From the NCBI GenBank assembly GCA_902779035.1, contig CACZAH010000005.1, positions 1 through 58,354 of the forward strand: a stretch of 58,354 bases of DNA, in the 5' to 3' direction. The notes below the pieces were generated by a model. That model searched no databases, was not told where the DNA came from, and was given only the letters and a program-made list of their open reading frames with translations. The number at the start of each line of letters is the position of its first letter. Positions within the stretch are counted from its first letter, which is position 1. Below are positions 1-58,354 of the stretch, one piece after another. The DNA is from an uncultured Erysipelotrichaceae bacterium. Its GTDB lineage: Bacteria; Bacillota_I; Bacilli_A; RF39; UBA660. Both the position numbers and the translations under genes were made by a program.

Positions 1-69
1 TTACTTCATATTTTTATACTTCATATACATAATAATACTATATTTAAAGCATTGAACTTTAGATGCTTA

Positions 70-98
70 TAGACTTTGCGCCAGCAATTTGGTACAAT
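70..98 (+). promoter_or_regulatory. candidate promoter of rnhC
   Basis: A TAGACT -35-like box at 70-75 and TACAAT -10-like box at 93-98 are separated by 17 bases. The predicted start of transcription falls almost on the GAGGTG ribosome site at 105-110, so the leader would be very short. Bases 1-69 hold nothing I recognise. Confidence 0.45.
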
Positions 99-115
99 AG
101 ATTTGAGGTGCGATT

Positions 116-1072
116 ATGAAAAAAAATAATGTAATAACTTTTAGAGTATGTGAGAAAACACAAAACATGATGGATGAAGAATTAGATTGGTGCAAGAGAG
201 AAAAAACTCCACCTTACGCTAAATGGCAAGCTAAAGATGGAGATACAGTAATTACTTTGTATAACTCTGGTAAAGTTGTATTTCAAGGAAGTGATGCAGA
301 TTTAGCAAGTTCTTTTTGGATTGATACAGAACGTATTAATAGTGGTAAAGTTGATATTAAAAGTTCTGAGTCAACAAAAAAAGATAAGTTAGATAAATCT
401 ATTAAAGTAGATCCTAAAATATATAATTCATCTAGTATTGGTTCTGATGAGGTTGGCACTGGTGATTACTTTGGACCAATTGTTGTAACTGCTGCATATG
501 TATCAAAAGAAAATATTCCCTACTTAGAAGAATTGGGAGTAAAAGATTCTAAACAAATGTTAGATGATAAAATATTAGAAGTAGTACCTAAAATAATTAA
601 GAAAATACCATATGAATCTATGATACTAACAAATACTGAATATAATAATAAATACTCTAAGGATTTAAATCTAAATAAAATAAAAGCAATCATGCATAAT
701 AATGTATTATATAAGTTAAGAGAGTCTACACAAGTATATGACTATATAATAGTAGATGAGTTTGCTAAAGACTTTATATATTATAATTACTTAAGAGATA
801 ATCCTAATGTTGTTAAAAATATTACATTCTTAACCAAAGGAGAAACTAAAAGTTTAGCAGTAGCTGCTGCATCATTAATATCAAGATATATTTTTATAAA
901 AGAATTTGATAAACTATCAGATAAAGTTGGGATAAATCTTCCTAAAGGTGCAGGAGATTATGTAGATGATATAGCTTACTCTATCGCAAAAGAAAAAGGT
1001 ATGGACTACCTTAAAGATATAGCAAAACTAAACTTTAAAAACACAAAGAAAGTAGAAGAAAGATTAAGATAA
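116..1072 (+). CDS. rnhC: ribonuclease HIII
   Basis: This 318-residue protein is a ribonuclease HIII, which cuts the RNA strand of RNA-DNA hybrids in the cytoplasm. The N-terminal ~80 residues match the substrate-binding domain that distinguishes HIII from HII. The catalytic domain begins near residue 108 with the signature GSDEVGTGDYFGP, carrying the acidic pair D111/E112. A further catalytic aspartate lies in the segment IIVDEFAK near residue 215. Length fits the family (about 300-320). The ATG is preceded by GAGGTG at a suitable distance. It is monocistronic and converges on the phosphopantetheinyl transferase gene, with a shared terminator region between them. Identification is from motifs and is secure. 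Confidence 0.93.
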   Translation: MKKNNVITFRVCEKTQNMMDEELDWCKREKTPPYAKWQAKDGDTVITLYNSGKVVFQGSDADLASSFWIDTERINSGKVDIKSSESTKKDKLDKSIKVDPKIYNSSSIGSDEVGTGDYFGPIVVTAAYVSKENIPYLEELGVKDSKQMLDDKILEVVPKIIKKIPYESMILTNTEYNNKYSKDLNLNKIKAIMHNNVLYKLRESTQVYDYIIVDEFAKDFIYYNYLRDNPNVVKNITFLTKGETKSLAVAAASLISRYIFIKEFDKLSDKVGINLPKGAGDYVDDIAYSIAKEKGMDYLKDIAKLNFKNTKKVEERLR

Positions 1073-1098
1073 TACTTACATAAGTACTATCTTTTTTT
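1067..1098 (+). terminator. intrinsic terminator after rnhC
   Basis: An AGATA-TACTT stem pairs with AAGTA-TATCT around a 4-base loop with one A-C mismatch, followed by seven T residues on the plus strand. It overlaps the rnhC stop codon and the 3' end of the convergent gene. Confidence 0.75.
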
Positions 1099-1588
1099 CT
1101 CCTTCATAATGGCATACACAATCATATTTATCATTAGAAATAATATAACTATTACATTTAATTTTATTAATATCTAGATTCTTAAAGAATTCATCATCAA
1201 AGTCCCCTAATAATTTACAGTATGCTTCTTTTTTTACCCAAGATAATCTATAGTTACTATCTACATTTTTTAAATATAAGCATCTAGCTGAATTACTTAT
1301 ATTAAATATGTCTTCTATATCAATACCCAACTCAATATCAGATACTACACATGCAATATAATTTTTAGAATGACTATAACTAAACCTAATATTAGAATTA
1401 ATTATATAAGGTTTACCATTATCTTTATACTTAATACTGTTTATATCAAATTTAATACCAATTTTATCTAACATATTACTAAGTAATGCAAATGCTTTTT
1501 TTGTTTCATCTTTAAAATTACAAAACTTAATATCATCTTTAATAATTATATCATCTTTATTTTTAATACATATATATATTTTATCCAT
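1076..1588 (-). CDS. Sfp-type 4'-phosphopantetheinyl transferase
   Basis: The 170-residue product has the three signatures of Sfp/AcpT-type phosphopantetheinyl transferases: GKPYI near residue 58 followed by FSYSHSK, the magnesium-binding GIDIE near residue 88, and SWVKKEAYCK near residue 117. Such enzymes move phosphopantetheine from CoA to a serine of a carrier protein. It is the last gene of the five-gene operon whose synthetase carries a carrier domain (Ser in GGDSL), so activating that synthetase is the natural inference. It is short for a full Sfp (about 220), closer to the AcpS2/HetI-like compact forms. The start follows the STAS gene by 12 bases. Confidence 0.85.
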   Translation of the reverse strand: MDKIYICIKNKDDIIIKDDIKFCNFKDETKKAFALLSNMLDKIGIKFDINSIKYKDNGKPYIINSNIRFSYSHSKNYIACVVSDIELGIDIEDIFNISNSARCLYLKNVDSNYRLSWVKKEAYCKLLGDFDDEFFKNLDINKIKCNSYIISNDKYDCVCHYEGEKKIVLM

Positions 1589-1600
1589 GCCTTATCCATA

Positions 1601-1891
1601 CTACTTAATATTTAAAATATCATTAAATCCCGTTACTTCAAAAATATCTAATACATCATCACATACATTAATTATTTCGAGAGTTCCTTTTTTATTCATC
1701 TCTTTTTGCATAGTTAATAATACTCTAAGTCCTGCAGATGATATATAGTTTAATTTTTTTAAATCTAACACTATATTTGTCTCATCTAACTTTTTATATT
1801 CACTTTCTAAATTAGGAGACGTAGTTGTATCTAATCTTCCTTCTAAACTTATAATAAGTTTATCTTCATTTTTATTTAAATTAATATTCAT
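1601..1891 (-). CDS. STAS-domain anti-sigma factor antagonist-like protein
   Basis: This 96-residue protein is a single STAS domain like SpoIIAA/RsbV. The phosphorylation loop is visible as YISSAGLRVLL around residues 49-59, with two candidate phospho-serines in the usual position. In characterised partner switches the unphosphorylated STAS protein captures an anti-sigma kinase and a PP2C phosphatase resets it. Both a PP2C domain and a HATPase domain sit in the first protein of this operon, so this is their likely substrate. No sigma factor gene is nearby, so the output of the switch is unknown. SD GAAGGA lies before the ATG. Confidence 0.88.
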   Translation of the reverse strand: MNINLNKNEDKLIISLEGRLDTTTSPNLESEYKKLDETNIVLDLKKLNYISSAGLRVLLTMQKEMNKKGTLEIINVCDDVLDIFEVTGFNDILNIK

Positions 1892-1905
1892 AACATTCCT
1901 TCTTT

Positions 1906-3255
1906 CTATAAATAATTATACTTCTTTTTATATTTTATAATAAACACTATTGAGATAATAAGAGCAAGTGCTTCTGCCGTTGGCCATGATATCCAAAGTC
2001 CAATACCTTTAAACAAGTAAGAAAGTCCAAATAAACATATAACAAGTATTACTAGAGATCTTACTATCGATAAGAATCCTGATACTAAGCCATTAGAGAA
2101 TGCCGTAAATAATCCTGAATAGAATGTATTATAACCACAAAATATAGTGGCTAGTATTGATATATTTAATCCTAATTTAGTAATATTATAAATCTTAGTA
2201 CCTTCTTTAAAGAATATAGATATTATCTCATCATTAAAGATAAATACTATTGTCATTATAAGTATAGATATTAAGAATATCCAAATATTACTTAGTTTAA
2301 ACACATTCTTACGCTCAGCTATATTACCACTACCATAGTGATAACTAAATACAGGTTCTACTGCTGATGTAAATCCCATATATATTGCTTCTATAAAAAA
2401 TTGTAAGTAAAACACTATTGATAGAGAGCTTACGCCAATTTCTCCATAATATTTACCAGCAATATGATTCATAATCATAGTAGTTACTGCACCAGCTAGA
2501 TTAGATACCATATCAGATGAACCGTTAAATGATATTACACCTATTTCTTTTAAATTAAGTTTAGTAAACTTAATTGTATATTTACTTCTTTTAAATATTA
2601 TGTAGTAGAAGAAAGCAAATATAATAGTACTAGAGTATCCTATTACAGTAGCAATTCCTGCACCCCTAATACCTAAGTGTAAGTGCTTCATAAAAATATA
2701 ATCAAGTACACAGTTAAAAATCCCGCCTATCATTATAACTAAGGCAGCAGTAACACTCTTACCTTCGCCAATAATAAGTATCCCAAGTGCAGATTGTAAC
2801 ATGATAGTTATGGAAAAACTAGTCATAATTACATAATAATCTTTTAAATAACCAATATTACCACTAGTCGCACCACAAATACGCATAATTGGTTCTTGAA
2901 ATACTAGACATAATATAGTTAATATAACTGATAGAATAAGTGCAAATAAGATGGTATTAGAGAAAGACTTACTTGCATCATCAATATTACCCTCACCTAT
3001 TTTTTTTACTATTATTGCATTTGCTCCAGTTCCAAGCATTACACCAATTGCAACAAACAAGTATAAAAGAGGCATATATAAATTAACCGCACCAATAGCA
3101 AGTTCTCCTACATATTTTTCAATAAAGAATCCATCAACTGTTTGATAAAATGCAATAAATAGAAAAGTAAAGATACTAGGAAAAACAAATTTCATTAAAG
3201 AGAAGAAATCAAAATGCTTAGATAATTCTTTGTCTTCATTATTAATATTATCCAT
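1906..3255 (-). CDS. MATE family efflux transporter
   Basis: This 449-residue, very hydrophobic protein has about 12 predicted membrane segments in two similar halves, typical of MATE drug/sodium antiporters (DinF/NorM/MepA type). The N-terminal half has the family-like stretch GTGANAIIVKKIGEG near residue 80. It lies 13 bases after the synthetase gene and 14 before the STAS gene in one operon. The context suggests export of the product of the synthetase, but the substrate is not shown by the sequence. The ATG is preceded by TGAGGTAATC. Confidence 0.9.
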   Translation of the reverse strand: MDNINNEDKELSKHFDFFSLMKFVFPSIFTFLFIAFYQTVDGFFIEKYVGELAIGAVNLYMPLLYLFVAIGVMLGTGANAIIVKKIGEGNIDDASKSFSNTILFALILSVILTILCLVFQEPIMRICGATSGNIGYLKDYYVIMTSFSITIMLQSALGILIIGEGKSVTAALVIMIGGIFNCVLDYIFMKHLHLGIRGAGIATVIGYSSTIIFAFFYYIIFKRSKYTIKFTKLNLKEIGVISFNGSSDMVSNLAGAVTTMIMNHIAGKYYGEIGVSSLSIVFYLQFFIEAIYMGFTSAVEPVFSYHYGSGNIAERKNVFKLSNIWIFLISILIMTIVFIFNDEIISIFFKEGTKIYNITKLGLNISILATIFCGYNTFYSGLFTAFSNGLVSGFLSIVRSLVILVICLFGLSYLFKGIGLWISWPTAEALALIISIVFIIKYKKKYNYL

Positions 3256-3268
3256 GATTACCTCAAAT

Positions 3269-6200
3269 TTATCTTTTCATACTAAAGATACTCATTACTT
3301 TCCTAAATATGCTATTATTTGTATCTAACTTCTTCTTTATATCTAATACAGTTATATCATCTTGTGTTGTATGATGAATTAAAAGCTGTGTTACTTTAAT
3401 GAATATATCTTTAAATTTAACCATAGATTCATTTTTATATCTACTTGATGCATAATCCATCATAATCTCTAGTCCATCACTACCATCTAATATTTGAATA
3501 TCAAGTAAATCTTGCGCAGCTGCTTGATTTTGTCTTACATCAATCATTTCGATATTCATATCACTAAGATCTCCACCATCTCTTATATCCTGTTGATATA
3601 AAAGGCAAGCACCATCTTCGGCAACTACATTAGCATCCAACTCTTCATACGGATAGCAACTATATTTAATACCCTCTTGTACTTGTTTATGAACACTTTG
3701 ATATAATTCTCTTACAGTTCTTTTATCACTTAATTTTAAAGCAACAGGTAATTCTCTAAATAATAGTCCGACACTAGACATTGAATAAATATCATCACGG
3801 CCATTATAAATCCATGATATCTTAATATTATTTTTTTTATTGTATATAGATATTGCAATTATTGCAACTGTAATAAAGAACTCATTTCTGCTTGTTTTAA
3901 ATTTCTTTTCTATTAGAGACATTTCTTCATCTTTAATATTTAAAGTAGACAATATATCTCCTATTTCATTTTCTCTTGATTCTTGATCAATCTTAGGGGC
4001 GGTTGACCACTCAATATTTTCATAAGTATCAGTAAAATACTTTTCTGCTTCTTGATAAAGAGTTGTATTCATCTCTTTTTCTCTTTTATCAAGAATATAA
4101 TAATAGTAATCTTTATCAATCTCAATACCCATATAAGACTTAACCATAGCTTCCATCAATACTTTAAATGAAGTACCATCAAATAGCGAATGATGAACAT
4201 CAAAGAATGCATATACATTTTTCTCTGTTTCAAATACACGACATCTATAAAGTCTAGAATTAGTAAGTTTAAATGGCATTACTAATGTATCTTTTATATT
4301 ATTAAAATCAAATTCTGAAATATGTTCTACTCTAATTTTTTCTAATACTTCCGGTGTATACTTTTGAACTATCTCTCCGTCATCATTAAAATGAAATGTT
4401 GTAAGAAGTGCTTTAAAATTCTTAATCGTATTATACATTGCTTTAGCTAAATCTTTAGCATTATATAAATTTTTATCTGCCTTTAACATAGTAAATAAGT
4501 TAAACATAGTAGATTTAGGAGTATATAATTGATAATCTACCATATATAATTGTTCAGCAGTAAGTTTGTGCTCTAGCTTCATTGACTCTTCATTTTTAAT
4601 TTCAGGTGAAACTCCGTCATCACTAACTATAGACTCACTATATATTTTCGCAATTTCTTTGGCATTTCTTCCTCTAAATATTTGAGCAACATTTAATCCT
4701 TCTAATTTTGATTCAACAATTACTTCAATTGCTCCTAGTGAATCTCCACCAAGTTCATAAAAATCATCATTAATACCTACTCTATCTAGTTTTAAAACTT
4801 TACTAAATGCATTACATATTGCCTTTTCAATGTCATTAGTAGGCTCCACATAGTTTGTTTTAAAATCTTTAGTATCAGGAACTGGTAGAGCTTTTCTATC
4901 TAATTTACCACTTGCTTTAAGTGGAATACTATCAATCTTCATAAAATATGCAGGAAGCATGTAATAAGGAAGTCTTTTTAATAACTCACTTCTAACGTCA
5001 TCTAAGTTAAACTCTACATCATCTTTATAATATGCACAAATATATGATTGATTAGCTTCATTAAATCCACGTACTACAACAAAACTAACATTAAGTACTT
5101 GTTTTACTGCAGCCTCTATTTCAGCAGGTTCTATTCTATTACCATTAATCTTAATCATATCATTATTACGTCCAAGTAAAACTAACTTTCCATTTGCATC
5201 AAACTTAGCTAAATCTCCTGAGTGATATATACCGTCCTTTAATGCTTTTTTAGTTTCTTCTTCTAGATTGATGTATCCCCTAAAATATGGATTATCAAAA
5301 CATAACTCTCCAGTTTCACCATTTTTTACTTCATTTCCTTCGTCATCTAATAATTTAATATTTAAATAAGGTAATGTTTTAGTTCCAATAGGACATGTTT
5401 CATAAGATTTATCTATCTTAAACATTGATACAATAAATGCACTTTCACTCATCATATAAGTATTACATAGTTTAACGCCTTTTAAATATACGTTATTAGC
5501 AGGTTCACTACCAACAATTAATGTTTTTAAAAATGGTCCAGTAGTTCCCTTTAACATTCTTACATAAGATGGAGTTAAGAATGTTAATGATATAGTTTTT
5601 TCTAACATGAATTTTTTTAAAGCAACAGGATTTTTTAATGTTGAATAAGATACAATATATAATTTTGCTTTATCAATTTCTGCACCATAATATAGTACAT
5701 ACATAATAAATATAGTTGAAGCAATAAAGTTAAGAGGTGCAACTAAAGCTCCATGTTCATTCTTTTTAACTAATGCCTCAGTCTCACTTATTTTAACAGA
5801 CTCAACGCTTCTTAAGATATTACCATACTCATGTAATACACCTTTAGGATTCCCCGTAGTACCTGATGTATAAATTGCAAATGCTGCATCATGCAAATCA
5901 GACTCTACATATCCATCAAGAGAATCTAACTTCATAATAGAGTCCCAAGTATCACTATTAATCTCTGCCTTACAATTACAATCTTTACGAATAAATTCTA
6001 TTCTATCAGGTGCATAATTATCCTCAACAACAGTAAATGCAGCCCCAGCTTTCCATACACCTACCATAGCCATTACTACCTGTACTCCACGTGGTAGATT
6101 AATTAAAACAAAATCTTCACGTCCTACACCAATACTTGTTAAATAATTATAAATCTTACCAGATACTTCATCAATTTTTGCATAACTAATACCTTTAGTA

Positions 6201-6277
6201 TTAACTTCATCAAAAAATAACGAATGATTTGGATTCTTTTTAACATTTTCACCAAACTTTTTTACAAAAGATTTCAC
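3269..6277 (-). CDS. single-module nonribosomal peptide synthetase (A-PCP-C)
   Basis: This 1002-residue protein reads adenylation, carrier, condensation. The adenylation domain (about 1-470) has A3 YTSGTTGNPKG at 136-146, A7 YHSGDLAKF and A8/A10-like segments ending in SGKLDRKALP. The carrier domain has GGDSLGAIEV with the phosphopantetheine serine near 513. The C-terminal half (about 570-960) is a condensation domain with the intact catalytic motif HHSLFDG near residue 695 and a later NGRDD segment. No thioesterase or reductase domain follows, so release must be by the terminal condensation domain or an unlinked acceptor. The start is GTG with AGGAGG ten bases upstream. It is the second gene of the operon. 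The amino acid used cannot be read by eye. Confidence 0.9.
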   Translation of the reverse strand: MKSFVKKFGENVKKNPNHSLFFDEVNTKGISYAKIDEVSGKIYNYLTSIGVGREDFVLINLPRGVQVVMAMVGVWKAGAAFTVVEDNYAPDRIEFIRKDCNCKAEINSDTWDSIMKLDSLDGYVESDLHDAAFAIYTSGTTGNPKGVLHEYGNILRSVESVKISETEALVKKNEHGALVAPLNFIASTIFIMYVLYYGAEIDKAKLYIVSYSTLKNPVALKKFMLEKTISLTFLTPSYVRMLKGTTGPFLKTLIVGSEPANNVYLKGVKLCNTYMMSESAFIVSMFKIDKSYETCPIGTKTLPYLNIKLLDDEGNEVKNGETGELCFDNPYFRGYINLEEETKKALKDGIYHSGDLAKFDANGKLVLLGRNNDMIKINGNRIEPAEIEAAVKQVLNVSFVVVRGFNEANQSYICAYYKDDVEFNLDDVRSELLKRLPYYMLPAYFMKIDSIPLKASGKLDRKALPVPDTKDFKTNYVEPTNDIEKAICNAFSKVLKLDRVGINDDFYELGGDSLGAIEVIVESKLEGLNVAQIFRGRNAKEIAKIYSESIVSDDGVSPEIKNEESMKLEHKLTAEQLYMVDYQLYTPKSTMFNLFTMLKADKNLYNAKDLAKAMYNTIKNFKALLTTFHFNDDGEIVQKYTPEVLEKIRVEHISEFDFNNIKDTLVMPFKLTNSRLYRCRVFETEKNVYAFFDVHHSLFDGTSFKVLMEAMVKSYMGIEIDKDYYYYILDKREKEMNTTLYQEAEKYFTDTYENIEWSTAPKIDQESRENEIGDILSTLNIKDEEMSLIEKKFKTSRNEFFITVAIIAISIYNKKNNIKISWIYNGRDDIYSMSSVGLLFRELPVALKLSDKRTVRELYQSVHKQVQEGIKYSCYPYEELDANVVAEDGACLLYQQDIRDGGDLSDMNIEMIDVRQNQAAAQDLLDIQILDGSDGLEIMMDYASSRYKNESMVKFKDIFIKVTQLLIHHTTQDDITVLDIKKKLDTNNSIFRKVMSIFSMKR

Positions 6278-6291
6278 AAATAAATTACCTC

Positions 6292-8295
6292 CTACTCATG
6301 CCTTTTTTCTATTGTTAGTATATTTTTATTATCTTTATATTCATATTCTACATTATCCATCATCTTTTTTACTAAGTAAATACCAAGCCCACCTATAGGT
6401 CTTTCATCAACACTTAAAGATAAATCCGGATCATCTTTTATAAGAGGATTAAAATGTTTACCATTATCAATAAAAGTTATAATCGTTTTATCATCATTAT
6501 CTTTAATACTAATTGTAACAGTATTATTAGTATCGTTATCAGAATATGCATAAGATACAATATTTACAAATATTTCTTCAACAACTAAATTAAATTTTTT
6601 AAGCAACTTACTATCTTTAATATCTTTAATCCCATCATCAATAAACTTAAGTACATTATTTAATTCATCCATACTAGCATTAAACTTTTTCTTCATTGCG
6701 CTATCTCCTTTATATATAAGTGCCATCATAGTTAAATCATCAAACTGTGTAGCCTCTCCTACAAATGTATCTACTTTATTTTTTACTTCATTTAATAATT
6801 CTTTTGTATTTAAATCTTTAAGCTCATTTAATGTATCAACCATTCTATCTAAGTTAAACATCTCAAGCTCACTATTAGTAGCTTCAGGTAGTCCATCAGT
6901 ATATAAGAATAACTTATCGCCCTTATTTAATATAACCTCATTATTTTTATATTCATAATCTTCCATCGCACCAATAGGAATTCCATGTTTTGTTTTATTT
7001 AATTTAAACCCATCACCATTTTTAAGCACAAAATCTTCATGACCAGCATTTGCAAATACTAACTTTCCTGTAGATAATTCAAATATTCCAAGCCATACTG
7101 TAACAAACATATTAGCCTTATTATTATTACATACCCTGTTATTTACCGTAGTTAATACCTGAGCTGGATCCTTAAGTGATAAAGAATACTCGGATATTAA
7201 TATCTTAGTTACCATCATAAATAAAGCAGCAGGAACTCCCTTACCAGATACATCTGCAATCACAAGCATTAAATGATCATCATCGATAAGATTAAAATCA
7301 TAGAAATCTCCACCAACTTCCTTAGCAGGAGTCATGGATGCATAAAGTTCAAATGATTCATTACTAGGAAAATTAGTAGGTAGAGAGTTTTCCTGTATTA
7401 AACTAGCTAGTTTTAACTCTGTACCAATACGTTCTTTTTCTTTAGTTGCAGCCTTAATATCTTCAATATACTTAATAGTATCCTTCTCCATCTTATCTAT
7501 AGAAAGAGCAAGAGAAGTAACCTCACTTATATTACTAATATTACTTAAATTATTCTTACTTCTATTACTTAGAGTCGCAAAACGTTTAGACTCCCTACTT
7601 ACCTTTTCAATAGGCCTTATAATTTGTTTCTTTAAGAAGTTTAAAGCCAGAATAATAGTAATAATAATTATAATAAAAGTTAATATACTTACATTAAAAA
7701 CATAACCAAATCTTGCCCTAGTTAAGCCTCTCATAAACCTTTGAACACATAAAATTGCTTTAACATTACCATTACTATCAGTAAGAGGAATAAGTGAAGT
7801 TATATGCGGTAAAGCACCATTTAAATTTCTATTTCTAATAACAGTAGCCCTAACTCTACCTCTTTCCATAATCTCTTTATAATGCTTTTCGTACTCCTTA
7901 TTTGTAGTTTTCTTCTTAGAACCAATAACCCAAGGAGTATAACCACTACCCGCACTAACAGAATTAAAAATACTAGTAAAATGCTTATAATCACTATCAG
8001 GTTTAATAACATAAATAACAGATACATCCTGTTTATTAGTTAGAATATTTAATCTATCATTAGTAATCTTATACTCTTCATTATCCCCATTACTCTCAAG
8101 ATATGACTCAAGATTATCTACTTTAATCAAAGCAGCAGCAGTTTTAGCAGTCCTATAAGCAGAATCATTATACTCATGCGTATAATACCTAGTAAATCTT
8201 CTATATCCTACAATAACCATCAATACAGCAAATGAAAGTAATAATATAACTATCGATCTTACAATAACATACTCCAAACTCTTATTCTTCTTCAA
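6292..8295 (-). CDS. membrane SpoIIE-type phosphatase fused to anti-sigma-type kinase domain
   Basis: This 667-residue protein has a membrane segment at about 11-30, an extracytoplasmic sensor-like region at 31-195, a second membrane segment at about 198-220, a HAMP-like linker and a PP2C/SpoIIE phosphatase domain with metal motifs EVGGDFYDF (327-334) and DVSGKG (348-353), ending at FDDLTMM. From about 540 a HATPase domain of the RsbW/SpoIIAB type follows, with EEIFVN and the G-box GGLGIYLVKK. One protein therefore holds both the phosphatase and the kinase of a partner switch. The apparent start is TTG with AGGTGAG five bases upstream. First gene of the synthetase operon. Confidence 0.9.
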   Translation of the reverse strand: MKKNKSLEYVIVRSIVILLLSFAVLMVIVGYRRFTRYYTHEYNDSAYRTAKTAAALIKVDNLESYLESNGDNEEYKITNDRLNILTNKQDVSVIYVIKPDSDYKHFTSIFNSVSAGSGYTPWVIGSKKKTTNKEYEKHYKEIMERGRVRATVIRNRNLNGALPHITSLIPLTDSNGNVKAILCVQRFMRGLTRARFGYVFNVSILTFIIIIITIILALNFLKKQIIRPIEKVSRESKRFATLSNRSKNNLSNISNISEVTSLALSIDKMEKDTIKYIEDIKAATKEKERIGTELKLASLIQENSLPTNFPSNESFELYASMTPAKEVGGDFYDFNLIDDDHLMLVIADVSGKGVPAALFMMVTKILISEYSLSLKDPAQVLTTVNNRVCNNNKANMFVTVWLGIFELSTGKLVFANAGHEDFVLKNGDGFKLNKTKHGIPIGAMEDYEYKNNEVILNKGDKLFLYTDGLPEATNSELEMFNLDRMVDTLNELKDLNTKELLNEVKNKVDTFVGEATQFDDLTMMALIYKGDSAMKKKFNASMDELNNVLKFIDDGIKDIKDSKLLKKFNLVVEEIFVNIVSYAYSDNDTNNTVTISIKDNDDKTIITFIDNGKHFNPLIKDDPDLSLSVDERPIGGLGIYLVKKMMDNVEYEYKDNKNILTIEKRHE

Positions 8296-8318
8296 AACAA
8301 CTCACCTTCAACATTTTA

Positions 8319-8347
8319 AGTATACCAAAATACGTACAAAATAACAA
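8319..8347 (-). promoter_or_regulatory. promoter of the synthetase/partner-switch operon
   Basis: On the minus strand TTGTTA (-35, complement of 8342-8347) and TATACT (-10, complement of 8319-8324) are spaced by 17 bases. A TG one base before the -10 makes it an extended -10 promoter. It drives the operon from 8295 down to 1076. Confidence 0.6.
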
Positions 8348-8355
8348 TATAATTA

Positions 8356-8388
8356 AAAAATATTCCTAGTTTAATTAGGAATATTTTT
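8356..8388 (-). terminator. intrinsic terminator after the pilin-like pseudogene
   Basis: A perfect 13-base inverted repeat (AAAAATATTCCTA and its complement) around a 7-base loop, ending in T residues on the minus strand. It separates the frameshifted pilin-like gene from the operon promoter. Confidence 0.8.
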
Positions 8389-8419
8389 ACTAATTGCATG
8401 ATTAATTTACATATAATAT

Positions 8420-9294
8420 CTACTCAGTAGGAAGTACTGATTTATCTAGGATGATGACAGGACGAACAACAGGATTTATTAAAGCAACACTCGCATTTTT
8501 AAATTCACCATATTCCTCTACTACTATAATACCAGAATCCCCTGACAATGAGTTGGTCCAGTACGTATAATTTCTATTATAAATCCATTCATATTTTGGC
8601 AATTGTCTTATTTCTATTTCACAACTACCGCATGGTTTAACTTCTTTACTTTCAATTTCTATTTCATCTTGTAATATCAATCTTGCTTCACTTGCCGCTG
8701 GGGCTTGTGCTGTTTTCCAAGCATCAACTGTTGTTTTTACATATGAAGTAGAATAAACACTACTTTCTGAATGATATTGCATTCCTCCATAGCCATTTCT
8801 GTCATATGTTTGTGCTCCTGTACCATTTGAGTATGTTTGTACTTCTTCATATGATAATGGTTCTGCTTTTAACATTGTTACTGTTGATTCTGTTGCATCT
8901 GAATCTTTAATTACATAATAATTTATATTATTGTATGTAACTTGATCTCCTACGTATAGTTTTCTACATTTCTTCCTGTAACTGTACAACCTGCAAGATA
9001 TACACTTGAATCAGTGTTGATTTGTGTTGTTGAACACTCTACTTTATTTCCTGAGTATTCAATTGTTAGTTGTGATACTTCTGTTGGAAATTTACCTGTA
9101 TCAAGTAAATAACCTGCAATTGCTAGTTCAATACTTCTTCCATATGCATCAATACTTCGCCTGTCTGCAGAAATACGTGCTTTTCTAATTATATTCATAA
9201 CAAGTGGAGTAACTATTAATGCAATTATTGCCATAATTACTAATACTCCTATTAACTCGATTAATGTAAATGCATTTCTTTTACTATTTGCCAT
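8420..9294 (-). pseudogene. pilin-like protein, disrupted by a one-base frameshift
   Basis: The N-terminal part (MANSKRNAFTLIELIGVLV) is a type IV pilin/pseudopilin class III signal with the FTLIE methylation motif. The reading frame stops at NVENYT near 8951, while the next frame continues with VGDQVTYNNINYYVI to 8420. The paralogue at 41607-42500 reads through the same point as YSVGDEVTYNGVDYYVI, so loss of one base near 8950-8955 explains the break. Restored, the protein would be about 285-290 residues, near the 297 of the paralogue. The C-terminal part ends in YWTNS...VRPVIIL, reminiscent of surface-exposed C-type-lectin/FGE-like folds. ATG 9294 suits the upstream AAAGGA better than ATG 9303. 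A sequencing error or programmed shift remains possible. Confidence 0.75.
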
Positions 9295-9363
9295 ATTTAT
9301 CATTCCTTTCCATTCAATCTTTTTAAAATTTTCTTTAAAGCATTACACACGCTAGTCACTAAT

Positions 9364-9487
9364 GTGCTCTAATTATATCATGGACTTGTTTTTAGTGTAT
9401 ACCATGATTACACTTTTTATACATTTATTATTCCTATCTCGCCTCACCTTACCTTCTAATACTAGAGTCAACCCCTATTTTGAAAAA
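9364..9487 (-). promoter_or_regulatory. conserved upstream element of pilin-like gene, copy A
   Basis: Three blocks are shared in the same order with the region upstream of the paralogue at 42541-42651. They are an inverted repeat AGTGTA-9 bases-TACACT (9394-9414), a block TCACCTTACCTTCT (9444-9457) and GTCAACCCC followed by TATTTTGAAAA (9467-9487). On the minus strand TATACA and TATAAT (complement of about 9373-9378) are spaced by 18 bases and could be the promoter, with the inverted repeat over its -35. The rest of 9295-9639 holds no gene I can support. Confidence 0.5.
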
Positions 9488-9639
9488 ATTTATTTTTCAT
9501 TACAAACAATTCTTATTTTACCTCCTTTTCATATTTATATTATGATGAAAAAAGCATTCCGTTTTTATGATTAACACGATAAAATTTAATTAAAGAAAGA
9601 AAGAAAGAGATTATTCTAACATTATTAGAAAGGAGGTTA

Positions 9640-9807
9640 ATGATATGGCTAATGAAAGTTGCAAAAGAAATGGGATATGATTTTACTTTAGAAGAATATA
9701 AAGATGCAAATGGTGTATATTTTAAGAAACTAGGAGTCTGGAAAACAATAAAAACACTCTGGCATTTTAGTAAAGTAGTTAAATCTGCAGAAAAAGAAAA
9801 TAAATAA
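9640..9807 (+). CDS. small Nif11-leader-like peptide
   Basis: A 55-codon frame contains the segment VAKEMGYDFTLEEYKDANG, which resembles the Nif11-type leader peptide of some RiPP precursors. The C-terminal part (VYFKKLGVWKTIKTLWHF...) is basic and hydrophobic with no cysteine. A strong AGGAGG at 9631-9636 lies only three bases from ATG 9640. It is ideally spaced for ATG 9645, which opens a different frame that stops after 11 codons. The gene may therefore have lost its true N-terminus through a frameshift. No maturation enzyme is adjacent. A clear terminator follows. Function as a precursor peptide is inference. Confidence 0.5.
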   Translation: MIWLMKVAKEMGYDFTLEEYKDANGVYFKKLGVWKTIKTLWHFSKVVKSAEKENK

Positions 9808-9825
9808 ATGCTAAATGCTTACTAA

Positions 9826-9865
9826 AGTAAAATGGCTGAAAACAACGGCCATTTTACTTTTTATA
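9826..9865 (+). terminator. intrinsic terminator after the Nif11-like gene
   Basis: AAGTAAAATGGC pairs with GCCATTTTACTT across a short loop, followed by T residues on the plus strand. Confidence 0.85.
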
Positions 9866-9876
9866 TTATCTAATGA

Positions 9877-9966
9877 ATACTCCCCGGGTCAAGACCTCGA
9901 TTGTCCTGATGGACAATCGACTCTCTTCGAGAGCGGGGTATCTATAATCTGCAGTTTAACAACTGC
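9877..9966. other. compact four-stem cloverleaf-like structure plus hairpin
   Basis: Bases 9877-9941 can form a closing stem (ATAC-CCCC with GGGGTAT), GGT-CAAG-ACC (9887-9896), a nine-pair stem CGATTGTCC-TGAT-GGACAATCG (9898-9919) and CTCTC-TTC-GAGAG (9921-9933), with almost no unpaired linker. A separate hairpin GCAGTT-TAAC-AACTGC follows at 9951-9966. The patch is far more GC-rich than its surroundings. It lies between convergent genes. It does not read as a tRNA. It could be an RNA, an origin or a recombination site; I cannot tell which. Confidence 0.5.
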
Positions 9967-9998
9967 TCACTTATTAAAATGTTGCAAACTGGATATTT

Positions 9999-11315
9999 TT
10001 ATCTAGAAATCCCCCAGAATCCTGATTTATTTGAACCTACTCTATAAATATAATCTTCCTTTTTTAATTTTCTGATTATTTTTTCTACATAACTTTCACT
10101 AATATTAACTTCATCTACTAGCTCTGATATAGTAATTCTTGAATTGTTTTTCATTTTATCTAATACTTTTTTCTCATTATCATTTAATTCAGTATAATCA
10201 TTATTGCTATTATTATTCTCTAATAATTCTTTATTAATAGGAATAGTTACTATTATTGTATTATCACTGATGTAAAATGCATCTTTCCCATACTTACTTA
10301 TGATAAGTGGAATCCCATGCCCAGTTTGATCTATTAAATCTAAATTAGTAAATATATTTAAAAGCGCAGAGTTTACTGGTTTACTTACCCCTTTAAAGAA
10401 ATCATCTTTATTAAGTGCTTTAGGTAATCCACCATTAGATACAATCTCAATTCTATCATCATAGATATAAACTGCTGGAGGTATCTTTTCAGTCCATCTA
10501 GTATGTACACATGCATTTAACCATGCTTCTTTAAAGCATGCATAATCAAAATAACTTTCCTCAACTCTTTTTATACCACCTAATTTTACTTTTGTTTCAT
10601 TAATTACATTCATATATTCTAAAACATCATTGACAGCAGTAATCAAGCATTTATTTCCATATTCTGTTCTTTTAACCATAACTGATTTATCAACTCCAGC
10701 AAATGTGACAACCTTAATAGATATATCATTAATATCGGATAATAGTTCTGCCATATAGTTATATCTACCATCACTAGTTAATAATTTCATATTATGTTCA
10801 AATTCTTTTTCATTTATATTATAACCATTTATAACATACAAATTCTTCAATGTTTTAAAAGTTAAATCAGTTCTAATAGTAGCCTCATCAACAATTAAAT
10901 CAGGTTCTCCTTTAGAATTAATTAATTGATATAACATTTCTGGCGAAACCTTTTTATCTTCATCAAAAGATCTAATATAGTATTTATCAAATGCAGAATA
11001 TATATTAGCATTACCTTTAGCGCTTACCTTAATAATTGTTTTATCATTAACTAATTCCATACTTATAACCGGAATAACTTGTGGTTTAATCCCTTCTGAT
11101 ATTTTTCTTGAAATATCTCTTAAAGTACTTTCAGTAACATCTTTCTGACCGATAATTGTACCATCGTTTTTAACACCAAAATAAAGTGTTGCTTCTCCAT
11201 GCTTATTAAGCATAGAAGACAGTGATATTACACCAGCCGTTAATTCACTTGTACTTTTTTTAAATTCAACTACTTCGCTTTCCATTCCTAAACTATTATT
11301 GTTTGATTCTTTCAT
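9999..11315 (-). CDS. AlbA_2/Schlafen-type ATP-binding protein with C-terminal winged helix
   Basis: This 438-residue protein begins with an AlbA_2 (divergent AAA-4, Schlafen-like) domain: EVVEFKKSTSEL followed by LYFGVKNDGTIIGQ. The middle has a HATPase-like segment (EAWLNACVHTRW, IEIVSNGGLP, TGHGIPLII). Residues about 375-438 form a winged helix (TISELVDEVNISESYVEKIIRKLKKEDYIYRVG). Proteins of this make-up are commonly annotated as transcriptional regulators and some are tied to mobile or defence loci. It is monocistronic and lies behind three 12-base tandem repeats that may be its operator. The substrate or target is unknown. Confidence 0.82.
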   Translation of the reverse strand: MKESNNNSLGMESEVVEFKKSTSELTAGVISLSSMLNKHGEATLYFGVKNDGTIIGQKDVTESTLRDISRKISEGIKPQVIPVISMELVNDKTIIKVSAKGNANIYSAFDKYYIRSFDEDKKVSPEMLYQLINSKGEPDLIVDEATIRTDLTFKTLKNLYVINGYNINEKEFEHNMKLLTSDGRYNYMAELLSDINDISIKVVTFAGVDKSVMVKRTEYGNKCLITAVNDVLEYMNVINETKVKLGGIKRVEESYFDYACFKEAWLNACVHTRWTEKIPPAVYIYDDRIEIVSNGGLPKALNKDDFFKGVSKPVNSALLNIFTNLDLIDQTGHGIPLIISKYGKDAFYISDNTIIVTIPINKELLENNNSNNDYTELNDNEKKVLDKMKNNSRITISELVDEVNISESYVEKIIRKLKKEDYIYRVGSNKSGFWGISR

Positions 11316-11366
11316 ATTATCCCTCTTTCAAAAAATATTATATCATTAATTATCCTAAAACGCAAT

Positions 11367-11402
11367 TTATCCCTTACTTTATTCCTTACTTTATTCCTTA
11401 CT
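11367..11402. repeat. three tandem 12-base repeats upstream of the AlbA_2 gene
   Basis: TTATCCCTTACT (11367-11378) is followed by two identical TTATTCCTTACT units ending at 11402. They lie about 50 bases upstream of the AlbA_2 gene start, where a promoter or operator is expected. Autoregulation is an inference. Confidence 0.75.
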
Positions 11403-11405
11403 ATC

Positions 11406-11433
11406 AAAAAAGTAGAATCCTATATTCTACTTT
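11406..11433 (-). terminator. intrinsic terminator of the YbjQ/ABC operon
   Basis: AAAGTAGAAT pairs with ATTCTACTTT over a 5-base loop; on the minus strand a run of T follows. It ends the operon 13837-11436. Confidence 0.8.
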
Positions 11434-11435
11434 AA

Positions 11436-11855
11436 TTACTTCATTTGACTATCATTTAGTATTGATGTTTTGCATTTCATTTCAAGTTGTTTTACATTAT
11501 CATAATAACATGTACTAATACCTTTTTCATCAACACATTCTGTTGCTTTTTCACAAAGTTTTGCCTCTTCAGTTACTTTAGGATCATTTAACATTTTAAA
11601 TACTACATTAAGTAATAGTGATATTAATATAGTAACAATACTTAAAATAAGAAATAAGATTGCTATACCTTTACCTTTATAATTCATTCTTTTTAATGTT
11701 GCTAATCCTATTATTGCGAATATAAATGAAACTAATGATAAACAAAGACTTAAAGTTGTAAATAACTTAATATCTTTCATTATAAATGATAATACTATAA
11801 CTGCAACTAAAGCAATTATTGAAATAAGTACAAACGGACTGAACTTTTTATTCAT
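11436..11855 (-). CDS. small four-helix membrane protein, function unknown
   Basis: From the ATG at 11855 the product is 139 residues. It is preceded by AGGAGG with 8 bases spacing, so this start is preferred to a GTG three codons earlier. Four hydrophobic segments occupy about residues 8-110, in a pattern like DUF4190-type proteins. A short C-terminal tail contains four cysteines (KLCEKATECVDEKGISTCYY...KCK), which may form disulfides outside the cell or bind metal. It is the last gene of the operon after the ABC permease, 34 bases downstream. I do not recognise a specific function. Confidence 0.7.
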   Translation of the reverse strand: MNKKFSPFVLISIIALVAVIVLSFIMKDIKLFTTLSLCLSLVSFIFAIIGLATLKRMNYKGKGIAILFLILSIVTILISLLLNVVFKMLNDPKVTEEAKLCEKATECVDEKGISTCYYDNVKQLEMKCKTSILNDSQMK

Positions 11856-11889
11856 ACACTTCACCTCCTAACTAAACTATATAATAGAA

Positions 11890-12618
11890 TTACTTAATTT
11901 CTTTTTTACTACTAATTATACTGCCTAATATATAAGATACAATAATATATACTATACATATAATAATTACTGTTATCCCTTTATTATTAGTAGCATTTAC
12001 TATCCAAAATTTAGATATTCCAATATTAGTTTTAAATTTTAATAATGTATCTATTGTAAACAATAGTGTTGGAGCTAAAAAGTTTGTTAAAATACATGCA
12101 ACAAGTGCTCCACTTGGTTTAGATACAATTGATGATATTAATGTATATAATGATGCAATGCCTAGTAAATTGATATAACTAATACCTATTTTACCAAGTA
12201 CATTACTATTTAGCATTACAATTTTACCACCTGCTATAAATGTAACAATATAAGCAAATATAAATGAAGCAATAAACATAATTGTTACACCAAACATAAT
12301 AGTAAAAAATTTAGATGCAAATACTTGTTTTCTAGAAAAACCTCTAGCTATTATATTTTTCATAGTACCATTAGATACATCTAATGTGTAGAATAAAGCA
12401 ATAAATATTGCAACAAATAAATCAAATGAACCTGGATTTAAGAAATCTATAAGTGTATCATTAGAATTAATATTAAGTGTCTTATGTGTTATAAAGTTAG
12501 CAGTTACTACATTTGCAATTATTCCAAGTGATGCAAATGCGATAAGAACAATTGTACAGATATAAAATGATTTTTGTTTAAATAAATTATGAATATTAAA
12601 CTTATTTAATCTATTCAT
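11890..12618 (-). CDS. ABC-2 type transporter permease
   Basis: The 242-residue product (ATG at 12618) has six predicted membrane segments and resembles permeases paired with BcrA-type ATPases. It overlaps the end of the ATPase gene by 8 bases (ATGAATAG arrangement), which implies translational coupling. The SD AGGTG lies inside the upstream gene. The ATPase and permease together would make an exporter of the peptide/antibiotic-resistance type. Substrate unknown. Confidence 0.85.
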   Translation of the reverse strand: MNRLNKFNIHNLFKQKSFYICTIVLIAFASLGIIANVVTANFITHKTLNINSNDTLIDFLNPGSFDLFVAIFIALFYTLDVSNGTMKNIIARGFSRKQVFASKFFTIMFGVTIMFIASFIFAYIVTFIAGGKIVMLNSNVLGKIGISYINLLGIASLYTLISSIVSKPSGALVACILTNFLAPTLLFTIDTLLKFKTNIGISKFWIVNATNNKGITVIIICIVYIIVSYILGSIISSKKEIK

Positions 12619-13513
12619 TAGTATCACCTATCTTTCTAATAAAGTACTCTTCTAAACTATCCACCTCAGTATATATTTCACTAACTAGTATTCCTTTTTT
12701 TACTAAGTATTTATTGATTAAAGCACTACTTTCTAAGTTAGAATATAATACTAATTTATCCTTAATACTATCTATTTTCTTTATATCAAACTCACTCTTA
12801 ATTAATTCTTTTGCTTTTTCATTATCATCAGTTTTAATAATTAATTTATTCTTACAATTATTAATTAATTCTTTAGCAGATACTTCTTCAAGCAATACTC
12901 CATTATTAATAATTCCATACTTAGTAACTACTTTAGCAAGCTCATCAAGTAAATGACTTGATATTAAAAATGTAATACCTAATTCTTTATTAAGTTTTAA
13001 AATAACATCTCTAATCTCTTTAATACCTGCTGGATCTAATCCATTAATTGGTTCATCAAGTACCAAGAAATCAGGATCTCCTAAAAGTGCGATTGCAATA
13101 CCAAGTCTTTGTCGCATTCCAAGTGAGAAATCTCTTGCTTTCTTCTTACCAGTTTTATCAAGATTAACAAATTTTAATATATCATTAATCTTAGACTCAT
13201 CTGCTCCATATAATATTGAAAATCTCTTTAAATTTTCATATGCTGTTGCATTCTTATAAAGTCCTGGTGCTTCTATTAAAGAACCTATTTTATTACCAAC
13301 TTCTTCAATTCTTTTACCACCAAATAGTTCTACTTCTCCTGAACTAATACTAGTTAAAGATAAAACTGTACGCATAAATGTAGTTTTACCTGCACCATTC
13401 TTACCAATAAATCCGTATATATCTCCCTTATTAATAGTCATTGAAACACCATCAACAACTTTTCTTCTTCCATATAATTTAGTAAGTTTATTTGTTTTTA
13501 AAACTGTCTCCAT
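12611..13513 (-). CDS. ABC transporter ATP-binding protein (BcrA-like)
   Basis: This 300-residue ATPase has Walker A (GFIGKNGAGKTTF, about 33-45), the ABC signature as SLGMRQRLG near 135 and Walker B FLVLDEPINGLD near 155, followed by the H-loop SSHLLDEL. The C-terminal ~80 residues are the extension seen in bacitracin/lantibiotic-type exporters. It partners the overlapping permease. The gene follows the YbjQ-like gene by nine bases. Role in immunity or drug export is inferred from family only. Confidence 0.92.
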   Translation of the reverse strand: METVLKTNKLTKLYGRRKVVDGVSMTINKGDIYGFIGKNGAGKTTFMRTVLSLTSISSGEVELFGGKRIEEVGNKIGSLIEAPGLYKNATAYENLKRFSILYGADESKINDILKFVNLDKTGKKKARDFSLGMRQRLGIAIALLGDPDFLVLDEPINGLDPAGIKEIRDVILKLNKELGITFLISSHLLDELAKVVTKYGIINNGVLLEEVSAKELINNCKNKLIIKTDDNEKAKELIKSEFDIKKIDSIKDKLVLYSNLESSALINKYLVKKGILVSEIYTEVDSLEEYFIRKIGDTNE

Positions 13514-13522
13514 AATACCTCC

Positions 13523-13837
13523 TTACTTTAATTTAACAGCAGTACCATATACTATAATTTCTGATGCCCCTTGCATTACACCAGATGAACCATATCTAAC
13601 ACCAACTATAGCATCCGCACCTAAACTGTTAGCTTCCTCTATCATACGCGATGTTGCAACACTTCTTGCCTCAGCAATCATCTTAGTATAGCTTTTTACC
13701 TCTCCACCTACGATATTTTTCATACCAGCAAGAAAATCTTTACCAATATTTTTTGATTGAACCATTTCTCCTTTAACAATACCTAATGCCTCAATAATCT
13801 CTTTTCCTGCAACATTTTCTGTTGTAACTATTAACAT
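13523..13837 (-). CDS. YbjQ/DUF74 family heavy-metal-binding-like protein
   Basis: The product (104 residues from ATG 13837, preceded by AGAGGTGAG) matches the YbjQ family throughout: MLIVTTENVAGKEI at the start, SKNIGKDFLAGMKNIVGGE in the middle and EANSLGADAIVGVRYGSSG near the end. The family forms a pentameric alpha/beta fold whose biochemical role is not settled. First gene of a four-gene operon with an ABC exporter. The earlier in-frame start six codons upstream lacks a suitably placed ribosome site. Confidence 0.88.
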   Translation of the reverse strand: MLIVTTENVAGKEIIEALGIVKGEMVQSKNIGKDFLAGMKNIVGGEVKSYTKMIAEARSVATSRMIEEANSLGADAIVGVRYGSSGVMQGASEIIVYGTAVKLK

Positions 13838-13904
13838 AAAACTCACCTCTCGCAATTATTATATAAAATTATTTAAAAAATTACTAGACCTTTTTTAAAA
13901 ATAA

Positions 13905-13926
13905 AAGCTGGGAATAAATCTCAGCT
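13905..13926 (-). terminator. intrinsic terminator of the six-gene envelope operon
   Basis: AGCTG and CAGCT pair around an 11-base interval; on the minus strand TTTTATTTTT follows. It lies directly after the GGDEF-like gene. Confidence 0.65.
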
Positions 13927-13930
13927 ATAC

Positions 13931-15946
13931 TTAATTTGAATCTTTATTATTACGCATATCTATTGTTGCTTCATTAACTGCATCATCAAATGTTTTAATT
14001 GCATCAACAATCATCGAATATCCACTTGCTGCACCAAATCCATGGTCTAGATTCTTAAATAGTTTTTGTAATTTTCTTAAATATGCTATAACAGTTTTCT
14101 CTGGATATCCAACTAAATAGATTAAGAATTCATTACCATCTGTTCTAATTATTTCAGTATTAGGTAATTGTGAAGTAATTAATATATTAGCAGCTTGTAA
14201 TATTATCTTATCTCCTTCTTCTCTACCATAATTATCATTTATATATGCAATATTATTTAAATCTACTACAATAATTGATTGTGGATATACTTCAGACTCA
14301 TCCCACTCTTCTACTTTACTATTTAAATATGCTCTATTCTTAAGTGATGTTAATTGATCAATATATTTTAACTTTTCTTCTTTAGTTAAAGTAGTCTTTT
14401 TAGAATTACGTATCTTTTTAATTATTAATCTAATCTTATTAATTATTGCAAGTATTAATAATACAAATATAATAATTATAATCATTAACATCAAATAGAA
14501 ATAATCAACTGTGTTATAAGATATACTATTATATCCATCTTCTACTACACTATTTATATTAATATAATTTATATAGAAATCAAATAGTGTTGCGAATGTT
14601 GAGTTAATATTAGAATTATTAATAATAAAGTTATAATCTATATCACTAACTATAGAGTCTACTTTATAATTTTTAAAATTACGAGTCTTATAATATTCAA
14701 AATCTTCTAGATTAATAACTACTACTTCATTTGATTTCATAGAAGTAATTAATTTATGCATAGACGAGTATGTATTATACTTTACACCATTTGCTTTAAG
14801 TATTCCAGCAATCTTACTGTTATTTACAGTAACTACCTTATAATTCTTTAAATCACTAACACTTTTTACATTAACATGACTATTATACGGAGACAATACT
14901 ACCATTTTACTATTAATAGCAGACTTAGTAATAAATGAATCTTTCTTAATATTTATATCATTATTATTAAGCATAATATCTACTTTACCATTTTCATAAT
15001 CAGTAACAAGCGCTTCTATAGTATCATACTCTTTATACTTAATCTCTACACCTGCAAAATTACTAAATGATTTTAATATTAAGTTATTAATACCAGTAAG
15101 CTTACCTTTTACAAGTTTATCGTAAATACCATCTTCTACAAATCCATAAACATAAGTTTTAGATTTAATATCAGTTTGTTTTAAAGTTGGTACACTCTTA
15201 AAATCATAATAATTAGTAAGTAAATGGTTACTATATGATTTATTAAAGTTGCTTTTTGACCATTTACTATAGTACTTAGTTAATACACTATTAAGGTTAG
15301 CATCTCCCTTTAAAGTGATTACATAATCTTTAGTTTCTGACAAAAATTCATATGATATAGCAAGCCCTTTACTAGATGCATACTTTGTAATATCACTCTT
15401 AAGTAGTATTAAAGCATCTATATTACTTGCACTATTAATCATTTCCGATGCACTCTTATATGTTGTAAATGTATTAGTATCATTAAAGTAATTAGTAAAT
15501 TTATTTATATCAGACTCTAATATACCTATATTACTATTAGAAACAACACTAGTACTATTTATTACTTTAGCACTATTAAATACCATTACATAATTGTCAC
15601 GATATACTAGGATATCATTAGCATCACTCTTATCTTTAATAGTAAATGAATAACTATTCAAATCAGTATCCCCAACTCTAAAAGCTGAAGGATTAAAACT
15701 TAAATTAGTACTCTTAGATACATAGTTTAGAAAATCAAATATAACACCATTACCGTTATAAGTAAAAGCTGGAACATCATTTAATACAGATATATCTATT
15801 ACATTAGTTTTATTATTATCTATCCATTGTTTTTCTGCAATTGTTAATGTATCTTTTTTATTATTTAATACATAAAACAAAAAAAACAAAGATAATATTA
15901 CTAATATAGTTGATATTAATATTATTATTTTATTTTTCTTTTTCAT
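13931..15946 (-). CDS. membrane sensor with solute-binding-like domains and degenerate GGDEF domain
   Basis: The 671-residue protein has an N-terminal membrane anchor (about 7-27) and a large extracytoplasmic part (30-480) resembling two bacterial solute-binding (PBPb-type) domains, the first opening with LTIAEKQWIDNN as in BvgS-type sensors. A second membrane segment follows at about 485-505, then a cytoplasmic GGDEF-type domain (about 530-665). YGREEGDKIIL is conserved, but the active-site signature reads DGNEF instead of GGDEF, so diguanylate cyclase activity is doubtful. It may be a c-di-GMP or nucleotide-binding relic. Last gene of a six-gene operon, SD AAGGTG. Confidence 0.82.
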   Translation of the reverse strand: MKKKNKIIILISTILVILSLFFLFYVLNNKKDTLTIAEKQWIDNNKTNVIDISVLNDVPAFTYNGNGVIFDFLNYVSKSTNLSFNPSAFRVGDTDLNSYSFTIKDKSDANDILVYRDNYVMVFNSAKVINSTSVVSNSNIGILESDINKFTNYFNDTNTFTTYKSASEMINSASNIDALILLKSDITKYASSKGLAISYEFLSETKDYVITLKGDANLNSVLTKYYSKWSKSNFNKSYSNHLLTNYYDFKSVPTLKQTDIKSKTYVYGFVEDGIYDKLVKGKLTGINNLILKSFSNFAGVEIKYKEYDTIEALVTDYENGKVDIMLNNNDINIKKDSFITKSAINSKMVVLSPYNSHVNVKSVSDLKNYKVVTVNNSKIAGILKANGVKYNTYSSMHKLITSMKSNEVVVINLEDFEYYKTRNFKNYKVDSIVSDIDYNFIINNSNINSTFATLFDFYINYININSVVEDGYNSISYNTVDYFYLMLMIIIIIFVLLILAIINKIRLIIKKIRNSKKTTLTKEEKLKYIDQLTSLKNRAYLNSKVEEWDESEVYPQSIIVVDLNNIAYINDNYGREEGDKIILQAANILITSQLPNTEIIRTDGNEFLIYLVGYPEKTVIAYLRKLQKLFKNLDHGFGAASGYSMIVDAIKTFDDAVNEATIDMRNNKDSN

Positions 15947-15957
15947 AAATCACCTTA

Positions 15958-16392
15958 CTACCAAGCAAATGAATCTTTTGAATTATGTCTTGTAACGTTT
16001 ATAGGATATACTTCACTATCCTTATTATCACTAGTTACGTATAATGAGAAATCATAATATTTTAACTCTTTTTTACTAAAATCTTTAAGTAATTCATTAG
16101 ACATATTTTTAACAGTTTCGATATCAACATCCTCACTTAAATTAATAATAATTTTCACACTACATAGCTTAGTATATATATCAATATCATTAACTTTATC
16201 AATAGTCTTTATTGTCTCTTTTGCTTTCTTTATAGTTTTAGATGATATTTCATAGTTGTCACTATCACTACAACGAGAACCGTAAACACTTTTATTACCA
16301 CTAATTACTTTAATAAAAACAAAAAGTAAAATAATTAAGATAATGATACTACCTATAATAACCATTTTTTTATTTTTCAAAAGATTTTTCAT
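15958..16392 (-). CDS. single-pass membrane protein, function unknown
   Basis: From ATG 16392 the product is 144 residues, with one membrane segment at about 10-30 and an extracytoplasmic domain. That domain has a mixed alpha/beta pattern (TIDKVNDIDIYTKLCSVKII, then VDIETVKNMSNELL). Two cysteines lie outside the membrane. It sits 12 bases after ytxH-like and 11 before the GGDEF-like gene. No family recognised. Confidence 0.7.
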   Translation of the reverse strand: MKNLLKNKKMVIIGSIIILIILLFVFIKVISGNKSVYGSRCSDSDNYEISSKTIKKAKETIKTIDKVNDIDIYTKLCSVKIIINLSEDVDIETVKNMSNELLKDFSKKELKYYDFSLYVTSDNKDSEVYPINVTRHNSKDSFAW

Positions 16393-16404
16393 AATACACA
16401 CTTC

Positions 16405-16812
16405 CTATTTTGCTTGTTTACTCTCTAGTTTATTTAATACTTCCTTAGTTACATCAATTGCCTTAGAGCGAATAGACTCTGCAGTTTTTTCCATAACTGG
16501 AGTACCTTTTTCTTTTACATACTCAACTAAATCCTCTGCTTTATCACGAATCTTCTTACCTTGTTTTTTCGCAATCTCAATAGCAGTTTCTTTATCAAGA
16601 TTTTTAATTCCATCTTTAATCTCGTTAATTTTAGCAATCACTGCTTCTTTTACTTCTTCCTTATCTAGTTCTTTAGCCTTTTTAACTAAATCATCCATCT
16701 TATCTTTTAACATCTTTCTAGTTTCTTTCCCACTACGTGGTGCGAATAAAATACCTAACCCTGCTCCTATAGCAGCTCCTAATACAAATTTTCCTAATCC
16801 TTTTTTACTCAT
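16405..16812 (-). CDS. YtxH-domain protein
   Basis: The start MSKKGLGKFVLGAAIGAGLG followed by ILFAPRSGKETRK is the YtxH signature: one glycine-rich membrane helix, then a long charged helical tail (about 30-130) that is probably a coiled coil. YtxH-type proteins are linked to general stress in Bacillus, but the molecular role is unclear. The start overlaps the preceding DUF948-like gene by 8 bases, as ytxG and ytxH are paired in Bacillus. That pairing supports both calls. Confidence 0.85.
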   Translation of the reverse strand: MSKKGLGKFVLGAAIGAGLGILFAPRSGKETRKMLKDKMDDLVKKAKELDKEEVKEAVIAKINEIKDGIKNLDKETAIEIAKKQGKKIRDKAEDLVEYVKEKGTPVMEKTAESIRSKAIDVTKEVLNKLESKQAK

Positions 16813-17092
16813 CTAAATCATTTCCTTTCCTTTTGTTAATAAACTTATTAATTAAATTTGTAATCAAAAGTATTACTTTATCACTTATTTGATCAACAAA
16901 TGAACCAGTTTTCTCAAATACATTAAATACACCATCAGTCTTAGTTAGTTTATCATCAATAACTTCTAGTGTTTTATCTACTTTAGATATTGTCTTGATT
17001 AATTTTATGCCTATTATAATAAATATTATTACAAGTACTAGTAACGCCAGTATTAAATCTATTATTAGAAATTCTTTAAAATCAAGCGTCAT
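16805..17092 (-). CDS. DUF948/YtxG-like membrane protein
   Basis: From ATG 17092, within the end of the upstream gene, the product is 95 residues. It has one membrane helix (LIIDLILALLVLVIIFIIIG) then an amphipathic helical tail (ISKVDKTLEVIDDKLTKTDGVF) typical of DUF948/YtxG. It overlaps both neighbours, indicating translational coupling. The pairing with YtxH is the main support. Confidence 0.7.
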   Translation of the reverse strand: MTLDFKEFLIIDLILALLVLVIIFIIIGIKLIKTISKVDKTLEVIDDKLTKTDGVFNVFEKTGSFVDQISDKVILLITNLINKFINKRKGNDLDE

Positions 17093-18065
17093 AAGCATCA
17101 TCTCCATCATACATAGTATCAATTAAATTAAATAAATCATCATCATCATCAAAACTACTTGTATCTTTATTTTTAGTATCTTTACTATCTTTATTAAGTA
17201 AACTATCTAACTCTTTACCAATATCCATTGTAATATTTTCTAAATCTCTTAAATCAGTGTCAGATTTAGTTGGTGTTGCTTCTTCTTCTAAATCATCAAA
17301 GAAATCAGTATCAACTCTCTTACTCTTAGTTTTATTCTCATCTTTAAAAAGAATTGAATTACTACCAAATAATGTATTTTCTAACTCATCTTCTAGTGTA
17401 CCATAAGCCTTTTCCCTTATTGAATCAACACTAAGTCCATCAACTGATTTATAGTTTTTATCATTTTTACTAACAATATCTTCTTTATGATAATTCTTAT
17501 CTAAAATACCATATACAGGAGATATTATTGGAGTAGGCTTAAACTTTAAAGGTTTAGCCTCAATCTTAGTATTACCTTGATAAGGCTCTTTAACTCCACC
17601 ATTTTCTTCATTATACTTCTCTAAATACTCAGTCGCACTTTTAAGTGGATCATAATCTTTCTTCTTCGTTTCAGTTTTAACATCTACATTATTATAACCA
17701 TACTTTGTATCTCTTGTATTTTTTTCTTCTACTTCACGATATTTCTCTTGCAAATCAAATTTATCATTATTATTACTTCTAGTCTCTTTAACATCTCTTT
17801 TAGGTTCAGCTTTCTTAAAGTAATTATCTAAATCATTGAAATCATCATCAGTAAAGAATACTGGTTTTTTCTCTTCCTTCTTCTCTGGTATTTTAAAATC
17901 ATCAAAATCATCATACGACCTAGTCTCACGAGTAGGTCTTTCCCAAGTAACTTTCTCTTGCTTTTTATCAGGAATAATCTGTTCAATTTTCACTTCATCC
18001 TTTGGTTTTTCATCTTCTACTACTTCTTCTGTAAACATATTTTTTACTTTGTCTAAAAACTTCAT
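17082..18065 (-). CDS. acidic, mostly disordered protein, function unknown
   Basis: The 327-residue product starts MKFLDKVKNMFTEE, an amphipathic helix that could bind membrane. Nearly all the rest is low-complexity Asp/Glu/Lys-rich sequence expected to be disordered. Against that background a short hydrophobic segment, KPTPIISPVYGILDKNY (about 175-195), stands out and looks like a conserved linear binding motif. An acidic C-terminus (SSFDDDDDLFNLIDTMYDG) ends the protein. SD AAGGAG precedes ATG 18065. It lies between the lipoprotein and DUF948-like genes. I recognise no family with confidence; a scaffold or cell-division-associated adaptor is a guess. Confidence 0.65.
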   Translation of the reverse strand: MKFLDKVKNMFTEEVVEDEKPKDEVKIEQIIPDKKQEKVTWERPTRETRSYDDFDDFKIPEKKEEKKPVFFTDDDFNDLDNYFKKAEPKRDVKETRSNNNDKFDLQEKYREVEEKNTRDTKYGYNNVDVKTETKKKDYDPLKSATEYLEKYNEENGGVKEPYQGNTKIEAKPLKFKPTPIISPVYGILDKNYHKEDIVSKNDKNYKSVDGLSVDSIREKAYGTLEDELENTLFGSNSILFKDENKTKSKRVDTDFFDDLEEEATPTKSDTDLRDLENITMDIGKELDSLLNKDSKDTKNKDTSSFDDDDDLFNLIDTMYDGDDAYDA

Positions 18066-18067
18066 AA

Positions 18068-18670
18068 TCAATCTCCTTCTTTTTCTTTTTGTAAAACAAA
18101 CTTCTCTGTTTTATCATTTGTCTTAAACAGATCATATTTACCTGCTTTATTAATTAAATATTCATCATCTAACATTGTTTTTATTAATCCTTTGTTATAT
18201 TTAATAGTTGATAATATATAGGATGCATTAAGTATTGTATTACTCAAATTATCTTTTGTAACTAAGGCTTCTATACGAGCATAGTTATAATAAAAATTAA
18301 CATAGTATAAATCATCTTTCTTTATTACTTCTACATATCCAGTCTTATCATTTCTATTTATCTTTTTAGAAAAATAAGCATAATCATTCTTTTTATACTC
18401 TATCTTATTCTTATAGTAGTAACTTACTATATCTACATATAAGTATAAATACTCACCCTTATAATATAACGTATGTGACAGATCATCAGTATCAATATGA
18501 GTAACTCCATTAGGAATATAATACTTATAACCTTGTCCATCTTTATTATATAAAGTATTATTCTTAGATAAAACTACATCAACGATATTATCAAGACTGT
18601 TAGTATCAATTCTAACAACTGAACATCCAGTTAGTATTAAAGTTAAAAGCAATAATATACATTTCTTCAT
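18068..18670 (-). CDS. predicted lipoprotein, function unknown
   Basis: The N-terminus MKKCILLLLTLILTGCSVVR has a lipobox LTGC, so the mature protein would be lipid-anchored at Cys16 outside the membrane. The remaining ~185 residues are rich in Tyr, Asn, Lys and beta-prone stretches, with no domain I recognise. It is the first gene of the six-gene envelope operon and is followed after two bases by the acidic protein. An extended -10 promoter lies just upstream. Confidence 0.78.
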   Translation of the reverse strand: MKKCILLLLTLILTGCSVVRIDTNSLDNIVDVVLSKNNTLYNKDGQGYKYYIPNGVTHIDTDDLSHTLYYKGEYLYLYVDIVSYYYKNKIEYKKNDYAYFSKKINRNDKTGYVEVIKKDDLYYVNFYYNYARIEALVTKDNLSNTILNASYILSTIKYNKGLIKTMLDDEYLINKAGKYDLFKTNDKTEKFVLQKEKEGD

Positions 18671-18693
18671 AAATTCAATACTCCCTTTCCTAC

Positions 18694-18699
18694 ATTATA
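18694..18699 (-). promoter_or_regulatory. extended -10 promoter of the envelope operon
   Basis: TATAAT on the minus strand, preceded by TG at the extended -10 position; the -35 region is poor (TTGAAT, 15 bases away). It lies about 25 bases before the lipoprotein start. Confidence 0.5.
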
Positions 18700-18764
18700 T
18701 CAGAATTATTCACAATTCAAACATCTTTTTACATATTTACATTAATTTAGTGTAAAGGATATGT

Positions 18765-19406
18765 CTAGTACTTTGTTACATCTATCATATATATTGGATA
18801 ACCTAGATTAGAAAACCTTTTTTCATACTCTGTTTCTACATTGGAAATATCATCACTATGTAAATCAAGACTAATATTATTAATGATATATCCATAGTCA
18901 GTTAGAGTCTTAATAGAATACTCAAATAGCTTTCTATTATCTGTTTTAAATATAATATGCTTAGTACTTTTAAATAAACTATCATATTTTTTTAAAAAGT
19001 TACTAGATGTAAGGCGTCTTTTCTCATGTCTATCTTTAGGCCATGGATCAGAGAAATTTAAATATATAGTATCTATTTCTTTATCAAATACCTTATCTAT
19101 ATACTCGGCATCCATCTTAATTAATTTTAGATTTTGTAATTCTATTCCTATATCTAATCTATCTAGTTTCTCTACCGCTCTTACCATTACACTATCATAC
19201 TTCTCAATACCTATATAGTTAATATCAGGATTATTCCGAGCCATACCTATTATAAAGTCACCTTTCCCCATACCTATTTCTATACATAATTTATTATCAT
19301 TATTAAATATACTCTTATATTTTCCTTTATAATCTTCATAATTTTTAATTATATAATTTGATGCATCTATCTTAATACTTGCATCTTTAACGTTTCTAAG
19401 TCTCAT
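18765..19406 (-). CDS. trmB: tRNA (guanine-N7)-methyltransferase
   Basis: The 213-residue protein is TrmB, which methylates G46 of tRNA using SAM. The SAM-binding motif is EIGMGKGDFI near 43-52. The signature NFSDPWPKDRHEKRRL lies near 117-132, and the C-terminal TEYEKRF segment is also typical. Length is normal for the family. It is monocistronic and the ATG is preceded by GAGGATT. Secure identification. Confidence 0.95.
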   Translation of the reverse strand: MRLRNVKDASIKIDASNYIIKNYEDYKGKYKSIFNNDNKLCIEIGMGKGDFIIGMARNNPDINYIGIEKYDSVMVRAVEKLDRLDIGIELQNLKLIKMDAEYIDKVFDKEIDTIYLNFSDPWPKDRHEKRRLTSSNFLKKYDSLFKSTKHIIFKTDNRKLFEYSIKTLTDYGYIINNISLDLHSDDISNVETEYEKRFSNLGYPIYMIDVTKY

Positions 19407-19515
19407 ACTATCAAATCCTCAACAATTGATATTATAGCAAATATCTAAATACGTTTCAACTTAAATTTTAAACATTTCTAGTTATTCGCATATATTATTA
19501 TGAACGGAGGAGTTT

Positions 19516-19812
19516 ATGAAAGATAAAAGAAATTGTAATGATTTTTCTTATCCGGTATATCCAATGGCCGGAGTACCAAATATGGTAAATCCAGCATTCA
19601 CAGCACCTATGATGCCACAACCAATTCCATATTACAATTATAATCAAACAAATATGAATACAAGTGATATTAGTAGTATTGAAAGAAGATTAAATAGTTT
19701 AGAAAACAGAGTTAGTAATCTAGAAAAGAAAATTAACAATTCAAACAATACCCCAAATTATAATGCCGGAAACAATAATACTTATACAGATTCTAATTAT
19801 TACATGGTTTAA
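19516..19812 (+). CDS. small Pro/Asn-rich protein with short coiled coil, unknown
   Basis: The 98-residue product has a Pro/Met/Tyr/Asn-rich N-terminal half (PNMVNPAFTAPMMPQPIPYY). A short predicted coiled coil follows (ISSIERRLNSLENRVSNLEKK, about 54-74, heptad-like leucines), then an Asn/Thr-rich tail. SD GGAGG precedes the ATG, and a strong terminator overlaps the stop codon. The gene lies just upstream of sspI, and the composition recalls spore surface proteins, so a spore-related role is plausible but unproven. Confidence 0.7.
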   Translation: MKDKRNCNDFSYPVYPMAGVPNMVNPAFTAPMMPQPIPYYNYNQTNMNTSDISSIERRLNSLENRVSNLEKKINNSNNTPNYNAGNNNTYTDSNYYMV

Positions 19813-19824
19813 ACCATGTTTTTT
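19802..19824 (+). terminator. intrinsic terminator before sspI
   Basis: ACATGGTTT and AAACCATGT form a perfect palindrome followed by T residues. It separates the small Pro-rich gene from sspI. Confidence 0.85.
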
Positions 19825-19868
19825 GTATATTATTCTAAATTGTGTACATAATTTATTAGGAGGCTAAC

Positions 19869-20072
19869 ATGAATATAGATATACGTAAAAGTATTAAAGA
19901 TAATTTTAAAGACAGTAGTAATAATGATATTATAGAATCTATCGAAAATGCAATTAGTGATTCAGATGAAATTACTCTACCGGGTATGGGAGTATTCTTT
20001 GAAATTCTATGGAATAATTCTAATGAAAATGAAAGAAATAGTATAATTGAAAAAATAAAGAAAGGTTTGTAG
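19869..20072 (+). CDS. sspI: small acid-soluble spore protein SspI
   Basis: The 67-residue protein follows the SspI pattern: MNIDIRKSIKDN at the start, then the diagnostic LPGMGVFFEILWNN (compare LPGLGVLFEVIW in Bacillus), then a charged C-terminal helix. SspI is a minor core protein of dormant spores. This is one of the clearest signs that the organism makes endospores. SD AGGAGG lies before the ATG. Expression from a forespore sigma-G promoter is expected from the family but I could not identify one with confidence. Confidence 0.9.
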   Translation: MNIDIRKSIKDNFKDSSNNDIIESIENAISDSDEITLPGMGVFFEILWNNSNENERNSIIEKIKKGL

Positions 20073-20083
20073 CCTTCCTTTTA

Positions 20084-20881
20084 CTATAGATAATAATTAT
20101 TAACTTGTAATTTTATATTTGGCATAGTTTTTGCTTTTACCTTATTCATATATTTATGATTATTACCAAATAAATAATCTGTTTTATCTAACTTTAACTC
20201 ACTATCATCAATACCATATGCATCCTTAAATAGATTATAAAAACTATTAGCAATTTCAATTTCTCGTAAATCATTTTTACTTAGAGGTCTATATGTACTT
20301 ATCTTTTTTAATGCTTTTTGATACGTTTTTAAATCTGTCTCTTTATCATTTTTCCAATAATTATATAACATGTCTTGATCCCAATCCAAAGAATTAAAAA
20401 TATGTTTTGAATTATGTTTTAATGCATTATTAATTTCATTTATCTTTTTATTTAATATAGTAATTTCTTTTCCTTTTATAGAATCATTATTTAAACTATT
20501 ATATATATTAACTAGAATTTCATCAGTAATTACTGCATCAAATATCTTAATTACTCTTGTAGAACTCGCAAGGGAAGTTTCGGCAGATAAAAGAAATCCA
20601 TATTTATCATCAAAAAAGCCCCAAAAACATTCCAAACTAATACTCTTACTTTCTAATAATTTTTTTGTATAATGATAAATATTATATTTATTAATAAGAT
20701 TATAAATCGATAATTCAGATAAAGTATATCTTTCTAAATCAGTAATACTATTATTAATACATGGTAATCCTAAATTAATTAAAGATTCTAAATATTCATA
20801 TTTGTCATTATTTAATATAGTTTTATATTTACTTAATAGATCAAGCAAATATGTTCTAGTTTTAAAGTACTTATCAATCAT
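20084..20881 (-). CDS. hypothetical protein, helical
   Basis: The 265-residue product is hydrophilic, without signal peptide or membrane segment, and looks mostly helical. I recognise no family. Notable patches are SITDLERYTLSELSIYNLINK and ECFWGFFDDKYGFLLSAETSL. It follows the repeat-containing gene by four bases and is the last gene of the glyS transcription unit, so it may be read at low level with glyS. Its start has AAGGA about 12 bases upstream. Confidence 0.6.
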   Translation of the reverse strand: MIDKYFKTRTYLLDLLSKYKTILNNDKYEYLESLINLGLPCINNSITDLERYTLSELSIYNLINKYNIYHYTKKLLESKSISLECFWGFFDDKYGFLLSAETSLASSTRVIKIFDAVITDEILVNIYNSLNNDSIKGKEITILNKKINEINNALKHNSKHIFNSLDWDQDMLYNYWKNDKETDLKTYQKALKKISTYRPLSKNDLREIEIANSFYNLFKDAYGIDDSELKLDKTDYLFGNNHKYMNKVKAKTMPNIKLQVNNYYL

Positions 20882-20885
20882 ATAA

Positions 20886-21860
20886 CTAATTTTCCTTACT
20901 TAAACTTAGTATTTTATTCTTAATAATACTATTTTCATATCTTTCAGTTAATTTTGCATCAGATAAATAATCTTGTTTAATACCTTCATTAACTGTATTT
21001 AAAAGCACCATTCTATGTTCAACTACATTAGCTTCTTTTATATTCAAAGCAAACAAGTAATTATATTTCGGATCTTTACTTTCAATAACCGCCTGTCCAT
21101 GGCGCATTACATCAGCACCATAAATATAAAGCGCATACAAGTAATTATAATTTGGATCTTTGCTTTTAATAACAACTTCACCATGTCTTTTTATATCAGC
21201 GCCAGGAACCTGAAAAGCAAATTCATAATTGTAAATTGGACTCTTGCTTTCAATTATTTTATTTGCGAATCGTATTTTATCACACGTTTCAATATAACAA
21301 GCACATTTTACAATATATTCTAAATCATCACTATTATATATAACATCAAGTAAAGGTTCTATATCTGTACCTTTTATATTTTTAGCAAATAAATAACAAC
21401 ACTCTGCTTTATTACTATCTAAAACAATCTTTTTATGTGCTTCTATATCTGCATCTTTAAAATTCAGTACATAATTTATTGATAAATCCGGATCTTTTTT
21501 ATTTAATATAACACGTTCTAATTCAGATTTTAATTGTTTATAAACATCACGATATCTAGTGGCAATTAAATAACAGATATCTGCATCATTACAACCAATA
21601 ATTGCCTTAGTTAATCCGATTTTAGTGTCAACATCAACAAAACACATCGTGTCAAACATTACACGAGTATTTCCGCTTTTTATAATAATACTAATATATT
21701 CTTCTTTATTATATACTTCTAGTTTTTCAATAAAATAGTATGCTAAGTGTGGATTACCTGATGCAATTACTGAATTTTTAAAAGTATCAATTACATATTT
21801 TTCCCCTTTTTTATCTCTTATTTTTTCTAAATCATCAATTATTTCCTTTACCTTATTCAT
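20886..21860 (-). CDS. repeat-containing helical protein, unknown
   Basis: From ATG 21860 the product is 324 residues, built largely of repeats of about 35-38 residues. The last three are clearest: YNYEFAFQVPGADIKRHGEV, YNYLYALYIYGADVMRHGQA and YNYLFALNIKEANVVEHRMV, each followed by VI(K/E)SKDP-like linkers. Older copies occur toward the N-terminus (CYLFAKNIKGTDIE, NYVLNFKDADIEAH). Such helical repeats usually mediate protein binding, and similar ones occur in DUF4116-like proteins. It follows glyS by 20 bases. No enzyme motif is seen. Confidence 0.65.
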   Translation of the reverse strand: MNKVKEIIDDLEKIRDKKGEKYVIDTFKNSVIASGNPHLAYYFIEKLEVYNKEEYISIIIKSGNTRVMFDTMCFVDVDTKIGLTKAIIGCNDADICYLIATRYRDVYKQLKSELERVILNKKDPDLSINYVLNFKDADIEAHKKIVLDSNKAECCYLFAKNIKGTDIEPLLDVIYNSDDLEYIVKCACYIETCDKIRFANKIIESKSPIYNYEFAFQVPGADIKRHGEVVIKSKDPNYNYLYALYIYGADVMRHGQAVIESKDPKYNYLFALNIKEANVVEHRMVLLNTVNEGIKQDYLSDAKLTERYENSIIKNKILSLSKEN

Positions 21861-21880
21861 TTCCAAAACTCCCTTCAAAT

Positions 21881-23257
21881 TTAAAATCTTATTCTATCTT
21901 CAATAAACTTAACTATTTCATCTACATTAATAGTTATCTGTTCCATAGTATCTCTAAATCTTACTGTTACCGTATTATTATTTATTGTATCATCATCTAT
22001 AGTTATACAAAATGGTGTACCTATTACATCTGCTCTTCTATATCTTTTACCAATAGAACCACTAGTATCTATATCTGTCATAAAATATTTAGATAATTTA
22101 GTATATATTTCATTTGCTTTATCATTATGATACTTTTTAACAAGTGGTAATACACATACTTTGTAAGGAGCTAAGAAGTTAGATAGTTTTAATACTTCTC
22201 TTTCAGTTCCATCTTCTAATGTTTCAGTTGTATATGCATTAAAAAGTAGCGCAAGAACAGTTCTATCAAGTCCATAAGTAGATTCTACAATATATGGAAT
22301 ATACTTTTCATTAGTATCAGGATCTAAATATTCCATTGATTTTCCACTATATTCTTGGTGTCTTGTTAAATCAAAATTAGTACGATTATGAGTACCATTA
22401 ATCTCTCCCCAACCAAATGGAAATTTATATTCAATATCACACGCAGCTTTCGCATAATGCGCAAGTTTCTCATGATCATGAAATCTTAATTTATCTTCTG
22501 GAAGTCCTAAATCCATATAGAATTTCTTACCATATTCTTTAAAGTATTCATAAAGTTCCATATCACTTCCTTCTTTACAGAAAGTCTGATATTCCATTTG
22601 TTCAAACTCAATAGTTCTAAATGTAAAATTACCTGGTGTGATTTCATTTCTAAATGCTTTACCAATTTGACCTATACTAAAAGGTAGTTTAGCTCGCATA
22701 CTACGAGTAACATTCATATAGTTTACATACTCTCCTTGCGCGTTCTCTGGGCGTAAGTATACAATACTTTTAGAATCTTGTATTACTCCTCTATGAGTTT
22801 CAAACATTAATTTAAACTGTCTTATATCAGTAAAGTTAGTCTTACCACATTTAGGACAAGGTACTTTATTATCATTAATGTATTTTACCATCTCGCTGTT
22901 ACTCATAGCATCTCCAATACTACTATTAGTAAAATCATTAATTAAATTATCTGCCCTATGTCTTGTTTTACACTCCTTACAATCAAGTAATGGATCTGCA
23001 AATGATTCAACATGTCCTGATGCTTCCCAAACACGAGGATGCATTAGGATATCAGCATCTACTTCATATGCATTAGGACGCTCTTGAATAAAACGTTTTC
23101 TCCAAGCATCTTTTACATTATTTTTAAGTCTACTACCTAATGGACCATAATCCCAAGTATTTGCAAGTCCTCCATAAATTTCACTTCCTTGGTAAATAAA
23201 ACCATATTGTTTACAAAAATTAACTAATTTTTCCATATCCATATTCTTATTATCCAT
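21881..23257 (-). CDS. glyS: glycyl-tRNA synthetase (single-chain, dimeric type)
   Basis: The 458-residue protein is the eukaryote/archaeal-type single-chain glycyl-tRNA synthetase found in many Firmicutes. It opens with MEKLVNFCKQYGFIYQGSEI followed by YGGLANTWDYGPLG. It has two CxxC-like pairs (CKEC and CPKC) in the zinc-ribbon insertion near 93-140. Class II motif 2 is visible as FRNEITPGNFTFRTIEFEQME. It charges tRNA-Gly. The gene is first in its operon and is preceded by a T-box leader, so it is expected to respond to uncharged tRNA-Gly. SD AAGGATTG. Confidence 0.95.
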   Translation of the reverse strand: MDNKNMDMEKLVNFCKQYGFIYQGSEIYGGLANTWDYGPLGSRLKNNVKDAWRKRFIQERPNAYEVDADILMHPRVWEASGHVESFADPLLDCKECKTRHRADNLINDFTNSSIGDAMSNSEMVKYINDNKVPCPKCGKTNFTDIRQFKLMFETHRGVIQDSKSIVYLRPENAQGEYVNYMNVTRSMRAKLPFSIGQIGKAFRNEITPGNFTFRTIEFEQMEYQTFCKEGSDMELYEYFKEYGKKFYMDLGLPEDKLRFHDHEKLAHYAKAACDIEYKFPFGWGEINGTHNRTNFDLTRHQEYSGKSMEYLDPDTNEKYIPYIVESTYGLDRTVLALLFNAYTTETLEDGTEREVLKLSNFLAPYKVCVLPLVKKYHNDKANEIYTKLSKYFMTDIDTSGSIGKRYRRADVIGTPFCITIDDDTINNNTVTVRFRDTMEQITINVDEIVKFIEDRIRF

Positions 23258-23273
23258 AGTATCAATCCTTTCT

Positions 23274-23382
23274 AAAAAACAAAGAGATTCTATAGTGTAG
23301 GGACGATTTTATCGTGGTTCCACCCTACTTAGAATCTCATTAAGTAATTGCTCACGAGTTTCCACCTCGGTCATTGCTTTCA
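23274..23382 (-). promoter_or_regulatory. T-box riboswitch leader of glyS (compact)
   Basis: The complement of 23313-23326 reads AGGGTGGAACCACG, the conserved T-box sequence. A long terminator follows (AGATTCTA-AGTAGGG pairing with CCCTACACTATAGAATCT, then TTTGTTTTTT, complement of 23274-23338). The Stem I region is unusually short: AAGCAAT...ATTACTT enclosing CGAG-GTGGAAA-CTCG. From the mapped promoter the whole leader is about 120 bases including the SD. I could not assign the specifier codon with confidence. Confidence 0.88.
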
Positions 23383-23387
23383 TAAGT

Positions 23388-23416
23388 ATTATATTACATT
23401 TAAATGAATTTGTAAA
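23388..23416 (-). promoter_or_regulatory. promoter of glyS T-box leader
   Basis: Minus-strand TTTACA (complement of 23411-23416) and TATAAT (complement of 23388-23393) with 17-base spacing, close to the vegetative consensus. Confidence 0.75.
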
Positions 23417-23452
23417 TATAATCATGAGCAAATATATAATCATGAGCAAATA
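23417..23452. repeat. two tandem 18-base repeats between divergent promoters
   Basis: TATAATCATGAGCAAATA occurs twice head-to-tail, directly abutting the glyS -35 box and about a dozen bases before the TetR-gene -35. It may be a regulator-binding site, possibly for the TetR protein encoded alongside. Confidence 0.7.
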
Positions 23453-23463
23453 AGCAAAGTAAA

Positions 23464-23492
23464 TTGACTTATATTTTGTTTTATTATAAAAT
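23464..23492 (+). promoter_or_regulatory. promoter of the TetR-family gene
   Basis: TTGACT (23464-23469) and TAAAAT (23487-23492) with 17-base spacing. Confidence 0.7.
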
Positions 23493-23511
23493 CATTCTAG
23501 GAAGTGGTTGT

Positions 23512-24117
23512 ATGAAGGGAATTATTTTATCTAAAATAGAAGAAAAGAAGCAAGAAAAAGAGAATAAACTATTATCATCTGCTTATAAACTATTCACTGA
23601 AAAAGGAATAAATACAACATCTATTCAAGATATTGTAGATGATGCAGGAGTTGCGAAAGGAACATTTTATTTATATTTTAAAGATAAATATGACTTGCAA
23701 AATAAATTAATAATTAAAAAATCACAACAATTATTTAAAGAAGCATTGGATAACCTAAACAAAGACATAATAATTAATTTTGAAGATCAATTAATATTTG
23801 TAATTGATTATATAATAAATATAGTTTCCCACGATAAAACATTAATTAATTTTATTGAAAAAGATTTATCACTTGGAATATATTCTGATGTAAATGAAAT
23901 AATTAATGATAATAAAACAGGTATTAAAGAAATATTTATAAAGGGTCTTAAAAAGCATAACATAAAACTTAAGAAACCTGATGTAACACTATTTATGATA
24001 ATTGAATTAACATCTTCTACTATATTTACATCAATTACTAAAAATAAACCTTTAAAAATAGATGAATATAAACCATATCTATATTCAGCCATTAGAAGAA
24101 TAATAAAAGAAAAGTAA
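23512..24117 (+). CDS. TetR/AcrR family transcriptional regulator
   Basis: From ATG 23512 (SD GGAAGTGG) the product is 201 residues. The N-terminal helix-turn-helix is typical: LLSSAYKLFTEKGINTTSIQ then DIVDDAGVAKGTFYLYFKDK. The C-terminal ligand domain is helical and not assignable to a ligand class. It is divergent from glyS and convergent with the dockerin-repeat gene. No efflux pump is adjacent, so the target is unknown. The tandem 18-base repeat upstream is a candidate autoregulatory operator. Confidence 0.88.
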   Translation: MKGIILSKIEEKKQEKENKLLSSAYKLFTEKGINTTSIQDIVDDAGVAKGTFYLYFKDKYDLQNKLIIKKSQQLFKEALDNLNKDIIINFEDQLIFVIDYIINIVSHDKTLINFIEKDLSLGIYSDVNEIINDNKTGIKEIFIKGLKKHNIKLKKPDVTLFMIIELTSSTIFTSITKNKPLKIDEYKPYLYSAIRRIIKEK

Positions 24118-24136
24118 GAATCACCTTACTTTTTTA
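24107..24136. terminator. bidirectional terminator between TetR and dockerin genes
   Basis: AAAAGTAAG pairs with CTTACTTTT around AATCAC, with T runs on both strands. The stop codons of both convergent genes lie in the stem. Confidence 0.8.
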
Positions 24137-25550
24137 AGTCACTTGCATTAATTTTTCCATCACCATTTACATCAGCAAGTAATTTTTGTGTTGTATCAAG
24201 TTCAATAATCTTAGCAATATATTTACTTAACATATTAGCATCAATCATGTTAACTTTATCATCCATATTTATATCTCCTACTTTGAACTTAGATGCAATA
24301 GCTTTAGCCAAACTATTAGCATCTTTATTATCAACAGCAGAATCTCCATTATAATCAGCATAATTTAACTGATCAATTGTAAGTTCTGTTTTCTTTAAAA
24401 TATAGTTTTCAATAATAGTAACATCTTCATGAGTAACTTTTCCATCTAAATTAACATCACCCTTCTGATACTTAGTATTACTGCCTACTTTATTTCTAAG
24501 AACAGCTACATCATTAATATCTATAACTCCATCTAAATTAACATCACATAAATTTAATTGTACTTTATTAGCAACAGTCACACCATTAAACATGTTTTGT
24601 AAGAGTGTTATATCATCATTATTAATTTTACCATCTAAGTTAATATCTCCAACTTGGTAATAATCAGATATAGTTTTAGCAAGTAAATCAACGTCAGTTA
24701 AATCAATAACTCCATCTTCATTCATATCAGAATACTTAAGTTGCTCTTTAGTTAATTTAATTTGATTAGCTACATATTTTTTTAGTAAAATTACATCATT
24801 TACATCAATTACATTATCATTATTAATATCTCCTAATGTATTGACTTTCATAATCTCACTATTTAGATACTCTTCTAATTCATATAAATCATTATTATCT
24901 ACTATACCATTATTATTATAATCTGCAACATTAATCTGTACTGTATTTAAAGAGGCCTGTTTCTTAAGATATTTACTAAGTAATTCTAAATCAGTTGTAT
25001 TAACTACACCATCTAAATTAATATCTCCTCTTTTATAATTAGCATATTTCGCATCAACAACAGTCTCCTTAACACATACATTGTTCTTATCAGTATATTC
25101 TTTAGGACATACAATAGATACTCCTATCTTAGATAAATACTCACTACCACTATTATGACCAGTTACATAAAGTCGAATATTTTCAGCATCTCCTACACTA
25201 AGTATTCCATCACTATTTACATCAGCTGCCATTAACTGAATTTCCGATAAATCTACAGTTTTAGCTAAATATTTATTAAGTAAGTCTAAATCATTGTTGT
25301 CTACTACCCCATCTAAATTAACATCTCCTAATATGTTAGCAGTAGTTGTCTCACTTTTTATACATTTATTATCACTTAATGTATAGCTATTATCATCACA
25401 ATAATAAAAACTAGTTGTAATAGAATTTCCCATTAAACTTTTCATACCTGTATTTCTTGCAATTAACTCATATATCATAAATGCAATTAATAATACTATA
25501 AACGACACGACTATTATTAGTGTAACCTTATTATTCTTTTTAAACGTCAA
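24126..25550 (-). CDS. membrane-anchored protein with six dockerin type I-like modules
   Basis: One N-terminal membrane segment (about 8-30) is followed by twelve EF-hand-like calcium loops of the form D-x-N-x-D-G-x-(I/V)-x-x-x-D. They are arranged in six pairs, for example GDVNLDGVVDNNDL then ADVNSDGILSVGDA, and the last GDINMDDKVNMIDA then ADVNGDGKINASD. Paired loops of this kind are dockerin type I modules, which bind cohesins or fold with calcium. There is no catalytic domain. TTG 25550 is well placed behind AGAGGGTG and is preferred to GTG 25559. Function as a calcium-dependent surface adhesin or scaffold is inference. Confidence 0.8.
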   Translation of the reverse strand: MTFKKNNKVTLIIVVSFIVLLIAFMIYELIARNTGMKSLMGNSITTSFYYCDDNSYTLSDNKCIKSETTTANILGDVNLDGVVDNNDLDLLNKYLAKTVDLSEIQLMAADVNSDGILSVGDAENIRLYVTGHNSGSEYLSKIGVSIVCPKEYTDKNNVCVKETVVDAKYANYKRGDINLDGVVNTTDLELLSKYLKKQASLNTVQINVADYNNNGIVDNNDLYELEEYLNSEIMKVNTLGDINNDNVIDVNDVILLKKYVANQIKLTKEQLKYSDMNEDGVIDLTDVDLLAKTISDYYQVGDINLDGKINNDDITLLQNMFNGVTVANKVQLNLCDVNLDGVIDINDVAVLRNKVGSNTKYQKGDVNLDGKVTHEDVTIIENYILKKTELTIDQLNYADYNGDSAVDNKDANSLAKAIASKFKVGDINMDDKVNMIDANMLSKYIAKIIELDTTQKLLADVNGDGKINASDLKK

Positions 25551-25588
25551 TATAATCACCCTCTACATTACTATCATTAACTATAAAC

Positions 25589-25617
25589 ATTTTATAATAA
25601 ATATTACTCTTTGTCAA
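25589..25617 (-). promoter_or_regulatory. promoter of the dockerin-repeat gene
   Basis: Minus-strand TTGACA (complement of 25612-25617) and TAAAAT (complement of 25589-25594), spacing 17: a near-consensus promoter. Confidence 0.75.
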
Positions 25618-25622
25618 TTATA

Positions 25623-25651
25623 TTGACGAAAACAAATTTATAATTTATAAT
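25623..25651 (+). promoter_or_regulatory. promoter of yigZ
   Basis: TTGACG (25623-25628) and TATAAT (25646-25651), spacing 17. Its -35 is only five bases from the -35 of the divergent promoter; together they make the inverted repeat GTCAA-TTATA-TTGAC. Confidence 0.75.
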
Positions 25652-25666
25652 TTTCTTGGTGAGTTT

Positions 25667-26254
25667 ATGTATACCGTAAAAGAAAACATAGAAAAAACTA
25701 TTATTATAAATAAATCTAAGTTTATCTCTAAAGCTTATTTCGTAACTGATATAAGTGAAGCTAATTATATTCTTAATGAGATAAAGAATGAATATAATGA
25801 TGCAACCCATGTATGTTTTGGATATATAATTAATAATAATATTAAATATAGCGATGATGGGGAACCTAATAATACTGCAGGTCTACCCTTATATAATGCA
25901 ATTAGTAAGAATAATTTAAACTGCGTGCTAGTTGTAGTCATCAGATATTTTGGAGGAATTAAGTTAGGTGCTGGGGGATTAACTCGTGCTTACTCTAATA
26001 GTGCACTTGAAGTCATTAATAATAATATAACTGAACTAATAAGCGGTTATAGTGTAAAAATAGCTTTTGACTATAATTCCATTAAAAATGTTGAATATAT
26101 ATTAAAAGATGTCAATATAATAAGTAAGGATTATAATGATACTATAACTTTTATAGTTGAAATACCAGTAGATAAATTAGATATAATAAAAGAAAAGCTA
26201 AGTAATTATATAAAATCATTTAATACATTAAATAGTATTTATATACGAAAATAA
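25667..26254 (+). CDS. yigZ: YigZ/IMPACT family protein (UPF0029)
   Basis: The 195-residue protein shows the IMPACT/YigZ signatures: KSKFISKAYFV near the N-terminus, then DATHVCFGYII, DDGEPNNTAGLPL and VVVIRYFGGIKLGAGGLTRA. The family is widespread. The eukaryotic member regulates Gcn2, but the bacterial role is not settled. It is monocistronic, has a near-consensus promoter and is followed by a terminator. GGTGAG provides a modest ribosome site. Confidence 0.93.
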   Translation: MYTVKENIEKTIIINKSKFISKAYFVTDISEANYILNEIKNEYNDATHVCFGYIINNNIKYSDDGEPNNTAGLPLYNAISKNNLNCVLVVVIRYFGGIKLGAGGLTRAYSNSALEVINNNITELISGYSVKIAFDYNSIKNVEYILKDVNIISKDYNDTITFIVEIPVDKLDIIKEKLSNYIKSFNTLNSIYIRK

Positions 26255-26275
26255 TACCAAACACGGTATTATTTT
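26249..26275. terminator. terminator between yigZ and the ThyX-like gene
   Basis: AATAATACC pairs with GGTATTATT around AACAC-type loop, with T residues following on the plus strand; usable from both sides. Confidence 0.8.
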
Positions 26276-26277
26276 AA

Positions 26278-27615
26278 TTATATTTTTCTATTTATTTTTG
26301 CATTGCCACATGGTGTTGGGCAGTGATATCCTGGATATTGACATCTTAGTTTATGTACATAAGGAGCTAATACTTTAACTAATTCTTTTTCGCCTTTTTC
26401 TTCTAATCCTTCATATATTGCTGGAATCATATGGGATATATAAGCTCTTTCTATTTCAAGTTGTGCACGACTACATGCACGCTCTTGACCTACAAATTTA
26501 ATAATATTTTTTAAAGAACCAATTCTATTTACCTTAATCATTTGTCCTTGCGGATATACATTTTTAACACTATTAATATCATTTACCCATTCATTAACAA
26601 GTTCATAATTACAGTTAAATACTTGTGGAATATAGCTAAAAAATCTATCTGGAATAATCATTTCACAATCAATAGTTCTATGGCGGTGCTCTTGAGCGAG
26701 ACAAGCCCATGATTCATAATTATTATATGATATTGTATATCCATATTCATTTTTACTATTTATTCCACTAAATTTATTACGATATGCAAATAAACTTAAA
26801 TCTACATTCTTATTATTTTTATAAACAAAATCATCACTACCACAATATTTTTTAATCTCTGGATAAGTCTTATATAGTTTTTCTTTTACTTCATCGCTTT
26901 TATTTGCTACTTCATATATACTATTCTTTGTAATAGTTACATTTTTCTCAGTACAAAGATTAATAAATTCTTTTAGATATGGCACTAACATACTTTCAAA
27001 TTCATTCATAGGATTATCAATAATCCTCTTCATATATACCATAATTTTATTAATTTGTATCCAAGGTACTGTATAAGATATACTTGTAGGCATAAATACA
27101 CTAATCATATATCTAGCGTTTTCTTGTGCGATCTTGTGCACTGCTTTTCTTGCACGAATCTCATTATCTTTACTTTGGTGAAGATAAAAACTTCCATACT
27201 GATTCCAAATCAGTTCTTCTAACTTAATTAACCATTTATCATATAGTTGTTTTTCACACTCTGTTATATACTCATTTGGTTCAACTTCAGTATAACGGAG
27301 TGACCTCTCATCAGCACTATACTGTTTTTCATTATTTAAAATCATACATAAAATTTTTGGAATACCAGTCAACTCTAAAGTAATATTCTGATGTTCTGAA
27401 GGAGTAGTATGGTCACTATAAATAGTACCAAGCCCCCTATTAATTAGTATAGCATCACTCTCGCTATTTCTAATATCACTAGGTGATATAGCTTCATTAT
27501 TAACTGTCTCTTTAAAACATAGAGCAGCTCTAACCCCAACATCCTTTAACGCTTCATATTGATCAAACTTACCATTCTTAACATAACAACCCCTAGGATT
27601 CAATTCTAACTTCAT
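26278..27615 (-). CDS. FAD-dependent thymidylate synthase-like protein, double length
   Basis: From ATG 27615 (SD GGAGG) the product is 445 residues, about twice the usual ThyX length. The N-terminal half carries QYSADERSLRYTEV, matching the SxNExSxRY end of the ThyX motif but without the preceding RHR. The C-terminal half carries WACLAQEHRHRTIDCEM, matching the RHR part but without the SxRY part. The protein thus looks like two fused ThyX halves, each keeping one part of the active-site signature. A Cys-rich tail (RCQYPGYHCPTPCGNA) could bind metal. Thymidylate synthesis with flavin and folate is the likely role. Whether it is active is not certain. Confidence 0.75.
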   Translation of the reverse strand: MKLELNPRGCYVKNGKFDQYEALKDVGVRAALCFKETVNNEAISPSDIRNSESDAILINRGLGTIYSDHTTPSEHQNITLELTGIPKILCMILNNEKQYSADERSLRYTEVEPNEYITECEKQLYDKWLIKLEELIWNQYGSFYLHQSKDNEIRARKAVHKIAQENARYMISVFMPTSISYTVPWIQINKIMVYMKRIIDNPMNEFESMLVPYLKEFINLCTEKNVTITKNSIYEVANKSDEVKEKLYKTYPEIKKYCGSDDFVYKNNKNVDLSLFAYRNKFSGINSKNEYGYTISYNNYESWACLAQEHRHRTIDCEMIIPDRFFSYIPQVFNCNYELVNEWVNDINSVKNVYPQGQMIKVNRIGSLKNIIKFVGQERACSRAQLEIERAYISHMIPAIYEGLEEKGEKELVKVLAPYVHKLRCQYPGYHCPTPCGNAKINRKI

Positions 27616-27670
27616 AAATACCTCCATCTTAAATATAACATGTTTAATATTAAGATTGCAAGCAAATAGA

Positions 27671-27698
27671 AAAAAAGTTGTATTTTTTCACAACTTTT
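27671..27698 (-). terminator. terminator of the LTA synthase-like gene
   Basis: AAAGTTGT and ACAACTTT pair across an A/T-rich loop, with a T run on the minus strand. It separates this gene from the ThyX-like gene. Confidence 0.75.
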
Positions 27699-27705
27699 AT
27701 ATATA

Positions 27706-29730
27706 TTACTGTACAATATTTAACTGTACATCTCCTTCTTTAACCTTTCTAATTAAGTCATAGTCAATAATTCCATTAGATAGATTAATAACTTCTTCAG
27801 CATATTCACTATAATGATTAATATAATCCATACTGATTGATGTATCAGACTCTAACTGTCTATATTCTTTTTTAGAACTATTATAATATAGCTTGTTAGT
27901 CATCCAGTTACCAGATGGAAATACTATTACATTCTCATCAGTACTAAATATATCATGTCCTAATGCATAAGGATTATATGTACCTAACATATTTTCAAGT
28001 GTTGGTGATACATCTATCATACCCATTACTTTATCAAATGTACCTACATAATCTGTGTTTATTTTATCTTTAGACCAAATTATGAATGGTACTTTTCTAT
28101 TTAATTCATAAGTATAATCATCTATTACATCCATTCTTTTAGTTGGATCTATTAATAGAGAATCATAATATTCACTAGTTATTAATTTTTCAAATTCACT
28201 TCTTTTAAGTTTTGCATCATGGTCCCCATATAATACAATTATTGTATTATCAAGCATACCTTTTTCTTCAAGAGATGTCATTAATTCTCCTATCGCTTCA
28301 TCAGCATAATGCACACTTTTTAAGTAGTTTCCCATCTTCGTTCCTTCTAAATAACTATATTCAGTCCCATCTTCTCCTTTAATATTAACTGAATAAGTAG
28401 AATGATCATTAATATCACTAAATGGAGTATGATTAGTAAGCATAAGAAGTAGTCCATACCATTTATCATGTTCAGCACTTATACCCTCTATTTTTTCAAT
28501 AGACTGTCTAAAGAATGATTTATCAGCTAGACCCAATCCTATTTCTTCATCTATTTCATAATCTTTCTTACTATAAAATCTATCATATCCTAAATGCTTA
28601 TGCATTATATCTCTATTCCATGCACTACCATTATTACCATGCATACTAAATACATAGTATCCTTTTTCTTTAAGTAATTTTTGAATAGTTACATAATCTC
28701 TATTAAAGTAATTCATAAATACTGTACCGTTTGAAGCAGGCATTAGGCCTGACGCGAATGTAAACTCTGAATCACTAGAAGTACCAGTAGACTCTTCTGC
28801 ATAGAAGTTATTAAAATAAATTCCTTCATGGGCTAGTTTATTTACATTAGGAGTTAATTCTTCACCATTAAATCTAAGATTCATAGTAAATCCTTGAATT
28901 GACTCTCCATGTATTACTAATACATTCTTACCTTCAAAAATATTAGTATATTTATTATCACTGCTTTTCTCTTTAGTTGAATAATACTCTCTAAATGTTT
29001 TAGCAGCCTCATCATATCCAAACATTGTATTTACTTTAGTTTTAATTAGACTAACTGCATCGTTTGCTTGATATATATAAATTCCAAATTCCATAACTAT
29101 TGATTGCCTATTCCACTGTTTATTAAGTCTTGATAAATCTGTTGATGTTAAGTGTGTTACAAACATACCTAAAGTAATTAACGCAACACCTAGTTCACTA
29201 AATAGTCTTTTTTTCTTTTTCTCTATTTTACTTACCTTAGTATAATAATCTTTCTTCTTTAATTGAAAATGAAAGAATAATAATACAAATGGAACTATAA
29301 AGAATATAAAGTCTTTAAACTCTAGTATATTTTGTATTACTGCATCAGTATATCCTGTAAGTTCTGTTGCGGTTGTAAGCATAGAAAATGATGCAAACGA
29401 TATATAGTTACTATAATATACACAGTTTATAAAACATACTAAGCTAAATACTATTGACCAAGAAAACAAATATTTAATTTGATTCTTTGATTTAAACAGA
29501 TGAGCAAATGCTCCTACTGTAATTAATATAGTAAGATCACCTAATAATGGTTTTATATCAAATATATTTTTTACGGTAAAATGTCTAAGCATTACACCAT
29601 TAATTAAGTTTACAATAACAAATATTTCAACAAGCAAATTAGTTTTTAAGTATAATCCTATTTTTTTAAAAATTTTTAAAACTAATCTCTTTGTTTTATT
29701 AATATATTTTTCTAAATTAAATTTCTTCAT
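27706..29730 (-). CDS. LTA synthase family phosphoglycerol transferase
   Basis: From ATG 29730 the protein is 674 residues. About five N-terminal membrane helices (to about 205) precede an extracellular sulfatase-fold domain. The catalytic region reads NVLVIHGES (metal-binding Glu), then STGTSSDSEF, in which a Thr is expected to be the nucleophile. Later metal ligands lie in HGNNGSAWNRD and VLYGDHDAKLKR. This matches the LtaS/YfnI family, which polymerises glycerol phosphate from phosphatidylglycerol into lipoteichoic acid or transfers it to envelope glycans. It follows hemW by 22 bases. The start is supported by position and a modest GGTGGTG site. Confidence 0.88.
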   Translation of the reverse strand: MKKFNLEKYINKTKRLVLKIFKKIGLYLKTNLLVEIFVIVNLINGVMLRHFTVKNIFDIKPLLGDLTILITVGAFAHLFKSKNQIKYLFSWSIVFSLVCFINCVYYSNYISFASFSMLTTATELTGYTDAVIQNILEFKDFIFFIVPFVLLFFHFQLKKKDYYTKVSKIEKKKKRLFSELGVALITLGMFVTHLTSTDLSRLNKQWNRQSIVMEFGIYIYQANDAVSLIKTKVNTMFGYDEAAKTFREYYSTKEKSSDNKYTNIFEGKNVLVIHGESIQGFTMNLRFNGEELTPNVNKLAHEGIYFNNFYAEESTGTSSDSEFTFASGLMPASNGTVFMNYFNRDYVTIQKLLKEKGYYVFSMHGNNGSAWNRDIMHKHLGYDRFYSKKDYEIDEEIGLGLADKSFFRQSIEKIEGISAEHDKWYGLLLMLTNHTPFSDINDHSTYSVNIKGEDGTEYSYLEGTKMGNYLKSVHYADEAIGELMTSLEEKGMLDNTIIVLYGDHDAKLKRSEFEKLITSEYYDSLLIDPTKRMDVIDDYTYELNRKVPFIIWSKDKINTDYVGTFDKVMGMIDVSPTLENMLGTYNPYALGHDIFSTDENVIVFPSGNWMTNKLYYNSSKKEYRQLESDTSISMDYINHYSEYAEEVINLSNGIIDYDLIRKVKEGDVQLNIVQ

Positions 29731-29752
29731 ATCACACCACCACTTAATTATA

Positions 29753-30883
29753 TCATTTATTATTTTTTTTCTCAATTTGATAGTTTATACCTAAAAACTC
29801 ACACATTATATCATTAGATAAATATATATAATCGTTACTAATCTTTATATTATATTCATCTACTACTAATTTATTTTCACAAACTAATTTTTTTACAATA
29901 TCTAATTTTAATGGATTAAAATCATATCTGGATTCAAATTCTAATATATTAATACCATCTAATTTCCTAAAACCTAAAATAAATGCATTTTCTATCGTCT
30001 CATTATATGATAATTTCTTACCTTCTAATCTATAATTACCAGCAATATATTTAGTAATACTTCTTGTATTATCATATCTATTATCATCTATATATCCTGA
30101 AGCTCCTACTCCAAATCCATAATAGTATTCATTATTCCAATAAGTAAGATTATGCCTAGATTCATACCCAAGCTCACTAAAATTACTTATCTCATAATGT
30201 TTATACTTACCTTTTAGCTTATCAATAATTAATTTATACATCTCATAATCAATATCTTCATCTATATTTTTTAATTTATTATTATACATTACAGTATTCT
30301 TCTCAATAATAAGTGAATATGTAGATATATGAGGTATATCTAGACTAAGAAAATTATCTATATCAGTTTCTAACTCTTTAATAGTCTCACTAGGTATTGC
30401 ATACATTAAATCAATATTTATATTAGTAAAATACTTCTTACATAAATTAATTCTATCAATAATATCTATATCATATCTTCTACTTAATATTTTAAGTATT
30501 CTTTTATTAAATGATTCTACACCAATACTTATTCTATTTACTCTATTGTTTTTAAGCAATATAAGTAATTCTTCACTAATATCTTCTAAATTACATTCAA
30601 GAGTAAACTCATAATTATCACTTATATTTAGTTTATTAATAATATTAAATAATTTATTTAATTCATTAGCACTAAGAATACTTGGTGTACCACCACCAAT
30701 ATAAATAGTATCAAGAACTTCTCCTTTATAATACTTAGAAATCTCACAATCTAAAGCAGTTAAATAATCAGAAACTAAGTTAGTACTATAATATACCTTA
30801 CAAAAATCACAATAAGCACATATTGCATTACAAAAAGGAATATGAATGTAACAAGATTTAACACTACTTTTTAAATCTTCCAT
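29753..30883 (-). CDS. hemW: radical SAM protein HemW (heme chaperone-like)
   Basis: The 376-residue protein has YIHIPFCNAICAYCDFCKVY at the start, giving the CxxxCxxC iron-sulfur motif of the HemN/HemW radical SAM family. TIYIGGGTPSIL follows near 60. Length and the gene order next to lepA match HemW, the heme-binding protein often misnamed coproporphyrinogen oxidase. The start overlaps the end of the SpoIIID-like gene by 20 bases, so the two are translationally coupled. ATG 30883 is preferred to the adjacent GTG. Confidence 0.9.
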   Translation of the reverse strand: MEDLKSSVKSCYIHIPFCNAICAYCDFCKVYYSTNLVSDYLTALDCEISKYYKGEVLDTIYIGGGTPSILSANELNKLFNIINKLNISDNYEFTLECNLEDISEELLILLKNNRVNRISIGVESFNKRILKILSRRYDIDIIDRINLCKKYFTNINIDLMYAIPSETIKELETDIDNFLSLDIPHISTYSLIIEKNTVMYNNKLKNIDEDIDYEMYKLIIDKLKGKYKHYEISNFSELGYESRHNLTYWNNEYYYGFGVGASGYIDDNRYDNTRSITKYIAGNYRLEGKKLSYNETIENAFILGFRKLDGINILEFESRYDFNPLKLDIVKKLVCENKLVVDEYNIKISNDYIYLSNDIMCEFLGINYQIEKKNNK

Positions 30884-31361
30884 CACTATTTCTTTCCTGT
30901 TTTAAGTAAGTATCATTACCATGCATTAAATTAGCTAATTTATGATTATTTAATACATTTTTAACCTTTAATCCTAAATCAACATCTATTAAAAATATTC
31001 TTTTAGTTATATCATTATGAATAGTATCTTTAGTATATCCAGTTTGATTTACCACCTCATCAATAGATAGTCCATTAGCAACCATATTAGACACCATTAA
31101 TACTCTATTTCTAACGTTTTCATCTTCTACAGTCTTAGGTTTATTGCCATTTAAAATATTATGAATATATTCTACAGTTTCAGGATTCATCTGAATAAAT
31201 CTGTGTAAGTAATCTTTCACTGTTACATAACTAATACTCTTTCCTTTATCGTTTAAATATTTCGCACATTTTCTACAAGACGGATCAAATCCATATAAAT
31301 AATACTTTCCAACTGCATTAATTAATTCTAATCTTTCTTCTTCACTAAAAGTTCTTGCCAT
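30864..31361 (-). CDS. SpoIIID-like sporulation transcriptional regulator
   Basis: The 165-residue protein has two helix-turn-helix-like regions. The C-terminal part (about 100-155) follows the SpoIIID pattern: a short HTH (IDEVVNQTGYTKDTIHNDIT), then KRIFLIDVDLGLKVKNVLNN and HKLANLMHGNDTYLKQ. This parallels SKSTVHKDLTERL...ANEVKEILDYHKSIRHLRGG of Bacillus SpoIIID. It is nearly twice as long as classical SpoIIID (about 93), with an added N-terminal segment that looks like a degenerate repeat of the same unit (CAKYLNDKGKSISYVTVKDYLHRFIQMNPE). It lies between lepA (2 bases) and hemW (overlap). A mother-cell regulatory role is inferred from family. Confidence 0.75.
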   Translation of the reverse strand: MARTFSEEERLELINAVGKYYLYGFDPSCRKCAKYLNDKGKSISYVTVKDYLHRFIQMNPETVEYIHNILNGNKPKTVEDENVRNRVLMVSNMVANGLSIDEVVNQTGYTKDTIHNDITKRIFLIDVDLGLKVKNVLNNHKLANLMHGNDTYLKQERNSDGRFKK

Positions 31362-31363
31362 AT

Positions 31364-33160
31364 TTATTCCTCCATAGAGAGTACTGCTAAAAATGCTTCC
31401 TGTGGCACTTCAACATTACCTACCATTTTCATTCTTTTCTTACCTTCTTTTTGTGCTTCTAAAAGTTTACGCTTTCTAGATACATCTCCACCGTAACACT
31501 TCGCAAGCACATTTTTTCTAACTGCTTTAATATCAGTTCTAGCTATTGCCTTAGTACCAATTACTGCTTGTATTGGTATTTCAAATTGTTGACGAGGTAT
31601 TAGTTTACGTAAATTCTCTACTATTGCTTTACCTCTATTATAAGCAAAGTCTTTATGTACAATTAGGCTTAATGCATCTACTATCTTACCATTTAGAAGT
31701 ATATCCATTTTAACTAATTTAGACTCTTTATAACCAATTACTTCATAGTCAAACGAAGCATATCCTTTCGTAGTTGACTTTAATCTATCAAAGAAATCAT
31801 ATACTATTTCTGATAAAGGTATTTCATAATGAATATTTACTCTAGTACTGTCTATATATTCCATTGATACATAATTACCTCTTTTATCCTGACATAGTTT
31901 CATAATCGAACCTATATATTCACTGGGTACAAAGATATTTGTTTTAATGAAAGGCTCAAGTATTTTACTTATTCTCCCTCTTTCTGGCATCTTAGATGGT
32001 GAGTCAATATAAATACTAGTGTCATCAGTAAGTTCTACTTTATATACTACACTAGGACTAGTTGCGATTAAATCTATATTAAACTCACGTTCAATACGTT
32101 CTTCAATTATCTCCATATGAAGTAGACCTAAAAATCCACACCTAAATCCAAAACCTAATGCCTCACTAGTTTCTGGCTCATACTCTAATGATGCATCATT
32201 TAACTTTAACTTATCTAGTGCTTCTCTTAAAGCTGGAAACTTATTAGATTCTATTGGATATAATCCGCAGAATACCATTGGTTTCATTGGTTTATATCCT
32301 GATAGTGCCTCAGTATTAGTACCCGATAAAATAATTGTATCTCCTACTTTAACATCACTAATACTTTTAATACTGGCAGTAATAAAACCAACTTCACCAC
32401 TAACTAGTTTATCTTTCAAAGATTCTTTTGGAGTATGCACACCAACACTAACTACTTCATATTCAGCGTTAGTTGCAAGCATCTTAATCTTATCTCCTAC
32501 TTTAATTTCTCCATTAAAGATACGTGTTAATATTACAATACCACGATATGCATCAAAGTATGAATCAAATATTAATGCTTGTAACTCGTTAGAATTACTA
32601 GTTGGAGCAGGTACTCTTTTTATTACTTCTTCAACTAATTCTTTAATACCTACACCCGTTTTACCACTACAAAGAAGTATTTCATCCTCACTAAATCCAA
32701 GTGAATCTACTAACTCTTTTTTAACTCTATCTACATCTGCATTAGGTAAATCTATCTTATTTATAACAGGTATAATAGTTAGATTATTCTCTATTGCAAG
32801 ATACAAGTTAGCTAGAGTTTGTGCTTCTATACCTTGAGCAGCATCTACAACAAGTATTGCACCTTCACATGCAGCAAGACTCCTTGATACTTCATAAGAA
32901 AAATCAACATGTCCTGGTGTATCTATTAAGTTTAAAGTATACTCAGTACCATCTAATTTATATTTTAATTCTACTGCATTTAATTTAATTGTAATTCCTC
33001 TCTCACGCTCAATATCCATACTATCTAGCATTTGTGACTTAATTTCTCTTTTAGTAACTGCATTAGTTACTTCAAGAATTCTATCAGCAATTGTACTTTT
33101 GCCATGATCGATATGAGCAATAATTGAAAAATTACGTAAACAATTCATATTCATAAACAT
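31364..33160 (-). CDS. lepA: elongation factor 4 (LepA)
   Basis: A translational GTPase of about 598 residues. It has G1 AHIDHGKST, switch region [15 protein letters not shown]3 DTPGHVDF and G4 NKIDLP. The C-terminal EF4-specific domain ends in [23 protein letters not shown]4 acts on the ribosome during elongation or initiation. The exact start is uncertain: several ATGs (33160, 33154, 33148) lie together and no strong SD is visible. It is followed after two bases by the SpoIIID-like gene. Confidence 0.95.
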
Positions 33161-33216
33161 CACATAAGTAATTGTATCATATAAAGTAAAAAAACTCTAT
33201 TATTTATAAATTTTTT

Positions 33217-34758
33217 CTACTTAATATAATCATTTATATAAGGTATAACTTGTTTCTTTCTTGATGTTAAGCCTTTAATAAATACTCCTTCATATATATC
33301 ACTAGGATTAAATGAATCTTTTAACATTTCTTCACAACCACTAGTATATAGAATATAAGAACCATTATTAAGTACATCAGTAATAATAAATATTATAAAC
33401 TCTAACCCTTGATTATTACATCTATCTTCCATTATAGATATATATTCATCTTTATCTTTCATAATACTATCAATATCTAGAGTAATAGTCTGTCCAACTG
33501 CATACTTCTTATCATCTACCTGGAAATTCTTATAATCCTGAGTTAATACTTCTAACTTAGTTAAACCTTCAATACTAGTTCCAGCTTTAAGCATTTCTTT
33601 ATAATAAGATTTATAATCAATGTTCATATCATGAGCAAGTAATTCTACTGTTATTTTATCAAGTTCTGTTGTTGTACTACTAGTAAGACATAATGTATCA
33701 GAAAGTATTCCCGAAATCATCATACCTTTAATCTCATATGGAATATCAATTAATCTTTCTCTATACATTTGATAAACTATTGTATTAGTACTACCTACTG
33801 CCATATTTCTAAAGTTAATAGGATCACTTGTAGATAAATCACCTATTTTATGATGATCAACCACTTCAATAATATTTGCTTCATTAAGTCCATCTACACT
33901 CTGCGCTGATTCATTATGATCAACAAGTATAACTTTTTTATTATGTTTAATATTCTTATCAGTTACTCTAATAAGCCCTAAACATTCATTCCTTTTACCA
34001 ATTACAGGATAGTTATTATGTCCAAGTCTTTTTGCTTCTTTTAAAAACTCATAGAAGTTATCATTTTGATTAAATTTATAAAAATTATTCTCATTCATTA
34101 AATTCTTTATATAGACACTATTCATTACTCTTTTTATAGTTTTAAATAAATCTAAATTAGTTTTAATTACATTTATTCTTTTTTCTTTTAATTCTTCTAA
34201 TTCAGCATTACTAATATTATCAAACACTATAATAGTATTAATAAAATTATTGTCTTCTATTGAAATATATTTATCTTTAACAACTATATTGCCTAATATT
34301 TCATCACTAAATTTAGATATAGTCTCTCCATTAACCAACTTAATTAAATTACCAAATGATGTTTCAATATTATAATCATCATTAATCATTCTTCTAACTA
34401 TATCTTTAGATGTAATTACTCCAATAATTTTTTTATTCTTGTCTACTACAGGTGCACCTGTAATACCATGTTCATTAAAATATTTATAAGTATCAATAAT
34501 AGTATCATTTTCATATACTTGATACCCTTTACAATAATCAACATCTTTAATCTGCAATCTAACACTATCTAAATACTTAGGTTCTTTTACTTTAAAATAA
34601 TCAAGTACAAATTTTGTTTCTTTATTAATTTCACCTAATACTCTAGCTTCGGCATTCATACCTAATCTTCTTTTTAGATGCGCAACAGCAATCGCACTAG
34701 TCACACTATCTGTATCTGGCTTTTGATGACCAAATACATATACTTTTTCTCTTGCCAT
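33217..34758 (-). CDS. ppaC: manganese-dependent inorganic pyrophosphatase with CBS domains
   Basis: The protein (513 residues from ATG 34758, SD AGGAGG) has the DHH-family pyrophosphatase catalytic parts: GHQKPDTDSVTSAIA at the start, then VDHNESAQ and VDHHKIGDL. Inserted after about residue 65 are two CBS domains (one with GITGAPVVDKNKKIIGVITS) flanking a DRTGG-like segment. This is the architecture of nucleotide-regulated CBS-PPases of Clostridia, in which AMP/ADP or diadenosine polyphosphates control activity. It hydrolyses cytoplasmic pyrophosphate. Confidence 0.92.
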   Translation of the reverse strand: MAREKVYVFGHQKPDTDSVTSAIAVAHLKRRLGMNAEARVLGEINKETKFVLDYFKVKEPKYLDSVRLQIKDVDYCKGYQVYENDTIIDTYKYFNEHGITGAPVVDKNKKIIGVITSKDIVRRMINDDYNIETSFGNLIKLVNGETISKFSDEILGNIVVKDKYISIEDNNFINTIIVFDNISNAELEELKEKRINVIKTNLDLFKTIKRVMNSVYIKNLMNENNFYKFNQNDNFYEFLKEAKRLGHNNYPVIGKRNECLGLIRVTDKNIKHNKKVILVDHNESAQSVDGLNEANIIEVVDHHKIGDLSTSDPINFRNMAVGSTNTIVYQMYRERLIDIPYEIKGMMISGILSDTLCLTSSTTTELDKITVELLAHDMNIDYKSYYKEMLKAGTSIEGLTKLEVLTQDYKNFQVDDKKYAVGQTITLDIDSIMKDKDEYISIMEDRCNNQGLEFIIFIITDVLNNGSYILYTSGCEEMLKDSFNPSDIYEGVFIKGLTSRKKQVIPYINDYIK

Positions 34759-34785
34759 AACTCCTCCTAACTTTTCCATTTCTAT

Positions 34786-36903
34786 CTAGCTTCTATTTTC
34801 TAAATTCACTTCAAGTATTCCAGATACTTGTGAACCTTCAGGTATACTTTGTGATACTGCATAACCTGTACCATTTATTTTATAATCAATTCCAAGTAAT
34901 TTACACAATCTTACTACATCATTTCTAGACCAACCTGTTATATTTGGCATAGTTATTATTTCTCCATCTGTTACCAAGAATACTTTATAGTTATTAACTA
35001 ATATAGTACCTTTATTAGGATACTGTTTAATTATTTTATCTCCACTTCCTATTACTACAGTATTAATACCTTTACTATTTAAATCATTAACTATATCAGA
35101 AATATTTTTTCCTAAATAGTAATCAGATTTAATAATTTTACTAACGCTCTCTCCTTCATTAAACATATTATAGTATTTAGCAATATTCTTAGTTAATTCT
35201 TGAATAGAATCAGATAAAGCATAATTTTGATTATGGCTTGGTTTCTTAGTTGCTGCATATATTATTATTTTAGGATTATCCTTAGGATACATCATTGAAA
35301 TAGATGATATATAATCTGTTGTACCTGTTAAATACCTACCATTTTCATAAATTTGAGCTGTACCAGTTTTACCAATGATACCAAAATTTTCAATATAGTA
35401 TTTATGACCCGTTGCCCAATCATCACTAACTACTTTCTCCATTAAATCCTTTATTTTAACAACAGTATCATGACTTACCACATTATTAGTTTTCTTTATT
35501 TTAGTAATAGTTTCTTTATTATTCTTCTTACTATCTGTTTTGTCTACAATATGTGGTTTTACCATTACTCCATCATTAGCTATTATCGATAAAGCTTGCA
35601 AGTGTTGAATAGGAGTTGTAAGTATACCTTGACCATAACCTGCTGCATATACTTCTATTGGATATCTAAAGTTTAGTTTACCAGTAGCCTCCCCCGATAA
35701 CTCAATACCAGTAGTATCTCCAAATCCATATTTAGTAAAACATTCTTTTAATTCATCACGAGATAAATACTTAGAAATTATATTAGCTATCGCAGTATTA
35801 CTAGAATATTCAAATCCAGTATCATAACTAATCTCTCCCCAGCCATTTTTATCCCAGTCATTGATCTGATCTTCTTCATCAACTTTAAAGTAACCAGATT
35901 TATATTTTTCTTCCCCGTTATATACACCTTTTTCCATCGCACACATATAAGTATATATCTTCATTGTACTACCTGGTTCAAAGGTATATGATACAAGCGG
36001 ATTTTCATAAGACATATCAGCAGGTATATTATTAGGATCAAATGATGTAGATGAGCTACTACCTAGAATAGCCCCTGTTTTTGCATCCATTACTTCTATT
36101 AATGTCCATTCTGGTTCATACTCAGAATCTACTTTATATATCGCACTTTCAACAAACCTTTGAATACTGGAATCAATTGTTAAGTAGATATCATCCCCAT
36201 CTATTGCATCAACATTCTCCTCAGGTGTATTAGGAATCTTATACCCAAACTTATCTTGTTCATATCTATCATAACCATTAATGCCTGTTAATATATCATT
36301 AAATTTTGCTTCTATACCAAGTTTCCCTGCAATTATTCCATTATCATCTGGCTTAGCATAACCAACTATATATGATGCAAAATTACCTGATGGATAATAC
36401 CTATTTACTGTTTTTTCAAAATCTAATCCAGCAATTTCTAAAGACTCTATTTCTTTTTTCTTTAACTCAGTTATATTTCTACCAAATGCTCCAAATTGTA
36501 CTTGATATTGTTTTTTGTTAAGGCGCTCTAATATATATTCATAATCTGCCCCCAACACTTGTGAGAGTTTACGAGCAGTATCCTCTTTATCTATTACATG
36601 AGCAGGTTTATTATTACTATCAACCCTTTTCTCATCTAAGTAAGCAATTAATGTATATGATGTTACATTTAGAGCAAGAGTATCCCCATTTACATCAAAA
36701 ATATGACCACGTTCTGCAATTTTTTCTTTAGTTACAGTATTTCTATTAGCTGCAAACTTAGTCATATCAATACCATATATTTTACGAGATAATGATAAAT
36801 ATGCATATTGACCATACAATATTAAAATAAAAACTAAAAAAATAAAAAATAATATATTTGCTGATTTCCATTTAGTTCTAATCTTCTTATTATGCTTCTT
36901 CAT
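34786..36903 (-). CDS. penicillin-binding protein (transpeptidase) with PASTA domains
   Basis: A 705-residue class B PBP from ATG 36903. A membrane anchor lies at about 13-34, a dimerisation domain at 50-220 and a transpeptidase domain with SxxK as STMK, SxN as YSSNTA and KTGTA. Two C-terminal PASTA-like repeats follow (one ending PNKGTILVNNYKVFLVTDG, the other ITMPNITGWSRNDVVRL). It resembles PBP2x/PBP2B and SpoVD. In a spore former, SpoVD (cortex) or the division PBP are both possible, and the context of ppaC and addA does not decide. It crosslinks peptidoglycan outside the membrane. Confidence 0.88.
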   Translation of the reverse strand: MKKHNKKIRTKWKSANILFFIFLVFILILYGQYAYLSLSRKIYGIDMTKFAANRNTVTKEKIAERGHIFDVNGDTLALNVTSYTLIAYLDEKRVDSNNKPAHVIDKEDTARKLSQVLGADYEYILERLNKKQYQVQFGAFGRNITELKKKEIESLEIAGLDFEKTVNRYYPSGNFASYIVGYAKPDDNGIIAGKLGIEAKFNDILTGINGYDRYEQDKFGYKIPNTPEENVDAIDGDDIYLTIDSSIQRFVESAIYKVDSEYEPEWTLIEVMDAKTGAILGSSSSTSFDPNNIPADMSYENPLVSYTFEPGSTMKIYTYMCAMEKGVYNGEEKYKSGYFKVDEEDQINDWDKNGWGEISYDTGFEYSSNTAIANIISKYLSRDELKECFTKYGFGDTTGIELSGEATGKLNFRYPIEVYAAGYGQGILTTPIQHLQALSIIANDGVMVKPHIVDKTDSKKNNKETITKIKKTNNVVSHDTVVKIKDLMEKVVSDDWATGHKYYIENFGIIGKTGTAQIYENGRYLTGTTDYISSISMMYPKDNPKIIIYAATKKPSHNQNYALSDSIQELTKNIAKYYNMFNEGESVSKIIKSDYYLGKNISDIVNDLNSKGINTVVIGSGDKIIKQYPNKGTILVNNYKVFLVTDGEIITMPNITGWSRNDVVRLCKLLGIDYKINGTGYAVSQSIPEGSQVSGILEVNLENRS

Positions 36904-36984
36904 ATTCACCATCCTCATCTACTCTACTTACATTTTACCATAATATTAAAAAAATATATACAATCTTGTATAAACTTTTTTAAA

Positions 36985-39900
36985 TTAATTAACTAATGTA
37001 TAATTCATATCTACAATCTTTTTATCTAATATTGAATAAAGGTAAGTATAAACTTTCTTACCAGTAATACGCTCTATATAATTCTTATATCCTTCTAACT
37101 GTTTAATATAAGCAGTATCACTTGTATTCTTTAACTTATAATCAATTATATTAATATAGTTATCATACTCAAGCATTAAGTCAATAAAACCATGATATTC
37201 TATATTACCTAATACATATTTAAACTCATACTCTTTATATATCTTACAATTTAAATTATGCATTATATCACTATCTAAGAAGGCCTTAATAAACTCGATA
37301 TAATTCTTATCAATAATATTATAGTTAGGATTTTTAAAATCAATCATCTCAAGTATATAGTGTATCTTAGTTCCTAAATCAATATTCTTCTGTTCTTTCT
37401 TACTAATAACCTCTTTATTACTTTTAGAAAAATGTTTACTACCTAACTCATTATATGTAATATCTAACTCTTTATCTTTAATATAATCGTCAGTTTCAGT
37501 TATATATTTACTTATATCAGGATTAATTATATCTTTATAATTAGAATCAATATCAACATCTACATTCTTAATAGTACCCTCTATTACACTATATATAGAG
37601 TTAAGTATATCTAAAAAAGACATGTATTTAAGTTTAACAATATCATTAAATGGTTCTTCATTATACTTAAGACTAGTTACTATAATCATTTTCTCTCTAG
37701 CTCTAGTAAGTCCTACATAAAATAGTCTAATTTTTTCCGATATCTCTTCTTTTATATAATTATCACGAACTAACTCTTTAACAAATGTATCATTAATACT
37801 ATCAGTAAATATAGGTAGTATCATACCATACTTATCATAATAAAATAGTGTTTCTTTTAAATCTCTAATATTAAACTTTTTATGCATTCCTGTGTAGTAG
37901 CACACCGGAAACTCTAACCCTTTAGATTTATGAATATTCATAATCTTAACAGAATCACCACTATCAGTATTAAGAGAATACTTTATCTCAGTCTTATCTA
38001 TATTATTTAAATAATTTATAAACTCATTGTTACTATAACCTAAGTTATCTAAATTACGAGCTATATCTGATAAATAATAGATTCTAACTATAGTATCATT
38101 AATACTTCCTACTTTAATAGTTTTATTATATATATCAAATACTTCTACTACTCTATTTAATAATTCAATATTATTTATATTATCTAACTCATAACTAATA
38201 GCCTGACACTTTTTAAATATAGTACTTTCAAATATCTTATTATCTTTAATAGTATTAAATATCTCATTATCACTAATAGAAAATAAATAACTTCTAGCTA
38301 TACTTACATAATAATATCTAAACTCTCTATCGTATTTTTTATTCTTAATCTTATTTATTAGATTTAATATATTTTTAATAAGAATAATATCCGTACCATC
38401 AGATAGTACATTATCCATATACATAACAAGAGGTATATTTAAATACTCAAATATCTGTTTATACTTTAAAAACTCAGTATTCCTATCCATAATAATACAT
38501 ATATCACTATAAGTAATATCACGCATCTTAAAAGTCTTCTTATCCATTACTTGATATTTATTATCTATCTTATTCTTAATATCACGAGCAGTTATAAATA
38601 TTTCTGCTTCTTCTTTAGTATAAGACTTATCCTCACTCTCTTCATAATTAAGTATAGTTAAGTAATTACTAGGATCTATATTATAAGCAGTATTACCAAA
38701 TACCATTTGATGAGACTTAATATAATCTGCTCCACCTATATCTAAACTCATTACTTTATTAAATATATCATTAATCGCATCTAATACTTCTTTACGGGAT
38801 CTAAAATTCTTAAGTAAATCAATCTTATATCCTCCATTATTATCCTGATAGTTAATATACTTCTCTTTAAATATATTAGGATTAGCATTTCTAAAACGAT
38901 ATATAGATTGTTTAATATCCCCTACCATATATACATTATTATTGCTTATTAGATTAATAAAAGTTTCCTGTAAGTCACTAGTATCCTGATACTCATCTAC
39001 CATAATCTCGTTATAGTAGTTCTTTAACTCTTCTCTAATACTAGGATTATCACGAACTACTTTTATTGCCATCTTAGCTATATCTATAAATTCATAAGAA
39101 TTATTATCACTTTTAAATTTATTAATTCTACTATCTAACTTATTAATAATCTCAATTATAATACTTGCATAATCTCTAGTATCTAATAACTCATCTAAGT
39201 TATAACTACATAATCTTTTAATCTCTTTAATTAAATCACTAATATTATTCTTATACTTCTTAGTTAAATCATCAGCTTTAGAAAGCCTAGGTAATTTAAT
39301 ATCAATATTATTATTAATATCTTCTATAGTCTTAGACATAAGTAATGGATTTAAAACTTCAGTAATCTTATCATAATAAGTTCCATCACAGTAACTCATT
39401 AAATAATTTAAATTATACTTAATCTCTTTAATCTTATTTAATAGTAATTCTAAGTAATCATTTTTTAATATATTAATATTAGTATCATGATAATACTCAC
39501 TAATATAATTATCTAAATACTCTTTCTTATCAATCTTTAAATCTAAGCTATTACTAATCTTAATAATAGAATTGATTAAATCTTTATCATCCTTAAAACA
39601 ATAATCATTAACTAATTTAGTAAATAATTCATTAGGATTACTATAATACTCATTAAATATATCATTCATAATCTCTAACTTCTTAATATTAATAATAGAA
39701 GAATCAATAATACTTATATTCTTACTAATATTAAGTAAATAACTATACTTCTTAACTATATATAATGAATAAGAATCAAAAGTAGTAATAAAAGATGCAT
39801 CAATTAAATCAAGTTGTCTATCTAATTTATTAGATATTATCTTATCCCTAATTCTACCCTTCATCTCTTTAGCAGCCTCTTTAGTAAAAGTTAGAATAAG

Positions 39901-40050
39901 TAACTTATCTATATCAACACCATCATTTAATTTACGTATAACTCTTTCCGATAATACAGCAGTCTTACCTGATCCAGCTCCCGCACTAACTATAATAGAA
40001 GTCTTATCTTTATCAATAGCAAGTTGTTGGTCTAAAGTAAACTTAGGCAT
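36985..40050 (-). CDS. addA: ATP-dependent helicase/nuclease subunit A
   Basis: From ATG 40050 (SD AGGAGGTG) the protein is 1021 residues. UvrD-type helicase motifs are clear: Walker A SAGAGSGKTAV near 20, VDEYQDTSD, GDIKQSIYRFR, NIHKSKGLEFPV and FYVGLTRAREK. A C-terminal RecB-type nuclease follows with HGFIDLM and IIDYKLK. This is AddA of the AddAB double-strand-break repair complex, somewhat shorter than usual (about 1200). AddB, normally the gene just upstream, is not present: an insertion element lies directly upstream instead. Confidence 0.9.
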   Translation of the reverse strand: MPKFTLDQQLAIDKDKTSIIVSAGAGSGKTAVLSERVIRKLNDGVDIDKLLILTFTKEAAKEMKGRIRDKIISNKLDRQLDLIDASFITTFDSYSLYIVKKYSYLLNISKNISIIDSSIINIKKLEIMNDIFNEYYSNPNELFTKLVNDYCFKDDKDLINSIIKISNSLDLKIDKKEYLDNYISEYYHDTNINILKNDYLELLLNKIKEIKYNLNYLMSYCDGTYYDKITEVLNPLLMSKTIEDINNNIDIKLPRLSKADDLTKKYKNNISDLIKEIKRLCSYNLDELLDTRDYASIIIEIINKLDSRINKFKSDNNSYEFIDIAKMAIKVVRDNPSIREELKNYYNEIMVDEYQDTSDLQETFINLISNNNVYMVGDIKQSIYRFRNANPNIFKEKYINYQDNNGGYKIDLLKNFRSRKEVLDAINDIFNKVMSLDIGGADYIKSHQMVFGNTAYNIDPSNYLTILNYEESEDKSYTKEEAEIFITARDIKNKIDNKYQVMDKKTFKMRDITYSDICIIMDRNTEFLKYKQIFEYLNIPLVMYMDNVLSDGTDIILIKNILNLINKIKNKKYDREFRYYYVSIARSYLFSISDNEIFNTIKDNKIFESTIFKKCQAISYELDNINNIELLNRVVEVFDIYNKTIKVGSINDTIVRIYYLSDIARNLDNLGYSNNEFINYLNNIDKTEIKYSLNTDSGDSVKIMNIHKSKGLEFPVCYYTGMHKKFNIRDLKETLFYYDKYGMILPIFTDSINDTFVKELVRDNYIKEEISEKIRLFYVGLTRAREKMIIVTSLKYNEEPFNDIVKLKYMSFLDILNSIYSVIEGTIKNVDVDIDSNYKDIINPDISKYITETDDYIKDKELDITYNELGSKHFSKSNKEVISKKEQKNIDLGTKIHYILEMIDFKNPNYNIIDKNYIEFIKAFLDSDIMHNLNCKIYKEYEFKYVLGNIEYHGFIDLMLEYDNYINIIDYKLKNTSDTAYIKQLEGYKNYIERITGKKVYTYLYSILDKKIVDMNYTLVN

Positions 40051-40220
40051 ATAACACCTCCTAAACAATGTAATGTAATATAATTATACAATCTTATAAC
40101 CGGACAGTTTTTCATATAGAGCAAAATCGAGGATTTATACCCTCGACTCTTTTCATTGCTTATACGACATTTTTCTGCTAAAATATAAATAGAAAAAAAT
40201 AAAAGAAAGCAGGTTGTCGT

Positions 40221-41376
40221 ATGAATAAAGTATATAATAGTCAAGATGAAATTGCAAGTAATATCGTGGAACTTTTAAAAAAATGTGGAATTTTAAGAAA
40301 AACTTGTGCTTAAGATTATACCTTATATTATTATCGGAATGATTTCAGCTAGTTCTTCTGTTGCTTCTGATATTGCTGCCAAGTTAAAAGGAAGTTTTTC
40401 TTTAGTTCAGCATGATTCCGTTATCAGAAGAATAAAAAGATTTTTTACTAATAAACTTTTTAACCCCTATGATTTTTACGATAAAATCATAAGATTTGTT
40501 ATTTCTAATTATACTATAAAGCATAGTGATAAACGTGTACACATAGTTTTTGACCATATGTTTTCTCACGATAATTACACTGTTTTTATGATTACATTAA
40601 GAGTGGTGAAACTTGTGCATTCCGTTATGGTTTAGATGCTATAAAGGGAAAGATGAGCCTAAAGCATTGGATAAGGGAATGTTAAAAAAAGGAATCTCAT
40701 ATGCGTCATCACTATTTCCAGCTGACTATGACTTAATATTTCTTGCTGATAGATGGTTTAATTCAACTTTACTTCTTGATCATATTGATTCCTTAGGAAG
40801 AACCTATGTTGTTAGACTAAAAGGAAATATAAGGTGTTATGTTTATGATAAAAAAGAGGGGCATAAAATTTGGACAACTACTGGTAATTTATACGCTTAT
40901 GAAAACAAATCAGCATTCTATAATGATATTGAAATTACTAACAAGCAATTTAAAACAAATATCACAGTAAGTAAAAAGAAAGGTGTTAAAGAACCATGGA
41001 TTGTTGCCACAAATTGAGATACTAAAAGAGCTATTAAAGATTATGGTTATCGCTTTGGTGGAATAGAAACAGTATTTAAAAATCAAAAATCTAATGGTTT
41101 TTATTTAGAATCAACGGTTAAAGCTGATATCAAATATTTTGAATCAATGTATACTTTTGTCTATTTTCTGTACTTTTTCTTACAATATATGGAGCAAATT
41201 ATACTAAAAACTCCAAATGTTATAAAAACGTCAAAGTTACTACCCACAAATATATCAATGGAACTAAAACACGAGTTATGTCTTTGTTTAGCATAGGACT
41301 AATGTTATTTAATAAAGCAATAAATTCCCTGAAATACATTCGGATACCTTTCGCACTAAAATTGTACGATACCTAA
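40221..41376 (+). pseudogene. IS4-family DDE transposase, broken
   Basis: The gene can be followed through three frames. It begins MNKVYNSQDEIASNIVELL, shifts frame near 40306 into LKIIPYIIIGMISASS, shifts again near 40605-40613 into CIPLWFRCYKGKDEPK, meets an in-frame TGA after PWIVATN at about 41016, continues as DYGYRFGGIETVFKNQKSNG, and shifts a third time near 41160 to end in SLFSIGLMLFNKAI...YDT at 41376. The motifs are those of IS4-type DDE transposases. Three shifts and one stop make it inactive. Confidence 0.85.
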
Positions 41377-41474
41377 ATACTCACTTATACAATTGATGAA
41401 TGTTTTAAAAATTCAAAATTTGAATTCTTTTTGGCATGTGCATTTTTAAGTGTTACATGCATAATTAATGAAAC

Positions 41475-41521
41475 AAACCGTGAATATCGTCAACTACTGG
41501 ACGAATATATTCACGGTTTTT
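41475..41521 (+). terminator. terminator inside the IS4-like element
   Basis: AAACCGTGAATAT-CGTC pairs with GACG-ATATTCACGGTTT (two extra bases in the 3' arm), followed by T residues. Confidence 0.8.
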
Positions 41522-41606
41522 CCATCATTTATCCCCTAAATTACAACGGTTTTCTAAAACTGTCCGGTTATAAGTTAATGAGACCTTAATGAGACCAGAG
41601 CCCTGT

Positions 41607-42500
41607 TCATGCCGAGATTTCAGATTTAGAAAGTATTATAACTGGACGAACTTTGCCACCTAAATTGACATCATTGTAGGTCAAACGCCCATCATATACC
41701 ATATACCAAACTCTATTTGATGATCCGTTATATGAACTCATTGTCCAATATTGCAAACCATTATATAACCAATTTGGAACATTCTCACCTTTTGAATAAC
41801 TTGTTTCTGAATTTTTTATATATCCCAAATTTATTAGATCTTCTACCGTTATTAAGCGAACTTCTTCAGTTTCTGGTGCATTAACTACTTTCCAAGCATC
41901 TAATGTAGTTTTAATGTATGAACCATCATATTCGTTACTATTTGAATGATACATCATATTTCCAACTCCACCTCCAATCACATCAGCTCCAGGTGAATAC
42001 TCTATAATTTCATCAGAACTCAATGGCTCTTTTTTTAACAACTTAACATTCAATTGTTTAGAATCACTATTCTCTATTACATAATAATCAACACCATTAT
42101 ATGTTACTTCATCTCCTACTGAATATGTATCATATGTTACAACTTGTAATTTTCCATACTCATAATCACCTGTACTTCTTCCAGCAACAGTACATCCAGT
42201 TAAGTATACAGAGGAATCACTGTTTAACTGTGTAGTTTCACATACTACTTCATTACCACTATATTCAATTGTAAGTTGATCTATTGATGTTGGAAACCTT
42301 CCTGTATCTAGTAAATATGAAGCTATTGCTAGTTCTATAGATCTACCATATGCATCTACACTACGTCTATCTGCAGATATTCTAGCTTTTCTTATTATGT
42401 TCATTACAAGTGGAGTAACTATTAAAGCGATAATTGCCATTATTACTAATACTGCTATTAACTCTATCAGAGTAAAAGCATTTCTTTTTCTTTTAAACAT
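41607..42500 (-). CDS. pilin-like surface protein with C-terminal sensory/lectin-like domain
   Basis: The 297-residue protein starts KRKRNAFTLIELIAVLVIMA, a prepilin signal (cleavage before FTLIE) and the hydrophobic helix of type IV pilins/pseudopilins. After a linker, the C-terminal domain (about 125-297) contains VGDEVTYNGVDYYVI, then YWTMSSYNGSSNRVW...GGKVRPVIIL. This is a Trp/Gly-rich end reminiscent of C-type-lectin or FGE-like folds used for display and binding. It is the intact paralogue of 8420-9294. No pilus assembly genes lie nearby. SD GAAGGT. It lies 33 bases from the IS4-like element. Confidence 0.82.
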   Translation of the reverse strand: MFKRKRNAFTLIELIAVLVIMAIIALIVTPLVMNIIRKARISADRRSVDAYGRSIELAIASYLLDTGRFPTSIDQLTIEYSGNEVVCETTQLNSDSSVYLTGCTVAGRSTGDYEYGKLQVVTYDTYSVGDEVTYNGVDYYVIENSDSKQLNVKLLKKEPLSSDEIIEYSPGADVIGGGVGNMMYHSNSNEYDGSYIKTTLDAWKVVNAPETEEVRLITVEDLINLGYIKNSETSYSKGENVPNWLYNGLQYWTMSSYNGSSNRVWYMVYDGRLTYNDVNLGGKVRPVIILSKSEISA

Positions 42501-42540
42501 AAATTACCTTCTTTCTTATAATTTCATGGATTCTATTTTT

Positions 42541-42651
42541 AGTGTATACCATGATTACACTTTTATACACTCTACAATACTATCTTTCATCACCTTACCT
42601 TCTGATATTAGTTTACTAAAAAAAAAAAAAAAAGTCAACCCTATTTTGAAA
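42541..42651 (-). promoter_or_regulatory. conserved upstream element of pilin-like gene, copy B, with 16-base A run
   Basis: The same three blocks as at 9394-9487 occur: inverted repeat AGTGTA-9 bases-TACACT (42541-42561), TCACCTTACCTTCT (42590-42603) and GTCAACCC with TATTTTGAAAA (42634-42651). Between the last two is an uninterrupted run of 16 A (42618-42633). Read on the minus strand, TTGACT directly precedes this T run, and TAAACT follows at 17 bases. Confidence 0.5.
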
Positions 42652-42688
42652 ATTTGTTAACTTTTACAATTATCTTACCTAATTGTTA

Positions 42689-42716
42689 TTGACACATGTA
42701 TTATACGTGTTAAAAT
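42689..42716 (+). promoter_or_regulatory. promoter of small-peptide unit 1
   Basis: TTGACA (42689-42694) and TAAAAT (42711-42716), spacing 16. The predicted transcript begins at GGATATG, 42725. Confidence 0.7.
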
Positions 42717-42813
42717 ATTTATTCGGATATGTTTGAATTTCAGATGTTTTCCTTTCGTAAAAACAATTTGGCTTATGAAACAGTGGGTTTTGGTTACGAA
42801 AGGATGTGGTAGT

Positions 42814-42885
42814 ATGACTAAGAGAGAATTACGATTAGTAATAATCATTTTAGTTCTAATTATCATAATAATTTTAAGTAATTAG
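42814..42885 (+). CDS. 23-residue hydrophobic peptide, candidate type I toxin (unit 1)
   Basis: The peptide MTKRELRLVIIILVLIIIIILSN has a basic N-terminus and a single hydrophobic helix, the usual form of membrane-acting type I toxins. Its ribosome site AAGG is inside a perfect 10-base inverted repeat, CCTTTCGTAA (42751-42760) with TTACGAAAGG (42794-42803), which would hide it. The mRNA 5' end GGATATGTTTGA (42725-42736) can pair with TCAAACGTATCC (42955-42966) at the 3' end, and TTTCAGATGTTTTCC (42738-42752) with GGAAACGTCTGA (42935-42946). I recognise no named toxin family. A second, diverged unit follows. Confidence 0.7.
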   Translation: MTKRELRLVIIILVLIIIIILSN

Positions 42886-42966
42886 AAAAAACATCTGAAA
42901 CATTATAAGCCTGTTTCAGATGTCCCCACGTTAGGGAAACGTCTGACAACCACTTCAAACGTATCC
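42886..42966 (-). ncRNA. candidate antisense RNA of unit 1
   Basis: On the minus strand a TATAAT lies just upstream of the start GGATACG (complement of 42960-42966). The RNA would run about 80 bases to a near-ideal terminator: ACATCTGAAAC-loop-GTTTCAGATGT followed by TTTTTT (complement of 42885-42923). It would be fully complementary to the 3' part of the peptide mRNA. The -35 is poor (TGTATA at 17 bases) but is conserved in both units. Confidence 0.6.
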
Positions 42967-43073
42967 TTTTTTATTATATGAAGCATTGCTTCCTATATAC
43001 ATAATATCACAAAAATTAGATTTGTGCAAATAGAACTTGGAAAAAAATATTTAATTTTATTACATTAATTTAG

Positions 43074-43103
43074 TTGCACCATTCATCTATTTTGTGTTAT
43101 AAT
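43074..43103 (+). promoter_or_regulatory. promoter of small-peptide unit 2
   Basis: TTGCAC (43074-43079) and TATAAT (43098-43103), spacing 18. Transcription would begin at GGATACG, 43110. Confidence 0.7.
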
Positions 43104-43189
43104 GTACCCGGATACGTTTGAAATTCAGATGCTTCCTCCTATTATTATCAGGGGACTTTGGTCTAATCTTAATATATAGGAGGTACAAT

Positions 43190-43285
43190 ATGAAAAATAC
43201 TACCAGAGAAAAATTTCTGTGTGTTTTTATATTTCTATTATTAGTGATAATTATATTACTTGTAATAGTACTTATCAAAAGATAA
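43190..43285 (+). CDS. 31-residue hydrophobic peptide, candidate type I toxin (unit 2)
   Basis: The peptide opens MKNTTREKFLCVFIF and continues as one hydrophobic helix ending LIVIVLIKR-like with basic residues. It is preceded by a perfect AGGAGG (43178-43183), which is masked by CCTCCTAT (43135-43142) pairing with ATAGGAGG (43176-43183). As in unit 1, the mRNA 5' end GGATACGTTTGA (43110-43121) is perfectly complementary to its 3' end TCAAACGTATCC (43363-43374). ATTCAGATGCTTCC (43123-43136) pairs with GGAAGCGTCTGA. The peptide sequence differs from unit 1 while the RNA architecture is kept. Confidence 0.7.
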   Translation: MKNTTREKFLCVFIFLLLVIIILLVIVLIKR

Positions 43286-43374
43286 GCAAAGGCATCTGAT
43301 TCAACTATGTTGTTTCAGATGCCAACCACAAATTTAAATTGAGGAAGCGTCTGATTAACACATCAAACGTATCC
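43276..43374 (-). ncRNA. candidate antisense RNA of unit 2
   Basis: The same minus-strand TATAAT context as in unit 1 precedes GGATACG. A hairpin GGCATCTGA...TCAGATGCC (43291-43323) would end the RNA, followed on the minus strand by a weaker T-rich tract (TTTGCTTATCTTTT). It overlaps the 3' end of the peptide mRNA. Confidence 0.5.
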
Positions 43375-43467
43375 TTTTTTTATTATATGAAGCATTGCTT
43401 CCTATATACATAATATCACAAAATTTAGATTTGTGCAAATGAGTATCCAAAAATCCTGAATTTGATT

Positions 43468-43710
43468 TTATATCATTTTATCAATGTTCTTTGGTACTTT
43501 ATCATTTACTACCGCACTAATTATTTTATCTTCTTGCTCTTTAGTTACATTTCTACCTGTTACTTTAGATAATGTTTGTATTACCTCTCGAAGACTACCT
43601 TCATTTTTTAAGTCTGTTTCTTGTAACTTTTTAGCAAGTCCTAAAATAGTTTCCTTATTTACATTAGTTTTCTTTTCTACTCTATCAAAAAATCTATTAG
43701 AAAAAGCCAT
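43468..43710 (-). CDS. spoVIF: stage VI sporulation protein F
   Basis: The 80-residue protein matches the SpoVIF (YjcC) family over its full length: FFDRVEKKTNVNKETILGLA, then LREVIQTLSKVTGRNVTKEQ and IISAVVNDKVPKNID. In Bacillus SpoVIF is needed for proper spore coat assembly and GerE-dependent late gene expression in the mother cell. It has its own SD (GGAGGG) and lies beside the small-peptide units. Confidence 0.85.
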   Translation of the reverse strand: MAFSNRFFDRVEKKTNVNKETILGLAKKLQETDLKNEGSLREVIQTLSKVTGRNVTKEQEDKIISAVVNDKVPKNIDKMI

Positions 43711-43746
43711 ATACCCTCCTAAATTAATATATGACTTTTTATTATT

Positions 43747-44628
43747 TTAGTTACTTATTTCTAGTTTTAATATTTTATAATTATCAAGTAATTTATTATA
43801 TATAACTTCATCCTCAGTAGGTTCATAATTTGCTATCATATTGAAATTATTATACTCACCTGTTTTTATAGATTTAAATGCTTTACTAAATAAATCAGCA
43901 GTATCCTTATCATACATAACTTCAATTAAACTAAGTAAACTATTATATGTTCTAGAAGTTAATTCTTCTGGCTCACCAAAATATATAATCTTTTTACCAT
44001 TATCTTCTATCTTATAGAATATTAAATTACCTTTTGCTGATTGTGCATAACCATCACTAACTAACTTATCTTTAAATACTACAAAATCATCAGTATTAAA
44101 ATATACATCAGCTACGCTTCCAAGTTCAAACTTTTTATTAACTTTAAACTTATAGATATTATTCTCTTTATCAGAATATATTTCTATACCATTTCTTTTA
44201 ATATTCATCTTTGTATAATCTAAACTACCCAATATAGATGATATATACCCTTTATCATTGCCATTAACTTGTCCAATTGCATCAGCTACACTATATAATA
44301 ACTTACCTTTTAATAATATATTTTTATCTTTCTTAGGTATTGTATAAGTTAATATATTATTATCTAATGTTCCAACTAAATTATCATTAGTCTCGTCATT
44401 ACTAATATTTATAGTAATTGTATCATCAGTTGTTTTTACATCTAAATTATAATATCTACTAACTGATAAATAGTTCTCATCTTTCTTAATATGTTTAACC
44501 AATTTCTTTAATTTGAAATTAGAATGATTAAAATCAAATATAAGCATAACTATTAGTATTGTAAATAAGAATCCAGATAATCCTGATGATAGGACTAATA
44601 GCTTTCTTCTTAGTCTTTTACTACGCAC
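43747..44628 (-). CDS. membrane-anchored protein, function unknown
   Basis: The product has a basic N-terminus (RSKRLRRKLL), one membrane segment (about 12-34) and an extracytoplasmic domain of about 255 residues rich in beta-prone and charged stretches. GTG 44628 is preferred because AGGAG lies eight bases before it; an ATG seven codons earlier (44649) lacks such a site. I recognise no family. It is divergent from the VanY-like gene at 44728. Confidence 0.6.
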   Translation of the reverse strand: MRSKRLRRKLLVLSSGLSGFLFTILIVMLIFDFNHSNFKLKKLVKHIKKDENYLSVSRYYNLDVKTTDDTITINISNDETNDNLVGTLDNNILTYTIPKKDKNILLKGKLLYSVADAIGQVNGNDKGYISSILGSLDYTKMNIKRNGIEIYSDKENNIYKFKVNKKFELGSVADVYFNTDDFVVFKDKLVSDGYAQSAKGNLIFYKIEDNGKKIIYFGEPEELTSRTYNSLLSLIEVMYDKDTADLFSKAFKSIKTGEYNNFNMIANYEPTEDEVIYNKLLDNYKILKLEISN

Positions 44629-44727
44629 ATTACCAACTCCTATTATCATTATATAATAAATTTAAAAAAAATAATAGATAGTTGTTTAAATTTATTAAAA
44701 TTGGTTATAATAATTATAAGGTGAGTT

Positions 44728-45657
44728 ATGAAAAAGAAAGTATTATTAATAATTATTGGTATTATAGTTATAATTGGAAGTGTTAGTGGTGTTTTAGTAA
44801 TAAAACATATTAATTATACTAAGACATATGAGTATAAGTTTACTAAGATCGGTTATAGTAAGGAAGAAGTTAAATTATTAGAAAAGGAATTAAAGAATGA
44901 AGAATTAGATACACTATTAAATAGAAAATACAATAAGAATATAACTAAGTTTATTAAGGAGAAGTATTTTATATTTAACAACTTAGATGAGTATTTAAAG
45001 TATTTAAAAGATAATAAAGATAAAAATTTAACTGATGTTATAGCTATAGTAAACACTAATTCTAATAATGAGTTTTATAGTAATACTAAGAAAACAGATA
45101 TAAGTAAGAATGAACTTATGTTAGTTAATAAATATAACTATTTAACTAGTGATTATAATCCAGATGATTTAGAAGAATTATCTAATGTTTATGCATATGG
45201 TACTAATCAAATGCTAAGGCATGATGCATATAATGCTTTTATTGAGATGTGGAATAAAGCTAGTGAAGATGGATATAAGTTAATAGTTAATTCATCTTAT
45301 AGAAGTTATGAAGAACAAGAGAAGATTTATAATGATTATTCTAGTTGGTATGGGGATAATGATGCAGATAAGAAAGCTGCTCGCCCAGGATATTCAGAAC
45401 ATCAAACAGGTCTTGCTTTAGATATTCAATCATATTGTTCTGAAGAAAAAAAGTTTGATGAATGTCCAGAGTTTACATGGTTATCGAATAATGCATATAA
45501 ATATGGGTTTATTATAAGATATCCTAAAGATTTAGAACATATTACTGGATACAATTATGAATCTTGGCATTATAGATATGTAGGAGTAAAAGCTAGTACT
45601 TATATTCATGATAATAACATTTCTTTTGATGAATATTATGCTTATTTTATAAAATAA
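44728..45657 (+). CDS. VanY-type D-alanyl-D-alanine carboxypeptidase, membrane-anchored
   Basis: The 309-residue protein has an N-terminal membrane anchor (about 5-24). Its C-terminal M15B peptidase domain carries zinc ligands in SEHQTGLALDIQ (H and D) and SWHYRYVG (H). VanY enzymes trim the terminal D-Ala from peptidoglycan precursors outside the membrane. SD AAGGTGAG. A second, shorter homologue follows after 24 bases. No vancomycin-resistance regulators are adjacent, so a housekeeping wall role is more likely. Confidence 0.9.
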   Translation: MKKKVLLIIIGIIVIIGSVSGVLVIKHINYTKTYEYKFTKIGYSKEEVKLLEKELKNEELDTLLNRKYNKNITKFIKEKYFIFNNLDEYLKYLKDNKDKNLTDVIAIVNTNSNNEFYSNTKKTDISKNELMLVNKYNYLTSDYNPDDLEELSNVYAYGTNQMLRHDAYNAFIEMWNKASEDGYKLIVNSSYRSYEEQEKIYNDYSSWYGDNDADKKAARPGYSEHQTGLALDIQSYCSEEKKFDECPEFTWLSNNAYKYGFIIRYPKDLEHITGYNYESWHYRYVGVKASTYIHDNNISFDEYYAYFIK

Positions 45658-45681
45658 TTAATATCTTACATATAATATAAT

Positions 45682-46269
45682 ATGAAAGATATTAATTTAG
45701 TTATTAATCCAGATGATTATCTAGTATTAGTCAATAAACATAATAAATTATCTAGTACTTATATACCTAGTGATTTAGAATTAATTAATGAACTCTATAG
45801 TGATTCAAAACAGTATTTAAGAAAAAAAGCAAGGAGTGCCTTTGAAAGCATGACTAATGACGCAAAAAAGATAGGTCTTAATATAATAGCAGTATCAACT
45901 TATCGTAGTTATGATTACCAAGATAAATTATTTAATAAATATGTAAAAGAAAAAGGAATAGATTATGCAAGTATGTGTAGTGCGAGATCAGGGCATTCTG
46001 AACACCAATTAGGACTTGCAGTAGATATTGCAAATGATAATTTAGATTATGATAACTTTGATAAAACTAAAGAGTCTAATTGGGTAAAGAACAATGCATA
46101 TAAATATGGATTCATACTAAGGTATCCTTTAGATAAAGTAGATATTACCGGTTATAAGTATGAACCATGGCACTATAGATATATTGATTCAATTAATTTA
46201 GCTAAATATTTATATGATAATAATCTAACTCTAGAAGAGTATAATAAAACTCGAAATAATCTCGAGTAA
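45682..46269 (+). CDS. VanY-type peptidase lacking an export signal
   Basis: This 195-residue protein aligns with the second half of the preceding gene (YLVLVNKHNKLSSTYIPSDL against MLVNKYNYLTSDYNPDDL). It keeps all zinc ligands (GHSEHQLGLAVDIAND and PWHYRYID). It has no signal peptide or membrane segment, and no SD precedes the ATG: TATAATATA lies immediately upstream instead. Either it is translated from a leaderless mRNA or the N-terminal part was lost after a tandem duplication. Its substrate may therefore be inside the cell, or the protein may be non-functional in wall trimming. Confidence 0.8.
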   Translation: MKDINLVINPDDYLVLVNKHNKLSSTYIPSDLELINELYSDSKQYLRKKARSAFESMTNDAKKIGLNIIAVSTYRSYDYQDKLFNKYVKEKGIDYASMCSARSGHSEHQLGLAVDIANDNLDYDNFDKTKESNWVKNNAYKYGFILRYPLDKVDITGYKYEPWHYRYIDSINLAKYLYDNNLTLEEYNKTRNNLE

Positions 46270-46276
46270 TTTTTTA
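46249..46276 (+). terminator. terminator after the VanY pair
   Basis: ACTCGA pairs with TCGAGT around seven bases, followed by a T run. The stop codon of the second gene lies in the stem. Confidence 0.75.
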
Positions 46277-46446
46277 TTTGGTACGGACAAATAGTATATC
46301 CGAAACCTTAGGAATAGTTGATAAACAACTAATCACTAAAAAAATAATAACATAATTTTTTAAATTAATAAAGATTAACCTATAAATTTACAGGATAAAA
46401 TCATCCGACTAGGATAAATCGACATAATATAATTGTTTATGGCAAG

Positions 46447-46487
46447 AATATTGAAATTCTACTGATACAAAGATTTCAATATTTTTT
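46447..46487 (+). terminator. terminator at the left end of the ISAs1 element
   Basis: AATATTGAAAT pairs with ATTTCAATATT around a loop of about 19 bases, with a T run on the plus strand. It would stop transcription entering the element from the left. Confidence 0.65.
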
Positions 46488-46538
46488 CTATTTCATACTC
46501 ATAATCCATTGCAATACTAAATCTAATATCATTCATAC

Positions 46539-47729
46539 TTAGTTTTGTTTTTTTTTAAATATTTTCAACATAGATAAACAAAATTTTCTTATTATGTTAA
46601 GGTTTTTCTGTGTATTTTCAACAAAACAAGTATTTTTGTCTTCTTGAAATACTGTGTCTAAATAAAAATGCAATTGATTCTCGATACACCACTCATTTCG
46701 TATTCCACTGCTAAGTATTTCAATTTCCTTAGAATCAATATTCGATATAAAGTATCTAGTATCAGTTTTTGTTTCGTTATTTTCTACATAAGTTCTTTTT
46801 GCAATTCCAATCGATTTTAATTTAAGCCATTTTTCCTTGTTAGGTAGCCAATCTATGTCGTTTATAAAAATATATTCTGTTTTTTCAACAGTTCCATGTG
46901 CTTTTTCTACAACTAATTTATAAGATTCTTTTTTTGCTTCATTATATAATTTGTTATCACTAAAATATTCTACAAGATTATTTTCTAATGCCTCCTGATT
47001 ACCTTTAACAGGAGCAATATAGTATCCTTCGTTTCCAGCAATATAATCGATAGTATCTTTTTGAGTGCTTAAAGCATCAAAAGTAACTAAAGTATTTTTA
47101 ACATTTACTCGTTTAAGTAATTCTGGACCAGTTAGTATTTCATTTGTCTTATCACCAATAAATTCAGTAGCTTCACAATTACCGTTTTTTACTGAAACAA
47201 TACTCATTGCGTTCATTTTAGATACTTTACCATTTTTCGATGATTTCCTATCAGAAGAATTGGCTATTTTACCATCCATTGGCTTAATATCTTCAATTAT
47301 TAAATCACCATTTTGATATAATGGTGCATTATTCTTTAAGAAATTATTCATTACCTTTACGCATAACTGCTCTAAGTCAGCAGGTTTTATATATGAAATA
47401 ACTCTTCTTAATGTTGATATAGATGGCATTCCATTATCGAAATATATATGTCTATCAAGCCAGTTAAAATGTTTACACATAAACAAATATATCTCTGTAA
47501 ATCTATTGCAGTTTGCCATCATAGCAAAAATTAATGTAAGAATAATATTTTCTAAAGAGTGCATTATATGTTCTTCGTCTCTTTTATCCACAACATAAAT
47601 AGCATTTGCTTCAATTTCATATATTAATTCACAGCAAACATTAATATTTTCTATTTCATTTTCATTAATTATATATTTATCAGAAATAATACTTGATAAT
47701 TTATCAAGGACTTTAGATTTTCTAGACAT
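46539..47729 (-). CDS. ISAs1-family transposase
   Basis: The 396-residue protein shows ISAs1/H-repeat features: SISTLRRVISYI, then the first catalytic Asp region KPMDGKIANSSDRK, VTFDALSTQKDTIDYIAGN (second Asp) and NEWCIENQLHFYLDTVFQED with the DDE glutamate. It appears full length and unbroken. It lies inside clear inverted repeats with intact target duplication, so it may still be active. SD GAAGGT. Confidence 0.9.
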   Translation of the reverse strand: MSRKSKVLDKLSSIISDKYIINENEIENINVCCELIYEIEANAIYVVDKRDEEHIMHSLENIILTLIFAMMANCNRFTEIYLFMCKHFNWLDRHIYFDNGMPSISTLRRVISYIKPADLEQLCVKVMNNFLKNNAPLYQNGDLIIEDIKPMDGKIANSSDRKSSKNGKVSKMNAMSIVSVKNGNCEATEFIGDKTNEILTGPELLKRVNVKNTLVTFDALSTQKDTIDYIAGNEGYYIAPVKGNQEALENNLVEYFSDNKLYNEAKKESYKLVVEKAHGTVEKTEYIFINDIDWLPNKEKWLKLKSIGIAKRTYVENNETKTDTRYFISNIDSKEIEILSSGIRNEWCIENQLHFYLDTVFQEDKNTCFVENTQKNLNIIRKFCLSMLKIFKKKQN

Positions 47730-47822
47730 TAAGCATACCTTCTTTCAATTTATTTCATGATACTAAAAAAGGATAATATAGCAATATCCTCATTTTCCCT
47801 AGTCAGATGATTTTATCTTGAT

Positions 47823-47874
47823 AAATTTAGAAAAAAAAGTTGATTTTTAAATTTAGAAAAAAAAGTTGATTTTT
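47823..47874. repeat. two tandem 26-base repeats beside the IS right end
   Basis: The unit runs AAATTTAG, eight A, GTTGATTTTT and occurs at 47823-47848 and 47849-47874. The right target-duplication copy of the IS is inside the first unit. The second unit supplies the -35 of the lipoprotein promoter. Confidence 0.8.
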
Positions 47875-47893
47875 AAATTAATTATGCTATAAT
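47866..47893 (+). promoter_or_regulatory. promoter of the lipoprotein gene
   Basis: TTGATT (47866-47871) and TATAAT (47888-47893), spacing 16, just downstream of the IS element. Confidence 0.6.
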
Positions 47894-47923
47894 ATATCTT
47901 GACTTTGTTTTGGGGGGATATAT

Positions 47924-48460
47924 ATGGACAAAAACAAATTAATAAAAGTTAAAAAAAGATTATTAGCATTAGGATTAGCGAGTGTAATGCTTGGGACTGC
48001 TGGTTGTACTAGCAATAAAGATGAAAATGGTGTTCCTGAAAGATATGATATTCCATCTAAATATTCAAACATAGAAGATTATTATAAATATGTAATGCAA
48101 AATGGTGAAGCTGTAAAATTATATAAAGCAGAAAATGTTTATTTATTATTTGATAAAGAAACATATGATGCAGAAGAATACATCTTTGATACTGTTCTCG
48201 GGAGATATGGTGGCCAATTATATGACTTAGAAAGTGAAGAATTGCTTGTATATTCTGGTGGAATTAGTTACACTTATAATGAAAAATACAATAATTATTT
48301 AAAAGAGAATAATTACCATGTCTGTCTTAAAGATGTAAGTGATTATGTTGAAGGACATGTTGGTAAAGAATATTATTCACTTGATGAAATAAGAGAGTTA
48401 GAACCTCGAATCGCTGAAAGCTTAAAAATAATTAATTCTGCTAAAGTTAAAACAAAATAA
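47924..48460 (+). CDS. predicted lipoprotein, function unknown
   Basis: The N-terminus is basic, then hydrophobic, ending in a lipobox-like GTAGC before TSNKDENG, so the mature protein of about 150 residues should be lipid-anchored. No enzymatic motif is seen. The body has many Tyr and acidic residues (SKYSNIEDYYKYVMQNGEAV, LYDLESEELLVYSGG). A six-G ribosome site precedes the ATG. It lies just beyond the ISAs1 element and may belong to the accessory region. Confidence 0.75.
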   Translation: MDKNKLIKVKKRLLALGLASVMLGTAGCTSNKDENGVPERYDIPSKYSNIEDYYKYVMQNGEAVKLYKAENVYLLFDKETYDAEEYIFDTVLGRYGGQLYDLESEELLVYSGGISYTYNEKYNNYLKENNYHVCLKDVSDYVEGHVGKEYYSLDEIRELEPRIAESLKIINSAKVKTK

Positions 48461-48526
48461 TAATGTTATTATACATAATTATTTATTAATGGGAATACTA
48501 TGTAATGTAGTGCAAGTGTCCATGGA

Positions 48527-48555
48527 TTGACTTTAAATACAATATGTGCTACAAT
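48527..48555 (+). promoter_or_regulatory. promoter of candidate small RNA
   Basis: TTGACT (48527-48532) and TACAAT (48550-48555), spacing 17, with no open reading frame following. Confidence 0.65.
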
Positions 48556-48561
48556 TTAATT

Positions 48562-48669
48562 ACTCAATGACCAAGGGTTATATGAGTCCTGGAGACGCAA
48601 CTTTTAAAAGTTGCGTTATCCGTTTATACTAAAATGAAAAGCCTCTTAATTTGTTTAAGAGACTTTTTT
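48562..48669 (+). ncRNA. candidate structured small RNA
   Basis: Downstream of the promoter are three hairpins: CCAAGG...CCTGG with one bulged A (about 48571-48592), a perfect ACGCAACTTTTAAAAGTTGCGT stem (48595-48616) and a terminator AAGCCTCTTAA...TTAAGAGACTTTTTT (48637-48669). No coding frame of note. It does not match an RNA family I can name. The terminator is shared with the convergent gene. Confidence 0.5.
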
Positions 48670-49167
48670 ATATTTATTATATTCTTTTAATACATTTTGT
48701 AGATATCCAGGTTCATCAATTAAATATGAACTTATAATATACATATCATTTTTGTTTCTTTCAAGAATTATTATATAACTATATAAATCATCACTATACA
48801 ATAACTTAGTTCTTTTAGTGTTTTTATATGGAGCAGTCCATATTTTTATTTTGCTACATTCCAAATCATCACAAGTAGGACAATTTAAATAGTTTTTTAT
48901 CATTGGAGCAACATAATTTATAAAATATGCACGTGGTTCTTTCATTCTAATTTTCATACCTAATGTTTTTTGAGTCTTAGTAGTTAAATGAAAAAATCCC
49001 TGCATTCTATTATCTTCAAATGGTGTAGTAAACACTTTAATTTTCATTTCATTTATTTTTAAATCACCATAATATATATTTTTCATAAAATAATCATATA
49101 ATTCGTCATCTGTAGTAGTTTCAGGTAGTGGACCATTTAATCCACATTTGTTTTTAAAGGGTATCAT
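48655..49167 (-). CDS. partner of DUF3800 protein, possibly nuclease-like
   Basis: From ATG 49167 (SD GGAGA inside the upstream gene) the product is 170 residues and overlaps the DUF3800 gene by 14 bases. It contains RMQGFFHLTTKTQKTLG and KIKIWTAPYKNTKRTKLLYS, and ends in YSYIIILERNKNDMYIISSY followed by LID. The last segment resembles the core strand pattern of BECR-fold (Barnase/EndoU/RelE-like) RNases found in phage and mobile elements. That assignment is tentative. Coupled translation with DUF3800 suggests the two act together. Confidence 0.6.
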   Translation of the reverse strand: MIPFKNKCGLNGPLPETTTDDELYDYFMKNIYYGDLKINEMKIKVFTTPFEDNRMQGFFHLTTKTQKTLGMKIRMKEPRAYFINYVAPMIKNYLNCPTCDDLECSKIKIWTAPYKNTKRTKLLYSDDLYSYIIILERNKNDMYIISSYLIDEPGYLQNVLKEYNKYKKVS

Positions 49168-49855
49168 CTCTTGATCTCCAAATAAATATATTAAATTTCG
49201 TATTACTATAATATGATGAAGTATCGAAATCATTTTGATACCATTTTTTAATTTCATTAATAATATTTAGCTTTACACTATTACCAGAAAGATTCCTATA
49301 ATAATATGATAATGCTCCAATCAAGATATCGTTAATTTGTAATATTGGTGCTTCATAAGATCTAATTGGTTGAACCTTTTTTATAGTTTTTTTATTAGTA
49401 TCTTGCATTTTAATTCTTAAATAATCAAGCATTACTTGATGATAATAATATGAATTAGTATCTTTTATATCAGGATAAATATTATATGAATTTCCTGGAA
49501 TAATAATATATTTTAACATTTCATAATATGTCTTGTGATAGAATTCATTTTCAGTTTGATTATATTTTTCATGGTCTAATTTTGTTTTATCAATAACAAT
49601 AACTCTAAATTTTAAATCATCATTATTAAAAAAATAATTAATAATATCTAAATATAATTTTTCGGTTTTTTTATCAATTTTATTCCATTTTAATTCTATT
49701 TTATTAGAAATATTATAATTTTCCTTTAAATGTTCTATATATTCATTTACCTTTTTTACTTTAATCTTTGGACAATAAACTGCTCCAATTAACATATATT
49801 TGCTGTCATTACTTGCTAGATGGCAACTTTCATCACAATAAACACTGTATTCCAT
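49154..49855 (-). CDS. DUF3800 domain protein
   Basis: The 233-residue protein begins MEYSVYCDESCHLASNDSKY with MLIGAVYCP, the DUF3800 opening with a conserved D-E pair. It continues with IELKWNKI, FRVIVIDKTKL, then VMLDYLRIKM and PILQINDILIGALSYYYRNL near the end. The family has an RNase H-like fold and often sits in mobile or defence-associated loci. The activity is not established. First gene of a coupled pair. Confidence 0.82.
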   Translation of the reverse strand: MEYSVYCDESCHLASNDSKYMLIGAVYCPKIKVKKVNEYIEHLKENYNISNKIELKWNKIDKKTEKLYLDIINYFFNNDDLKFRVIVIDKTKLDHEKYNQTENEFYHKTYYEMLKYIIIPGNSYNIYPDIKDTNSYYYHQVMLDYLRIKMQDTNKKTIKKVQPIRSYEAPILQINDILIGALSYYYRNLSGNSVKLNIINEIKKWYQNDFDTSSYYSNTKFNIFIWRSRDDTL

Positions 49856-49920
49856 ATGAATCCTCCTTTTAATTAATTATTATATCACTAATACTCGATA
49901 ATTTATTAACATTTCTTAAA

Positions 49921-50226
49921 TTATCTTTCAAAATCATCTTTTTCTTTGCTTAAATCTAAATTTTCAATGTCATCATCATCTAAAACATTATCATTATACA
50001 TATCATTAACAACATCAATGTATTTATCATCTTTATCATACCAACTATGAAGTTTATCATGTAAGAAAGATATTAACTTACTAAATTTATCCTTCCAATA
50101 ATCCAGTGTATTCTTTAAATCATTTATTTTAGATTTTAAAAATGATATTTCATTATCTTTTTCTTTAATTGTATCATTTAAAGTTTTAACTCTTAAAGTT
50201 AGTGCTTAATAACAGCAATTTATCAT
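49921..50226 (-). pseudogene. remnant of a plasmid mobilisation (Mob/Pre) protein C-terminus
   Basis: A good SD (GGAGG) and ATG at 50226 open a frame that meets TAA at codon 7. The same frame then continues for 95 codons as ...DTIKEKDNEISFLKSKIND, LDYWKDKFSKLISFLHDKLH and YDKDDKYIDVVNDMYNDN to the stop at 49921. Coiled-coil then W-x-x-K-F-x-K-L and an acidic tail are typical of the C-terminal ends of Mob/Pre relaxases. The N-terminal relaxase part is gone, probably by deletion fusing the start to the tail. Confidence 0.65.
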
Positions 50227-50323
50227 GATGTACCTCCATTTCTAGAGAATACCTCTTTCATTGGTTATATATAATATCATTTTTCAAAGATTTGTCAATT
50301 CCATGATTAGTGAATGATAGTAT

Positions 50324-50598
50324 TTAGATAGTTTTTAAATAATCTTCTAATTCAGATAATTTAATCTTATTGGATAAATTTTCAATAAAGACTTCATTAG
50401 AATAATTAAATATTAAGAAAGTTTTATCTTTTATGATAATTCTGTTAGGTTCAATATAAGTCAAATTAGTTCTATCTATTTTTCTAATATTTTCATTAAT
50501 AATTGTTGGTGTAGTTTTTGCTAACTCACATATTAGTTCTAATTTTTTTTAATGATTCTTTCTTCAATAGGTAATTCTTCTTTAATAATATTTACCAT
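50324..50598 (-). pseudogene. small unknown protein frameshifted in an A8 run
   Basis: ATG 50598 (SD AGGATGG) opens MVNIIKEELPIEERIIKKN then stops. The next frame continues as LELICELAKTTPTIINENIR and EPNRIIIKDKTFLIFNYSNE to a stop at 50324. The switch lies in a run of eight A (minus strand), so a one-base slip (nine A) restores an ORF of about 91 codons. It may be a decayed gene of the mobilisation remnant, a slippage-switched gene or a sequencing error. Confidence 0.55.
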
Positions 50599-50634
50599 AA
50601 TACCATCCTTTCTTCTAGGATAGTTTTTAACAAC

Positions 50635-50667
50635 AAAAAAACTAATCCGTATCACGAATTAGTTATT
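50635..50667 (-). terminator. terminator downstream of tRNA-Met
   Basis: AACTAAT-CGT and ACG-ATTAGTT pair, with a T run on the minus strand. Confidence 0.7.
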
Positions 50668-50706
50668 TATCAAACTCAAACATAAAAGTTCGAGCAGAAT
50701 TCCTCT

Positions 50707-50783
50707 TGGTAGCGACGGAGGGAGTTGAACCCCCGACACCATGGGTATGAACCATGTGCTCTAGCCAACTGAGCTACATCGCC
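50707..50783 (-). tRNA. tRNA-Met (anticodon CAT)
   Basis: The minus strand folds as a 77-base cloverleaf with encoded CCA. It has acceptor GGCGATG/CGTCGCT, D arm AGCTCAGTTGGCTAGAGC, anticodon loop TTCATAC (CAT) and T arm GGGGGTTCAACTCCC. The body closely resembles the elongator tRNA-Met of Bacillus rather than initiator tRNA, which has a C-A mismatch at the acceptor end. A CAT tRNA could also be the tRNA-Ile that is modified by lysidine synthetase, but the acceptor and T arm favour Met. Confidence 0.93.
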
Positions 50784-50853
50784 ATAAACGAGAACAAGTT
50801 AATTTTAGCACACTTTTTCATTTGACGCAATACCCTTTTTTAATTTTATCCAC

Positions 50854-50879
50854 AAAAAAAGCACTTTTCAATGCTTTTT
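50854..50879 (-). terminator. terminator of the zinc-ribbon operon
   Basis: AAAAGCA and TGCTTTT pair around eight bases with a T run on the minus strand, overlapping the stop of the 50878 gene. Confidence 0.75.
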
Positions 50880-51597
50880 AACTAAAAAACTTAGGAACTA
50901 ATTCAATCATTACGAAAGTTGCAACTGCAACAGCAGGTACAAATACATAAACTAATTTATTTTTATTAATACTAGTTATGTCACTAAGTCCTTGATATAA
51001 ATGTGTTAAATAGAAGATTGCCCCTAATAATAGAACGATAATTGCAAATTTAACTGATAAAAATGTAAGTATTAATGCTGCAACTGTAGTTAATGTTGTA
51101 AATATAGAACACACACCAACTAATGCAAAAGATGTTTTAATATCCATTTTGTCTTTTAATATTGGATTTGCAATTACAAATAATACTAAGGCACATACCG
51201 CAAACCAGAATACCACAAATAATAGTCCCATAAAGAATATTCTACCAAATGGAAGTGACATACCAGCACTAGACATAAGTGAGCCATATCCACCAAACAT
51301 TCCCATTAAACCACCAACTGCTTTATCAATAAAGAAATAGAAGAACAATCCACTAACTAAACAATTAATTACAATTGCAATTATTCCAAGTAAGAATTTA
51401 TCTCCTTTTGCATACTCTTTAATAGTATCACTAGGACGAGTAAATATTCCTTTAATTATATTTAAATAATCATTAAACCCTTGATTAACATCTATACTAC
51501 CAGCAGCAGTTGTATTAGTCTTTACTGTATTTTGAGAGCAAGTACAAACCTCTCCTTCTTCTAATTTTTTTCCACACTTTGTACAAAATTTTGCCAT
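50878..51597 (-). CDS. zinc-ribbon membrane protein (Yip1-like)
   Basis: The 239-residue protein opens with a half zinc ribbon (MAKFCTKCGKKLEEGEVCTCS) and then has five to six membrane helices (about 65-235), with a layout like Yip1-domain proteins. The segment GIFTRPSDTIKEY just before the first helix is characteristic of that group in Firmicutes. Role unknown. It follows the TcaA-like gene by 15 bases in one operon. Confidence 0.78.
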   Translation of the reverse strand: MAKFCTKCGKKLEEGEVCTCSQNTVKTNTTAAGSIDVNQGFNDYLNIIKGIFTRPSDTIKEYAKGDKFLLGIIAIVINCLVSGLFFYFFIDKAVGGLMGMFGGYGSLMSSAGMSLPFGRIFFMGLLFVVFWFAVCALVLFVIANPILKDKMDIKTSFALVGVCSIFTTLTTVAALILTFLSVKFAIIVLLLGAIFYLTHLYQGLSDITSINKNKLVYVFVPAVAVATFVMIELVPKFFS

Positions 51598-51612
51598 ATT
51601 TTATTCCTCCTT

Positions 51613-52857
51613 CTAATATTTTGAAAAATATGTCTCTAATTCAGATACATCTACTAAATAGTATGATCCTTTATTATATGTTAATTTTACATCCATATAA
51701 TCATAATCTGAATCAGAATGAGTTTTTTCATTATTACTGTAATCATTATACTTAATTGTATAATCATAATTTACTTTAAATTCAACGTCTATATATCCGT
51801 TTGAATCTAAATCAATATCATAAACAGTTGCATCAGTTACAGTAAAACTTGTCAAAATATTTGATTCACTACCTAAATCACTAACAAATTCATTATAACT
51901 TTGTTCTAACTTAGTTAAGTCATTACCACTTACATTAAAGTTGCTTTTGATATCTGCAAAACTTTTCTTTGCAATTGCAGATGTATAGATTGTAGTAATA
52001 TCTTTTTTAGCTACTTCAATAATCTTATTTTTAGCAGCATCAGTCATAGAATCTTCATCAAATGATACTGTATGATTACTATTATAGCTTGATGGAGTAA
52101 CTTTTTCTTCTATCTCTAATCCCGATGGTAATACTGCTTTAACTACAGTTTCATAAGCAAATACTTGAGGTAATACATATACATCATATTCATTTGATGA
52201 CTTAGATGAATTTAAATATTTCTTATCTACATTAATACCACCAAACGTTAATTTAGAACCTTTAGTAACTTTTAATGTATAGTCTTTCACAACAGTAGTA
52301 TTAATAGAATCACTAATCTTCCAATTATCAAAGAATACATATTTTTTACTCTTATCTTTAGTTAAACTAACTTTTCCATTTGATTCACTACTACTATTTT
52401 TAGTTGTATAAGTAAACTTAACAGTAGCTTGTAATTTACCAGTTGAGTATTCTACATCAGTAATTTTATAATTAGTAATAGAAGTGTCTTCTAATTCTTC
52501 TTTTACATAATCACTAAATACTTTTTTAGATACAAAAGTAGAATCTCCACTAATATTTAAATAACTATATAATCTATTACCATCTTTATTAATTACTGCC
52601 TGAATATACTCTTTTGCAACATTCTTAGGATTAGTAATATTACCTAGTACCACAAATAAAGCTACAAATGCAACAACAACTAAAGCAATTACTCCAATAA
52701 TAATCTTAGTAGATTTAGTCATTGGCTTCTTAGGTGTATTATTTACGACATTCTTGGTTTTAGTTTTTTTCACCTCAACAACTTCTAACTTTGCTCCACA
52801 TTCTTTACAAAATGCATCACCTTTTTTGTTCTTTGTACCACATTCACCGCAAAACAT
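51613..52857 (-). CDS. zinc-ribbon, membrane-anchored TcaA-like protein
   Basis: The 414-residue protein has an N-terminal zinc ribbon (MFCGECGTKNKKGDAFCKECG, four Cys), one membrane helix (about 51-73) and a long extracytoplasmic part of repeated domains. This is the layout of staphylococcal TcaA and related YvbJ-type proteins. TcaA influences teicoplanin sensitivity and wall teichoic acid handling, but the function here is inferred only by architecture. First gene of the operon. SD GGAGG. Confidence 0.78.
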   Translation of the reverse strand: MFCGECGTKNKKGDAFCKECGAKLEVVEVKKTKTKNVVNNTPKKPMTKSTKIIIGVIALVVVAFVALFVVLGNITNPKNVAKEYIQAVINKDGNRLYSYLNISGDSTFVSKKVFSDYVKEELEDTSITNYKITDVEYSTGKLQATVKFTYTTKNSSSESNGKVSLTKDKSKKYVFFDNWKISDSINTTVVKDYTLKVTKGSKLTFGGINVDKKYLNSSKSSNEYDVYVLPQVFAYETVVKAVLPSGLEIEEKVTPSSYNSNHTVSFDEDSMTDAAKNKIIEVAKKDITTIYTSAIAKKSFADIKSNFNVSGNDLTKLEQSYNEFVSDLGSESNILTSFTVTDATVYDIDLDSNGYIDVEFKVNYDYTIKYNDYSNNEKTHSDSDYDYMDVKLTYNKGSYYLVDVSELETYFSKY

Positions 52858-52917
52858 CTTCTTACCTCCTCTCTATTTTAATTTTACAATTTTCGTATCA
52901 CTTAGTCAAGATAAATA

Positions 52918-53517
52918 TCAATATTTGTATTTTTTTATATATCTACCATGCCCTGCTAAATTAATATCACACTCTTCAATTTCAAGGTTAGTAACACATC
53001 TATCTATACCATAGAAAGCCTTTAATTTTTCAACCATCATTATATATCTTATAATTGCGTCTTTATACATTTTATCATCAATAAGACTAACAATTGGACT
53101 AATATAATTATAGAAGATTTTTGCTGCAACTAACCTATTTTGTTTGTCATTTTCTAAATGTTTACATATTATAGGTCCTACTACATCATATTCTACTAAT
53201 AAATTATTATACTCTGAATTCTTCAAATATTTATTTCTAAAATTTCTTAAAGTATTAATATAATGATTAGAATCACTTAAATTAAGTAAATTGCATAGAA
53301 GTGTTGTTATATAACAACTACTACTAGTTTTTGAATTACTAAAATCTATTGCATTGTTAATAGTAGAACTATCCCTCGAGTATGCTTTAGTATAACTTGA
53401 ACATGCTGTATCTGTAGCTAGATGTCTATCATACTTTTTATTACAATAATACTTCCCATAACAATTTCCTCCATAATCTAAATCTAGATATGTACAACTT
53501 CCACATATTTTACTCAT
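52918..53517 (-). CDS. Cys-rich protein with CFI-box-like domain
   Basis: From ATG 53517 (SD AGGAGA) the product is 199 residues. The N-terminal ~45 residues have six or seven Cys (KICGSCTYLDLDYGGNCYGK, YYCNKKY), suggesting metal binding. A second part starting SSSCYITTLLCNLL then NTLRNFRNKYLKNSEY and VEYDVVGPIICKHL resembles the CFI-box C-terminal domain seen in many bacterial proteins. No enzymatic motif. Function unknown. Confidence 0.65.
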   Translation of the reverse strand: MSKICGSCTYLDLDYGGNCYGKYYCNKKYDRHLATDTACSSYTKAYSRDSSTINNAIDFSNSKTSSSCYITTLLCNLLNLSDSNHYINTLRNFRNKYLKNSEYNNLLVEYDVVGPIICKHLENDKQNRLVAAKIFYNYISPIVSLIDDKMYKDAIIRYIMMVEKLKAFYGIDRCVTNLEIEECDINLAGHGRYIKKYKY

Positions 53518-53587
53518 AAATTCTCCTTTCAATTAATTGATATTATAGCACTATGCATTTTAAAAGCCAAGAATAAATCTTGACATA

Positions 53588-54778
53588 TTATAATATAATC
53601 TTAAATACCGTTTTATTATTATTAGAAGATGCTTCAATAGTACCATTATGATTATTAACAATGTTTTTCGCAATTGCAAGTCCTAATCCATATCTATTCT
53701 CACTTCTATTCCTTGATTTATCTACACGATAGAATCTTTCAAATATCTTTTCTTTATCTTCATTTTTTATCTCATCGCCTGTATTAGTTATTTCAATATT
53801 AATATTATTTTTATTTTTATGCATAGCAACTTCTATACAAGAATCTTTATAACTATGTTTAATAGCATTATCAAGAATAATTGATATTAATCTTTCTATA
53901 TCTTCTTTTATACACATATAATTTATATTATCTTCTATATTAGTATCAATACCTACATTTTTTTCATATGCAATACTCTCAAATGTTAGACATATCTTAC
54001 TAACTATTTTAGATATATTTTCTAATCTATATAATTCTTTTTTAACTCCAGTTTCTAACTTAGATAAATCAAGCAAATTACTTATTAGCCTATTCATTCT
54101 ATCTGTTTCATATTTTATATTATCAATATATTTTTGATTACTACTACCTACTTTTATTTCATCAGATGATGCCATAATAATAGCTAGAGGTGTCTTTAAT
54201 TCATGTGATGCATCAGCAATAAATTCTTTTTGTTTTTTATAGGATTCTATTGCTGGTCTTGTTATCCAATCAGTAATTATTTTTGATATTAAATATATAA
54301 TTATTTCACTAAATATAAAAAGTATTATTGATTTAATTAATGTACTTATAAGTTTATTATTAGTACTCTTAGTATTTATTATAATAATCATATTACCAGT
54401 TTTGTTATAAGAGTATTTGTTCATATACAAGTTACCTATATGATAATCATTATTTTTATTTAATAAATTAGTTGCGATAGTTTTAATATCAAAACTACTA
54501 TTATCATTACTATGACTTACTATTCTATCTATCTTATTATTATTTAAATATACTGTATATACTTCATAATCCATAATAATCATATTATCTATATCTCTAG
54601 GTTTATGATTATCTTCTATTTTATTAGGTATCATTCTATCTATATTATTTAAATTTCTTCTAACACTCTCATACTCTCTTTTATATATTTGATAATTGTA
54701 TATAGTAATCCCTATAATTAAGAAAGATGAAATAAGTAAAAATATAGTAAAGAATGTCTTTTTATTTAATCTCTTCAT
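53588..54778 (-). CDS. sensor histidine kinase
   Basis: A 396-residue kinase with membrane helices at about 9-28 and 142-165 flanking a ~110-residue extracellular sensor. The phospho-acceptor motif is ADASHELKTPLAIIMAS (His near 191). HATPase motifs follow: N box LDNAIKHS, ERFYRVDKSRNR and G2 box YGLGLAIAKNI. It overlaps the response regulator gene by 17 bases, so they are coupled. The signal is unknown. No target gene such as an ABC exporter is adjacent. Confidence 0.93.
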   Translation of the reverse strand: MKRLNKKTFFTIFLLISSFLIIGITIYNYQIYKREYESVRRNLNNIDRMIPNKIEDNHKPRDIDNMIIMDYEVYTVYLNNNKIDRIVSHSNDNSSFDIKTIATNLLNKNNDYHIGNLYMNKYSYNKTGNMIIIINTKSTNNKLISTLIKSIILFIFSEIIIYLISKIITDWITRPAIESYKKQKEFIADASHELKTPLAIIMASSDEIKVGSSNQKYIDNIKYETDRMNRLISNLLDLSKLETGVKKELYRLENISKIVSKICLTFESIAYEKNVGIDTNIEDNINYMCIKEDIERLISIILDNAIKHSYKDSCIEVAMHKNKNNINIEITNTGDEIKNEDKEKIFERFYRVDKSRNRSENRYGLGLAIAKNIVNNHNGTIEASSNNNKTVFKIIL

Positions 54779-55451
54779 TATTATACTCCATCTTATATCC
54801 TAAATTTCTTGCTGATTTAATACTTACTTTAGAATCTATTATTTTTAATTTCTTTCTAATAAATGATAAATATGCTTCTAAGTTATTAGATATAATATCA
54901 CTATCCATTCCCCATACTTTATCATATATCAATTCTTTTGATAATACTTGATTCGGATTATTTAAGAAGTATTCAAGTAATTGAAACTCTTTATTAATTA
55001 TATTAATAGAATCATTTGTATTCTTATTAATTAAATTACATTTTTTCAAATCTAGATATATATCACCAAACTCTATAGTATTAGTATCGTTGCTCTTTTT
55101 CCTTAATTGAACATTAACTCTAGCTACTAACTCATCAATATGAAAAGGCTTAGTAAGATAATCATCAGTACCAAGTTCAAAACCAAGTAATTTATCATCA
55201 AGTTCTCCCTTAGCCGTTAACATAATTACTTTAGCTTTAATATTATTCTTTCTAATATTCTTTAAGATTTCTATACCACTTACATTAGGAAGCATAATGT
55301 CAAGAATTATCAAATCATAAATATCAGTTAAAGCATTATACATTCCATCTTCACCATCATTTGATATATCAACTGTGTATTTTTCTTTTTTTAGTCTATC
55401 ACTTACTAATTCAGCAAGTCTAGCCTCATCCTCAACAACAAGTATACGCAT
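54762..55451 (-). CDS. OmpR-family response regulator
   Basis: From ATG 55451 (SD GAGGTGG) the product is 229 residues. The receiver domain has EDEARLAELV near the start, the phospho-acceptor in LIILDIMLPNVSG and the conserved Lys in YLTKPFH. A winged-helix DNA-binding domain follows (LLEYFLNNPNQVLSKELIYD, then YLSFIRKKL and a final LGYKME). It pairs with the overlapping kinase gene. Confidence 0.95.
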   Translation of the reverse strand: MRILVVEDEARLAELVSDRLKKEKYTVDISNDGEDGMYNALTDIYDLIILDIMLPNVSGIEILKNIRKNNIKAKVIMLTAKGELDDKLLGFELGTDDYLTKPFHIDELVARVNVQLRKKSNDTNTIEFGDIYLDLKKCNLINKNTNDSINIINKEFQLLEYFLNNPNQVLSKELIYDKVWGMDSDIISNNLEAYLSFIRKKLKIIDSKVSIKSARNLGYKMEYNNEEIK

Positions 55452-55522
55452 AATCCACCTCAATTAAATAATATAATACTTTTATTAAATAAATGTTAAA
55501 TACATTATATTATTTGAGTATT

Positions 55523-55547
55523 AAAAAAGCAAGCAACATATGCTTAC
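55523..55547 (-). terminator. terminator after the 55551 gene
   Basis: GTAAGCA and TGCTTGC pair around about five bases on the minus strand, followed by TTTTTT. Confidence 0.6.
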
Positions 55548-55550
55548 TAA

Positions 55551-56378
55551 TTATAGATTTTTAATATTATTGTTATATTTATTACGCTTTAGTTTTAACT
55601 GTTTTGATATACCATATTTTAAAATATCAACATATTCTGAACTTGCAAAATCCTTATCCTCTTCCATCTTTTTCATTTTATCTAATACTTCAACTGAATC
55701 TTCATACACTAATACATCATGTTTTACAAGTTTTAAATAATCTTTATATCTCATCATAGAGTTATGCGCAAAATCATACATCACACCATTATCAACTATA
55801 AATGAATGATAACCTCTACCAACTAATTCTTTATCCTCCAAAGCCACCACAACCTTTTGTGTCTTATTAATATTTGCCTCTCTCATAAATGTTGAGGTAA
55901 CTGCATGACAATATCCGCGATATTCATCTATTAATTCTCTTTCTAAAGGTACGTGAGAAAATCGAATTTTATCATTAGAAGGAGTAATAATTTCAATTTC
56001 TTTATGATCTTTACCATCAATAATTTTAGCACTTTTAATCAATCCTAATTCAACATAAGAGTTAAAAGCACGCTCTACAAAATCAAAACCATTATCTAGT
56101 AAATTATTACTACAATTTGTTAAAAAATTTCCATATAACCAGTTTACACTAATTCTATCTATTATATTTTTCTTACACCATTTTTTAAATTTATCTGGAA
56201 AATTACAATATTCTAAAAGCAGATAAGTAATAACAAGATGATTATTCACATCTTCCTTAGTATTTAAAAAATGTTTTACTTGTCTTTTTATATTAAACAG
56301 AATTAGATTTAGTTCAAACTCATTTAATGCATCATACATTTTTTCATTCTTTTTAAATTGCCAATTATATTTATTCAT
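55551..56378 (-). CDS. unknown protein, possible Cys-His hydrolase fold
   Basis: The 275-residue product is cytoplasmic by composition. Its middle part reads YRGYCHAVTSTFMREANI, then GRGYHSFIVDNGVMYDFAHN. The spacing of Cys, His and Asp recalls transglutaminase- or papain-like hydrolases, but I cannot confirm the fold. It is monocistronic and lies beside the DinD-like array. No named family recognised. Confidence 0.55.
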   Translation of the reverse strand: MNKYNWQFKKNEKMYDALNEFELNLILFNIKRQVKHFLNTKEDVNNHLVITYLLLEYCNFPDKFKKWCKKNIIDRISVNWLYGNFLTNCSNNLLDNGFDFVERAFNSYVELGLIKSAKIIDGKDHKEIEIITPSNDKIRFSHVPLERELIDEYRGYCHAVTSTFMREANINKTQKVVVALEDKELVGRGYHSFIVDNGVMYDFAHNSMMRYKDYLKLVKHDVLVYEDSVEVLDKMKKMEEDKDFASSEYVDILKYGISKQLKLKRNKYNNNIKNL

Positions 56379-56457
56379 AAATTTTTCACCTGGGTAGTTA
56401 TTATAAACATTTATTTGAAAAAGTCAAATTCACATTTTAATTAAAACCAACCATAAA

Positions 56458-57315
56458 TTATTTACCAGCAACTTCTTCACTAATTACATCAGTTTCATAT
56501 AAAGTTTTTAACTTATTCTTTTTTTCTAATTCTTTTAAACTTTTATTAGGAGTTGGTAAATCTTCTGGCATAGTTCCACCTAACTCTTTAATAGTATTTC
56601 TTATCTTCTTAGCTACTTCATAATGAGTAATATTAGCATTACCTTCGCCTTTGATATTATCATTTTTTAGTTTCTGTTCTGTCTGTGATATTCTAAATAA
56701 GTTTGCAATAAGTTCATCACTACACATATTATCTAATATATCCTCTCTATACCTTAAACCTTTCCTTTTAAAAATATCATCTGCTGTCTCTCCATTATAT
56801 AATCCTTTATAGCCATAATTGTGAAACTTATCAAAGTTCTTAACTCCAGCATGTTTTGCAGTTTGATTTAAAGAATAATTACCTTTTCTAGTTAAACTTC
56901 GCTGATAAAATCTTTTTTCATCTTCTGATAATTTATTATATTCTTGTTCTAATAATTCCTGTTTCCTTGTTTGTACTGCAAAGTATGTTTGAGCAAGAGC
57001 AATAACTTTTTTCCTTGAATCTCCATTTTGTGCGATTAAATAACAGCCATAACGTGATAATTTGTAATCTTTTACTTCTCTCCAAGAATCACCTGTTTGG
57101 ACCATTTTGGCGGCTCCGACAAAATGGTCCAATAATTCAACATTGCTATTAATACAAGCATTAATCGCTTTATCTATAACTCCTTTAAATTTACGCCATT
57201 CTTTATAATCTAAAACTTTTTGCAATTCCCTAGCTAACCAATATTCATCCCCGTTTTCATCTGCATGTTTGATATCTTCAAATACTTTTTCATTTATAAC
57301 TTCTAAATCATTCAT
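56458..57315 (-). CDS. DinD-like DNA damage-inducible protein, copy 1
   Basis: The 285-residue protein matches DinD. An N-terminal BRO/KilA-like part (EYWLARELQKVLDYKEWRKF) includes the conserved YKLSRYGCYLIAQNGDSRKK. A middle segment reads YFAVQTRKQELLEQEYNKLS, then LTRKGNYSLNQTAKHAGVKN. The C-terminal part is ITHYEVAKKIRNTIKELGGT and MPEDLPTPNKSLKELE. In E. coli DinD inhibits RecA-mediated strand exchange and is SOS-induced. It is intact here and followed on the right by two related copies. No LexA box was recognised. Confidence 0.85.
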   Translation of the reverse strand: MNDLEVINEKVFEDIKHADENGDEYWLARELQKVLDYKEWRKFKGVIDKAINACINSNVELLDHFVGAAKMVQTGDSWREVKDYKLSRYGCYLIAQNGDSRKKVIALAQTYFAVQTRKQELLEQEYNKLSEDEKRFYQRSLTRKGNYSLNQTAKHAGVKNFDKFHNYGYKGLYNGETADDIFKRKGLRYREDILDNMCSDELIANLFRISQTEQKLKNDNIKGEGNANITHYEVAKKIRNTIKELGGTMPEDLPTPNKSLKELEKKNKLKTLYETDVISEEVAGK

Positions 57316-57335
57316 CTAATCATCCTCCATTATTA

Positions 57336-58171
57336 CTATTTACTAACATTTTTCTCATTAATTACATTATTAAGTTTTAATTTATTCTCTTTTTCTAACT
57401 CTTTTAAACTTTTATTAGGAGTTGGTAAATCTTCTGGCATAGTTCCACCTAACTCTTTAATAGTATTTCTTATCTTCTTACCTACTTCATAATGAGTTCA
57501 CCTTTAACATCATCATTCTTTAGTTTAGCTTCGGTTTGAACTATTCTAAATAAATTATCGGCAAGTTCTTCACTACCCATATTATCAAGTATATCTTCTC
57601 TATACCTTAAACCTTTCCTTTTAAAAATATCATCTGCTGTCTCTCCATTATATAATCCCTTATATCCATAATTATGAAACTTATCAAAGTTCTTAACTCC
57701 AGCATGTTTTGCAGTTTGATTTAAAGAATAATTACCTTTTCTAGTTAAATTACGTCGATAAAGTCTTTTTTCATCTTCTGATAATTTATTATATTCTTGT
57801 TCTAATAACTCCTGTTTTCTTGTTTGTACTGCAAAGTATGTTTGAGCAAAAGCTACTATTGGTTTTGAAGAGTCAGAATTTTGAACTATTAAATAGCATG
57901 CATATCTACTTAATCTATAATCATTTAGTTTTCTTTTTGCATTTGAGCCAATATTCACCATTACGGCCATTTGGACGAAATGGTTTTTAACAATTTGGCC
58001 ACTATTTTCACATGAAATCATTGCTTTTTTTATCGAAGGCAAAAACTTTCTATATTCTCCATATTTTAATATTTTTCCTAATTCCCTTGCATACCAGTAT
58101 TCACATCCTTTTTCATCTATATGCTTAATATCTTCAAAGATTTTTACATTTATAACTTCTAAATTATTCAT
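57336..58171 (-). pseudogene. DinD-like protein, copy 2, C-terminal frameshift
   Basis: The frame from 58171 runs 229 codons and ends KNDDVKGELIMK at 57482. The expected C-terminus continues in another frame (THYEVGKKIRNTIKELGG...PTPNKSLKELEKENK) to a stop at 57336. Compared with copy 1, about 13 bases are missing between KGE and THYE, which explains the shift. The middle part is nearly identical to copy 1, while the N-terminal 90 residues differ widely. The truncated form may still be made. Confidence 0.78.
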
Positions 58172-58192
58172 CTAATCATCCTCCGTTTTTAT

Positions 58193-58354
58193 TTATTTAC
58201 TAATAATTTTTTCATTAATTACACTCACAAATTTTAACTTATTCTCTTTTTTTAGCTCTTTTAAACTTTTATTAGGAGTTGGTAAATCTTCTGGCATAGT
58301 TCCACCTAACTCTTTAATAGTATTTCTTATCTTCTTACCTACTTCATAATGAGT
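58193..58354 (-). CDS. DinD-like protein, copy 3, C-terminal end only (cut by window edge)
   Basis: The last 53 codons of a third copy are visible, beginning in THYEVGKKIRNTIKELGGTM and ending VNEKIISK-like before the stop at 58193. The gene begins beyond the right edge. Bases 58196-58354 are nearly identical to the equivalent part of copies 1 and 2. Confidence 0.8.
   Translation of the reverse strand, partial: THYEVGKKIRNTIKELGGTMPEDLPTPNKSLKELKKENKLKFVSVINEKIISK

Follow-up and report, generated by a model that had tools for sequence, protein, structure and literature searches.

A multicopy family of type I toxin-antitoxin-like loci with predicted end-to-end clamped mRNAs in uncultured gut Bacilli

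Background

Type I toxin-antitoxin systems are short and fast-evolving and are missed by homology searches. In the par/Fst-RNAII system of the enterococcal plasmid pAD1 (Fst/Ldr family), convergent promoters drive an mRNA of about 230 nt for a membrane toxin of roughly 30 residues, and an antisense RNA that overlaps its 3' part (PMC7472228). The SD of the toxin mRNA lies in a 5' stem-loop, the extreme 5' end is held in a helix, and the two RNAs share a bidirectional terminator. In the multicopy chromosomal AapA/IsoA loci of Helicobacter, hairpins form during transcription and the full-length mRNA for a membrane peptide of roughly 25-30 residues is closed by a long-distance 5'-3' interaction, which itself traps the SD until 3' trimming activates the message (PMC6733600, PMC8167048). 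The hok mRNA (hok/Sok, plasmid R1 and E. coli) likewise appears to fold its 3' end back on its 5' end, with metastable hairpins in the nascent transcript, and activation of the Hok type by 3' processing has been noted (PMC6733600). In Bacillus subtilis, the TxpA/RatA, BsrG/SR4 and YonT/SR6 systems use antisense RNAs of about 100 nt that overlap the 3' end of a membrane-toxin mRNA and probably inhibit it through RNase III cleavage or refolding (PMC6562991, PMC12390103, PMC5848175), although an end-to-end mRNA clamp does not seem to be part of these systems.

The locus described here lies at positions 42689-43438 of a 58,354-nucleotide stretch (hereafter the window; contig CACZAH010000005.1, assembly GCA_902779035.1) from an uncultured Erysipelotrichaceae bacterium, and belongs to a 1.19-Mb, 51-contig draft genome. 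A first-pass annotation made from the sequence alone had proposed two tandem type I toxin-antitoxin-like units, each with a promoter, a short hydrophobic peptide, a ribosome site buried in a local stem, complementary 5' and 3' ends and an antisense RNA over the 3' half. These elements were all found in place, and comparison with more than 100 homologous units supports this reading in its core, although the position of the antisense promoter had to be corrected. The same annotation also inferred covariation from the two units, which two sequences could not show, but which the relatives do show.

Organisation of the two units

In unit 1, the toxin promoter consists of TTGACA (42689-42694), a 16-nt spacer and TAAAAT (42711-42716). 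The predicted mRNA of about 248 nt (42725-42972) has its start inferred from the -10 box and the conserved GGATA and its end inferred from a U6 tract. Its 5' clamp (42725-42752) comprises an outer arm GGATATGTTTGA (42725-42736) and an inner arm TCAGATGTTTTCC (42740-42752). The 3' clamp (42934-42966) comprises the inner arm GGGAAACGTCTGA and the outer arm TCAAACGTATCC (42955-42966), separated by an open inter-arm loop, and the outer arms pair with a single U-G. The SD is sequestered in a hairpin (42751-42803) in which CCTTTCGTAA pairs with TTACGAAAGG over 10 pairs (42751-42760 with 42794-42803). This is followed by the 23-residue toxin-like peptide MTKRELRLVIIILVLIIIIILSN (42814-42885) and by a central hairpin (42891-42923), which on the minus strand is followed by T6 and hence reads as an antisense terminator.

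Unit 2 repeats this arrangement. Its promoter is TTGCAC-18-TGtTATAAT (43074-43103; TTGCAC at 43074-43079 and TATAAT at 43098-43103), followed by a predicted mRNA of about 272 nt (43110-43381) that ends in a U7 tract. The 5' clamp (43110-43136) has an outer arm GGATACGTTTGA (43110-43121) and an inner arm (43125-43136), and the 3' clamp (43343-43374) has an inner arm (43343-43354) and an outer arm (43363-43374), the outer pairing being perfect. The SD-sequestering hairpin (43135-43183) pairs CCTCCTAT with ATAGGAGG over 8 pairs (43135-43142 with 43176-43183). The toxin-like peptide MKNTTREKFLCVFIFLLLVIIILLVIVLIKR (43190-43285) has 31 residues, with homologues in the related loci L007, L047 and L175 (L-numbers denote homologous loci throughout). 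The central hairpin (43291-43323) is only a weak antisense terminator, and its U-run is weak.

Both predicted mRNAs fold far better than shuffled sequences, at -83.3 kcal/mol against a shuffle mean of -45.4 for unit 1 (z -7.7) and -97.5 against -47.6 for unit 2 (z -10.9), with 0 of 200 shuffles as good. A simple promoter scan of the locus was close to chance level (12 found, 7 +/- 3 expected), and the promoter assignments rest instead on conservation, the -10 box of the toxin promoter lying at a fixed 6-8 nt before the unit start in 93 of about 111 homologues.

Distribution of the family

A DNA search of the host genome gave full or partial copies on contigs C1, C3, C15, C23, C25 and C28 besides the two in the window. 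Homologous loci in named records come from uncultured gut Bacilli assemblies from rabbit, rumen, goat and others. R1, a covariance model of the 3' module built from 22 units, matched 82 of 117 genomes of the host family (which has more than 260 genera in the search set), usually several times and up to 26 times (genome G292). About 30% of the sampled genomes of the family give no hit, although R1 may miss the divergent types. Among 247 genomes of the class R1 matched 20, of which 18 are in the host family, and among 195 genomes drawn phylum-wide it matched 2, both of that family. A match in a genome of another family (G221; locus L068, E 1e-8) is a convincing orphan-like 3' module and could be transfer or binning error. 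The family is spread over most sampled genera of one large uncultured gut Bacilli family, often in 5-26 copies per roughly 1.2-Mb genome, which is remarkable in such small genomes. Tandem arrays of three to four units at about 345-475-base spacing were seen at L103 and L115.

No sequence membership in any of the families tested was identified. At gathering score the only Rfam covariance-model match was a tRNA elsewhere in the window, and laxer thresholds gave only chance hits. Eight representative peptides had no match in Pfam or NCBIfam up to E = 1. Similarly, no viral contig and no phage matched, and the plasmid collection gave nothing but a chance 55-base match in one plasmid. No description of such a family was found in the open-access literature searched.

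Conservation of the pairing

In an alignment of 22 units, the outer helix is paired in 22 of 22 sequences, with GC, AU and GU at one pair and CG/UG at another. Across the clamp, inner helix and central hairpin, 98.3% of cells pair, against 27-44% when the partner is slid by 1-3 columns, and both the number of cells changed on both sides and the covariation score exceed all 500 shuffles. To avoid circularity, 106 units were then chosen by their 3' end alone. Of these, 82 have a 12/12 partner and 6 an 11/12 partner at the expected distance upstream (88 in total), whereas shuffled upstream regions never exceed 10, and 73 of the 88 have a perfect TATAAT just upstream.

A second subfamily, with arms GGAACATTTAAT/ATTGAATGTTCC and the peptide MNKKDFLILSLVI..., was found in 29 of 145 genomes, with zero hits of the reversed control pattern. 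Here 24 of 32 units have a partner of at least 11/12 (two shuffles reach 11) and 97.4% of cells pair, with change-on-both-sides counts above all shuffles, although most rows of this alignment had been chosen with pairing in view. A search by peptide start alone brought out a third type (L281, L282, L296 and L298), in which the same MTKRE peptide is accompanied by unrelated arms (GGATATATTTAA, GCGTTAGGTGCACTCC). In all, at least five arm-sequence types keep the same fold, including an SD hairpin of other sequence. Duplex energies between 5' and 3' ends are -30 to -40 kcal/mol for cognate units and mostly -8 to -25 kcal/mol between types. The secondary structure has therefore been kept through wholesale replacement of its helices, which is stronger evidence than single compensatory changes. 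L155 and L288 are apparent chimeras in which a 5' half of one arm type is joined to a 3' half of another, suggesting recombination between paralogues.

The peptide

Family members encode strongly hydrophobic peptides of 22-31 residues, interpreted as single-span membrane peptides with a basic N-terminus. Among 74 different homologous 25-codon ORFs, entropies at codon positions 1, 2 and 3 are 0.49, 0.24 and 0.79, and the ratio of mean dN to mean dS is about 0.16, indicating purifying selection. M-T-K-R-E and the hydrophobic core are nearly fixed. However, in L078 and L274 the toxin ORF is inactivated by a stop codon or a one-base insertion while the RNA elements are intact.

The antisense unit

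The first-pass annotation had placed the antisense promoter at a minus-strand TATAAT, presumably those beside the U-tracts at 42978-42973 and 43387-43382. These exist but have no good -35 and read TAAAAT in many relatives, and remain only a possible second start. A better-supported promoter, TTGCAC-17-TGaTATTAT, lies about 25 bases further out on the minus strand, at 43029-43001 in unit 1 and 43438-43410 in unit 2. Across homologues it has the form TTGNNA-17-TGNTATTAT. Its -10 box is 33-35 nt beyond the sense 3' arm in 85 of 109 units, and in the 94 with a promoter at about this position the spacing is 17 in 83, with the TG extension present in most. The predicted antisense RNAs run on the minus strand over 42886-42994 in unit 1 (about 109 nt) and 43287-43403 in unit 2. 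Each would begin with its own hairpin beyond the sense 3' end (42980-42992 and 43389-43401), which in the family is often CAAG-GAAA-CTTG with a GNRA-like loop, would contain a copy of the mRNA's 5' arm and would end at the central hairpin.

Toxin and antisense halves are lost asymmetrically. Of 103 complete 3' modules, 19 lack an intact toxin ORF but keep the central hairpin that serves as antisense terminator, 17 of them also with the promoter. Such orphan antisense modules include L091, L095, L104, L105, L110, L147, L158 and L170, and in several (L095, L104, L105, L147, L158 and L170) similarity begins again close to the antisense terminator. Conversely, of 30 units chosen by toxin sequence with full context, the 29 with an intact ORF all have a 3' arm module when inspected by eye, as do 28 of 28 chosen by the 5' arm, giving 57 of 57 (Fisher p = 1.7e-4, without correction for relatedness among copies). 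This is as expected of toxin and antitoxin. One exception is L172, where an apparently intact toxin ORF is kept although the antisense body is deleted and only the promoter remains, so that the antisense transcript would run on into the toxin gene.

Folding and proposed mode of action

Computed folding of growing transcripts shows an order in which the 5' hairpin and the SD hairpin form first. At about 180-195 nt the 5' inner arm pairs with the first strand of the central hairpin. When that hairpin closes the 5' hairpin returns, and when the 3' arms appear both 5' arms lock onto them, directly against the U-tract. The pairings are conserved, while the dynamics are inferred. The intermediate pairing of 5' inner arm and central hairpin is possible in 98% of cells in both subfamilies, but covariation beyond shuffles is weak there because the same bases serve several helices. 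In the closed form the 3' arm is fully paired (probability unpaired 0.01), while the inter-arm loop is open (0.82), as is its antisense counterpart (0.61). That loop differs among paralogues of one genome, which makes it a candidate for specific first contact.

The SD is held by the local stem rather than by the clamp. Its computed accessibility is low throughout and is the same with and without the 3' arm, and trimming the 3' end in silico does not free it. The clamp is therefore not obviously what silences translation, and the AapA model is not adopted. More likely, the clamp protects the 5' end, hides the antisense target arm and supplies the terminator stem, no local terminator for the sense RNA having been found by a scan, but these roles are inferred. 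The antisense RNA, of roughly 110-120 nt and covering the whole 3' UTR, probably starts pairing by loop-loop contact at the open inter-arm loop, displaces the 5' arm and marks the toxin mRNA for cleavage, as proposed for RatA and SR6.

Taken together, the evidence strongly favours two members of an unnamed, multicopy chromosomal family of type I toxin-antitoxin-like loci, each with a 240-270-nt mRNA, where the RNAs and the toxicity of the peptide are inferred from architecture and comparison. Copies that lose the toxin can keep the antitoxin half. The first-pass annotation had compared the layout with hok/Sok and AapA/IsoA, but it is closest to par/Fst and to the 3'-overlapping B. subtilis systems. 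It shares with par/Fst the convergent promoters, the SD stem, the 5' end in a helix, the 3' antisense overlap and a Gram-positive host. However, the antisense RNA ends at its own hairpin in the 3' UTR rather than at a shared bidirectional terminator (the central hairpin is followed by a T-run on the minus strand only, the sense T-run lying about 45-50 nt further on), no DRa/DRb contact at the start codon was found, the 5' end pairs with the 3' end, and the peptide does not match Fst models. As in AapA/IsoA there is a long-distance 5'-3' interaction, but the antisense RNA is opposite the 3' UTR with its promoter beyond the sense 3' end. Compared with hok/Sok, there is no leader ORF coupled to the toxin, the antisense RNA is at the 3' rather than the 5' end, the peptide has about 25 instead of about 50 residues, and no Pfam, NCBIfam or Rfam match was found. 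The B. subtilis toxins TxpA, BsrG and YonT are longer, and no sequence relation to them was found. By the tests made, the family belongs to none of these, and it unites two regulatory devices otherwise described in different systems, an mRNA whose ends are paired and a convergent 3' antisense RNA. Its natural series of swapped helices, chimeras, decayed toxins and orphan antisense genes makes it possible to study how RNA-RNA specificity evolves and how cells rid themselves of addictive genes.

A more tentative proposal is that the clamp is a checkpoint linking formation of the 3' end, silencing and antitoxin recognition, in which the mRNA's own 5' end forms the stem of its terminator and the antisense RNA mimics that 5' end and competes for the same 3' arm. 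Under this view, specificity would evolve by swapping whole helices under one and the same toxin, so that paralogues become independent toxin-antitoxin pairs, while toxin-free antisense copies would act in trans as anti-addiction RNAs.

Alternative explanations

It is possible, although unlikely, that the peptide is not a toxin but a small membrane protein, for instance a regulator of a membrane complex, with a structured and antisense-controlled mRNA, since it resembles no known toxin family. However, antisense units survive without the peptide whereas peptides almost never occur without the antisense unit, and multicopy, decaying paralogues and tight layered repression are usual for type I toxins, not for housekeeping micropeptides. 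Slightly less likely is that the antisense RNA is the main product, a trans-acting regulatory RNA whose orphan units act on paralogues or other mRNAs, with the peptide ORF secondary. The orphan units with promoter and terminator hairpin and the arms shared by paralogues in one genome would be consistent with this, but most units keep the peptide under strong purifying selection, and the clamp and SD stem make sense only for the mRNA. A small MITE-like transposable element, suggested by the 12-13-base terminal complementarity and by many dispersed and tandem copies between unrelated genes, is very unlikely, because conservation runs outwards past the repeats to a promoter on each side at fixed distance, G-U pairs are tolerated as in RNA, the repeats change sequence together by type, the peptide is under purifying selection, and decayed copies lose the 5' repeat while the antisense unit is kept whole.

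Near the locus, the window also contains a broken transposase-like gene in frameshifted pieces (40306-41017), a complete transposase-like ORF (46539-47729) and an 80-residue ORF on the minus strand (43468-43710). Three of the eight copies in the host genome (beside window positions 41607-42500, and at L006 and L008) lie next to paralogous pseudopilin-like genes (AFTLIELIAVLVIMAIIALI...).

What the first reader, a model, noticed from the sequence alone, without database searches (positions are those of the whole stretch)
42738..42946. Alternative pairing within each small-peptide mRNA
The same octamer recurs in each unit. TTCAGATG in the 5' arm can pair with CATCTGAA in the inner hairpin or with CGTCTGA in the 3' arm, and the inner hairpin's right arm repeats TTCAGATG. 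So the mRNA can switch between a locked full-length form and a form with a free 5' arm, for instance co-transcriptionally or after 3' trimming. Such switching is known for Hok-type mRNAs.
Basis: partly seen in the sequence, partly recalled or inferred. Interest (0 to 1): 0.7.

Follow-up and report, generated by a model that had tools for sequence, protein, structure and literature searches.

The report
Toxin–antisense RNA pair with pairing key
Two neighbouring tiny genes look like self-locking messages for membrane peptides, each paired with an opposing RNA that probably silences it; one short word repeated through the message drives the folding, and related copies have swapped that word everywhere at once.

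Summary
The mRNA's predicted first bases pair with its last bases; the octamer pairs with the 3' arm (best supported) or the inner hairpin (weaker). The 3' arm can instead form a local, terminator-like hairpin.

The family is widespread in one family of uncultured gut Bacilli. In 113 aligned units, 5'–3' pairs co-vary. In other copies the octamer is replaced by other words in all partners at once: real partners pair better than almost every re-assortment (first or second of 5,040). The antisense promoter, 5' hairpin and terminator are conserved. None of 68 toxin genes lacks the antisense part; about 20 of 143 antisense units have lost the toxin.

Not supported: 3' trimming as the switch. The ribosome site stays hidden in every truncation folded except some 5' cuts. 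No RNA or toxicity data exist here. No Rfam, Pfam or NCBIfam match: a new variant of a known kind.

The parts
42689..42716 (+). Unit 1 mRNA promoter: TTGACA, 16 nt, TAAAAT
   Evidence: 11 of 12 matches. In the family the -10 ends 6 nt before GGATAC in 86 of 111 copies, so the mRNA probably starts at the closing arm.
42725..42736 (+). Unit 1, 5' closing arm GGATATGTTTGA (helix H1, 5' side)
   Evidence: Pairs with 42955-42966; fold; co-variation.
42739..42747 (+). Unit 1 key word TTCAGATG(T), 5' copy
   Evidence: Pairs with 42939-42946 (H2) or with 42891-42899 (H6).
42750..42760 (+). Unit 1 anti-Shine-Dalgarno strand TCCTTTCGTAA
   Evidence: Paired to the Shine-Dalgarno site.
42799..42804 (+). 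Unit 1 Shine-Dalgarno site AAAGGA, sequestered
42814..42885 (+). Unit 1 peptide, 23 aa, MTKRELRLVIIILVLIIIIILSN; putative membrane toxin
   Evidence: Sequence; the 25-codon members of the family show codon-position entropy 0.59/0.31/0.87; no Pfam, NCBIfam, PADLOC or PHROG family.
42886..42923 (-). Unit 1 antisense terminator: the inner hairpin read on the - strand, then six U
   Evidence: (I19); A-run before the hairpin 0.77 A against 0.40 upstream in 113 units.
42891..42923 (+). Unit 1 inner hairpin ACATCTGAAACA...TGTTTCAGATGT on the mRNA (H3)
42939..42946 (+). Unit 1, 3' key element B' (ACGTCTGA)
   Evidence: Pairs with the 5' key (H2) or with C' (H4).
42955..42972 (+). Unit 1, 3' closing arm C' TCAAACGTATCC and T6
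   Evidence: local hairpin H4.
42886..42994 (-). Unit 1 predicted convergent antisense RNA, about 109 nt, overlapping the mRNA 3' region up to the toxin stop codon
   Evidence: Predicted from promoter and terminator; fold (z -5.2).
42980..42992 (-). Unit 1 antisense 5' hairpin GAAGC(AAT)GCTTC (H8)
   Evidence: 44 stem/loop variants among 113 units; GAAA loop on the - strand in 57.
43001..43030 (-). Unit 1 antisense promoter: TTTGCA, 18 nt, TATTAT, with extended -10 TG
   Evidence: 109 of 109 family copies score 9.5 or more, against 26% of shuffles.
43074..43103 (+). Unit 2 mRNA promoter: TTGCAC, 18 nt, TATAAT, with extended -10
   Evidence: Sequence; family pattern.
43110..43131 (+). Unit 2, 5' closing arm GGATACGTTTGA and key TTCAGATG
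43178..43183 (+). Unit 2 Shine-Dalgarno site AGGAGG, sequestered by the upstream CCTCCTATT strand
43190..43285 (+). Unit 2 peptide, 31 aa, MKNTTREKFLCVFIFLLLVIIILLVIVLIKR; putative membrane toxin
   Evidence: Sequence; without a family.
43291..43323 (+). Unit 2 inner hairpin; on the - strand an antisense terminator-like hairpin, here with a short T-run only
   Evidence: (I14).
43348..43381 (+). Unit 2 B' CGTCTGAT, C' ATCAAACGTATCC and T7
43288..43403 (-). Unit 2 predicted antisense RNA (3' end approximate)
   Evidence: z -5.0; promoter at 43439-43410.

Best explanation
Each unit is a type I toxin–antitoxin module of a family not matched in the libraries searched. One promoter makes a short mRNA for a one-helix membrane peptide; a second, convergent promoter makes an antisense RNA that ends at the toxin stop codon and covers the mRNA's 3' region. 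Shown by sequence comparison: the mRNA's start can pair with its end (H1, H2) and these pairs co-vary; the ribosome site is complementary to an adjacent strand; the key word recurs in the 5' arm, both arms of the inner hairpin and the 3' arm; the antisense promoter, 5' hairpin and terminator are conserved. Inferred: during transcription the local form (5' hairpin, ribosome-site hairpin, inner hairpin, 3' terminator hairpin H4) forms first and helps termination; the ends then pair and lock the mRNA. The antisense RNA binds the 3' half completely, and its key copies also match the 5' key, so it can open or capture the mRNA and mark it for decay. Loss of the antisense RNA would let the stable mRNA be activated by a step not identified here.
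For: Family-wide conservation of both transcription units: 109 of 109 antisense promoters score 9.5 or more against 26% of shuffles, extended -10 TG in 104; mRNA -10 at a fixed 6 nt from GGATAC in 86 of 111. Antisense 5' hairpin varied in sequence but kept, GAAA loop on the antisense strand in 57 of 113. Co-variation H1 AT78/GC27/GT8 with no mismatch, H2 CG50/TA44 in 113; tree-aware co-changes H2 8 against 2.2, P 0.0007; H4 P 0.003; H1 P 0.02. Whole-word replacement in key classes A, A', A'', B-E with the same fold; cognate partners best or second of 5,040 re-assortments. Toxin never without antisense unit (0 of 68), while 5 of 30 genuine 3' ends are solo and 2 have toxin pseudogenes (classed partly by eye), and 20 of 143 distinct 3' ends are solo in the larger set (by eye). 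Codon-position entropy 0.59/0.31/0.87.
Against: No transcript, toxicity or probing data. The unit 2 antisense terminator has only a short T-run. The ribosome site stays hidden in nearly all truncations, so the activation step is unknown. The gain from end pairing varies widely (-18.9 to -0.4 kcal/mol, mean -8.2). H4 has a C·A mismatch in 67 of 113 units on the mRNA strand. Solo antisense units could be plain decay in which the toxin half goes first. The tree tests rest on a short element and are uncorrected for 16 comparisons.
Confidence: 0.82

Rival explanations
1. A Hok/AapA-like mRNA in which trimming of the 3' end alone converts an inert mRNA into a translatable one.
For: End-to-end pairing dominates the full-length fold; octamer:inner pairing rises from 0.08 to 0.40 when the 3' arm is removed; AapA3 works so (PMC6733600, working-model section read).
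Against: The ribosome site is no more open after 3' trimming (0.13, 0.02 against 0.14), and over 3' ends in six representatives at most 0.48.
Confidence: 0.2
2. A small regulated membrane peptide that is not toxic; the antisense RNA only tunes its level.
For: No toxicity data; one-helix peptides can have other roles.
Against: One-sided loss: 0 of 68 toxins lack the antisense unit, whereas solo antisense units and toxin pseudogenes are common.
Confidence: 0.12
3. A small non-autonomous mobile element (MITE) whose terminal inverted repeats are the closing arms.
For: Several copies per genome, inverted ends, tandem copies.
Against: Compensatory change of inner words, wobble pairs mostly of the mRNA-strand kind in H1 and H2 (G·U 30 and 94 against A·C 7 and 16, summed), fixed promoter spacing, coding selection. 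A link to the transposase about 3.2 kb away was not tested.
Confidence: 0.04
4. The octamer network is shaped by antisense binding only; the octamer:inner-hairpin pairing inside the mRNA does not occur.
For: The antisense RNA holds the same complement; compare DRa/DRb of par pAD1 (PMC4147584, passages). The intramolecular pairing is minor in the full-length fold (0.08).
Against: Cannot be separated from the intramolecular pairing by co-variation; trimmed forms are predicted to use the intramolecular pairing (0.40).
Confidence: 0.4

Closest known systems
par pAD1 (Fst / RNA II)
   Same: Convergent RNAs overlapping at their 3' ends, a shared terminator, repeats through which the antisense blocks the ribosome on the toxin mRNA (PMC4147584, passages).
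   Different: No sequence match of the toxin to a family model; here the toxin mRNA has its own end-to-end lock and the repeat is one exchangeable word.
AapA3 / IsoA3 of Helicobacter pylori
   Same: 5'-3' long-distance pairing of the full-length toxin mRNA, ribosome site hidden, competing hairpins (PMC6733600, working-model section).
   Different: 3' trimming does not open the ribosome site in silico; the antisense here covers the 3' half up to the stop codon.
hok / sok of plasmid R1
   Same: Structured inert mRNA, short membrane toxin, processing idea (PMC4147584, passages).
   Different: No leader peptide like mok was identified; the antisense covers the 3' end rather than the 5' leader.
TxpA/RatA, BsrG/SR4 and the C. 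difficile pairs
   Same: Gram-positive, convergent, 3' overlap (SR4 about 120 nt: PMC4147584, passages; C. difficile: PMC6563280, section 2).
   Different: Shorter peptide without sequence match; a repeated key word and its wholesale replacement were not described in the passages read.

Membership tests
Type I toxin-antitoxin system | Short hydrophobic peptide gene under selection as protein | tested here: met
   22-31 aa, one hydrophobic stretch; codon-position entropy 0.59/0.31/0.87 over 145 genes.
Type I toxin-antitoxin system | Antisense RNA transcribed against the toxin mRNA | tested here: inconclusive
   Promoter, hairpin and terminator conserved; no transcript seen.
Type I toxin-antitoxin system | Peptide toxic, antisense neutralises | not testable with these tools
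   Indirect only: 0 of 68 toxins without antisense unit.
hok/sok | Full-length mRNA locked by 5'-3' pairing | tested here: met
   By prediction and co-variation only.
hok/sok | 3' processing opens the message | tested here: not met
   In silico, the ribosome site stays paired.
hok/sok | Sequence homology of toxin to the Hok family | tested here: not met
   No Pfam or NCBIfam match for the peptides given.
AapA/IsoA | End-to-end pairing, plus competing hairpins around the ribosome site | tested here: inconclusive
   Lock predicted; competing local hairpins predicted, but the ribosome-site hairpin is present in both states.
par pAD1 Fst/Ldr | Convergent RNAs with repeats that connect antisense to the 5' region | tested here: inconclusive
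   Layout and repeats present; antisense RNA not shown.
par pAD1 Fst/Ldr | Fst/Ldr peptide family | tested here: not met
   No Pfam or NCBIfam match.
MITE | Terminal inverted repeats with target-site duplication | not tested
   Inverted ends exist; duplications were not searched.

The most novel reading that the evidence does not exclude
A superfamily of toxin–antisense modules built round one exchangeable word. The word, used in the 5' arm, both arms of the inner hairpin and the 3' arm, sets both the mRNA's own lock and its recognition by the antisense RNA. When it changes, all copies change, so paralogues in one genome carry different keys for nearly the same toxin and escape cross-silencing. 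Solo antisense units left behind would act as anti-addiction elements against incoming copies with the same key.
Probability: 0.35. Interest if true: 0.8.

Novelty: new variant of a known kind. Interest (0 to 1): 0.62.

Why it matters
If right, uncultured gut Bacilli carry an undescribed family of RNA-controlled toxins in which a natural series of whole-word substitutions tests, without an experiment, which parts of a toxin mRNA pair with which. It would make two open questions directly testable: how paralogous type I modules avoid silencing each other, and whether orphan antisense RNAs protect a genome from new copies.

Tried and rejected
Rfam, whole window at gathering score: only a tRNA; region at permissive E: five chance-level matches. 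Terminator scan on 42500-43600: none found; I take this to be because its loop limit of 3-8 excludes these hairpins. Phages and plasmids, blastn: no match; viral contigs with the class A 3' pattern: 0.

Rejected numbers: a gain of -38.5 kcal/mol for end pairing came, I believe, from a wrong use of hard constraints; the value used is. In alignment A1, 1 of 42 rows (L041) was in the wrong orientation; the 113-row alignment uses the right one. One search gave 117 units, of which 4 (wrong length or empty) were dropped. One search used 90 of those 113 (others not parsed by motif). The classing of 26 copies without a 5' arm into 20 solo, 3 at an end of the held sequence and 3 with a degenerate arm is by eye. 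The 7 of 68 toxins without a strict 3' motif were judged by eye to have it. One search made 30 loci for 42 hits, and one search examined those 30. One own-genome 3' hit (C15:24293) was judged by eye not to be a unit.

Considered and set aside: a mobile element; the 50-aa ORF 42733-42885 (TTG start) as the real gene, because conservation starts at the ATG behind a Shine-Dalgarno site.

Full report
What is there. The window is contig C5 of a 1.19-Mb genome in 51 contigs. Between a prepilin-like gene (41607-42500, -) and a SpoVIF gene (43468-43710, -) lie two tandem units. Each has a promoter, a 5' arm, a hidden Shine-Dalgarno site, a 23- or 31-codon hydrophobic reading frame, an inner hairpin and a 3' arm ending in a T-run. 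Both mRNAs fold far better than shuffles (z -8.7, -10.9).

Copies. A 21-nt 5' pattern finds 6 copies in the genome at 5 places, and a seventh copy on C28 has a changed 5' arm; C23 holds a 5'-truncated one. In 60 relatives 30 had a match to the 3' arm with up to 2 mismatches (some matches there are chance, as in other families of the class). A toxin-codon pattern matched 56 of 291 genomes of the family, 58 of 241 in a draw from the order (all rows shown as the same family), and in the class 9 of 38 genomes of this family but 0 of 258 of other families. A generic 3' pattern gave 14 of 23 genomes of this family and 0 of 14 others (one of the 14, G020, is a chance match by eye). The bacterium is probably one of the RF39-like gut Bacilli; that name is my inference and comes from no call.

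Pairing. In 113 aligned units the closing helix H1 has a pair AT78/GC27/GT8 with no mismatch. The key:3'-arm helix H2 has a pair CG50/TA44/CA16 with 3 others. The local 3' hairpin H4 has AT85/GC20/AC7/GT1, but another of its pairs is C·A in 67. The key:inner-hairpin helix H6 has CG49/TA39/CA17/TG6 with 2 others. Most of the octamer hardly varies and is uninformative. On a tree built without these columns, co-changes were H2 8.0 against 2.2 expected (P 0.0007), H4 2.5 against 0.4 (0.003), H1 3.1 against 0.7 (0.02), H6 4.0 against 1.4 (0.03); 16 column pairs were tested without correction. Summed over, wobble pairs in H1 and H2 are G·U 30 and 94 against A·C 7 and 16 in mRNA sense, as expected for pairing on that strand; H4 is mixed (53 against 74).

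Key classes. Among 177 toxin reading frames in all loci (a few of them chance matches), 145 carry CATCTGA after the stop codon. Others keep the layout with other words: TCAGGTGC, TCAAGTGC, GCGTTAGGTGCA, GATTAGGTGC, TTGGGTGATT, TTTAGGTAC in the 5' arm, each matched by the inner hairpin and the 3' arm. All 12 representatives keep the closing helix and inner hairpin in their predicted folds, with composition-shuffle z from -8.0 to -12.6. With one representative per class (7), the sum of duplex energies of true partners is reached or beaten by 2 (H1), 2 (H2) and 1 (H6) of 5,040 permutations, the true arrangement included. The representatives and segment borders were chosen by me, and related classes (A', B, C) share GGTGC, so non-cognate energies are not zero. 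Genomes G009, G026 and G188 hold class A and B together, G068 holds C and A', and G017 holds two toxin kinds side by side.

Antisense unit. Downstream of each copy an extended -10 promoter faces back: score 9.5 or more in 109 of 109 against 26% of shuffles, TG in 104, and 9.5 or more in 17 of 20 solo copies. The predicted RNA starts with a hairpin whose stem varies (44 stem/loop variants) and whose loop is GAAA on the antisense strand in 57 of 113. It ends at the inner hairpin followed by U's: A fraction 0.77 in the 7 nt before the hairpin on the mRNA strand, 0.40 further up. The window's two antisense RNAs fold with z -5.2 and -5.0; the terminator of unit 2 has a short T-run.

Toxin and antitoxin asymmetry. 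Of 68 toxin frames with at least 150 nt downstream, 61 show a strict 3' end and the other 7 show it by eye. From the 3' side, 31 distinct ends in 30 loci (of 42 hits) comprise 22 toxins called by script, 1 more by eye, 2 toxin pseudogenes, 5 solo units and 1 chance match. In the larger set, 143 distinct 3' ends comprise 117 with a 5' arm (one of them an empty artefact), 20 solo, 3 at a sequence end and 3 with a degenerate arm (by eye). About 8 of the 117 have a broken frame (by eye). The 3' pattern used cannot see units without a 3' end; two searches were made to meet that bias.

Does it switch? The full-length fold is the locked one: H1 0.97, H2 0.91, H4 0.01, H6 0.08 (90 units). When the 5' arm is removed H4 rises to 0.89; when the 3' arm is removed H6 rises to 0.40. 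End-to-end pairing is worth -14.6 and -12.4 kcal/mol in the two window units and -8.2 on average (-18.9 to -0.4, 113 units). Without it, the two window units fold with a small 5' hairpin and the local 3' hairpin. So two forms are credible. In neither is the ribosome site open, nor after 3' trimming. Cutting the 5' end beyond the anti-Shine-Dalgarno strand opens it in part (up to 0.65 in unit 1 and 0.61 in unit 2, but not in the other four representatives).

What is known. The AapA3 paper describes 5'-3' long-distance pairing, transient hairpins and activation by 3' truncation (PMC6733600: outline and working-model section). par pAD1 has converging RNAs, a shared terminator and repeats DRa/DRb; SR4 overlaps its target by about 120 nt at the 3' ends; hok mRNA needs 3' cleavage (PMC4147584: passages). 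C. difficile has convergent pairs, and mostly only cognate antitoxins work (PMC6563280: outline and section 2). My searches (listings and abstract starts only) showed no type I system described for RF39 or similar uncultured Bacilli. A 2025 paper says type I systems were known in Proteobacteria, Firmicutes and Tenericutes (PMC12390103: passages).

Judgement. A type I toxin–antitoxin family, no member of a named family among those tested, with a combination (convergent antisense, end-to-end lock, one exchangeable key word) that I did not find described.

Noticed in passing
113-unit alignment, B' element (RCATY), e.g. 42939-42943: Two positions of the 3' key element change together 14 times on the tree against 3.2 expected (ACATC or GCATT). 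Both keep the key:3'-arm helix about equally strong; perhaps a balance between H2 and H4.
   Followed up: partly
L330, L334, L320, L331, L323, L336, L347: Three further peptide kinds (starting MKKRTFI or MKTRTFI, MNKKDFL or MSKKDLL, MRKKDEY or MRKSEKY) sit on the same 3' and antisense layout with other key words.
   Followed up: partly
L017, L034, L042, L156 downstream flank: In several copies an inverted repeat overlaps the -35 region of the antisense promoter (seen by eye in the listings); possible operator or terminator.
   Followed up: no
41607-42500 and L062: A prepilin-like gene lies beside the window units; a solo antisense copy on C23 of the same genome lies beside a similar-looking gene start (by eye), which suggests a shared duplication.
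   Followed up: no
46539-47729 (-): DDE transposase gene about 3.2 kb from unit 2.
   Followed up: no
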